Positions 1 to 30,229 of a stretch of 30,229 nucleotides of DNA are shown in pieces. Each line of letters begins with the position of its first letter. Positions within the stretch are counted from its first letter, which is position 1. Origin of the DNA: a virus; IMG/VR virus record IMGVR_UViG_3300021425_000119, positions 1 to 30,229 of that record; one strand, 5' to 3'. The translations under genes were made by a program, and so were the position numbers. The notes beneath the pieces are model-generated. The model was not told the DNA's origin and searched no databases. It worked only from the letters and a program-made list of their open reading frames with translations.

Positions 1-11
1 GAGTAAGACAA

Positions 12-176
12 ATGAACACCTTAAATCTCATCAAGAAGCAAATCGAGAAGGCATCTGCTCTTCACGATGCGCAAATTGCTAACACTGCATATCGTGGTGT
101 TGAGTATACCTGCAAGCAGGATGGTGATGAAGTACATGGTACTTTTTGCTATCGTGGTCGCTCGTATGTAAAGTGA
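12..176 (+). CDS. Small DUF4278-like protein
   Basis: 54-residue protein, ATG to TGA. The C-terminal half holds two short similar pieces, YRGVEYTCK (residues 28-36) and YRGRSYVK (residues 47-54), joined by an acidic linker. This YRG-x-x-Y pair is the signature of the DUF4278 family, which is common in cyanobacteria and their phages and has no known function. There is no signal peptide or membrane segment. The next small gene starts two bases after the stop, so the two probably share a transcript that ends at the terminator near 275-299. The family match is made from memory of the motif. Confidence 0.7.
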   Translation: MNTLNLIKKQIEKASALHDAQIANTAYRGVEYTCKQDGDEVHGTFCYRGRSYVK

Positions 177-177
177 G

Positions 178-270
178 ATGGAAGCACTACAAATCGCTGG
201 GATCGTATCCCTAAGTTCTGTAGCATTTCTTTCACTGATATATGGAGAGATCAAAGTTCTTTCCAAATAA
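178..270 (+). CDS. Tiny predicted membrane protein
   Basis: 30-residue open frame starting two bases after the preceding stop. Most of it (about residues 5-23, rich in I, V, L, A and S) could form one membrane helix, followed by a short basic end (EIKVLSK). Cyanophages carry many such one-helix peptides, but I do not recognise this one. Support is the tight spacing and the terminator directly downstream. A spurious frame cannot be excluded at this length. Confidence 0.45.
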   Translation: MEALQIAGIVSLSSVAFLSLIYGEIKVLSK

Positions 271-274
271 ACAC

Positions 275-299
275 AGGGGGGTTGATCCCCTCTTTTTTT
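275..299 (+). terminator. Rho-independent terminator after the first two small genes
   Basis: A G-run (276-281) can pair with CCCC (287-290) around a short TTGAT loop, and the stem is followed by TCTTTTTTT (291-299). It lies 5 bases past the stop of the 30-residue gene. Its loop overlaps a possible -35 element for the next gene. Confidence 0.75.
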
Positions 300-309
300 A
301 TGTTATAAT
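282..309 (+). promoter_or_regulatory. Sigma70-type promoter with extended -10
   Basis: TGTTATAAT (301-309) is an exact extended -10 (TG-N-TATAAT). TTGATC (282-287) is a 4/6 match to a -35 at 16-base spacing and lies inside the terminator hairpin. Transcription would begin near 316, before the ATG at 331. An extended -10 needs little -35 contact. Confidence 0.6.
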
Positions 310-330
310 GTGGTGAAACAGCACAGTATT

Positions 331-510
331 ATGGAGAAAGACCGATTAAAACTCATTGTCAGAAATCTTGAATTACTTGTCGATTCATTGAAGGCGGAGG
401 TATATTCTGATCCTGGTGCCTATGTAAATAAGCAAGAAAATTTTGACGACCCCCCACATTATGGGGACTATGATGAAGTATTTAATGATGACGATGGATA
501 CCCGGATTAA
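331..510 (+). CDS. Small acidic protein of unknown function
   Basis: 59 residues. The first half is helical and amphipathic (residues 1-26). The second half is strongly acidic, ending in FNDDDGYPD. An in-frame GTG exists at 310, but the -10 at 304-309 puts the transcript start near 316, so the ATG at 331 is the sensible start. It overlaps the next small gene by 17 bases, suggesting coupled translation. I do not recognise the family. Confidence 0.6.
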   Translation: MEKDRLKLIVRNLELLVDSLKAEVYSDPGAYVNKQENFDDPPHYGDYDEVFNDDDGYPD

Positions 511-673
511 AGTAAAGAAAATTAAAAAACTTTCCAGATTACTTGAGAGGTTAATCGCACAAGATCACCTTTATAGTGAAGAACGTATTGTGGAGATGAA
601 AGAAGCTCTATCTTCTGTAAAGGAACAGATTGCAGAAATGGAAAAACAAAATTACAAAGGATTTGGTAAATGA
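494..673 (+). CDS. Small coiled-coil protein upstream of thyX
   Basis: 59 residues, basic at the start (IKVKKIKKLSR) and then helical with heptad-like hydrophobics to about residue 48. The frame is open from 443, but the region before 494 lies in the acidic gene and reads as methionine-rich out-of-frame sequence, so a start at 485-494 is preferred. The TGA stop overlaps the thyX ATG (ATGA at 670-673), so the two genes are translationally coupled. Function unknown. Confidence 0.6.
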   Translation: MDTRIKVKKIKKLSRLLERLIAQDHLYSEERIVEMKEALSSVKEQIAEMEKQNYKGFGK

Positions 674-1305
674 GTGTAAAACTGGTAAGCGTCACTCCTG
701 ATGCAGAGAAGACAATGGCATATGTTGCCAGAGTGTCGAATCCAAAAAATCAGACTAATGAAAATTATGCAAAACTGCTGGGTTATTGTATTAAGCACAA
801 CCACTGGTCTGTGTTTGAGCAAGCATTTATGACTCTTGAGATTGAGACTACACGAGGTCTGGCAGCTCAGATACTGCGCCATCGTAGTTTCACATATCAA
901 GAGTTCTCACAGAGGTATGCCGATTCTTCACTTCTTGGTGATACGATTCCGATGTTTGACCTTCGTCGTCAGGACACCAAGAATCGTCAAAACTCTATTG
1001 ATGATATTGATCCCTTTGTGAAGCAGGAGTTTGAAATCAAGATTCGTCGTCACTTTGATGAGGCAATGGTCTTATATCAATCTATGCTTGATGCCGGAAT
1101 TGCAAAGGAATGTTCGCGTTTTGTGCTTCCACTGGCAACTCCTACTCGTCTTTATATGTCGGGGTCTGTCCGATCGTGGGCACATTACATCACACTTAGG
1201 TCTGCCAATGGCACCCAAAAAGAACACATGGAGATTGCAGAGGCATGTAAAAAGATTTTTGTGGAACAATTCCCGACTTGTGCAGAAGCACTGGAGTGGG
1301 TCTAA
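670..1305 (+). CDS. thyX: FAD-dependent thymidylate synthase ThyX
   Basis: 211 residues, within the normal length for the family. It methylates dUMP to dTMP using methylenetetrahydrofolate, FAD and NADPH, supplying thymidine for phage DNA synthesis in the cytoplasm. The signature RHR-x7-S is intact as RHRSFTYQEFS (residues 70-80), followed by QRY, which belongs to the FAD/dUMP site. A second conserved stretch, LRSANGTQKEHMEIAE, near residue 180 matches the C-terminal R-x-x-x-A-Q-x-E-x region. ThyX is widespread in marine cyanobacteria and their phages. The start overlaps the upstream stop, and a late-type promoter lies across the stop codon. Confidence 0.95.
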   Translation: MSVKLVSVTPDAEKTMAYVARVSNPKNQTNENYAKLLGYCIKHNHWSVFEQAFMTLEIETTRGLAAQILRHRSFTYQEFSQRYADSSLLGDTIPMFDLRRQDTKNRQNSIDDIDPFVKQEFEIKIRRHFDEAMVLYQSMLDAGIAKECSRFVLPLATPTRLYMSGSVRSWAHYITLRSANGTQKEHMEIAEACKKIFVEQFPTCAEALEWV

Positions 1306-1308
1306 ATA
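1302..1308 (+). promoter_or_regulatory. Candidate late promoter (CTAAATA) across the thyX stop
   Basis: CTAAATA, the late-type -10 seen elsewhere in this window, lies 22 bases before the ATG at 1331 and spans the thyX TAA. It would start a transcript near 1315 covering the small FmdB-like gene and phoH. Confidence 0.4.
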
Positions 1309-1330
1309 TTTTTATCTTGGATTTTTAACA

Positions 1331-1579
1331 ATGTCAACATATCCTGTAGTCAATACAAAGACTGGTGAGCAAAAAGAAGTGGTGATGAGTGTCCACGAAT
1401 GGGATCAATGGAAAGAGGATAATCCAGATTGGACACGAGATTGGTCTGACCCATCAACCTGCCCAATGCCGGGAGAGGTTGGTGACTGGCAGAATAAACT
1501 AATTGCAAAAAATCCTGGTTGGAATGATGTGCTTGGAAAAGCAGCATCAGTTCCTGGTTCAAATATCAAGAAGCTTTAA
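1331..1579 (+). CDS. Small FmdB-like phage protein without zinc cysteines
   Basis: 82 residues. The start MSTYPVVNTKTGEQKEVVMS and the C-terminal GWNDVLGKAASVPGSNI resemble the small phage proteins usually annotated as FmdB-type putative regulators. It has a single cysteine (about residue 48) and none of the CxxC pairs of the FmdB zinc ribbon, so metal binding is unlikely. The frame stays open upstream inside thyX, but the ATG at 1331 follows thyX and a late-type promoter. The phoH ATG follows the stop by one base. Function unknown; homology by motif memory. Confidence 0.65.
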   Translation: MSTYPVVNTKTGEQKEVVMSVHEWDQWKEDNPDWTRDWSDPSTCPMPGEVGDWQNKLIAKNPGWNDVLGKAASVPGSNIKKL

Positions 1580-1580
1580 T

Positions 1581-2342
1581 ATGGCAAGACGGAAAAGAGC
1601 ATCTGCAACAGAGCAACCTATTGGAGTTGGACTGACCACGAAGCAGATGAAAAGAAAGAAACCACTGAGTTCTAGTTACTTGGTGGATATCGATCCACTT
1701 ACGGACAATCAAAAACAATTGTTTGATTCGTATAAGGAAGGCAAGCACTTAATTGCATATGGTTGTGCAGGAACTGGTAAAACTTTTATTACCCTGTTCA
1801 ATGCACTACGAGATGTGTTAAATGAAAACACTCCTTATGAGAGAATCTATCTTGTTCGTTCTCTTGTAGCAACCAGAGAAATTGGTTTTCTTCCTGGTTC
1901 TCATGAGGATAAGGCAGACATCTATCAGATTCCATATAAAAATATGGTGAAGTATATGTTCCAGATGCCTAGTGATGCAGACTTTGAGATGCTCTATGGT
2001 AATCTCAAGGCACAGGAAACAATTAAGTTCTGGTCCACTTCTTTTCTTCGTGGAACTACACTTGATAATGCGATTGTAATTGTTGATGAATTCCAGAATC
2101 TCAACTTCCACGAACTTGATAGTATTATCACTCGTGTTGGTGAAAATACACGTATTTGCTTCTGTGGCGATGCACGTCAGTCTGATCTGAACAAGGCAAA
2201 TGAAAGAAATGGTATCGTAGACTTTATGAACGTCTTGCGTAAAATGCCATCTTTTGATATAATCGAATTTGGGATTGATGATATTGTTCGTTCCGGTCTT
2301 GTCAAAGAATATCTCACTGCAAAAATGGAATCAGGTTTTTAA
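1581..2342 (+). CDS. phoH: PhoH-like P-loop ATPase
   Basis: 253 residues. Walker A is GCAGTGKT (residues 61-68) and Walker B is AIVIVDE (164-170), followed by the PhoH-typical FQNL and a GDARQSDL motif near residue 197. The first 35 residues are basic. PhoH is a cytoplasmic ATPase related to helicase cores, common in marine phages; its link to phosphate stress comes from the bacterial gene and is unproven in phages. The frame is open from 1503, but the ATG at 1581 comes one base after the previous stop and gives the usual length. The TAATG at the end joins it to the exonuclease gene. Confidence 0.9.
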   Translation: MARRKRASATEQPIGVGLTTKQMKRKKPLSSSYLVDIDPLTDNQKQLFDSYKEGKHLIAYGCAGTGKTFITLFNALRDVLNENTPYERIYLVRSLVATREIGFLPGSHEDKADIYQIPYKNMVKYMFQMPSDADFEMLYGNLKAQETIKFWSTSFLRGTTLDNAIVIVDEFQNLNFHELDSIITRVGENTRICFCGDARQSDLNKANERNGIVDFMNVLRKMPSFDIIEFGIDDIVRSGLVKEYLTAKMESGF

Positions 2343-3022
2343 TGTTTAATCATATTGATATTAGTCTCCCTCAACTTGAGAGGGAGACTATTGATGGGGT
2401 GAGATATTACTCTGTCCCCGACGAAAATGAACTCCTTCGACTGGTCTCCATCACTTCTGTGACCAGTCATTTTAATAAAGAAATCTTTGTTAATTGGAGA
2501 AAAAAGGTTGGCAATGAAGAGGCAGATCGTATCACAAAGGCTGCCACAAGTCGTGGTACGGATATGCATACTCTCACTGAGCATTTTTTAAAGAATGAAG
2601 AACTTCCAAAGGTTCAACCAATTTCCGATTTTCTCTTCAAGATTTCTAAAAATAAACTCAAGAATATAAATAATATTCATGCCCTAGAAGGTTCCCTATA
2701 TAGTAAGCAGTTAGGTATTGCTGGAACCGTCGATTGTATTGCAGAATACGAGGGTGAGTTAGCAATAATTGACTTTAAAACTTCAAAGAAACCAAAACCA
2801 CGAGAGTGGATCGAACACTATTTTGTACAGTGCATGGCATATGGTTGTATGCTGTACGAACTGACTGGTATTTCAGTCAAAAAACTTGTAATCATTATGG
2901 CTTGTGAAAATGGAGAATGCGTCGTCTATGAAGAACGAGACAAATCAAAGTACATCAAACTTCTTACCGAATATATTAGAAAGTTTGTTAGAGATAAACT
3001 GGAACTCTATGGAACCGAATAA
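2342..3022 (+). CDS. PD-(D/E)XK exonuclease, RecB/Cas4-type
   Basis: 226 residues. The nuclease core is visible in order: a histidine in GTDMHTLTEHF (H76), E116 in ALEGSLYS, D131 in GTVDCIAE, D144 and K146 in IIDFKTSK, and Q163/Y167 in VQCMAYGCM. This is the RecB-family arrangement of two-metal nucleases. In T4-like cyanophages a protein of this kind sits beside phoH and is annotated as an exonuclease; a role in DNA processing or host DNA degradation is likely. The ATG overlaps the last base of phoH. The downstream gp33 gene starts inside its 3' end (3009), pointing to coupled translation. Confidence 0.85.
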   Translation: MFNHIDISLPQLERETIDGVRYYSVPDENELLRLVSITSVTSHFNKEIFVNWRKKVGNEEADRITKAATSRGTDMHTLTEHFLKNEELPKVQPISDFLFKISKNKLKNINNIHALEGSLYSKQLGIAGTVDCIAEYEGELAIIDFKTSKKPKPREWIEHYFVQCMAYGCMLYELTGISVKKLVIIMACENGECVVYEERDKSKYIKLLTEYIRKFVRDKLELYGTE

Positions 3023-3269
3023 AGAACTAGAACAAGCAATTCAAAGTAAATTTCTAACACCTTCTAAGTTTGCGATTGAAATTGAGAAAATTGTTGCCGA
3101 AGAAAAAATCAATTACATTGATGCAATCGTACACTATTGCGAACTCAATGAACTTGAGGTGGAATCGGTAACGAAACTTGTATCCAAACCACTGAAAGAA
3201 AAACTGAAGTGGGATGCTACGAGACTTAACTTTATGAAACGAACTTCGAGAGCAAAACTACCACTATGA
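3009..3269 (+). CDS. 33: Late transcription coactivator gp33
   Basis: 86 residues, against 112 in T4. In T4, gp33 binds the beta-flap of host RNA polymerase and, with gp55, tethers it to the gp45 sliding clamp to activate late promoters. The block FAIEIEKIVAEEKINYIDAI (residues 16-35) aligns with T4 gp33's IIEKMVEEFGMSYLEA, and the KPLKEKLKWDATRLNFM part aligns with the following helices. The C-terminus ends RAKLPL, a hydrophobic tail where T4 gp33 has its clamp-binding LDFLL. The ATG at 3009, inside the exonuclease gene, was chosen over 2904, which would give out-of-frame sequence from that gene. It ends in an ATGA overlap. The late promoters marked here would depend on it. Confidence 0.8.
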   Translation: MEPNKELEQAIQSKFLTPSKFAIEIEKIVAEEKINYIDAIVHYCELNELEVESVTKLVSKPLKEKLKWDATRLNFMKRTSRAKLPL

Positions 3270-3466
3270 TTTCTCGTGATGAACTCATGCACCATCGACT
3301 ACAAGCATGGTTGCGTGAGAACAAATGTGATGATATTGAGTATCTTGGTGAATATGAAGATACTCTAGGAATTATGAAATATTGGTATCGTATTGCCGAC
3401 CATGAAGTCACAGTTGATTGTATTGAAGATCTTGAGTTAGTCGATGCTGAAAGTGAGTCCCTTTGA
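3266..3466 (+). CDS. Small protein of unknown function between gp33 and gp59
   Basis: 66 residues, mixed alpha/beta in appearance, with an acidic C-terminus (ECL-free, EDLELVDAESESL). The ATG overlaps the gp33 stop (ATGA), and its 3' end overlaps the gp59 start by 23 bases, so it sits in a tightly coupled late-transcription/replication operon. No catalytic motif, membrane segment or signal is visible. I do not recognise the family. Confidence 0.65.
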   Translation: MISRDELMHHRLQAWLRENKCDDIEYLGEYEDTLGIMKYWYRIADHEVTVDCIEDLELVDAESESL

Positions 3467-4043
3467 AACCTACCAACATTATCTTTCATTAAAGAATCAT
3501 TTTACTAATCCAAAATATGATTTCTTTAAGTATGGTGCGAAGACCCGTGCCAGTATGTCGTCATTTAATAAACGACGCGATAAATACTGGTTCGAAAAAA
3601 CTTCACGTAAATACTCTGATGAAGAAATCATAGATTTTCTTGTATCTAATTTTACTGCCGCCGATAACCCACAAAACCTATGGATCGGAGAAATTATCAA
3701 TTCTGGAGAAAGAACTTACTCCGATTGGAAAAAGAGGAAACAGAGTTCGACTTACTTGTTCAAAGAACAAAGCAACGAATTACTCTCGAACAACGAATTA
3801 GAGAGTCTATTCGATTGTTCGAAAGGACACCCAATCCTATTAAAAAAATTCCTTGGTGGAAACGTAAGTCTTGAGACGATGGTCATCTATGATAGGATCT
3901 TTTCGTTTAGGAAAAGGTTTGATAAGAAACTGACTGATCCTGTGTGGGAAACCGTCAGTTTGAAAATTCAAAAGTATAATCCTTTCCTAAATATTGACGT
4001 ATTCAAATTTAAAAAGATTTTACGGGAAATATTAGATGAGTGA
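3444..4043 (+). CDS. 59: DNA helicase loader gp59
   Basis: 199 residues against 217 in T4. T4 gp59 loads the gp41 replicative helicase onto forked or gp32-coated DNA. The N-terminal part YQHYLSLKNHFTNPKYD aligns with T4 YKLYLMIKQHMNGKYD, FNKRRDKYWFEKTSRKYS with YQKRRDKYFFQKLSEKYK, and NLWIGEI with DAWIGDI. The start is uncertain: ATG 3444 gives MLKVSPFE, GTG 3453 would give a protein three residues shorter; neither has a strong ribosome binding site. gp32, its partner, is encoded two genes downstream. The end overlaps the next gene by 8 bases. Confidence 0.9.
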   Translation: MLKVSPFETYQHYLSLKNHFTNPKYDFFKYGAKTRASMSSFNKRRDKYWFEKTSRKYSDEEIIDFLVSNFTAADNPQNLWIGEIINSGERTYSDWKKRKQSSTYLFKEQSNELLSNNELESLFDCSKGHPILLKKFLGGNVSLETMVIYDRIFSFRKRFDKKLTDPVWETVSLKIQKYNPFLNIDVFKFKKILREILDE

Positions 4044-4368
4044 GTTTTTCGAATCCGAAATCATTCAAGAAGAATTGAATGAGATTAATAGAATGCAAGA
4101 AAAAATCTATGGAAGTCTTTTGACTTTCGGTTCAATGTCCCGTGAAGAAAAAATTGAACACGTTGATTTGCTGACAGTCTTGCTGGAAAAGCAGCGAGTG
4201 ATGTATACTAGACTCTCTCTTTCAGATGACCCACAAGCGGTCGAAATGAAAGAGAACCTTCGCAAATCAGTCGCAATGATGGGTTTCCCACCAGAGACTG
4301 ATATGCAATTCTTATTCAATAGTATGAGTGCTACAATCAAATCTCTCAAGGATTATATTGACACTTGA
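4036..4368 (+). CDS. DUF1825 protein (cyanobacterial family)
   Basis: 110 residues. It opens with FFESEIIQEELNEI and continues with long helices, including LLEKQRVMYTRLSLSDDPQA and METDMQFLF-like sequence near the end. This matches my recall of DUF1825, a small helical family nearly restricted to cyanobacteria and their phages, of unknown function. Placement between gp59 and gp32 suggests expression with the replication genes and perhaps an accessory role there, which is inference. The ATG overlaps the gp59 stop region. The gp32 promoter -35 lies in its last codons. Confidence 0.75.
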   Translation: MSEFFESEIIQEELNEINRMQEKIYGSLLTFGSMSREEKIEHVDLLTVLLEKQRVMYTRLSLSDDPQAVEMKENLRKSVAMMGFPPETDMQFLFNSMSATIKSLKDYIDT

Positions 4369-4386
4369 GACGACCACTGTTATACT
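4358..4386 (+). promoter_or_regulatory. Sigma70-type promoter of gene 32
   Basis: TTGACA (4358-4363) and TATACT (4381-4386) are separated by 17 bases: consensus -35 and a 5/6 -10. The start site would be near 4393, giving a leader of about 39 bases. This lets gp32 be made early and strongly by host-type holoenzyme. Confidence 0.8.
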
Positions 4387-4431
4387 ATCCAAGTAAATCC
4401 AACGAATCCAAACTAATCTAAGGTAATCCAA
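4386..4431 (+). promoter_or_regulatory. Repetitive gp32 mRNA leader, possible gp32 operator
   Basis: Five near-copies of AATCCAA begin at 4386 (TATCCAA), 4396, 4405, 4415 (AATCTAA) and 4425, a period of 9-10 bases. Four are in the predicted transcript. A Shine-Dalgarno-like AAGG (4420-4423) lies between copies four and five, 8 bases before the ATG. T4 gp32 represses its own translation by cooperative binding to an unstructured leader; this leader has no hairpin that I can see and would suit the same mechanism. Confidence 0.5.
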
Positions 4432-5385
4432 ATGAGCTTCGCAGACCTTAAAAAGCAATCCAAACTTGGCTCCCTGACCCAAAAACTGGTCAAGGAAGTC
4501 GAAAAAATGAATAATGCAGGTAGTTCAGGCGATGATCGTCTGTGGAAACTGGAAGTAGACAAAGGTGGTAACGGTTATGCCGTTATTCGTTTCTTGCCTG
4601 CTCCTGAAGGTGAAGACCTTCCTTTTGTCAAACTGTATTCCCATGCCTTCCAGGGTCCTGGTGGATGGTACATTGAGAACTCTCTGACCACTCTGGGTCA
4701 GAAGGATCCTGTGTCTGAATACAACACGATGCTGTGGAACAACGGCACCGATGCTGGTAAGGATGCCGCACGTAAGCAGAAACGCAAACTGACTTACATT
4801 ACTAACATCTATGTGGTCAAAGACCCTGCCAATCCTCAGAATGAAGGTAAGGTCATGTTGTACAAGTTCGGTAAGAAGATCTTTGACAAGATCACTGCCG
4901 CAATGCAACCCGAGTTTGAAGACGAGGAAGCAATCGATCCGTTCGACTTCTGGCAAGGTGCTAACTTCAAACTGAAGGCAAAGAACGTTGCCGGTTATCG
5001 TAACTATGACTCTTCTGAGTTCGCACGTCAGGATGCACTGCTTGACGATGATGATGCTATGGAAGCAATCTGGAAGAAGGAATACTCTCTGGAAGAGTTT
5101 GTTGCTGCCGACCAGTTCAAGTCCTATGATGATCTGAAGAAGCGTCTTGATTATGTTCTTGGTATCAAGGGCACTCCTAAGTTCCAGGATCAAGAAACTG
5201 TTGAAGAGGAAGAAGAGTTCCGTCAACAGAATCGTGGCGAGAGCAATCCTATGCCTCAGTCCATGAAGGAAGAACTGAACTCCCTGTCTAGCAGCAGTGG
5301 TGGATTCAATGATCCCGATATCACTCCATCTTCTAATGATGACGATGATACCCTCTCATACTTCGCAGCACTCGCAGCAGACTAA
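4432..5385 (+). CDS. 32: Single-stranded DNA-binding protein gp32
   Basis: 317 residues (T4: 301). gp32 coats ssDNA at phage forks and in recombination and recruits gp59 and the polymerase. Core matches to T4 are LWKLEVDKGGNGYAVIRFLP (residues 37-56), GGWYIENSLTTLG, NIYVVKDPANPQNEGKV and YKFGKKIFDKI. An acidic, serine-rich C-terminal tail (about residues 260-317) corresponds to T4's protein-interaction tail. The protein has no cysteine, so the T4 zinc site (His-Cys3) is absent; the corresponding stretch carries TLGQKDPVSEYNT. It has its own promoter and a repetitive leader and is followed by two hairpins. Confidence 0.95.
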   Translation: MSFADLKKQSKLGSLTQKLVKEVEKMNNAGSSGDDRLWKLEVDKGGNGYAVIRFLPAPEGEDLPFVKLYSHAFQGPGGWYIENSLTTLGQKDPVSEYNTMLWNNGTDAGKDAARKQKRKLTYITNIYVVKDPANPQNEGKVMLYKFGKKIFDKITAAMQPEFEDEEAIDPFDFWQGANFKLKAKNVAGYRNYDSSEFARQDALLDDDDAMEAIWKKEYSLEEFVAADQFKSYDDLKKRLDYVLGIKGTPKFQDQETVEEEEEFRQQNRGESNPMPQSMKEELNSLSSSSGGFNDPDITPSSNDDDDTLSYFAALAAD

Positions 5386-5401
5386 ATGAGATGGACCTAC
5401 G

Positions 5402-5422
5402 AGAGGGTCTGCCTGACCCTCT
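5402..5422 (+). other. Perfect 8-bp hairpin after gene 32
   Basis: AGAGGGTC (5402-5409) pairs with GACCCTCT (5415-5422) around a 5-base loop, 17 bases past the gp32 stop. Only a weak T-rich run follows (TGGTTATT), so it may protect the mRNA 3' end rather than terminate. Confidence 0.55.
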
Positions 5423-5458
5423 TGGTTATTGCTACTTACTATGGTTTAATATTCAAAT

Positions 5459-5483
5459 AAGAGACTTCGGTCTCTTTTTTTTT
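5459..5483 (+). terminator. Terminator between convergent genes 32 and 53
   Basis: AAGAGAC (5459-5465), loop TTCG, GTCTCTT (5470-5476), then T to 5483. A UUCG tetraloop stem plus an oligo-T run is a classic Rho-independent terminator for gp32. On the minus strand the same stem follows the gp53 stop closely but has only TTATTT behind it, so termination there would be weaker. Confidence 0.85.
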
Positions 5484-6132
5484 ATGGATTTGTGACCCTT
5501 GTATTTTCTGTTCTGATTACAGTATCACTAACGTACTCTGAAGAACGTCCATAAATCATAATTTCTCTCATATCATTAAGGAACTGTTGTAGATATGAAG
5601 GTTTTAGTAAGTAAATAGAAGATTTTTCATTATTTTTTCTAACCTCATATTCATAGTTACTTACACTATCTACAGGATTCAGATTTCCTAATGGGTTACT
5701 TGGATTTGGAATAGAGAAGTTTGAATCAACAACTTTACCTGCTGGAAGAATTAATCTCCCTTGAGCATCTTTTACTTCTTTTGTTTCATAATGATGTATT
5801 GAGTTTATTCCAGTTACACCATACTTATTTTCCGAATACTTATAAAGATCACGGTTTGATAATGGCCATTGATCTCTGACTCTTGTGATATTTGCAGTCA
5901 TCAGAACAACCCAATCGAGTTCTGAATCACCATAAAATTCTTCTGCAACTGTATCAGGTCTTGCACCATCTACAATTTCATATTTCTCAAAGACAGTGAA
6001 TACATTTTGCAAGTCATCACGCAACTTATTTCTTCTGAATAAGTTTTTAACCCTCAGATAGTTCTGTGATGAATTACTATCCGAAAGAAAGGATTGATAA
6101 TCAACTTCTGGTAGTTCTCTGAAGTATCCCAT
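5482..6132 (-). CDS. 53: Baseplate wedge subunit gp53
   Basis: 216 residues (T4: 196). gp53 joins neighbouring wedges to the hub in T4-like baseplates. The hallmark DGARPDTVAEEFYGDSELDW (about residues 57-76) followed by VVLMTANI matches T4 gp53's PRPEELANAIYGNPQLYWVLLMCN, and LLKPSYLQQFLNDMREIM near residue 180 matches the INSFMNDLIRIM helix. It follows gp48 by one base and its stop abuts the shared terminator, so it is the last gene of a gp4-unknown-gp48-gp53 operon. Confidence 0.88.
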   Translation of the reverse strand: MGYFRELPEVDYQSFLSDSNSSQNYLRVKNLFRRNKLRDDLQNVFTVFEKYEIVDGARPDTVAEEFYGDSELDWVVLMTANITRVRDQWPLSNRDLYKYSENKYGVTGINSIHHYETKEVKDAQGRLILPAGKVVDSNFSIPNPSNPLGNLNPVDSVSNYEYEVRKNNEKSSIYLLKPSYLQQFLNDMREIMIYGRSSEYVSDTVIRTENTRVTNP

Positions 6133-6133
6133 T

Positions 6134-7063
6134 TTAGTATCCTACTCCTGATCCTGAGACCTCTGTATAGTCAACATCATAAACCGGTTCAATCTCTTTG
6201 AAACTTAAGTCCATAACCATAGAAACTGGTGTTCCGTCTGGATAAGTTGCATATGTTCCATCAGCAGTATAGTTAACACTGACATTTTCAAGGAAACACT
6301 GCTTAAACTTATTTAAGAACTTATGTTCTCCCTGACCCTGACGATATCTTAACTCAAAGACATTTGGTGTGCGAAGAAATGTATTTTGAGCACCTGCTTC
6401 ATTAATTGCCGCATTACTACTACCAACTTTTGGTGCCATACTTTGCTTGAAACATCTTATAATATTTTTTATTTCATCTGCCTCCGTCTGACTTCTTGGA
6501 GTCATTTTAAATGAGAATCTAAAAGATCTCAAAGTTGGTCCATTAAATAAGAGTTCCATATTTGGATTTAAGATCTCACCTGTTGTTCTTGCAAGAAGTT
6601 GATTTGGTGTGATATTAGCACCCAACATTCCTGCTGCAGATGCTGCCAGTTGTCTGGTAAAGAAACCTTGAAAACCTCCTAGACCTCCACTTTTGTTAGT
6701 TATACTTTGTATAGTTTGTCCGAGTTCGTTCATTACCGCCGTCGCACCAGCATCTGGACCTTTACTGAAAGCTCCACCTGCTTCCATTACCGACTTAATA
6801 CCACCGATGGCAGCACCGGCAATACTATTCAGTTCCGAAGAACCATATCTGGCAGCATTGGTATCAGAAATATTAGAGGGAATTGGGAGTAATATTGTTT
6901 TAGAGTTTTTCTTTCCCTGATTTCTTCTGTCTCCTACTTCGCTTGTAATAACATTAGTCTTACCTTTTCCAATCGGCACATAGTTGACAACATCTATCTG
7001 CAGATAATCCGTGGACTCTGCTATCAATGTATAAGGATATCGATAAACTTTTTTCTCTGCCAT
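6134..7063 (-). CDS. 48: Baseplate tail tube cap gp48
   Basis: 309 residues (T4 gp48: 364). gp48 sits on the central hub and, with gp54, starts the tail tube. Recognisable parts are NPNMELLFNGPTLRSFRFSF (about residues 170-189) followed by KMTPRSQTEADEIKNIIRCF, and a C-terminal strand set VSMVMDLSFKEIEPV that resembles tube-type beta structure (T4: FTLEITMREI). The middle, about residues 75-160, is glycine/alanine-rich and low in complexity. It could be another member of the gp48/gp54 group, but length, motif and the gp53 neighbour favour gp48. A CTAAATA element lies 16 bases upstream. Confidence 0.78.
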   Translation of the reverse strand: MAEKKVYRYPYTLIAESTDYLQIDVVNYVPIGKGKTNVITSEVGDRRNQGKKNSKTILLPIPSNISDTNAARYGSSELNSIAGAAIGGIKSVMEAGGAFSKGPDAGATAVMNELGQTIQSITNKSGGLGGFQGFFTRQLAASAAGMLGANITPNQLLARTTGEILNPNMELLFNGPTLRSFRFSFKMTPRSQTEADEIKNIIRCFKQSMAPKVGSSNAAINEAGAQNTFLRTPNVFELRYRQGQGEHKFLNKFKQCFLENVSVNYTADGTYATYPDGTPVSMVMDLSFKEIEPVYDVDYTEVSGSGVGY

Positions 7064-7077
7064 TTATCTTTTTCTAA

Positions 7078-7470
7078 CTATTTAGATCGTACATTAGCAA
7101 AAGCAAGTTCTATAACATCAGACATCTCTTCTGGGTAGATTTCATAGAGTCCACTGAACATTTGATTATAATCATATTGTCTTCTATCACGCCAGTGAAA
7201 GTTGATTCCACGAAATCCCCAAGAGAATACTTCAGTCACACCTACGAGAGGATACTGATCATATTGTATTCCTGGTGTTTTGGCATTATAAAAGAAAGTG
7301 TAATATTTTCCTGCAGTTGGAATCTTTCCACCTTCAGACAAAACTCCAATCAAACTTTCCATAATATCATCGGCAGTTTCTACTCCAACGAAACTATCAA
7401 TCACTCCACGCACACGATTATCATTATCATCTGTGGGTCTTCTTCTTTGTTTTAGAGTTTTTCTTGGCAT
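7078..7470 (-). CDS. Conserved T4-like phage protein of unknown function
   Basis: 130 residues. A basic start (MPRKTLKQRRRP) is followed by an acidic helix and then an aromatic-rich domain with YYTFFYNAKTPGIQYDQYP and FSWGFRGINFHWRDRRQYDY (about residues 83-102). I associate this WGFRGINFHW block with a family recurring in T4-like cyanophages next to gp4, but no function is known to me. Its ATG overlaps the gp4 stop by one base, so it is co-translated with the head completion protein. A virion or packaging role is plausible from position only. Confidence 0.7.
   Translation of the reverse strand: MPRKTLKQRRRPTDDNDNRVRGVIDSFVGVETADDIMESLIGVLSEGGKIPTAGKYYTFFYNAKTPGIQYDQYPLVGVTEVFSWGFRGINFHWRDRRQYDYNQMFSGLYEIYPEEMSDVIELAFANVRSK
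7079..7085 (-). promoter_or_regulatory. Late-type promoter for gp48-gp53
   Basis: The minus strand reads CTAAATA, overlapping the TAG of the preceding gene and 15 bases before the gp48 ATG codon at 7061-7063. The leader would be under 10 bases, which is very short, so it may instead be coincidental. Confidence 0.4.
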
Positions 7471-7907
7471 TACTTAATACCTAAGTCTGATTCCGTAAGG
7501 ACCTTAAACTCATAACCACGATCTAAACACCATTCTTTGGCAGCATTCCACTTTGCCTGATTCTTGGCATACTCAACGACTTCATAGATATAACCCTTTG
7601 TCTTTCTTTTTTGGACTTTGGGTTCTATACATTGCTTATATGGTTTAATCTCAATAATCATTTTTTTAATCTTACCATTCTTATCCTTTACCTTGATATA
7701 AAAGTCTGGGAAGTATCTATGGTATCTGTTATCAATGGGTGAACGATATGGAACAACAACTTCTTCACTCCCCCACTCTAAAATATTCTCATTAGTATCA
7801 CAATATACACAAAACTTTCTCTCCCAGAGAGAACGATAGATTATATTTGTTGGATCACCCTTGTACTTTTTGGGATAAGATGGTTGATATTTTCCCTTAT
7901 ATGACAT
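7470..7907 (-). CDS. 4: Head completion protein gp4 (PD-(D/E)XK nuclease fold)
   Basis: 145 residues (T4: 150). gp4 (gp50/65) acts in T4 head completion after DNA packaging. The N-terminus YKGKYQPSYPKKYKGDPTNI matches T4 YSGKWVPKNISKYRGDPKKI. Nuclease-type residues are present: E29 in SLWERKF, D68 in RYFPDFYI, E86 and K88 in IIEIKP. The C-terminus FKVLTESDLGIK matches T4 FRILTEDGL. Length and all blocks are intact. It heads the minus-strand operon and is transcribed away from gp54; a minus-strand CTAAATA lies about 35 bases upstream. Confidence 0.92.
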   Translation of the reverse strand: MSYKGKYQPSYPKKYKGDPTNIIYRSLWERKFCVYCDTNENILEWGSEEVVVPYRSPIDNRYHRYFPDFYIKVKDKNGKIKKMIIEIKPYKQCIEPKVQKRKTKGYIYEVVEYAKNQAKWNAAKEWCLDRGYEFKVLTESDLGIK

Positions 7908-7915
7908 CTAAATAA
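7908..7915 (+). promoter_or_regulatory. Late-type promoter for gp54
   Basis: CTAAATAA directly after the last base of the gp4 start codon complement. A start site about 6 bases downstream gives a leader near 29 bases before the GTG at 7950. Part of an interleaved divergent pair. Confidence 0.6.
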
Positions 7916-7941
7916 CTAATAATAAAAGCAAATCTTACAGG

Positions 7942-7948
7942 TATTTAG
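7942..7948 (-). promoter_or_regulatory. Late-type promoter for gp4 operon
   Basis: The plus strand reads TATTTAG, that is CTAAATA on the minus strand. A start near 7935 gives a leader of about 28 bases to the gp4 ATG. It lies between the gp54 ribosome binding site and the GTG start. Confidence 0.6.
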
Positions 7949-7949
7949 A

Positions 7950-8918
7950 GTGGCTCGTTCCCTTATAAGAAATATACAACCGAGAGACGTTAAAAAATTA
8001 TTTGGTAACTTATCGCAGACTAATTATTATCAGGTAGACTTTTCGTCTCTTTCTACTTTTGCACAAAATCAAGAACTTATAAATTATTTGAGTAAAAGAG
8101 GTGTTGATAAGGATTTTATTTCTAGGGATGCAGGACTTCTCTGTTCTGAGGCATCATTGCCGGGAACTAGTCTTGCGACTGCAGAAGTAAAAGACAACTT
8201 TATGGGCATATCTCAAGAATTTGCACATACGAGATTATATACTGATTTTGATTTTACTTTTTATGTTGATACTGATTATAAGAGTATAAAGTTTTTTGAG
8301 GGATGGATTGATTTTATTAGTAGTGGTAGTGAAGCAGTAGACCAAGCAAATCCTTTGAATTCAAATTATTATCGTAGAATGAGATATCCAGATACTTATA
8401 AATGCCAAACTGTAACAATTACAAAGTTTGAAAGAAATGTTGGTAACACTAATACAATAAAATATTCTTTTATTAATGTATTTCCAAAGACAGTTAGTGC
8501 CATTCCTATTTCATATGGTGGTGCAGATATATTGAGAGTTTCTGTAAGTTTTAATTATGATCGATATGCCATAGATATTTCTGGATTTTCTAAAGGTCAG
8601 CAAGGTAAATTTACGGATGTTACGCAATCTTCTGCCGAACAATCTGCAGCATATCAGAATAGATTAAAATCATTATCAACGAACTCTCAAACAGTCAGAC
8701 AATCACAAACAAAATCAACTTCAACTGGTCCAGTAAAATCAACACCAGTTTCTACTCCCGCTGCCAGAAATCTTCAAGAAGTTGCTGAAACTGGAGGAGG
8801 ATCAAGTAGAGAATTGACTCTTCAAACACTTCTCAAAAGATATGGTGGAGATACTGCTAGAGCATATACTGAACTTGATTCAATGTTCCCTGATAGAACA
8901 AAAGGTATCTCACGATAA
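7950..8918 (+). CDS. 54: Baseplate tail tube initiator gp54
   Basis: 322 residues (T4: 320). gp54 polymerises on gp48 and is the platform for the gp19 tail tube. The stretch IKYSFINVFPKTVSAIPISYGGADILRVSVSFNY (residues about 170-203; quoted in parts) matches the T4 gp54 order PISVSAPELSYDGD...TTFDVTFAYRVM: proline-serine turn, S/Y-G-G-D, then a beta strand. The N-terminus NYYQVDFSSL and LCSEASLPG fit tube-protein beta sheets. The C-terminal 100 residues are Q/S/T-rich. The start is GTG with AGG about 8 bases upstream; no in-frame ATG fits better. Confidence 0.75.
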   Translation: MARSLIRNIQPRDVKKLFGNLSQTNYYQVDFSSLSTFAQNQELINYLSKRGVDKDFISRDAGLLCSEASLPGTSLATAEVKDNFMGISQEFAHTRLYTDFDFTFYVDTDYKSIKFFEGWIDFISSGSEAVDQANPLNSNYYRRMRYPDTYKCQTVTITKFERNVGNTNTIKYSFINVFPKTVSAIPISYGGADILRVSVSFNYDRYAIDISGFSKGQQGKFTDVTQSSAEQSAAYQNRLKSLSTNSQTVRQSQTKSTSTGPVKSTPVSTPAARNLQEVAETGGGSSRELTLQTLLKRYGGDTARAYTELDSMFPDRTKGISR

Positions 8919-8932
8919 CCTTCTAAATAATC

Positions 8933-8940
8933 ATACCTGA
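8933..8940 (+). promoter_or_regulatory. Late-type promoter upstream of gp26
   Basis: CTAAATAA, 15 bases past the gp54 stop and 15 bases before the gp26 ATG at 8956, in the 37-base gap. Same element as at 7908. Confidence 0.55.
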
Positions 8941-8955
8941 ATTGTATCGCATACT

Positions 8956-9678
8956 ATGCCATTACCCAAGATTAATACACCAACTTATGAGTTGACATTG
9001 CCTTCGACTGGAAAGAAGATTAAGTATAGACCCTTTCTTGTGAGAGAAGAAAAGATTCTGATTATGGCAATGGAATCTGAAGATATGAACGAGATTACCA
9101 ATGCCATCGTTCAAATTCTTTCTGATTGCATTATTTCTAATGATGTAAAAGTAGAATCCCTTGCAACTTTTGATATTGAGTATTTGTTCTTGAATGTTCG
9201 TGCCAAATCTGTTGGTGAAAGTGTAGAAGTTAATGTGACTTGTCCAGATGATGAAGAAACACAAGTAGAAATGTCTATCGATATTGATACGATTAAAGTT
9301 CAAAAGACCAAAGGGCATAAGAATATTATCAAACTCGATAATGATCTTTCGATGAAACTTCGTTATCCTTCATTGGAGCAGTTTGTAGAAAATAATTTTG
9401 AAACTGCAGATGGGACCAGTGAAGTTGGTCAGTCACTTTCAATGATTACATCGTGTGTTGAGATGATTTATAATTCGGAAGAAAGTTGGGAAGCATCTGA
9501 TTACTCGAAGAAAGAACTTGATGAATTTATTGAGCAGTTGAATACAAAACAGTTCAAGGAAATTGAAAAGTTTTTCACAACAATGCCAAAACTTTCTCAT
9601 ACTATTGTAGTAAAAAATCCAAAGACAAAAGTAGAGTCAGAAGTTGTTCTTGAGGGATTGGCAAGTTTTTTCAGTTAG
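8956..9678 (+). CDS. 26: Baseplate hub/T4_baseplate family protein gp26
   Basis: 240 residues. It opens LPKINTPTYELTLPSTGKKI and continues KYRPFLVREEKILIMAMES, the start I associate with the T4_baseplate family (PF12322; T4 gp26/gp51), followed by an all-helical C-terminal half. In T4 these proteins act in hub assembly. Here the gene lies just ahead of a tape-measure-like gene, the usual place of tail assembly chaperones. The last codons AGT TTT TTC AGT TAG contain an in-phase T TTT TTC heptamer, and the -1 frame continues into the next ORF, which would give a 300-residue fusion. Confidence 0.8.
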   Translation: MPLPKINTPTYELTLPSTGKKIKYRPFLVREEKILIMAMESEDMNEITNAIVQILSDCIISNDVKVESLATFDIEYLFLNVRAKSVGESVEVNVTCPDDEETQVEMSIDIDTIKVQKTKGHKNIIKLDNDLSMKLRYPSLEQFVENNFETADGTSEVGQSLSMITSCVEMIYNSEESWEASDYSKKELDEFIEQLNTKQFKEIEKFFTTMPKLSHTIVVKNPKTKVESEVVLEGLASFFS

Positions 9679-9692
9679 GTATGGCTCATACC
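9652..9692 (+). promoter_or_regulatory. Predicted programmed -1 frameshift cassette
   Basis: Parts in order: an SD-like GAGGG (9652-9656), 9 bases, the slippery heptamer T TTT TTC (9666-9672) in the gp26 reading phase, a 5-base spacer, and a perfect 6-bp hairpin GGTATG-GCT-CATACC (9678-9692). After a -1 slip the frame reads Q-L-G-M and enters the 58-residue ORF without a stop. This matches the layout of bacterial -1 sites such as dnaX (SD about 10 bases upstream, heptamer, hairpin) and the position of G/GT-type tail chaperone frameshifts. Confidence 0.7.
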
Positions 9693-9857
9693 AATCTTGA
9701 GTCATACTACAAGATAAATTTTGCCCTGTTACAGCATCATAAATATTCATTAACAGAGCTAGAAAATATGATTCCTTGGGAAAGAGAAGTTTATCTTGCT
9801 CTTCTCCAACAGTATATTGAAGAAGAAAACCTAAAAGCACAGCAAAGTGGAATCTAA
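9681..9857 (+). CDS. Small tail-chaperone-like ORF, likely frameshift extension of gp26
   Basis: 58 residues, helical: YYKINFALLQHHKYSLTELE then NMIPWEREVYLALLQQYIEEE. The IPWER block and size recall the T half of G/GT tail chaperones. The ORF is in the -1 frame of gp26. Its own ATG lies inside a 6-bp hairpin and has no proper Shine-Dalgarno (AGG ends one base before it), so independent starts look poor. Most likely it is made only as the C-terminal part of a gp26 fusion: 239 gp26 residues, Q-L-G, then these 58. Its end overlaps the next gene's GTG by 11 bases. Confidence 0.7.
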   Translation: MAHTNLESYYKINFALLQHHKYSLTELENMIPWEREVYLALLQQYIEEENLKAQQSGI

Positions 9858-11622
9858 TTTAAATCTACCATCAAGTACGACACCAAAATTAAACGTTCAA
9901 ACTGTCTCATCGGCAATTTTTGGGAAAGATGGTGGATTAAAAGGTTCCATTAAAAATATTCACGGAACCATTGGTAAATTAGCAGGACATTTTAGAAAAG
10001 CTATAATCCGTATCGGTGTATTAGAGAAAAAATTATTTGCTGTAGAAAAAAGACTTACCATAAGTGAGGAAAAAACTGCAAAAATAATTAATATTCTAAA
10101 GACTCAAAAATCAAATGTAGGTGCAAAAATAACTGCAACCGGAGGAAAAAATAACTTAGAGAAAAAGTTTTCAGAATTAGAAAAGAAACGTACATTAAAT
10201 ACTGAAAAAATCACTAAAATAAAGGATATATTAAAGACACAAAAAAGTAATATAGGGAAAAAATTACCTGGTAGTGATCAAGATAATTTAGAAAAAACAC
10301 TTACAGAAACAAATAAACTTCTTGTAGAAATACAAAAAGAATTATCAAAAGCATTTGCTTCAAGAGCAGATGATCAAAGAAGAAGACAAGATAATCTTAG
10401 AAGGGCACAATCAAAGAGAAAACTTCAAAGAGAAGAAAGTCAGCTGGAAAAGTCATCGAAGAGACTTGGAGAATCTGTTGCAAAGAATGCTAATGATATT
10501 GTTTCTCCGGTGAAGGGAATTTTTGGTCGAATTATGGACTTTATCGGAACAATGGTTCTCGGTATTGCATCAAATGCAGTGTTTGAATGGTTGAAGGATG
10601 AAGACAATAGGAAAAAAGTAGAGGGTTGGTTTAACTGGATTAAAGATCACTGGAAGTGGGTTGCTGCTGGTATTGGTGCTCTAGCACTTATACCTTTAGT
10701 TGGTGCAATCGGAAGTGTGATTGGAGTAATTGGATCGGCTGTTGCCGTAATTAAATTGGCAATGATGCCACTTTTAGCATTATTACTCAATCCTTTGTTC
10801 TGGAAAGCAATGTTGATTGTTGGTGCTGGTGTTCTTCTTTATAAAGCTGGAGAAACTTTATTTAAAACGGCTAGAGGTGGAATTACAGGTGGTCAGAAAT
10901 TTAATGCGGCACATGATATTTTGGATAAAAAAATGGAGGATGCCGGACTAGTTGTACGTGGTCCTAATGCCGGTAAAGAAAAAAGTAAAAGTAAAAGAGG
11001 AAGAGGTTTCACATATTCTGATCCTACGGATCCTGAAAAGATGAAAGTTGCCGAAGAAGTGAAAATGAAGAGAAAGCAGTTGTATGATTTGCGAGATGAG
11101 ATGAATAATGAAATTAAAACAGAAACTGCAAAAATAGAATCTTCCGGTCCCACTCTTAAAGGTGAATCAATTAGTGGTCAACCAGAAATGAGTAGAGCAA
11201 AAATAGAAAAAGGTATTAGAAAAAAATATGAGGAAAAAATATTCAATCTAGTTCCAGAAGTTGGTCAACCAGAATCATCCGCACCCGAAAAGAGAAAGAT
11301 GGGTGGTCCTGTAAAAGCAGGAATGCCCTACATTGTTGGTGATCAACTTGGAATGAAAACAGCAGAATTGTTCGTTCCTCATGTTGATGGCACAATCATA
11401 AGCAACCAAAAAACACAAAAAGTATATCAAAATCTAACTTCAAGAAAAAGAGGTCGTGGTGGAGTTAATATTTCAACTTTGCCAATGATTACAAATCAAT
11501 TGCCACCACCAGAAGTTCAATTGCCAAGTGATTCTGCTACCGATGTTCCAGAGATTTCTAGTGTAAATATGACAGATCCTTATCGTCAATTGAGTCCTAT
11601 GCTATATGGTATAACGGTGTAG
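9847..11622 (+). CDS. Tape-measure-like tail protein
   Basis: 591 residues. Layout: an N-terminal lead with GSIKNIHGTIGKL (about residues 34-46), a long charged coiled-coil (50-205), hydrophobic helices at about 265-340 (GIGALALIPLVGAIG and following), a charged linker, and a C-terminal GGPVKAGMPYIVGDQLGMKTAELFVPH block (about 485-512) like that near the end of many tape measure proteins. Tape measures set tail length and pass into the host envelope. It follows the gp26/frameshift pair, as expected, and could be the T4 gp29 equivalent, though it is short for that role. The GTG start at 9847 overlaps the previous stop. The N-terminal KNIH motif and the end RQLSPMLYGITV recur in the next two genes. 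Confidence 0.65.
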   Translation: MESNLNLPSSTTPKLNVQTVSSAIFGKDGGLKGSIKNIHGTIGKLAGHFRKAIIRIGVLEKKLFAVEKRLTISEEKTAKIINILKTQKSNVGAKITATGGKNNLEKKFSELEKKRTLNTEKITKIKDILKTQKSNIGKKLPGSDQDNLEKTLTETNKLLVEIQKELSKAFASRADDQRRRQDNLRRAQSKRKLQREESQLEKSSKRLGESVAKNANDIVSPVKGIFGRIMDFIGTMVLGIASNAVFEWLKDEDNRKKVEGWFNWIKDHWKWVAAGIGALALIPLVGAIGSVIGVIGSAVAVIKLAMMPLLALLLNPLFWKAMLIVGAGVLLYKAGETLFKTARGGITGGQKFNAAHDILDKKMEDAGLVVRGPNAGKEKSKSKRGRGFTYSDPTDPEKMKVAEEVKMKRKQLYDLRDEMNNEIKTETAKIESSGPTLKGESISGQPEMSRAKIEKGIRKKYEEKIFNLVPEVGQPESSAPEKRKMGGPVKAGMPYIVGDQLGMKTAELFVPHVDGTIISNQKTQKVYQNLTSRKRGRGGVNISTLPMITNQLPPPEVQLPSDSATDVPEISSVNMTDPYRQLSPMLYGITV

Positions 11623-11626
11623 TAAC

Positions 11627-13348
11627 ATGGCAGCACCATTGATTGCTGGATTAGCAAGAGCATTTGCATCTCAAGGAGTAAGGAAAGTTGCGGCTCAAGG
11701 TGCTAAAAAAATTGCAAAAGATAAGATAAAATCCACATTAAAAGACAAAGTAAAAGATAAAACCAATAAAAAATTATCTAAAAAATCTCAAATAATATCG
11801 TCCAGTGGAGATTCGGAAGTAAATGTCATTCAAAGACGAACCTTTGAAGATACAGATTATTCTGCAGATTCCAGATCTACTTCAGATAGGTCATCAATAC
11901 AATCGGCATCTACATCTTTATCACCAGTAAACCAACTGAAGATGAATGTAAAAAACATTCACAAATTCTTATTGAATCGAAATAAGAAGAATGCAAAACT
12001 TCAGAGTGAAGATAAAAGAATTTTAAGAACACAAGTAAGTAGAGATAAATTTGCATTGAGAGAAAGGAAATTAGAGGCTTCTCCTTTTGGCAAATCACTT
12101 AAAAATATAAAAGATTCTGTTCCATCTCCCAATGAAGATGGTAATATATTAGATAAATTATTAGAATTTATTGGTGTAATTATTTTGGGAGTTATTGTTA
12201 ATGGTCTTCCTGCAATTGTTGAAAAAGTTCAAGAAATTATTGATAATATAGTTAATTTCTTAACTCCTATTCAAAGTGGATTTAATCTCATAAAGGCATT
12301 CTTTACCGGAGAATTGGATCAGGTAAAATACAATGCAGATAGAAAAAGAGTTGATGGAGCACTCGAATCATTTGAAGCAGATGGTGGTTTGATTGATCAA
12401 ATGGCAGAAAAGTTGGGACCACTTGGAGGTATAGTTAAACAATTGAAACCATTAACAGGAATGTTAAGGAAACAGGTTAAGGGAAAAAATGTTGTTCTTG
12501 CCAAAAAGGGTGGAAAGGAAGGATTTCTGGATAAAAAAACTGGAGAATTTACTGAAAGAGAATGGACTTCAGAAGAAAGAGAAACGATGTATGGAACAAG
12601 AGGTTCTGGTGATAGTGGTGCACCCGGAGACACTGAAGGTGGAGGTGGAGATGTTGAAGGAGCTGGATCGACTGATGCAAATAATGTTTCTGGTTATCCG
12701 ATTACAAGTCATTATGGTAGAAGATGGGGAAGACTGCATGGAGGAATTGACGTTGGAACCCCAACAGGAACAGCATTGGCTCTGAGTCATTCTGGAGAGG
12801 TAATATACTCCGCACTACATGGTGGATATGGAAATATGATTGATGCATGGGTTCCTGCTCTCAATGTTCAATTTAGATTTGCACACTTGACTAAGAGATA
12901 TAAGAAAACTGGAGAAAAATTTAAGGCGAATGAAGTTCTTGGTTTGACTGGTGGTGGTGCTGGAGATCCAGGAAGAGGAACATCTACAGGACCTCACTTG
13001 CATTATGAAATTGATACTGCAAGAGGTGGAGCAAAATATGGTGGAGCAAGAAATAAAGCACTTCTCTACCGAATGGCAAAAAATGTTAAACTCGGAAATA
13101 TTTTGCCATCAACTGGTGATGGAGAAGGTGGAGGAATTGATATAATTAAAGGCAATATGCCAACCAATGAGAAAGTTGCACAAATACAACAAATATCCCA
13201 TCCAGATCCAACAGGAAATGTTTCCACATATTATTATGTTCAACCTTATGAAACCATTCAAAATCAAATAGTCACATTCCCGATTCCAGTATCTAACAAA
13301 TCAATGAGTCGTGGTAGAAATGAACTTAATCCTTTATGGGAGATGTGA
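11627..13348 (+). CDS. Tail protein with M23 peptidase (endopeptidase) domain
   Basis: 573 residues. After a basic N-terminus comes VKNIHKFLLNRNKKNAKL (about 106-123), coiled coil, a hydrophobic helix FIGVIILGVIVNGLPAIVE (about 181-199), the block FFTGELD..YNADRKRVDGALESF, and KGGKEGFLDKKTGEFTEREW. Residues about 353-475 form an M23 (lysostaphin/LytM-type) domain with metal ligands H371 and D375 (HGGID) and catalytic/ligand H457-L-H459, all present. It should cut peptidoglycan cross-bridges during infection. Residues 100-320 are clearly paralogous to the next gene. The C-terminus reads RNELNPLWEM. Four bases separate it from the tape-measure-like gene. In a different phage group such a protein might be called a tail lysin. 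Confidence 0.82.
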   Translation: MAAPLIAGLARAFASQGVRKVAAQGAKKIAKDKIKSTLKDKVKDKTNKKLSKKSQIISSSGDSEVNVIQRRTFEDTDYSADSRSTSDRSSIQSASTSLSPVNQLKMNVKNIHKFLLNRNKKNAKLQSEDKRILRTQVSRDKFALRERKLEASPFGKSLKNIKDSVPSPNEDGNILDKLLEFIGVIILGVIVNGLPAIVEKVQEIIDNIVNFLTPIQSGFNLIKAFFTGELDQVKYNADRKRVDGALESFEADGGLIDQMAEKLGPLGGIVKQLKPLTGMLRKQVKGKNVVLAKKGGKEGFLDKKTGEFTEREWTSEERETMYGTRGSGDSGAPGDTEGGGGDVEGAGSTDANNVSGYPITSHYGRRWGRLHGGIDVGTPTGTALALSHSGEVIYSALHGGYGNMIDAWVPALNVQFRFAHLTKRYKKTGEKFKANEVLGLTGGGAGDPGRGTSTGPHLHYEIDTARGGAKYGGARNKALLYRMAKNVKLGNILPSTGDGEGGGIDIIKGNMPTNEKVAQIQQISHPDPTGNVSTYYYVQPYETIQNQIVTFPIPVSNKSMSRGRNELNPLWEM

Positions 13349-13352
13349 ATAA

Positions 13353-14783
13353 ATGAATAAGACAACTATTAAAGAACTTCAAAAAGTAAAGTTGAACGTA
13401 AAAAACATTCATAGTGTTTTAATCAATGCCAACAAAAAACAAGAGAAATTAAGTTCATCAATAACAGATTTGGAAAAAAGGGAAGAACAAAAAAAGAAAT
13501 TCGAAGCAAAGGAAAGAAGATTAGAATCTCCATTTTCATCTTCACTGGATAATATTAAAAAAAGTGTTAAACCTTCTGGAGATGAAGGTGGAGGAAACAT
13601 TTTCGATAAACTGTTTGAATTTATAGGATTATTGCTTGCAGGAATTGTAGTTAATGCTCTACCTGGGATTCTTAAAAAAGGTAAGGAAATAATCGATGGA
13701 ATTACGAGTTTCTTTGCTCCTATTCAAAGTACTTTTAGATTAATCATAGGATTTTTAACAGGTGAATTAGACAAATCAGATTACGATGCAGATAGAAAAA
13801 GAGTTGATGATGGTTTCAATCAACTTAACAAAAAAGGTGGATTAGTTGATAAAATGTTAGATAAAACTGGACCTTTAAAACCACTAATAAAAAAATTACT
13901 AAATGCATTTAATTTAGGATCTAAAAAAAGTAAAAATATAGTTCTTTCTAAACAAGGTGGTAAAGAGGGATTTTATAATAAGGAAACTAAAAAATTCACT
14001 GAAAGGCAATGGACTTCCGAAGAAAGAAGATCCTATGAGGGTGATGATGAAGATGATGGTGACGTACCTGCCGGAAACATATCAACCTTAGTTCCAGAAG
14101 GTGGATTAAAAGGTCTTACTGATGATGATTGGAAAGAGCTTGCATATATTGTTAGTGGTGAAGCACAAAGAGGAACAGATGATGAATATGGTGTTGCCGC
14201 AAATGTATTAACTCGTGTTGCACATCCAGCATGGCCAAATAATATTAGAGATGTTGGAAGACAAAGTGGTCAATATGAAGCAGTATACACTGGAAAGGCA
14301 AGATATGAACCAGCACTTGCTCAGAGTTTAAAAGAAAATCAAGGAAAAATAGCAGATGCACTAAAAAAATTGAATGGTAGAGATTCTTTTAAAGGAACTA
14401 GTCAATACAAAAATATGGGATCTGAAGATGTTAAGTTTTCTCCAAGAGGAAACTTTTATCATTATGGAAGTCAACGGAAGAAAAGTGATCCACCACCACC
14501 AAATCCCGATCAAAATTGGAAAAAGTGGATTGAAGATGCAGAAGCACCTATGGGTGAAGGTGGATCACTTTCTATGTTCTCTCCGTTAATTGATAAAAAT
14601 AAACTAGATACTATTAATCAACCAATGTATGAGGATATGGACGATGAAGAAGAAATGGTAAATATTTCTATTCAACCTGTAAATACAATAAGAACATCTT
14701 ACATTTATAAACCTATTCCCCTAAAAACACGAGGAGAAATGAGATCAACCTCACCACAACTATCACCAATATGGAGTGCTTAA
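13353..14783 (+). CDS. Paralogous tail protein with SleB-type cell wall hydrolase domain
   Basis: 476 residues. Same plan as the preceding gene: VKNIHSVLINANKKQEKL (about 12-29), coiled coil, FIGLLLAGIVVNALPGILKK (about 89-108), FLTGELDKSDYDADRKRVDDGF, then KQGGKEGFYNKETKKFTERQWTSEE. In place of M23 it has, at about residues 257-375, a Hydrolase_2/SleB-like domain: LAYIVSGEAQRGTDDEYGVA with E268 as likely catalytic acid, NVLTRV, and QYEAVY. These enzymes cleave the glycan strand, so the pair would attack both bonds of the wall. The end reads PQLSPIWSA. ATG follows the previous stop by 4 bases with GGGAG about 10 bases upstream. Confidence 0.78.
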   Translation: MNKTTIKELQKVKLNVKNIHSVLINANKKQEKLSSSITDLEKREEQKKKFEAKERRLESPFSSSLDNIKKSVKPSGDEGGGNIFDKLFEFIGLLLAGIVVNALPGILKKGKEIIDGITSFFAPIQSTFRLIIGFLTGELDKSDYDADRKRVDDGFNQLNKKGGLVDKMLDKTGPLKPLIKKLLNAFNLGSKKSKNIVLSKQGGKEGFYNKETKKFTERQWTSEERRSYEGDDEDDGDVPAGNISTLVPEGGLKGLTDDDWKELAYIVSGEAQRGTDDEYGVAANVLTRVAHPAWPNNIRDVGRQSGQYEAVYTGKARYEPALAQSLKENQGKIADALKKLNGRDSFKGTSQYKNMGSEDVKFSPRGNFYHYGSQRKKSDPPPPNPDQNWKKWIEDAEAPMGEGGSLSMFSPLIDKNKLDTINQPMYEDMDDEEEMVNISIQPVNTIRTSYIYKPIPLKTRGEMRSTSPQLSPIWSA

Positions 14784-14789
14784 TATAAA

Positions 14790-16061
14790 ATGGCAAGTTC
14801 AGCAGACGCAGCAAATTATCAGTTACTTACAATAACTAAAAATGGTAAAGAGATTCGATTAGATGGAAAGACTACGAGTTTTGACTATTATGAAAGTGTA
14901 CTAACACCCAATATAACTGCTGTAATGACTTTTGTTGACACTGGTGGCGCAGTAGAATATGATAAAGAATATGATAAGCAACAAAGATTGGGTGGAATTT
15001 ATAATGCACTTCCAATCACTGGTGATGGATCGGAAGAAGTGAAGTTTAAAATTGCCTCAAAAATGGGAACACTTGACTTTTCTAGAACTCCATTATATGT
15101 TAATGGATCTGTTAATCCCGATCAACGATCTCAGAGTGAATCTATAGTTTTAAGTCTTGTTTCAAAATCTGGCATCACAAATCAAGAGACACACGTCAAA
15201 AAGAACTATTCGAATAGGACTAATATTACTGACGCCGTAGAATCTATTGCAAAAAATATTCTCAAACTTGATAAACTTCAGGTAGATAAGACATCGAATA
15301 AGTATCCTTTCATAGGTAACAATAAATCCCCATTTGATGTTATTATGATGTTGGCATCAAAATCTGCACCAGAAAATGGAAATCCCGGTTTCTTCTTCTA
15401 TGAAACTCGTGATGGGCATAGTTTTAAGGCAATCGATAGTTTGATTGATAAAGAACCAGTAGCAACTTATTACAAAAGAGAAGATGGACGATCAAGTATT
15501 AATACTAATACCGATTTTAAGATTCTATCTTTTAGTGTCATTAAAAACCAAAACTTGATTAATGCTCTAAAGTCTGGGGTTTATTCAAATCGTAGAGTGG
15601 TTTTTAATCCAAAAACATTCAAGGAAGAAGAGATTGATTTTAATCTTGAGTCTTTGGAAAAAGCATTGGGGAAGAAAGAAGTACCAAGACCAAAAGACAG
15701 GAAGTATACGAGAGTATTGTATAGTGTAAAAGATGTTGGAGCACTTTCTCCAGAAATCAAAGAATCTAATGAAGGTGACATTAACTCTTATCAGGGTGCA
15801 GTTCAGATGAGGTATAATTTATTATTCACACAGCAAGTGAAAATACAAGTTCCCTGTAATCCAAATCTCAAGGCAGGTGACATCATTAAATGTGATCTAG
15901 AAGTGATTACACAAGACGAAAAAGTTCAGGGAGTTTCAGATCCTGTTGAGAGTGGAAATTATATGATTTTAGATCTATGTCATCATTATGATACAAAAAG
16001 ATCTTATACATCAATGACTCTTGTTCGTGATACCTATGGTCTATATACTAATAAAAGCTAG
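14790..16061 (+). CDS. Baseplate hub protein, gp27-like
   Basis: 423 residues (T4 gp27: 391). gp27 trimers form the central hub above the cell-puncturing spike. The C-terminal part QVKIQVPCNPNLKAGDIIKC (about residues 349-368), then ESGNYMILDLCHHYDTKRSY and TSMTLVRDTYGL, is characteristic of hub proteins with the gp27/gp44-type fold (strand, loop, K-A-G-D, then G-x-Y-x-I-x-D-x-x-H). The N-terminal half has strand-rich domains typical of this fold. The downstream OB-fold gp5-like gene fits, as gp27 and gp5 bind each other in T4. Identity to T4 gp27 is too low for me to align throughout. Confidence 0.75.
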   Translation: MASSADAANYQLLTITKNGKEIRLDGKTTSFDYYESVLTPNITAVMTFVDTGGAVEYDKEYDKQQRLGGIYNALPITGDGSEEVKFKIASKMGTLDFSRTPLYVNGSVNPDQRSQSESIVLSLVSKSGITNQETHVKKNYSNRTNITDAVESIAKNILKLDKLQVDKTSNKYPFIGNNKSPFDVIMMLASKSAPENGNPGFFFYETRDGHSFKAIDSLIDKEPVATYYKREDGRSSINTNTDFKILSFSVIKNQNLINALKSGVYSNRRVVFNPKTFKEEEIDFNLESLEKALGKKEVPRPKDRKYTRVLYSVKDVGALSPEIKESNEGDINSYQGAVQMRYNLLFTQQVKIQVPCNPNLKAGDIIKCDLEVITQDEKVQGVSDPVESGNYMILDLCHHYDTKRSYTSMTLVRDTYGLYTNKS

Positions 16062-16063
16062 AG

Positions 16064-16948
16064 ATGGCAAATAATATCGGATACGATATCGGTAATAATA
16101 AGTGGTTTCTTGGTCAGGTTCCTCCTGGGCAGAATCAGCACAGGGAAGGTGTTTTGTGGAAAGATGCACACGGTGATAGAGTAAAGGTCAGAATACCTGG
16201 AATGCATCCAATGTCTAGTAATGATGATGCTACTGAAGTATTGGATTCTGAACTGCCTTGGGCAATTGTTGCAAAGCCAACAACGCACGGAAATCTCAAT
16301 AATCAATCAAGTGGTATCTGGGGCGGAGAATGGGTTATTGGATTCTTTTTAGATAGTGATTGTCAGATTCCAGTAATCACTCAAGTATTAGGTAATAACT
16401 ATCCAGGAGAAATCAGAGAATCAACAAACGGAACTACTCTGGGAAAGAGAGTAAAAAGATATACTAGTGGCAATCCATCAAATAATACTCAAATCAAAGC
16501 ACCTAATGCAGCAAAGTCCAAGTTTGAAAAAAAAGATCTGCCAGGACCAAAAGAGGAAGTTATACCACCACAAGAACAATCTGAAGAACAACCTGTAGGA
16601 TTTTCGGAGTCAGAAGGTGTAATACAACCAACACAAGAAGAAGATGATTTCTTTGAGGGTACTGCCGAACCATTAGATCCATCTGAAGATGCTTTTGGTA
16701 GCACTATAGAGCAAACACCTGCTGAAGCAGCTGCTCAAAGAGAAAGAATAAGACAAAACCAAACAGTTGAACGAGCAATTGGAAAAATGAATACTGGTGA
16801 TATTGCAGTTCAACCTGGAGGAGTTGCTGTAAATAGAACTCCTACTCCAGATGAACTTAAAGAATTTGAATCTAAAGGATATAGATATGTTCCTGGTTCT
16901 GATGGTGGTGGAAAAATTGTTAAAAATGTGGGACAAAACTATGGATAA
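16064..16948 (+). CDS. Baseplate hub OB-fold protein, gp5 N-terminal-like
   Basis: 294 residues. The first 120 residues match the gp5 OB domain of T4-like phages: DRVKVRIPGMHPMSSNDDA, then LDSELPWAIVAKPTTHGNLN and GGEWVIGFFLDSDCQIPVITQVLGN, which parallel the T4 pattern V-R-I-x-G-x-H-P, LPWA, G-E-x-V-x-G-x-F, Q-x-P-x-I-x-x-V-x-G. The remaining 170 residues are P/E/Q-rich and look disordered, with no lysozyme or beta-helix repeats. In T4 these three parts form a single gp5 chain; here the others appear in the next two genes. The ATG is three bases after the hub stop. Confidence 0.82.
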   Translation: MANNIGYDIGNNKWFLGQVPPGQNQHREGVLWKDAHGDRVKVRIPGMHPMSSNDDATEVLDSELPWAIVAKPTTHGNLNNQSSGIWGGEWVIGFFLDSDCQIPVITQVLGNNYPGEIRESTNGTTLGKRVKRYTSGNPSNNTQIKAPNAAKSKFEKKDLPGPKEEVIPPQEQSEEQPVGFSESEGVIQPTQEEDDFFEGTAEPLDPSEDAFGSTIEQTPAEAAAQRERIRQNQTVERAIGKMNTGDIAVQPGGVAVNRTPTPDELKEFESKGYRYVPGSDGGGKIVKNVGQNYG

Positions 16949-16967
16949 TAAATATCTGAACAGGAGG
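16947..16967 (+). promoter_or_regulatory. Late-type promoter and strong ribosome binding site
   Basis: AATAAATA (16947-16954) spans the preceding stop, followed by AGGAGG (16962-16967), the best Shine-Dalgarno in the window, 11 bases before the ATG at 16979. If this promoter is used, the start near 16960 leaves the SD just inside the transcript. Confidence 0.4.
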
Positions 16968-16978
16968 TAAAACTATAA

Positions 16979-19978
16979 ATGGCATATACTGAAGAGGAAC
17001 TTTTTGTACGGACAGTTGCGGCGGAAGCAAGAGGTGAAGGTCAAATTGGTCAAGCTCTTGTCGCTAGGAGTATTCTAAATCGTGCTGGTCTCATCCAAAG
17101 TGGTACTGTTGGAAAGGGAACGTTTCTAGCAAATGATGCCAGTATAACTGGTGTCATTTATGGTAAAGGACAATATCAGGTTGTTAGTGACGGATCTATT
17201 AATAAAAACTTTTCCAAGGCAGAACTTGATAGTGCTAGAAAAGCAATTGCCATCGCCAGAAATCCTGCAGATTTGAGAGGCAGACTAGAGGCACAAAACA
17301 TACCTCCAAACGAGATTAATAGTATGATGGGTTCAACCGGTTTTAGAACTGGTTCGGCATTTAATGATCCATCTCAAAATGTAAATGTAACGAAGGTTGG
17401 AAATCATTATTTTAATACTGCAGGAAATAGTACACTAAAAACTCCAAATGCTAACGTAAAGACAACAATAAGTCCAGGATCTACTGAATCTCCTGCAGAT
17501 ATTCGAACTGCAAGTGATCCTGCAACAGGAGTAGAAACTAAGAGTAATAAACCAGTACCAGTACCAGACACTGAACTAGAGTTTGACAATCAATTTGGTC
17601 AATTAAGTAATGATGAAATTGATGCTAAAATAGAAGAAAATAGGAAAGAAATTGATGAATTAAATGAGAAATCATCAGACTTATGGACTGATGAGGAAAA
17701 AGAAAAATATAAAGAGATATCAGCAGAAACAGATGCATTAATCAAGGCAAAAGTTGGCAATGATTTACAAGAAGGTATTCCAGAAGAATGCAATGCAAGA
17801 GAAACTGCGAAAGGATTTACATTTAAAGATACTCCTGATTGTGAAAAGTATTTTAATAGTGTTTCATTTAAAAATGCACTCGCATATTATAAAACCGAAA
17901 GAGATCTTCCAAATCCTTGTGGGACATCAGAGATGTCCAAGATTAACACGACACTACAAAAGTTTTTTGAGGCAGTTAAAGGAATCAAAAAATACGGTGA
18001 TCTTTATGTAAATGGAACGATAAACAAACTACAAAACATCACAGCATTAATTAGAAATACATCTGATATTATTGGTGCAGTTCTTAAAACTCTTATAAAT
18101 CGACTGCGAGATTTCTTATTAGATAAAATTAGAAAGGGTATTTCAGATTTGATTAATATGCTTCTTCCAACAGTAGCAAAAGTAATCAAAAATACTATCA
18201 TTCAAGCAGTTGTTGATAATATCTTCTGTGCGTTTAAGGATATTGTTAAGAATCTTGTTAATATGGCAGGAGACTTCTTATTTGAGTTAGTCGGAAAGAT
18301 TGTTAATGTTCCTTTCTGTGCCGCACAACAATTTACCAATGCACTTGTTAATAATATTGCGGCGATTGTTGATAATGCAGTTGGTCCAATTTTAGATAAG
18401 ATTAATGATGTTCTTGGTGGTGTTACAAAAATTGTCGGCAATGTATTTCAGGCACTTGACTTTATTCTTGGATTTGAGGCATTCTTATGTGCAAAACCAA
18501 ATTGCCCAGAAATTAAAAAGTTTAAGGCAAGTCCTTGGGGTGGACCATCTCAGGCAGAAATTGATAATTTTGCACAATTTTTGGATGTACCATCAGAAAG
18601 TGAAATTGTTGAGGGTGCAATAGATTTTATTGATAAACAATCAATATTTGGACAACCTCTTGGAGATGCGGCAGGAAAATTCCCATCAAGCACAACTGAC
18701 TGTGATGTCAGTGCATTTAAGTGTGGACCACCGAGTATTGAAATCTTTGGAGGTGGAGGTGCAGGTGCGGTTGCAGAAGCAATCGTCGATAATGTCGGAA
18801 GAACAATCGGGGTAAATCTTATAAACGGTGGTTCTGGATACACAAGACCCCCATTTGTATCTTTTGTAGATGGTTGTGGGGATACTTTCACAAGTGGATA
18901 TGCGGTGATCAGTGAACCTGGAACTGGTGGAACTGGAACTGGTGGAACTGGTGGAACTGGAACTGGTGGAACTGGTGGAACTCCTGTAACTGCTGGAGGA
19001 ACTGGTGGAACTCCTGTAACTGCTGGAGGAACTGGTGGAACTCCTGTAAATGTAGGAGGAATTGGTGGAACTCCTGTAACTGCTGGTGGAACTGGTGGAA
19101 CTCCTGTAACTGCTGGTGGAACTCCTGTAACTGCTGGTGGAACTCCTGGAAGTGCTGGAGGAACTGGTGGAACTCCTGTAAATGTAGGAGGAATTGGTGG
19201 AACTCCTGTAACTGCTGGTGGAACTGGTGGAACTCCTGTAACTGCTGGTGGAACTCCTGTAACTGCTGGTGGAACTCCTGTAACTGTAGGAGGAACTGGT
19301 GGAACTCCTGTAACTGTAGGAGGAATTGGTGGAACTCCTGTAACTGTAGGAGGAATTGGTGGAACTCCTGTAACTGCTGGTGGAACTCCTGTAACTGCTG
19401 GTGGAATTGGTGGAACTCCTGTAACTGCTGGTGGAACTGGAACTGGAACTGGTGGAACTGGTGGACAAGTTGTCGATATTATCTTAACAACAACTCCACC
19501 GGCACCACCAAGAGATGGAAGAACAGAGTTTGATCCACCATCAGATGTTGTTGTAGAACAACCATCAAATGACTTTGTTGTTTGTTTAGAAGGATTTAGA
19601 ATTCTAGATACTGGTGTTGGATATACCGTAAATGATAGTATTACTATCACACCGGATATTCCTGGACTTACCGCGGCAGTTCAGATGACAGAATTTGGAC
19701 AAATTGTAAGTATTCAGGTTGGATCTAATGCTTGTGGACTTCCAGGTCTTCCAGAGATAGAAATAAATAGTCCAACAGGTGAGGGTGCTATTATTGAACC
19801 AATCGTATCATTCACTCCTGTTGCCGAGTTTAATGAAACCGATATAGATACAGGTGTAGATGGAGATCCACAGTTACAACTAGATGGTCCCATTGATACT
19901 CTGAGAGGAAGAAGTGTGTTAGTAGAGAGAGGATTTACAAGAAAAGATCTTGTCCGTGTTGTTGATTGTGTAAGTTAA
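16979..19978 (+). CDS. Large baseplate/virion protein: SleB-type hydrolase, helices, glycine repeats
   Basis: 999 residues in four parts. (1) Residues 1-145: a second Hydrolase_2/SleB-like domain with VRTVAAEARGEGQIGQALVA (E16 likely catalytic), SILNRA and ITGVIYGKGQYQVV. (2) About 320-520: amphipathic helices with repeated I/V/L/N patterns. (3) About 648-829: a glycine/threonine repeat of G-G-T-P-V-T-A units. (4) About 840-999: beta-type modules with GVGYTVNDSITI, echoing GGSGYTRPPFVSF before the repeat, and an end RSVLVERGFTRKDLVRVVDC that I associate with cyanophage virion proteins. Its position between the OB and beta-helix genes suggests the enzyme part of a split cell-puncturing complex. 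The best ribosome binding site of the window precedes it. Confidence 0.72.
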   Translation: MAYTEEELFVRTVAAEARGEGQIGQALVARSILNRAGLIQSGTVGKGTFLANDASITGVIYGKGQYQVVSDGSINKNFSKAELDSARKAIAIARNPADLRGRLEAQNIPPNEINSMMGSTGFRTGSAFNDPSQNVNVTKVGNHYFNTAGNSTLKTPNANVKTTISPGSTESPADIRTASDPATGVETKSNKPVPVPDTELEFDNQFGQLSNDEIDAKIEENRKEIDELNEKSSDLWTDEEKEKYKEISAETDALIKAKVGNDLQEGIPEECNARETAKGFTFKDTPDCEKYFNSVSFKNALAYYKTERDLPNPCGTSEMSKINTTLQKFFEAVKGIKKYGDLYVNGTINKLQNITALIRNTSDIIGAVLKTLINRLRDFLLDKIRKGISDLINMLLPTVAKVIKNTIIQAVVDNIFCAFKDIVKNLVNMAGDFLFELVGKIVNVPFCAAQQFTNALVNNIAAIVDNAVGPILDKINDVLGGVTKIVGNVFQALDFILGFEAFLCAKPNCPEIKKFKASPWGGPSQAEIDNFAQFLDVPSESEIVEGAIDFIDKQSIFGQPLGDAAGKFPSSTTDCDVSAFKCGPPSIEIFGGGGAGAVAEAIVDNVGRTIGVNLINGGSGYTRPPFVSFVDGCGDTFTSGYAVISEPGTGGTGTGGTGGTGTGGTGGTPVTAGGTGGTPVTAGGTGGTPVNVGGIGGTPVTAGGTGGTPVTAGGTPVTAGGTPGSAGGTGGTPVNVGGIGGTPVTAGGTGGTPVTAGGTPVTAGGTPVTVGGTGGTPVTVGGIGGTPVTVGGIGGTPVTAGGTPVTAGGIGGTPVTAGGTGTGTGGTGGQVVDIILTTTPPAPPRDGRTEFDPPSDVVVEQPSNDFVVCLEGFRILDTGVGYTVNDSITITPDIPGLTAAVQMTEFGQIVSIQVGSNACGLPGLPEIEINSPTGEGAIIEPIVSFTPVAEFNETDIDTGVDGDPQLQLDGPIDTLRGRSVLVERGFTRKDLVRVVDCVS
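18920..19466 (+). repeat. Coding minisatellite, glycine-rich G-G-T-P-V-T-A repeats
   Basis: Seventeen copies of a GGTP(V/G)(T/N/S)(A/V)-type motif in units of 10 (GGTGGTPVTA) or 7 (GGTPVTA) residues, that is 30 or 21 bases, flanked by GTGGTG tracts. A higher-order 132-base duplication is visible: 19021-19148 reappears at 19153-19280, identical by eye. Units of 7 and 10 break a Gly-X-Y register, so this is not collagen-like; a polyglycine-II-type sheet bundle is a possible fold. Confidence 0.9.
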
Positions 19979-20581
19979 ATGACAAAACCCCTACCAGTAG
20001 AGCAGATTATTGCCGATAACCAATATGGTCTCATCTTTATGGGACCATCTGGTGAGCAGGATAAAGTTGGAGAAAGTGTAGACACTTGTATGATTGTCGA
20101 TCTGAAAGGTGGACAACATCAAACATATACACTAGGTGGCAATAAAGCAGAGATTATTCCTGGTTGTTCACACGAAATTTGTGGAACTAATCTTACAAAA
20201 GAAAGAAATGAAGGTGAAAAAGAAAATATTGCAAAATCAATCGTTGCCGAAAATGGAGACATCGTATTAGATGCTCAAAATGGAAATCTCAAAATTATAG
20301 CAAAAAATATATACATCGAAACAATTGGTTCTGGTAGTGACGGATCTGTTTTAATTAAGGCAAATGATCACATTACAATGAGAGCAGATGAACAACTCAA
20401 TCTTGCCGGTGGTAAAGTTTGTGTAACTGCCGCTGATAGTATTACTCTCAATGCAAAAGGAAATCTTAGAATATTGTATGATGAGATCATGCAAGGTTCA
20501 CCATTAAGTGGATTATTGGGAACATTTATGCCGGGTCCAGTTGCTAGTTTAATTACAGATATTGCGGAGACTTGTAAGTAA
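19979..20581 (+). CDS. Spike beta-helix protein, gp5 C-terminal-like
   Basis: 200 residues. The middle holds short regular strands: GDIVLDAQNGNLKIIAKNIY, then DGSVLIKANDHITMRA, QLNLAGGKVCVTAADSITLNAKGN. This spacing of alternating hydrophobics and G/N/D turns is the pattern of triple-stranded beta-helix spikes such as T4 gp5C. The N-terminal 60 residues could form a small domain joining it to the hub. The last 35 residues are hydrophobic (LLGTFMPGPVASLITDI). ATG directly follows the previous stop and its end overlaps the next ATG, so it is co-translated with its neighbours. It would be the membrane-puncturing needle of the baseplate. Confidence 0.7.
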   Translation: MTKPLPVEQIIADNQYGLIFMGPSGEQDKVGESVDTCMIVDLKGGQHQTYTLGGNKAEIIPGCSHEICGTNLTKERNEGEKENIAKSIVAENGDIVLDAQNGNLKIIAKNIYIETIGSGSDGSVLIKANDHITMRADEQLNLAGGKVCVTAADSITLNAKGNLRILYDEIMQGSPLSGLLGTFMPGPVASLITDIAETCK

Positions 20582-21396
20582 TGGCTTTTCAAAATTTAGA
20601 AACAGGCACTTTAGATGTTTTCGATCCAATACGGGGAGGTGCATTAAATTTCCCTTCTGGTTTCTGGGAACCTGGATCACTTTCAGCATATAAGGGACAC
20701 TTTGGTACTGGTGCGGCAGCCACTCCATTTAGTGCCGCACTTGTGGTAGGAACATCAGCAACTTCACCATTGAGTTTCAATTCTATTGGTCTTGATCTTC
20801 ACACTGGTGTTTGGAATACACTTGGTACTGATATAAAATTTGGAACTGATGTCTCACTTGGACCATTAAAAGCTATATATAGTGCTATCGAATCATCATT
20901 AGCTGGTCTTAAATCTTCAGTTGTACCAAAGAAACTTTATACTGCACCAGTTGATAATACCAATGCTGCATCTGAGTCTCACAATAGTCCACTTGGTTCG
21001 TTAAATGGATCTTGGACGTATAATGGAGAGATCCTTACTACTGGTCCACACACATCTGACGTAAGACTTAAAAAGAATATAGAACCATTAACAAATGGTC
21101 TGGATAAAATTATGAGATTGAATCCAGTGACTTTTAATTGGGATGAAGAAATTGTTCCAAATCTTGCCAAGAAATATCCAAATATGATTGGATTAATTGC
21201 ACAGGAAGTTGAAAAAGTTGTGCCAGAAGTCGTTTATAGACAGAAGGTAATTAGTGTTAAAGGTGGTAAACAAAAAGCAAGAACTTATAAAAGAGTTCTT
21301 TATGAAAATCTAGTTGCTCACCTTATCGATGGAATGAAAGAACAACAAAAACAAATTGAAGAACTAAAGCAAAGAGTATCTGAACTGGAGAACTGA
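20581..21396 (+). CDS. Virion protein with S74 intramolecular chaperone domain
   Basis: 271 residues. From S159 onward it carries the S74 peptidase/chaperone signature SDVRLKKNIEPLTNGLDKI, then LNPVTFNWDE, MIGLIAQEVEKVVPEVV and a C-terminal coiled coil. Such domains trimerise fibres or spikes and then cut themselves off before the Ser of the S-D-x-R-x-K motif, which is intact. The mature part would be the N-terminal 158 residues (start MAFQNLETGTLDVFDPIRGG), too short for a long fibre, so a spike tip or a short baseplate fibre is more likely. It directly follows the spike gene (TAATG overlap). Confidence 0.85.
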   Translation: MAFQNLETGTLDVFDPIRGGALNFPSGFWEPGSLSAYKGHFGTGAAATPFSAALVVGTSATSPLSFNSIGLDLHTGVWNTLGTDIKFGTDVSLGPLKAIYSAIESSLAGLKSSVVPKKLYTAPVDNTNAASESHNSPLGSLNGSWTYNGEILTTGPHTSDVRLKKNIEPLTNGLDKIMRLNPVTFNWDEEIVPNLAKKYPNMIGLIAQEVEKVVPEVVYRQKVISVKGGKQKARTYKRVLYENLVAHLIDGMKEQQKQIEELKQRVSELEN

Positions 21397-21398
21397 AA

Positions 21399-22514
21399 AT
21401 GAATGAATCATTAAAGAATAGGGCAATAGAACTATTTGAAAAGGATCAAAAACGATTAGATGGTGCTTTTGATAATCCATCTCCAGATGTCACCGCACCA
21501 GAAAAAATAGAAAAAGTTACTATTACTCAGAATGATGATGGAACTTACTCCAAACAAACAGAAGAAGTAGATTCAAATCTTTATGATCATGGTGTTGTTG
21601 GAACAGTTGAAGCAGAAATTGAGAGAGATGCCCAAACACTTCAAGAATTATGTAAAGAATTTGATGAAAAAATTCTATCATTTAATGCACAAATCAATGC
21701 AAAGAAGCAAGAAATCGTAACTTTATCTGCTGAAGCAATTGCCCGTAACTGTTGGCCAGGTATTGCATATACTGCTCTAACTATCGGTAGTGGTATTAGA
21801 CCTGTAGCAGCTATTACCACTAATTTTGGCAATCCTTATGATATTATTGAGGATAGAGAGGCACTTGAAGTTTATGATAGTATGGCAGGATCAAATGCAA
21901 ATTATGGTGCTGAGAATCCATTTGAACCAACTAAAATTGTAACTTTAACACCATCATATGCTGGGTTTGGGCACGAAAATCTTAGAGATAATGGCAGATT
22001 ATCGTCTGGAGATGCTGCCACAGAAGTAGAAGCAGATGATTATAATGTTGGTGGTGGTGGTGGTGGAGATTTTGAAGAGGATTATCTAGACACTTTCCAA
22101 CCTTCTTCGACTTTAGGAACGGGAAGAGATGATGTATCTACAACTGCTTCTGATCATGAAGGATATCCTAGAATTGTTGGATCTGCAGGAATTAATACTT
22201 CTTGGTGGTATGCTGGTGTTGGTGTTGCACCAGATGCATCTTTGACGGATTTAACGGGAATTGATGGTCAAAATCATTGTGTGGCAATTGCATCGTCAAT
22301 TACTACTCTTATTTCAGAAATACAAACTCTTCGTTCTCAAAGAGATGCTGCTGTTGGTGGTGCAGAACGAACAGATCTTAACGACGTAAGAGAAAAGAAG
22401 ATGGAAAAAGAACTACAAGACTGGGGATCAAAAAATATTAGAGCTGAACAAGAAAAGAGGAAAACCGTAAATGTGGGTGTAATTTCTTCAGTCAATAATT
22501 TATCAAATCTTTGA
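21399..22514 (+). CDS. Unknown, probably virion-associated, protein
   Basis: 371 residues. An N-terminal acidic/helical part (about residues 60-115, with coiled coil EIERDAQTLQELCKEFDEKI) is followed by a non-helical middle with NCWPGIAYTALTIGSGIRP, a run of six glycines (about residue 219) and SWWYAGVGVAP, then a C-terminal coiled coil. No catalytic motif is visible. Two bases separate it from the S74 gene and it ends the tail block, so it is likely a structural or assembly protein. I do not recognise a T4 counterpart. Confidence 0.6.
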   Translation: MNESLKNRAIELFEKDQKRLDGAFDNPSPDVTAPEKIEKVTITQNDDGTYSKQTEEVDSNLYDHGVVGTVEAEIERDAQTLQELCKEFDEKILSFNAQINAKKQEIVTLSAEAIARNCWPGIAYTALTIGSGIRPVAAITTNFGNPYDIIEDREALEVYDSMAGSNANYGAENPFEPTKIVTLTPSYAGFGHENLRDNGRLSSGDAATEVEADDYNVGGGGGGDFEEDYLDTFQPSSTLGTGRDDVSTTASDHEGYPRIVGSAGINTSWWYAGVGVAPDASLTDLTGIDGQNHCVAIASSITTLISEIQTLRSQRDAAVGGAERTDLNDVREKKMEKELQDWGSKNIRAEQEKRKTVNVGVISSVNNLSNL

Positions 22515-22540
22515 TCTGACCAGTTTGCCGACTGGCACAG

Positions 22541-22569
22541 TTGACACCCTTGCTCGGATGCCCTATAAT
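22541..22569 (+). promoter_or_regulatory. Consensus sigma70-type promoter
   Basis: TTGACA (22541-22546), 17 bases, TATAAT (22564-22569): a perfect match in both boxes and spacing. Start near 22576, placing it ahead of the ATG at 22596 and past an unused ATG at 22572. It would drive the accessory island early in infection. Confidence 0.88.
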
Positions 22570-22595
22570 ATATGGGTAATCAAGGGAAGCACCCC

Positions 22596-22790
22596 ATGCA
22601 ACGCACCGAAGAGTTTGTCGAAGGTATTGTGATCGACATCTGCTCTCGTTCTTTTCTCCTCCTGAGTGATCAGGGTGATGAAAAGTTTGTGGAATGTGAT
22701 ACTGTTGATCAGTTCATGTCTGTACTGGATGTTGTTACTTCTAACCTGAATGATGATCAAATTGAGTATGCTGACCTTGCTATTGCATGA
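22596..22790 (+). CDS. Small protein of unknown function
   Basis: 64 residues. An ATG at 22572 is upstream of the predicted transcript start, so the ATG at 22596, with AAGGGAAG 7-14 bases ahead, is chosen. The sequence EFVEGIVIDICSRSFLLLSD and DEKFVECDTVDQFMSVLDVV suggests a small beta-barrel or strand pair followed by a helix. No family is recognised. The next gene is the Phd-like antitoxin, 25 bases downstream; a late-type box overlaps the stop. Confidence 0.65.
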   Translation: MQRTEEFVEGIVIDICSRSFLLLSDQGDEKFVECDTVDQFMSVLDVVTSNLNDDQIEYADLAIA

Positions 22791-22797
22791 TAAATAA
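22789..22797 (+). promoter_or_regulatory. Late-type promoter for Phd-like gene
   Basis: GATAAATAA overlaps the TGA stop of the previous gene and ends 18 bases before the ATG at 22816. It resembles the T4 late box TATAAATA (7/8). Confidence 0.45.
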
Positions 22798-22815
22798 ATC
22801 AACTGTGGAACATTG

Positions 22816-22992
22816 ATGGAAGTTTTTACTTTACAGGAATGGGAAGAAAATTTTGATGCATTATTCAAAAGAGTTGAAGACGGGGAGACAATAGGAGTGG
22901 TCAGAAAAGACGGAAAAGCAGCAGTGTTTATGCCTGCTGATGAGGCAGATTTTCTGCGAATACACACAACAGACAATAACGACGCTGATTGA
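22816..22992 (+). CDS. Phd/YefM-type antitoxin-like protein
   Basis: 58 residues. MEVFTLQEWEENFDALFKRV, then EDGETIGVVRKDGKAAVFMP follows the Phd/YefM N-terminal fold: strand, helix over the F-x-x-x-x-x-x-V-x-x-G-E motif, then two strands ending V-x-x-P. The short polar end lacks a long toxin-binding tail. Phd proteins neutralise Doc-type toxins and repress their own promoter. No toxin gene follows: the next 150 bases hold a tRNA-like element and the HNH control region. It may block a host toxin or act only as a regulator; both are inference. This ORF is short and easily missed. Confidence 0.65.
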   Translation: MEVFTLQEWEENFDALFKRVEDGETIGVVRKDGKAAVFMPADEADFLRIHTTDNNDAD

Positions 22993-23000
22993 TGTATTCT

Positions 23001-23088
23001 GCTCGTGAGACTTGGTAGTCAGAGAGGTTTTATAAACCTTTTCCGCCAGATTAGCGGCTTTGAGGCGGATCGTAACCGCCCACGAGTA
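23001..23088 (+). ncRNA. tRNA-like element, possibly a decayed tRNA
   Basis: Stems appear in tRNA order: acceptor GCTCGTG (23001-23007)/CACGAGT (23081-23087) with one G-T pair, a short D-like arm (23010-23019), an anticodon-like arm GAGGT-TTTATAA-ACCTT (23024-23040), a variable-arm-like CCGC/GCGG (23043-23057), and a T-like arm GGCGG-ATCGTAA-CCGCC (23064-23080) abutting the acceptor. The D-loop is too short and the T-loop lacks TTC. Its acceptor resembles that of tRNA-CAT at 23629-23701 (both begin GCTCGT). The GCGG/CCGC pieces could also refold, so function is doubtful. Confidence 0.35.
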
Positions 23089-23089
23089 T

Positions 23090-23144
23090 TGTGTTTTGAA
23101 ACAACTTATGATATAAATAATATTATAGAATGTTTCAAAACACA
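23090..23144 (+). promoter_or_regulatory. Hairpin over HNH start region with late promoter in its loop
   Basis: A perfect 14-bp inverted repeat, TGTGTTTTGAAACA (23090-23103) and TGTTTCAAAACACA (23131-23144), ends two bases before the HNH ATG. Its 27-base loop contains TATAAATA (23112-23119), an exact T4 late box. A late transcript would begin near 23126 and lack the left arm, freeing the translation start; read-through transcripts would fold and hide it. T4 uses this design for I-TevI and some late genes. Confidence 0.72.
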
Positions 23145-23146
23145 TA

Positions 23147-23638
23147 ATGAAAACCCACACAATAATCTGCAAAAATTGCTCAAATCCCTTTGAAGCACAA
23201 GATAAAAGGAGAAAGTTTTGCAGTAGAAGTTGTGCAGCAATTTTAAACAACTCTCATCATCCAAAAAATCCTAAAAAAGGAAAGTGTAAAGATTGTCAAA
23301 AATCTATTTGGTCTAATAGAGTTCGATGTATGGATTGTCATCTTGTATGGAAAAGTGGACTAAATTTTGATGATAAAACTCTTGATGAAATGAAACTTCT
23401 TGGAAAAACTCCATCAAACATCTATGGTGCTGTTAGATGGAGAGCAAGAAAAGTTGCTAAACTTGAAGGATGGACAGAATGCTGCAAATGTGGTTATAAT
23501 AAGCATATAGAGGTTGCTCACAAAAAAGCAATTTCAGATTTTGAAGGCAACACTCTTGTCTCCATAATCAATGCTAAAGAAAATTTAATGCCTTTATGTC
23601 CCAACTGTCATTGGGAATTTGATAACTTGCTCGTTTAG
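23147..23638 (+). CDS. Freestanding HNH homing endonuclease
   Basis: 163 residues. Two N-terminal cysteine clusters, C8/C11/C25/C29 and C47/C50/C61/C64, look like zinc fingers for DNA binding. A linker leads to the HNH domain: C112-x2-C115, H125 (EVAHKKAI), N146 (KENLMPLC), C151-x2-C154 and H155, the metal-cutting beta-beta-alpha motif. Such enzymes cut a target site in related phages lacking the gene and spread by recombination; tRNA clusters are frequent homes. The last codons and TAG stop form the first 10 bases of tRNA-CAT. No Shine-Dalgarno is visible; expression appears governed by the upstream hairpin. Confidence 0.88.
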   Translation: MKTHTIICKNCSNPFEAQDKRRKFCSRSCAAILNNSHHPKNPKKGKCKDCQKSIWSNRVRCMDCHLVWKSGLNFDDKTLDEMKLLGKTPSNIYGAVRWRARKVAKLEGWTECCKCGYNKHIEVAHKKAISDFEGNTLVSIINAKENLMPLCPNCHWEFDNLLV

Positions 23639-23701
23639 CAATCTGTCGAATGCAATCGTCTCATAAACGATCGAAGGTGGGTTAGATTCCCACAACGAGC
23701 A
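23629..23701 (+). tRNA. tRNA with CAT anticodon, unusual D- and T-loops
   Basis: 73 nt. Acceptor GCTCGTT/AACGAGC, T8 A9, D stem GCA/TGC, anticodon stem ATCGT/ACGAT with loop CTCATAA (anticodon CAT), 5-base variable loop, and T stem GTGGG/CCCAC, all perfectly paired. The D-loop ATCTGTCGAA has no GG pair, and the T-loop is TTAGATT instead of TTC-x-A-x-x. CAT could read Met or, if lysidine-modified, Ile AUA. The 5' end overlaps the HNH stop. CCA is not encoded. Confidence 0.82.
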
Positions 23702-23702
23702 C

Positions 23703-23731
23703 TTGACCATAATGACTCCTTGAGTTATAAT
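23703..23731 (+). promoter_or_regulatory. Sigma70-type promoter for tRNA-Val/Leu
   Basis: TTGACC (23703-23708), 17 bases, TATAAT (23726-23731). The start near 23738 is about 3 bases before tRNA-Val. It begins right after tRNA-CAT and could also transcribe the hydrolase gene downstream. Confidence 0.72.
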
Positions 23732-23740
23732 GGTCCCATC

Positions 23741-23812
23741 GGGTGAATAGCTCAGAGGTAGAGCATCTCCTTTACACGGAGGCGGTCGGGGGTTCGATCC
23801 CCTCTTCACCCA
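23741..23812 (+). tRNA. tRNA-Val (TAC)
   Basis: 72 nt. Acceptor GGGTGAA/TTCACCC, D arm AGCTCAGAGGTAGAGC, anticodon loop TTTACAC (anticodon TAC, codons GUA/GUN), T arm GGGGG-TTCGATC-CCCTC-type with the standard TTCGA, discriminator A. CC follows but no complete CCA. Confidence 0.95.
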
Positions 23813-23816
23813 CCTT

Positions 23817-23901
23817 GCGAGTATGGTGGAATCGGTAGACACACCAGACTTAAAATCTGTTGACCATCACGGTCGTGGGAGTTCAAGTCTCCCTACTCGC
23901 A
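23817..23901 (+). tRNA. tRNA-Leu (TAA)
   Basis: 85 nt class II tRNA. Acceptor GCGAGTA/TACTCGC, D loop with GG (AATCGGTAGA), anticodon loop CTTAAAA (anticodon TAA), long variable arm (TGACCATCACGGTCG), T arm GGGAG-TTCAAGT-CTCCC, discriminator A. Four bases separate it from tRNA-Val. UUA is a frequent leucine codon in AT-rich phage genes. Confidence 0.95.
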
Positions 23902-23918
23902 CTATATAAAAATAAAAT

Positions 23919-24935
23919 ATGAAACTAATCGAACGCATCGAAGAACTTTCAAAGACTTTACCAAGACCTTCTTATAGTGAAGCAGATACTAAAGGAAAGT
24001 CACTTGTGATAAAGTGGATGTTAGAAGACGGTTTGACCGTAAATAAAGACATCTATGGTAACATAAGAGGAGTTCTTCCTGGTTCCGGTGCTCCTATTGT
24101 TACTGGTTCACATACAGATACTGTAGCAACTGCCGGTAAGTATGATGGTGCTCTGGGTGTTTTGGCAGGATTAGAAGCAGCTAGAGAACTGAAAGGTAAA
24201 TTAAAGCACCCATTGGAAGTTGTAATCTTTGATGATGAAGAAAATACAATGGGTGGATCAGTTGGATACTGCTCAAAAAAACCAGATATTAAGGCATTCG
24301 TTGAACTTCACGTTGAACAAGGACCAGTATTGGATGTTCAGCAATTAGATATTGGCATTGTTCAGGGTATCGTAGGACAGAGAAGATGCTCTGTTTCTGT
24401 ATTTGGACAAGAGAATCATGCAGGAACAACACCAATGAATATGAGAGATGATGCTCTCGTAAAAACTGCGGAGATCATCACTTACATCAATAAGAAAGCA
24501 CAAGAGTGTGATGGATTGGTTGCAACTGTTGGTGTATTAGATGTTCATCCAAATGCATTCAGTGTTGTTCCTGGTCGTGTTGATTTTACATTACAGGTAC
24601 GAGATTTGTATGCTGATACGATGGAGAGTTTTGTAGAAGATGTATGTAAGAAGTTTGATTTAAGATATGAAATCTCTCATCAGTCAGAACCTGCACTATG
24701 TGATAAGAAGATTATGGAGTTTATATCAGAATCTTGTGGTGATTTGAAGAGTATTGAGATGCCTTCAAGAGCATCACACGATGCACAGAACTTTACATTT
24801 TGTCCAATGGGTATGATATTTGTCCCATCAATTGGTGGTATCAGTCATTCTCCGAAAGAAAAGACCACAGATCAGATGTGTATCAATGGAGCAAATGTCT
24901 TAACAAATACCATCAAAATGATTGATGAGATGTAA
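23919..24935 (+). CDS. M20-family N-carbamoyl amino acid/allantoate hydrolase-like enzyme
   Basis: 338 residues. The zinc amidohydrolase pattern of the hydantoinase/carbamoylase family is complete: H65 (GSHTDTV), D76 (KYDGALGVLAGLEA), E107-E108 (FDDEEN), H131 (ELHVEQGPVL), H167 (NHAGTTPMNMR) and H310 (GGISHSPKE). These enzymes remove the carbamoyl or ureido group of N-carbamoyl amino acids, beta-ureidopropionate or allantoate, releasing ammonia and CO2. The family is usually about 400 residues; here the part between E108 and H131 is only 23 residues, roughly 40 shorter than usual. Located 17 bases after tRNA-Leu with no clear Shine-Dalgarno. Probably a host-derived auxiliary metabolic gene; the substrate cannot be read from sequence. 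Confidence 0.85.
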   Translation: MKLIERIEELSKTLPRPSYSEADTKGKSLVIKWMLEDGLTVNKDIYGNIRGVLPGSGAPIVTGSHTDTVATAGKYDGALGVLAGLEAARELKGKLKHPLEVVIFDDEENTMGGSVGYCSKKPDIKAFVELHVEQGPVLDVQQLDIGIVQGIVGQRRCSVSVFGQENHAGTTPMNMRDDALVKTAEIITYINKKAQECDGLVATVGVLDVHPNAFSVVPGRVDFTLQVRDLYADTMESFVEDVCKKFDLRYEISHQSEPALCDKKIMEFISESCGDLKSIEMPSRASHDAQNFTFCPMGMIFVPSIGGISHSPKEKTTDQMCINGANVLTNTIKMIDEM

Positions 24936-24943
24936 AATAAATA
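24936..24943 (+). promoter_or_regulatory. Late-type promoter
   Basis: AATAAATA directly after the hydrolase stop and 19 bases before the ATG at 24963. Matches 7/8 of TATAAATA. Confidence 0.45.
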
Positions 24944-24962
24944 CTCTAAAGGAAATAAAGTG

Positions 24963-25268
24963 ATGTCTTATACAGTAAGTACGAAACACTGTTGGTATAA
25001 CGACGAGAGAATAATAGTGAAAATGTATTTCTTAAATGATATACCTTTCACATTTGATGAAATGCCAGATGGACATCTTTATGATAAAGATTTAGTAGAA
25101 GAGGCAAATAAAAATAAGTCTTATGAAGTTGATGATGTTTATAAAGGATCAACTTATTTGATATTAGAAGAGGCACATCCTTGCTTTGATCCTGTAGAGA
25201 TATCAAACCCACAAATTTTGCCCGAAGACTTAATTCCTTTCTATGACGAGGAGGATTTGCTAGGATAA
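24963..25268 (+). CDS. Small acidic protein of unknown function
   Basis: 101 residues, acidic, with an opening MSYTVSTKHCWYNDERIIVK that looks like beta strands and a DE-rich end (PFYDEEDLLG). An in-frame GTG lies immediately upstream at 24960; AAGGA (24949-24953), 9 bases before the ATG, favours 24963. No family recognised. It sits between the hydrolase and the large fibre gene, each separated by a late-type box, and may be expressed late. Confidence 0.6.
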   Translation: MSYTVSTKHCWYNDERIIVKMYFLNDIPFTFDEMPDGHLYDKDLVEEANKNKSYEVDDVYKGSTYLILEEAHPCFDPVEISNPQILPEDLIPFYDEEDLLG

Positions 25269-25271
25269 ATA
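25264..25271 (+). promoter_or_regulatory. Late-type promoter for the large structural gene
   Basis: GATAAATA overlaps the preceding stop. A start near 25278 would give a leader of about 25 bases to the proposed TTG at 25303. Confidence 0.5.
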
Positions 25272-25302
25272 AATCATAGTAGAAAGTTATTGGTGCGGAG
25301 TC

Positions 25303-28300
25303 TTGGGATTAAACAAATTAGATAATTTCATCAAAAACACTGAAGGTCGTATTTTATATGTAAGTCCTGCAGATCTGGATGCAACTGACAGTATTGATAA
25401 CACTGGTAATTCTCTTGCCAGACCTTTTAAAACGATTCAGAGGGCAATCTTAGAATCGGCAAGATTTTCATATGTAAAAGGAAATAGTAACGATCTCATT
25501 GAGAAAACTACTATTCTTTTGATGCCTGGTGAGCACATTGTTGATAATAGACCGGGATTTTATATCAAAAATACTAGTGGTCAGGCAAGAACTGTATCTC
25601 GCAGTGGAGCAGATACAGCAGCACAAACCACACTCAACTTAGATTTAAATACAAATTTTGATTTAACACAAGAAGATAATATTCTCTATAAGTTCAACAG
25701 TGTAAATGGTGGTGTCATTGTACCTAGAGGCACTTCTCTTGTCGGTCTTGATCTGAGAAAAACTAAAATCAGACCCCTATATGTTCCAAACCCAACTGAT
25801 GTTAATGTAGATCCCTCTGCAATCTTTAGAATCACTGGTACTTGTTACTTCTGGCAGTTCTCTCTCTTTGATGGTTTAGAGTCTGGTACAGTCTATACAG
25901 ATCCAGATGATTTCTCTGTAAATAATAAATCAAAACCAATTTTTTCACACCATAAACTAACTTGCTTTGAGTATGCCGATGGTGTAAATAAGGTCATTAG
26001 AGGTGGAACAACCTATGATTTGACCGATCTTGATATGTATTATGCGAAACTTTCGAACGCATACAATACAGGATCAGGTAGTCCAGATAGAAATATTGAT
26101 AGTAAGTATCCTGCTGAACCTGGTGGATTTGCAAAGCAAAGACCAGAATGGGAGATTGTCGGTGCATTTGCATCTGATCCCATTTCTATTGCTTCAATCG
26201 AAGCAGGTGCTGGTGGAGTTCCAAACAATCAGGTCACAGTAACAACAGCAGTAGATCACGAACTTTCAGCAGGAACTCCCATCAAGATTACTGGTGTATC
26301 TCCAGCAGATTACAACATTTCAACAAAAGTTCAGAATGTTGATCCAGATAATCCGAGAGTATTCACTTATCTTCTTCCAACATTTAGAAAAAATCTTCCT
26401 ACTCCAGGAACTGCTTCTGGTGCAGAAGTAACGATTGAAACTGATACGGTATCTGGTGCATCTCCATATATCTTCAATATTTCAATGCGCTCCGTTTATG
26501 GTTTGAACGGAATGTTAGCAGACGGAAGTAAGGCATCTGGTTTCCGTTCGATGGTTGTTGCACAGTTTACTGGTGTTTCACTACAAAAAGATGATCGTGC
26601 ATTCGTAAAATATAACAAATCTTCAAGAAACTATGATTCTATTGGCATCACTAGAGTTTCCGGTGCAGATTTGTCAAATGGTTCTTCTTCAACAAATCCT
26701 AACAAAATCTACCATTTAGATTCTGAAGCAATATATCGCAGAGGATGGGGTCAGACACACATTAAAATCACCAATGATGCGATCTTACAGATTGTTTCCG
26801 TGTTTGCGATTGGATATCATAAACACTTTACTTGTGAGAGTGGTGGTGATGCTTCTATTACAAACTCCAACTCAAACTTCGGACAACTATCTCTTGTTTC
26901 CGATGGATTTAAAAAGACGGCATTTGCAAAGGATAATAAAGCATTTATCACTCACGTTATTCCACCAAGATCTACAAATGAAGCAGAAGAAAATATCGAT
27001 TGGTTGAGTATTGATGTTGGTGTTACAACAGCAGCTGGTATTTCAACACACCTCTATCTTCGTGGATTCGAATCAAGAGATGATGTTCCACCAGTACTGA
27101 CTCAGGGATATCGTATTGGTGCAAAAGTCAATGATAAGTTGTTTGTAAATGTTGGTTCCGGAACCAGTGAAGCAAACATTTATATGCAAGATGGTTCTTC
27201 GACATCATTCAAAGAGTTTGATGTTACTGCCGTAGCAGATAGCAAATTAACGATTGGTTTAAATCACAAACTACAAACTGGTGAAAAAGTCATTCTTCTG
27301 AGTGATTCTGCAGACTATCCAGAAAATATAGAACCACATAAGGTTTATTTTGTAATCTCTCTTGCCGATGCGACTGATGTTGCGGATAGACCTAAGATTC
27401 AGTTGGCATCAACAAAAACAGATGCCGACAATAATAATGCCATAACATTATATGGTGGAACAGATCTTAGAGTTAGAAGCAGAGTTACTGATAAATCTGC
27501 CGGAGAGGCAGGACATCCTGTCCAGTTTGATACTGCACAAAGTCGTTGGTACATTACTGTCGATTCATCGAACGGTATCTACTCCACTCTCAATACTCTT
27601 GGTGTTGCCGGTATTGGTGCAGAAACAAATCCATCTTTTGTAAAGAGAAATCCCGATAACAGAAGTTTGGATGAGAAGATTTATAAGTTCAGAGTTGTTA
27701 TTCCAAAAGAACTTCCAAACGCAAAGACACCCGAATCTGGATTTATTATTCAAGAATCCAGTACAACTGGTTTTACTTCCACTGCAGAATCTAGTTTTAC
27801 AACTATTGGACTCAATAACTTTGAATATAATAGAAACCCAAGATTCATCTCAAACTGTTCTCATAACACAGGAATCTCTTCTGTAATTACAGAACTTCCC
27901 CACAATCTTGATGTTGGTGATCAAATTATCATCACTAATGTAACTGATACCAATAATACTGTTGGATCCGCAACCAGTGGATACAATGGAACATTTACTG
28001 TTGCATCCGTAAGTGCCGACAATATGTCATTCACTTATGCAAATGCAACTGGTAATCCAGGAACATTTAATAATGATACCAGTACAAGAGATATCAATCT
28101 GCCAAGATATCAAAGAAACGATTTACAGAGTAACTTCTATCTTTATCGCAATGAAGTCATTAATGAATATATTGATGGACAACAAGATGGTGTATATCAC
28201 ATCTATGCACTGAAGGCAGACAATGCAATCACTGCAGAGTTTACGGATCTTGAATATGGACAAAATGTTACTGATCTTTATCCACAAACTGATAGAGATA

Positions 28301-30229
28301 ATGTAAATGATAATCCGGCATCATCTAAATCGAGAGCACTGTCTTTCCCAATCGGTGATGTTCATACCAGTGATTTGAAAGGGAGCATTACAAGGGAGTC
28401 TGCCGATTCTTTTGTAACTCATCTTGCCGGTGGACTGATTGTTGATTCTGTTCTTCCACTAAGTGCCGGTATTCAGACAGTTACTTTCTCCAGAAATCAC
28501 ACATTTGCTGGTGTATCTACAGCAGCACTTACGAGTGCAGGTACAGGAACGAGAACAAACGGAACATATTATAATGTAAAACTCTATAATAATAGTGCAT
28601 ATTCATCTTGGAATGGAGCAACTGGTATTGTAAGTGTAACCAGTAATACGATTCAATCTTTCCAGATTCAGGCACCTGGTTCTGGTTATTCGAGTGGAGA
28701 TACACTCTACTTTGATAACAGTGCAATGGGTGGTAATCAAGATGGTTATATCACTCTTTCAAACTCTGGTATTACTACCAATATTGGTGAGGCACTTCAG
28801 TTTACTGGTATTTCAACCATTTCTGATGCATATTATCGCATCACTGACGTTCCAACTGCTAATAGAATTGCAATCACAAGAACAACCAGTGATCCTATTC
28901 TGAAGGCAGGACACATCGTTCTCAATGTAGGTCCTTCCATTGTCATAAGTTCTTCTACTTTTGCAAGTGGCACTACGACTTTCACCTGTTCATCAGCACA
29001 CGGTCTTGTTGCAGGTAATAAGTTCAGAGTTGTTGATTCAAGTAATAACAATCTTGGTGATTATCTTGTCAAATCAAAAGTCAGCACCACAGTATTTACT
29101 GCCACAACCACAACTCAACTAACGAGTCCTGCAAGAATATTCAAACATAGTTTTTCATCAAACTCTGGAGTATCTGATAGAAGTCAGGAAAACTTGGCTG
29201 CTAGACAACAATATTTCTATGATGGAGATACTCTAACCATTAGTAATAGTGGAAATGTTATTGGTCTAACCACAACATTAATCCCAGTAACTCATCCAAA
29301 CTCTGGTGCTGCAACTGGTGTTGGAATCACAGAAAGATTCCCACTTGGAACTTATATTCAGATTGATGACGAGGTAATGAGAGTTGCATCTTCAACTCTC
29401 ACAGGAGTCAATAAAATAACCGTTCTTCGTGGAGTATTTTCGACTAATGTTGGAATACACTCCGATACATCACTGATTAAAAAGATCAGACCAGTTCCCG
29501 TTGAATTCCGTAGACCATCAATCATTCGTGCATCAGGTCATACATTTGAATATCTTGGTTATGGTCCTGGTAACTATTCCACAGGTCTTCCACAGGTTCA
29601 GACAAGAACTCTTACAGAAAGAGAAGAATTCTTGTCACAGGCACAGGAAAGATCTGCCGGTATTGTTGTTTACACTGGTATGAACAACAGAGGTGACTTC
29701 TACATTGGTAACACTAAGAAGTCTTCCTCTACTGGTGAAGAAACTTCGTTTGATACTCCAATTCCAACAGTTACTGGTGAAGATCCAGCACGTTTGAGTG
29801 CAATCTTCGACGAGATTACTGTTAAGGAAAGAATCATTGTTGAAGGTGGAGATTCTAGACAAATCCTTTCACAGTTTGATGGACCAGTTACATTCAATAA
29901 TGAAGTTGGGATCAAGAAAAGGGCTACCTTCTCCAAACAAATTATAGTTAAGGATGATAGAGAATCCACAAGTGCCACATCTGGAGCACTTGTAGTCACG
30001 GGTGGCGTTGGTATTGCCAAGAATGTGAACATCGGTGGAAGTATGTTCTTCCCTGATGATAAGAAATTATATTTTGGTACTGATGATGATTTAGAAATAG
30101 TTCATGATGGATCTAATTCTATTATTAGATCTACTGGATCTACAATTAGATTGCAAACCGAGGAAATTTTTGTTCTGGAAGAATCTAGTGCTGGTAATAA
30201 TTTCCTCAGGGCTAATTTATCAGGTAATG
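25303..30229 (+). CDS. Large fibre-like structural protein, 3' end outside window
   Basis: At least 1642 codons, open from an in-frame TAA at 25270 to the window end. No ATG lies near the start; TTG 25303 gives LGLNKLDNFIKNTEGRILYV, the beginning I recall for large cyanophage structural proteins. Next come DLDATDS and ARPFKTIQRAILESARFSY, a beta-helix-type entry found in fibres and spikes. At least four modules with an H-x-L-x-x-G core occur (DHELSAGTPIKITG, NHKLQTGEKVILL, PHNLDVGDQIIITN, AHGLVAGNKFRVV). Near the end, SGALVVTGGVGIAKNVNIGG then KLYFGTDDDLEIVHDG begins the repeat series seen in phage tail fibres. GGAG at 25297-25300 is too close to the TTG for a normal ribosome site, so the exact start is uncertain. 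Probably a host-contacting or baseplate-attached fibre. Confidence 0.8.
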   Translation, partial: MGLNKLDNFIKNTEGRILYVSPADLDATDSIDNTGNSLARPFKTIQRAILESARFSYVKGNSNDLIEKTTILLMPGEHIVDNRPGFYIKNTSGQARTVSRSGADTAAQTTLNLDLNTNFDLTQEDNILYKFNSVNGGVIVPRGTSLVGLDLRKTKIRPLYVPNPTDVNVDPSAIFRITGTCYFWQFSLFDGLESGTVYTDPDDFSVNNKSKPIFSHHKLTCFEYADGVNKVIRGGTTYDLTDLDMYYAKLSNAYNTGSGSPDRNIDSKYPAEPGGFAKQRPEWEIVGAFASDPISIASIEAGAGGVPNNQVTVTTAVDHELSAGTPIKITGVSPADYNISTKVQNVDPDNPRVFTYLLPTFRKNLPTPGTASGAEVTIETDTVSGASPYIFNISMRSVYGLNGMLADGSKASGFRSMVVAQFTGVSLQKDDRAFVKYNKSSRNYDSIGITRVSGADLSNGSSSTNPNKIYHLDSEAIYRRGWGQTHIKITNDAILQIVSVFAIGYHKHFTCESGGDASITNSNSNFGQLSLVSDGFKKTAFAKDNKAFITHVIPPRSTNEAEENIDWLSIDVGVTTAAGISTHLYLRGFESRDDVPPVLTQGYRIGAKVNDKLFVNVGSGTSEANIYMQDGSSTSFKEFDVTAVADSKLTIGLNHKLQTGEKVILLSDSADYPENIEPHKVYFVISLADATDVADRPKIQLASTKTDADNNNAITLYGGTDLRVRSRVTDKSAGEAGHPVQFDTAQSRWYITVDSSNGIYSTLNTLGVAGIGAETNPSFVKRNPDNRSLDEKIYKFRVVIPKELPNAKTPESGFIIQESSTTGFTSTAESSFTTIGLNNFEYNRNPRFISNCSHNTGISSVITELPHNLDVGDQIIITNVTDTNNTVGSATSGYNGTFTVASVSADNMSFTYANATGNPGTFNNDTSTRDINLPRYQRNDLQSNFYLYRNEVINEYIDGQQDGVYHIYALKADNAITAEFTDLEYGQNVTDLYPQTDRDNVNDNPASSKSRALSFPIGDVHTSDLKGSITRESADSFVTHLAGGLIVDSVLPLSAGIQTVTFSRNHTFAGVSTAALTSAGTGTRTNGTYYNVKLYNNSAYSSWNGATGIVSVTSNTIQSFQIQAPGSGYSSGDTLYFDNSAMGGNQDGYITLSNSGITTNIGEALQFTGISTISDAYYRITDVPTANRIAITRTTSDPILKAGHIVLNVGPSIVISSSTFASGTTTFTCSSAHGLVAGNKFRVVDSSNNNLGDYLVKSKVSTTVFTATTTTQLTSPARIFKHSFSSNSGVSDRSQENLAARQQYFYDGDTLTISNSGNVIGLTTTLIPVTHPNSGAATGVGITERFPLGTYIQIDDEVMRVASSTLTGVNKITVLRGVFSTNVGIHSDTSLIKKIRPVPVEFRRPSIIRASGHTFEYLGYGPGNYSTGLPQVQTRTLTEREEFLSQAQERSAGIVVYTGMNNRGDFYIGNTKKSSSTGEETSFDTPIPTVTGEDPARLSAIFDEITVKERIIVEGGDSRQILSQFDGPVTFNNEVGIKKRATFSKQIIVKDDRESTSATSGALVVTGGVGIAKNVNIGGSMFFPDDKKLYFGTDDDLEIVHDGSNSIIRSTGSTIRLQTEEIFVLEESSAGNNFLRANLSGN

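Follow-up and report, generated by a model that had tools for sequence, protein, structure and literature searches.

A conserved frameshift in tail genes was reportedly described by Xu, Hendrix and Duda in 2004. Gp26 and gp51 of phage T4 are known as hub assembly chaperones, of which gp51 is required and is absent from the particle (PMC3004832). Chaperone genes of the T4-like type were identified by Vladimirov et al. (2022), a work that is cited in PMC12846349 for their poly-T slippery sequences; as far as this attribution goes, the frameshift considered here is not new in kind but is a member of the known T4-like chaperone type, and the remark in the initial annotation on the lack of a reported frameshift for the gp26 family does not stand.

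The stretch of viral DNA that was analyzed (30,229 nucleotides of an IMG/VR virus record, hereafter the window) belongs to a marine phage of the T4-like type and carries a gp26 family gene (Table 1), the product of which matches PF12322 at E 7e-74 and phrog_150 at E 9e-81. The 3' end of this gene reads GCA AGT TTT TTC AGT TAG, with the stop codon at 9676-9678, and the codons following a slip would be CAG TTA GGT ATG GCT, giving ...ASFF-QLGMAH... at the junction. The -1 frame is open from the heptamer to a stop codon ending at 9857, which predicts a gp26-T fusion of ~300 residues. The sequence bears out the elements listed in the initial annotation, i.e., the GAGGG, the 9-nt gap, the in-phase heptamer, the 5-nt spacer and the open -1 frame, as well as its claim that the start codon of the downstream ORF is buried in RNA structure, this ATG (9681-9683) being located within the stem and 2 nt past the gp26 stop. 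The locus thus presents an in-phase heptamer of the form X XXY YYZ together with a downstream structure, the arrangement expected of a -1 programmed ribosomal frameshift site.

Based on the sequence evidence set out below, it is highly probable that tail assembly chaperones of two lengths, a short G-like and a long GT-like form, are made at this locus by a -1 programmed ribosomal frameshift. Most ribosomes would translate gp26 and terminate at its TAG, while some would be slowed by the stem, and possibly also by contact between GAGG and the anti-SD, and these slowed ribosomes would tandem-slip at T TTT TTC and continue in the -1 frame to the end of the fusion. The two forms would then represent the chaperone pair for the tape-measure-like protein encoded next, in the manner of lambda gpG/gpGT. 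The phase of the heptamer, its conservation, the codon constraint, the covariation of the stem and the homology that both halves show to T4 gp51 are read in the sequences, and slippage itself, its frequency and a chaperone role in cyanophages are inferred; the earlier suggestion of a frameshifted gp26 fusion acting as the GT-like chaperone is supported by what was seen of conservation, codon usage, RNA structure and homology.

Table 1. Features of the gp26 locus and its immediate surroundings in the window
Feature	Coordinates	Strand	Basis
Tail-tube-family gene (PF23849, phrog_45), upstream of gp26	7950..8918	+	
gp26 family gene (PF12322 T4_baseplate; phrog_150), 240 aa, predicted short G-like tail assembly chaperone	8956..9678	+	family matches
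SD-like GAGGG, possible stimulator	9652..9656	+	9-nt gap to heptamer
Slippery heptamer T TTT TTC, gp26 phase	9666..9672	+	T TTT TT[C/A/T] in 148 clusters
-1 frame T domain, 61 residues post-slip from QLGMAH (coordinates include the stop codon)	9672..9857	+	
11-bp stem-loop, 9678-9688 pairing with 9698-9708, beginning 5 nt past the heptamer	9678..9708	+	folding, covariation
58-codon ORF from internal ATG	9681..9857	+	as listed
Tape-measure-like gene (putative function), 591 aa, downstream of the T domain	9847..11622	+	

The alignment of gp26-family genes that the initial annotation had proposed as a check was found to favor the frameshift, since the heptamer, its phase and the -1 ORF are all intact in each of the 79 close relatives that could be read. 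In a wider set, comprising 332 loci from further searches and named phages, which were grouped by gp26 protein identity (90%) into 152 clusters, the heptamer is present in 148 clusters, its seventh base being C in 141, A in six and T in one. An alignment of distant relatives offered no conserved stretch from which related loci could be sought. In the six A-type clusters the second Phe is replaced by Leu (TTA) while the heptamer is still slippery, as is the TTT variant. The codon 5' of the heptamer is AGT, AAT, TCT, GCT, GAT or ACT, and its final base is always T, whether it encodes Ser, Asn, Asp, Ala or Thr. T TTT TTC is also found in the distant phages Aeh1, Aswh_1, XZ1 and D479, and furthermore in IC12 and ORM_20, which are phages of Rhizobiales hosts. 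The four clusters outside the 148 are represented by RHph_I1_18 and the Vibrio phages K475, BX-1 and 207E48.1. RHph_I1_18 possesses an in-phase T TTT TTA AAC upstream of the range in which the heptamer was searched for, and its -1 frame again yields FFKLAYSYIDPIMYYK. Rhizobial phages (L083:2680-2710; L085:2690-2735) employ other heptamers, namely T TTT TTT in phiN3 and T TTT TTA AAC in RHph_I1_18, and in the latter the slip falls several codons ahead of the stop.

The gp26 C-terminus largely retains its Phe-Phe pair as such, and the heptamer could accordingly have been retained by chance or for other causes acting on codons or amino acids, with no fusion being expressed. Codon usage in the same genes renders this reading extremely improbable. 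Elsewhere, TTT serves as the Phe codon in 1200 cases and TTC in 446 (27%); of 151 further Phe-Phe pairs, only 13 are encoded by TTT TTC and 83 by TTC TTT, as compared to TTT TTC in 141 of 148 clusters at the slip site (Fisher P = 1.5e-59, a value that serves as an index only, as clusters drawn from one collection of loci share ancestry). Moreover, the T domain is kept as a protein in all lineages and is found fused in T4 gp51. The same codon counts bear on slippage of RNA polymerase on the T run, by which mixed mRNAs would be produced. Such transcriptional slippage would have a run of six T preceding the C to act upon, a short run by the standards of slippage in bacterial RNA polymerases, and it was rejected as the TTC is retained against the codon bias, even though TTT is the commoner codon and would lengthen the run. 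The position of the stem, 5 nt downstream, in turn fits ribosomal pausing, and polymerase slippage is therefore considered very unlikely.

Structure downstream of the heptamer points to the ribosomal frameshift as well. The 38 nt located 3' of the heptamer exhibit a mean MFE of -11.5 kcal/mol vs -3.7 +/- 0.87 at other offsets, and in 117 of 146 loci <5% of segments of this kind inside gp26 are equally stable; a mixed alignment with misaligned ends was left out of folding. Within the window's clade, from which alone the covariation evidence was drawn, the 11-bp stem is paired in 93% of cells vs 25-43% when slid, and the pair 9686:9700 occurs as TA (30), GC (11) and AT (5), indicative of compensatory change. 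In other clades this position is occupied by another stem, e.g., CCCUCU/AGAGGG. The hairpin of the initial annotation is thus present after its 5-nt spacer, although not with the proposed length: the 6-bp GGTATG/CATACC represents a possible pairing but was rejected as the main structure, as the predicted structure, conserved and covarying, is the 11-bp stem. On the 5' side, GAGG or GGAGG occurs ~10 nt upstream of the heptamer in 69 of 148 clusters, and Glu at the SD-like position is encoded by GAG in 68 of 103 cases vs 989 of 3282 (30%) gene-wide. To judge from these counts, the SD-like element is genuine, yet the site can do without it.

The 58-residue ORF matches phrog_634 (baseplate hub assembly catalyst), and also the C-terminal end of phrog_150, i.e., the family of gp26 itself; the T domain of relatives is likewise annotated as gp51 or baseplate hub assembly catalyst (phrog_634). 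The current database reading is one of translational coupling, in which ribosomes would stop at the gp26 TAG and restart at the ATG at 9681, thereby producing a separate 58-residue T protein. This is how gp51 is annotated in P-SSM2, phiN3 and ACG-2014f, where it figures as a separate gene after the stop, and in the window's clade the ATG is indeed placed 2 nt after the stop. Across the clusters, however, no ATG is found before T-domain codon 16, a position well inside the conserved region, in 70 of 140; an ATG is present within six codons in 54 of 140, and absent from these six in 86. An independent gp51 start was thus rejected as a general mechanism, half of the lineages being devoid of a usable ATG, and none of 316 loci was found to carry a -1 frame start codon 5' of the slip. 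Coupling would, furthermore, leave the conserved heptamer, the T that precedes it and the position of the stem unexplained, and T4 gp51 carries the T domain in fused form. Though a stop/start overlap of the TAATG type in four Vibrio phages that lack the heptamer speaks for coupling, it is an improbable explanation for the locus described here, where the 58-codon ORF is probably not an independent gene. A stop and restart at this ATG could nevertheless also make some free T domain in the window's clade. Under the frameshift reading, the cyanophage 'gp51' is in all likelihood not a gene but the C-terminal portion of a protein made by frameshifting, which explains why gp51 is missing (S-CAM4, Aeh1), truncated, or started at an internal codon (P-SSM7, D479) in deposited genomes.

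The four Vibrio phages in question are K475, BX-1, 207E48.1 and D531, in which the downstream ORF is intact without the heptamer, a combination that the initial annotation had named as counting against its proposal. These four are distantly related, and the frameshift thus does not extend to every member of the protein family. Vibrio Ackermannviridae-like phages (L087:2700-2905, L091:2720-2920, L093:2700-2902 and L352:2570-2770) keep gp26 and T-like ORFs, with an overlap of the TAATG type and no slippery heptamer. All sampled relatives of the cyanophage type possess the heptamer with the exception of L335, a 236-kb metagenomic phage contig. There (2200-2220), gp26 and the T domain are fused in frame, and the heptamer site is 2 bases shorter than in its neighbours; in this single record, possibly only the long form is made, or the contig or its assembly is in error.

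The genes of this region are ordered as tube-like, G, T and tape-measure-like, although the gene at the upstream end could be a baseplate tube-cap relative instead of a tail tube. The 591-aa gene matches no named family, and its putative identity as a tape measure is based on its length, its charged N-terminal half, its hydrophobic block and its position. This ORF and two that follow (9847-11622, 11627-13348 and 13353-14783) form a tandem of three tape-measure-like ORFs that look like paralogs: a profile of the first finds the other two (E 7e-11, 6e-16), while the second and third share 51% identity across 227 aa, with M23 peptidase and SleB-like hydrolase domains present in them. It would be unusual for a tape measure to be hetero-oligomeric. 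AlphaFold models of gp26 (pLDDT 88) and of a T4-type gp51 (pLDDT 89) exhibit a similar order of elements, with extra C-terminal helices in gp51. A Foldseek search of the PDB with the gp26 model gave weak matches, none of them significant, among them the HK97 chaperone 2ob9 (E 0.7-0.8, prob 0.60-0.72), and the matches listed with prob >0.4 were to the HK97 chaperone 2ob9 and to 3fgx (E 0.7-3.2); a PDB sequence search with the gp26 profile and T4 gp51 was unproductive.

When compared to described systems, the locus resembles that of lambda gpG/gpGT in that a -1 shift near the end of a short chaperone gene is predicted to yield a long fusion product, and in its position, which follows a tail-tube-family gene and immediately precedes a tape-measure-like one. 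This comparison is one of layout. The heptamer here is T TTT TTC, and gp26 is larger than lambda gpG. The chaperone locus of Vandenendeviridae and Andersonviridae, with its GTTTTT motif (PMC12846349), is likewise poly-T slippery and has a -1 ORF that was wrongly annotated as a separate gene; these are different phage families from that of the window, and are likened to it by motif and annotation only.

The gp26 and gp51 tail assembly chaperones of T4-like phages, in contrast, belong to the same protein family as the gp26 and T domain of the window. T4 gp51 (249 aa) matches phrog_150 over its full length (E 1e-87) and PF12322 at 1-201. Using hhalign, cyanophage gp26 was found to align with the N-terminal part of gp51 (E = 7e-9) and the T domain with its C-terminal part (E = 7e-9), while the cross pairs (gp26 with the gp51 C-terminal part, and the T domain with the gp51 N-terminal part) gave no match. 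As both halves match, T4 gp51 represents a gp26-like domain and a T domain in one gene, and the predicted long form of the window corresponds to the short form with a C-terminal domain homologous to the gp51 C-terminus, a homology that concerns the encoded parts only. The slippery heptamer is absent from gp26 of T4, Apostate, phiAS4, Gravdalen, Roth78 and leB, all of which possess both 26 and 51. We give an even chance to the combined proposition that T4-like phages ancestrally made both chaperone forms by the -1 frameshift, and that it was replaced in lineages such as Tevenvirinae by gene duplication (26, 51) and in some Vibrio Ackermannviridae-like phages by stop/start overlap. If true, a single family holds three coexisting means by which the ratio between two partner proteins is set. 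The protein family offers a natural comparison of frameshifting, gene duplication and stop/start overlap, and lends itself to testing how tail assembly depends on the short-to-long ratio. The large alignment pinpoints synonymous changes to be placed in a reporter. In T4, the two forms are encoded by separate genes on opposite strands, whereas in the window one gene and a -1 shift would supply both.

Follow-up and report, generated by a model that had tools for sequence, protein, structure and literature searches.

What does a perfect hairpin, with a late-promoter box between its arms, do directly in front of a free-standing HNH endonuclease gene in a cyanophage tRNA cluster? The initial annotation of the window (the whole 30,229-base stretch of viral DNA analysed here) read this arrangement as a T4-style translational switch that restricts the endonuclease to late expression. 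We put at about 80% the probability that the hairpin, with the promoter inside it, locks the expression of a mobile HNH gene sitting between tRNA-Ile and tRNA-Met. As a design, the T4-type switch is well supported by RNA-folding predictions and by comparison of sequences.

Anatomy and predicted masking of the HNH start

The HNH gene (23147–23638, plus strand) encodes a protein of 163 amino acids with a Cys-rich N-terminal part and a C-terminal HNH region, confirmed as such by a match to Pfam HNH_2 (PF13391; E 3.8e-5, above the cut-off). The tRNA cluster was likewise correctly annotated, with Ile(TAT), Met(CAT), Val and Leu genes at 23000–23902. The tRNA-Ile (TAT) gene (23000–23089, plus strand) ends immediately 5′ of the hairpin, and the first 10 bases of the tRNA-Met (CAT) gene (23629–23702, plus strand) are the last of the HNH gene, whose TAG stop codon lies inside the tRNA. 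The window carries T4-type genes for a helicase loader, a single-strand DNA binding protein and baseplate proteins, and a gp33-like late promoter transcriptional regulator (3009–3269, plus strand; phrog_254, E 3.6e-29), a similarity that marks the phage as one with T4-type late-transcription machinery. The late motif NATAAATA has been reported for S-PM2, with g55 homologues in all cyanophages then sequenced and g33 and g45 homologues in cyanomyoviruses (PMC2984593). Upstream, a candidate sigma-70-like promoter by consensus match (TTGACA-17-TATAAT, 12/12; 22541–22569, plus strand) precedes a DUF7294 gene, a Phd-like gene and tRNA-Ile, and is a possible source of early read-through RNA across the tRNA. 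The second of these genes, just 5′ of tRNA-Ile (22813–22992), is Phd/YefM antitoxin-like (Pfam E 4.9e-6, below the cut-off); phage S-SKS1 has an annotated Phd-like antitoxin at the matching place, and a toxin partner for the window gene was not noted.

The hairpin is a perfect 14-bp inverted repeat at exactly the coordinates first given for it. Its left arm occupies 23090–23103 and its right arm 23131–23144 (both plus strand), the latter spanning −16 to −3 of the HNH start and ending two bases (TA) before the ATG at 23147. An exact TATAAATA box lies between the arms (23112–23119, plus strand), as annotated; it does not lie free in the loop, since part of it pairs in an inner stem (23107–23127, plus strand) which, with the outer arms, forms a 25-bp repeat of 84% identity (23090–23114/23120–23144). 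In T4, the late transcript begins at the sixth base after the promoter box. From this spacing we infer a late transcription start at 23125 (plus strand), so placed that the transcript would lack the left arm and retain the right arm in its leader. No consensus Shine–Dalgarno sequence is visible in the window HNH leader and none is sequestered in the stem; thus the masked element is the start region, which the right arm covers, rather than a known ribosome binding site. Masking of a Shine–Dalgarno sequence is not essential to such switches, the wording in PMC3014915 being that the Shine–Dalgarno and/or AUG is sequestered. The predicted late leader also contains a mini-ORF of five codons (ATG TTT CAA AAC ACA TAA; 23130–23147), the stop of which overlaps the HNH start (TAATGA). 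This mini-ORF is absent from the closely related locus L003; a TAATGA-type stop/start overlap is also given for T4 nrdA/mobE (PMC2988022).

Masking was expressed as the cost of keeping positions −18 to +6 open, and the late RNA was modelled with its 5′ end six bases past the box. Opening cost 16.2 kcal/mol in the read-through RNA and 2.0 kcal/mol in the late RNA, a prediction that agrees with the proposal that loss of the left arm frees the start region. Masking was lost for tested 5′ ends from 23112 to 23134 (0.5–2.4 kcal/mol) and retained for those at 23090 or farther upstream (13–17 kcal/mol). The loss is therefore robust to the exact transcript start assumed.

The box itself occurs at chance level, with two copies of TATAAATA in the window against 1.86 expected and at least two in 58 of 100 shuffles. 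The hairpin stands out: its RNA fold has a z-score of −6.3, with none of 200 shuffles equally stable, and it ranks first of the 10 inverted-repeat pairs listed by a window scan. No other perfect 14-mer inverted repeat with a spacer of up to 60 bases occurs in the window, and such repeats arose in just 2 of 300 dinucleotide shuffles. Its arm score of 15 exceeds those of all 54 control ORF starts (maximum 8.5), and the HNH start region has the highest opening cost among 29 window positions tested, two of which (1310 and 1578) turned out not to be start codons. We also considered a transposon-like unit with terminal inverted repeats and rejected it, as the arm sequence has no copy in the record beyond the hairpin itself.

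Relatives of the HNH gene and an empty site

A scan of viral contigs gave 68 loci related to the window HNH gene (family 1), of which the upstream regions of 31, plus a few further, were viewed. The layout is common to seven distinct sequences: the window, L003, L004/L005, L006, L007/L009, L008 and L010/L011. The best DNA matches of L007 and L010 are Synechococcus phages, and those of L004 are marine virus and Synechococcus phage records. The HNH proteins of L003 and L004/L005 are 88% and 71% identical to that of the window. The arms of L004 and L010 are unrelated to the window's and still enclose TATAAATA, so it is pairing, rather than sequence, that has been conserved. Between the window and L003, both partners are exchanged in two stem pairs (A-U to G-C); a further pair is new, one wobble is replaced by a standard pair and three pairs are lost. 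In the seven sequences overall, predicted opening costs fall from 10.5–20.5 to 0.4–5.6 kcal/mol (L003, 11.6 to 0.4; L004, 10.5 to 4.3; L010, 16.5 to 4.7; L006–L008, 14.2–20.5 to 5.1–5.6). Ungapped arms outscore all 54 control starts in five of the seven distinct loci; L006 and L007, with 7 and 3 controls equally good when G-U pairs are ignored, fall short because their arms lean on such pairs. G-U and A-C mismatches are equally frequent in family 1 arms (four each), and strand-specific evidence accordingly rests on other families, described below.

L006–L008 have a TATAAT-type, sigma-70-like −10 box at the place of the promoter and no TATAAATA there; in L007 the promoter matches TTGACA-17-TATAAT at 12/12 positions. 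The right arm of these three hairpins covers a Shine–Dalgarno-like GGAGG. As the lock is kept while the class of promoter changes, late-only expression, as first proposed, is weakened, and the comparison supports translation only from the gene's own promoter as the conserved principle. The switch itself, with its predicted masking, its exchanged arms and the empty site described below, is well supported as a design.

That the repeat arose by chance in A-T rich spacer and has no function would fit the chance frequency of the box and the family 1 members in which no hairpin precedes the HNH gene (L018, L021, L031 and L059). The shuffles, the control starts and the recurrence of the layout with unrelated arms make this explanation extremely unlikely.

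Relatives with and without the HNH gene were compared, as proposed with the first description of the locus. In S-SKS1, tRNA-Ile (2184–2274 of L002) and tRNA-Met (from 2275) are directly adjacent, and the junction contains no hairpin, no box and no HNH gene. Since the two tRNAs abut in this empty allele, the insert in the window corresponds to 23090–23628 and the hairpin forms its left end. The same junction bears on whether the hairpin serves the upstream tRNA-Ile, in 3′ end formation or protection from exonucleases, with its position beside the HNH gene being incidental. The hairpin directly follows tRNA-Ile in the window and starts within a few bases of it in L004 and S-SRM01, in favour of such a role. 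However, S-SKS1 has the tRNA-Ile with neither HNH gene nor hairpin, the L003 hairpin lies about 80 bases from tRNA-Ile and still two bases before the HNH gene, and endonuclease genes of S-SRM01 show the same design with no annotated tRNA alongside. We consider a tRNA-Ile function highly unlikely. Family 1 genes overlap a tRNA at 16 of the 68 loci (11 tRNA-Arg(TCT), four tRNA-Met and one tRNA-Lys).

In S-SRM01 the same tRNA-Ile/tRNA-Met junction is occupied by gp048, an HNH gene from another family, and the hairpin that encloses TATAAATA is a different one. ARAGORN places the tRNA-Ile(TAT) at L001:2004–2093 (about 32943–33032 of S-SRM01); this tRNA is not among the entries from 33489 onward in the tRNA table of the genome paper (PMC8557907). 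A scan for relatives of gp048 (family 2) gave 53 loci. With S-SRM01 gp048 added and L124, where the match ends inside the gene, omitted, the HNH stop overlaps the start of tRNA-Met in 51 of 53 loci, with the same 9-base offset in 49; the loci without a called tRNA are L082 and L088. In six loci (L088, L092, L095, L096, L097 and L098) the 5′ half of a tRNA-Met lies directly before the family 2 leader. Among the matches listed, a 26-base half of this type opens an intact tRNA-Met-like sequence in 80/80 cases, and in L095, L097 and L098 the intact tRNA-Met is followed by a tRNA 3′ end that matches the half. We infer from these sequences that an HNH gene with a complete tRNA-Met was inserted into a resident tRNA-Met, the middle of which was replaced. 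The orphan halves lie around 1930–1980, with 3′ remnants after 2484 in L095, L097 and L098, and L088 has an apparent hybrid tRNA that ARAGORN does not call.

In L092, L096, L097 and L098, the tRNA-Met half is predicted to form the left arm, paired to the start region of the HNH gene (z −2.6 to −3.3), with opening costs in L092, L097 and L098 of 11.4–12.6 against 3.5–4.4. Typical members of family 2 mask little (L074, 5.6/3.3; L114, 5.2/5.6): many of their hairpins are situated largely 5′ of the predicted start, so that the case for masking is weak there. Family 2 arms contain 21 G-U against 3 A-C mismatches, an excess that, given the close relationship of the sequences, does not count as independent evidence.

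Masked endonuclease genes in other phages

In the S-SRM01 genome, 26 genes with TATAAATA starting 17–47 bases upstream were put in order of how much predicted masking they lose. The first ten (gp066, gp091, gp297, gp253, gp075, gp114, gp320, gp030, gp048 and gp207) all look like homing endonucleases: nine are named in the record as endonucleases or nuclease-associated or, for gp114, match NUMOD3, and gp091, with no Pfam match, is GIY-YIG-like by eye only. None of the 12 other boxed genes reached the top ten (Fisher p 1.9e-4; Mann-Whitney p 0.0015; gene classes were assigned after the ranking was seen). Four boxed endonuclease-type genes mask little (gp152, 2.7; gp322, 2.3; gp203, 1.2; gp225, 1.1). 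As a control, the start-opening measure recovers the known T4 cases e, 26 and I-TevII, and soc weakly (2.1). It also picks T4 53 and alt, for which we know of no report of masking. S-CRM01 gave no strong case among seven genes (best difference 5.3). This measure was adopted after two others. Free duplex energy across the box separated poorly at −20 kcal/mol (4/35 in S-SRM01 against 146/2239 permuted boxes), with no excess in S-CRM01 or T4. A contiguous-helix score of −16 kcal/mol or lower was reached by 7/35 S-SRM01 boxes against 51/2239, and by 0/10 in S-CRM01 and 0/32 in T4.

Some annotations in S-SRM01 may need revision. For gp320, an endonuclease within psbA (L130:7739–7773), the hairpin fits only the second ATG (207773), suggesting that the annotated start is too early; the same is suggested for gp075 (51348) and gp297 (192520). 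S-SRM01 gp114, B23 gp45 and Sf-CH5_200, annotated as ‘translation initiation factor 2’, are related to gp075, and gp114 has six NUMOD3 stretches; all three are probably misnamed endonucleases.

Of 251 loci with relatives of gp075, 80 were kept, and the box lies 8–45 bases before the chosen start in 70; in several of the ten uncounted loci the box, or a form of it changed at one base, lies at another spacing. All 70 boxed leaders are predicted to be masked (difference at least 5 kcal/mol, median 11.6). They comprise 57 distinct leaders and 46 different pairs of arms. Left flanks scored a median of 11.5 in their own leaders, against 6.0 when swapped between loci, and 47 of the 57 exceeded the 95th percentile of the swaps. 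The arms, defined without G-U pairs, contain 14 G-U against 1 A-C (binomial p 0.0005, arms treated as independent), as would be expected if the sense RNA is what pairs. Because the unrelated arm pairs number in the dozens, the sequences themselves reveal selection on pairing. Relatives of gp075 occur in seven of the phage records, and the lock is present in B23, Sf-CH5 and S-B68; none was found beside the relatives in S-N03, ACG-2014f, RN05-S and Acinetobacter SH-Ab 15599. Other families gave less: 36 of 52 gp207 loci were examined, of which six had no usable start or flank, 21 were boxless and nine boxed, four of the nine being masked, all with one arm; of the eight gp066 loci examined out of 67, one had no usable start or flank, seven were boxless and none was boxed.

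These data bear on whether the repeat is instead a DNA operator, a dyad bound by the endonuclease over its own promoter. The dyad does overlap the promoter, autorepression of this type is described for I-TevI (PMC2988022), and the family 2 right arm AATAGGTGTATGTAT is compact and highly conserved. Against this, the arms of L004 are wholly different at 71% protein identity with pairing kept, and the 46 arm pairs and G-U excess of the gp075 family point to pairing in sense RNA over a DNA palindrome. An operator is very unlikely on this evidence.

A terminator-like hairpin lies before the box, within the outer arms, in 52 of the 57 distinct gp075 leaders. Together with the strength and intergenic position of the window hairpin, this raises the possibility of a transcription terminator or attenuator that halts read-through into the HNH gene. 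The window stem, however, is A-T rich, has no run of T, lacks the character of an intrinsic terminator and was not listed by the terminator scan, so we give this reading only a very small chance. Six sites in S-SRM01 (L126–L130; 18021, 48503, 51314, 56026, 62477 and 192486) have a terminator-like hairpin and late box inside a long-range outer stem, and the same nested leaders precede endonuclease genes in L259–L338. Such leaders hold three control layers in about 100 bases, the terminator at 56026 being putative.

Known switches and a proposed working

The design has been described for I-TevI, I-TevII, I-TevIII, segB and Aeh1 mobE, with seg43(25) as an unmasked variant (PMC2988022); the window hairpin, with its expression-lock reading, is therefore a further case. 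It is not the first free-standing endonuclease so arranged, as Aeh1 mobE (HNH) and T4 segB (in a tRNA region) precede it. Aeh1 mobE is the closer in type: a free-standing HNH gene with a hairpin on the read-through RNA only and a late promoter inside or beside it that frees the start. It differs in lying in nrdA, in having its ribosome binding site masked and in being experimentally supported (PMC3014915), whereas the window site is a tRNA cluster and lacks a visible consensus Shine–Dalgarno sequence. Like the window gene, T4 segB codes for a free-standing homing endonuclease within a tRNA cluster, where a late promoter and RNA structure have been predicted (PMC2988022). Unlike the window gene it is GIY-YIG and adjoins tRNA-Arg without overlap (71253–71918 and 71173–71247), while the window HNH gene enters tRNA-Met. 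As an HNH gene without the GIY-YIG feature, the window gene would work like segB and is not a segB. T4 I-TevI, I-TevII, I-TevIII, e and soc share the masked early and released late RNA; the first three, unlike the window gene, are intron-borne, and e and soc are structural and lysis genes.

The GIY-YIG/NUMOD3-type leaders of S-SRM01, B23, Sf-CH5 and S-B68 have the same order of arm, late box (a one-base variant in S-B68), complementary arm and start codon. Unlike the window, most nest a terminator-like hairpin between left arm and box. The words ‘promoter’ and ‘hairpin’ do not occur in the main text of the S-SRM01 genome paper (PMC8557907). Titles and abstract openings, with subscription journals largely uncovered, contained no description of such a leader from a cyanophage, or of one with a nested terminator. 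Two features may be new variants of the design: the leaders with a nested terminator and the tRNA-Met cassette.

As a working model of the lock, RNA reading through from upstream, for example from the 22541–22569 promoter through tRNA-Ile, would carry both arms. It would fold, hide the start region and leave the endonuclease unmade. RNA initiated at the late box inside the hairpin would begin near 23125, lack the left arm and be translated. In the standard view the reason for such a lock would be timing. A second reason could be that it keeps ribosomes translating the HNH gene out of the tRNA-Met precursor. For I-TevI, Gibb and Edgell found that the hairpin keeps ribosomes off the td intron, as reported in PMC3014915.

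A broader reading, which we offer tentatively and hold to be somewhat doubtful, is that mobile endonucleases of T4-like cyanophages share a general leader of left arm, often terminator, own promoter, right arm and start codon. The promoter could be late or sigma-70-like; irrespective of timing, the rule would be translation from the gene's own promoter only. In HNH cassettes linked to a tRNA, with the stop codon falling within the following tRNA, the lock might, by analogy, also shield the tRNA precursor from ribosomes, and the second HNH family would enter tRNA-Met genes with a complete tRNA-Met and could reuse the broken half as left arm.

About ten T4-family genes have been named for the switch (PMC2988022), to which candidate cases among cyanophage endonucleases of several families can now be added. 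The design offers a simple way to recognise controlled selfish genes from their sequence, and poses the question of whether the lock serves to time the enzyme or to shield neighbouring RNA, tRNA or intron, from ribosomes. Endonucleases of phage tRNA clusters also matter in practice: in T6, SegB-driven amplification of the tRNA region lets the phage escape Septu (PMC13096335).

A further feature lies within the HNH coding sequence, where a sigma-70-like promoter match (11/12; 23471–23500) is directed at tRNA-Met. L003 has both of its hexamers too. The match might serve to maintain tRNA-Met expression once the insertion had occurred, or could reflect mere coding constraint.
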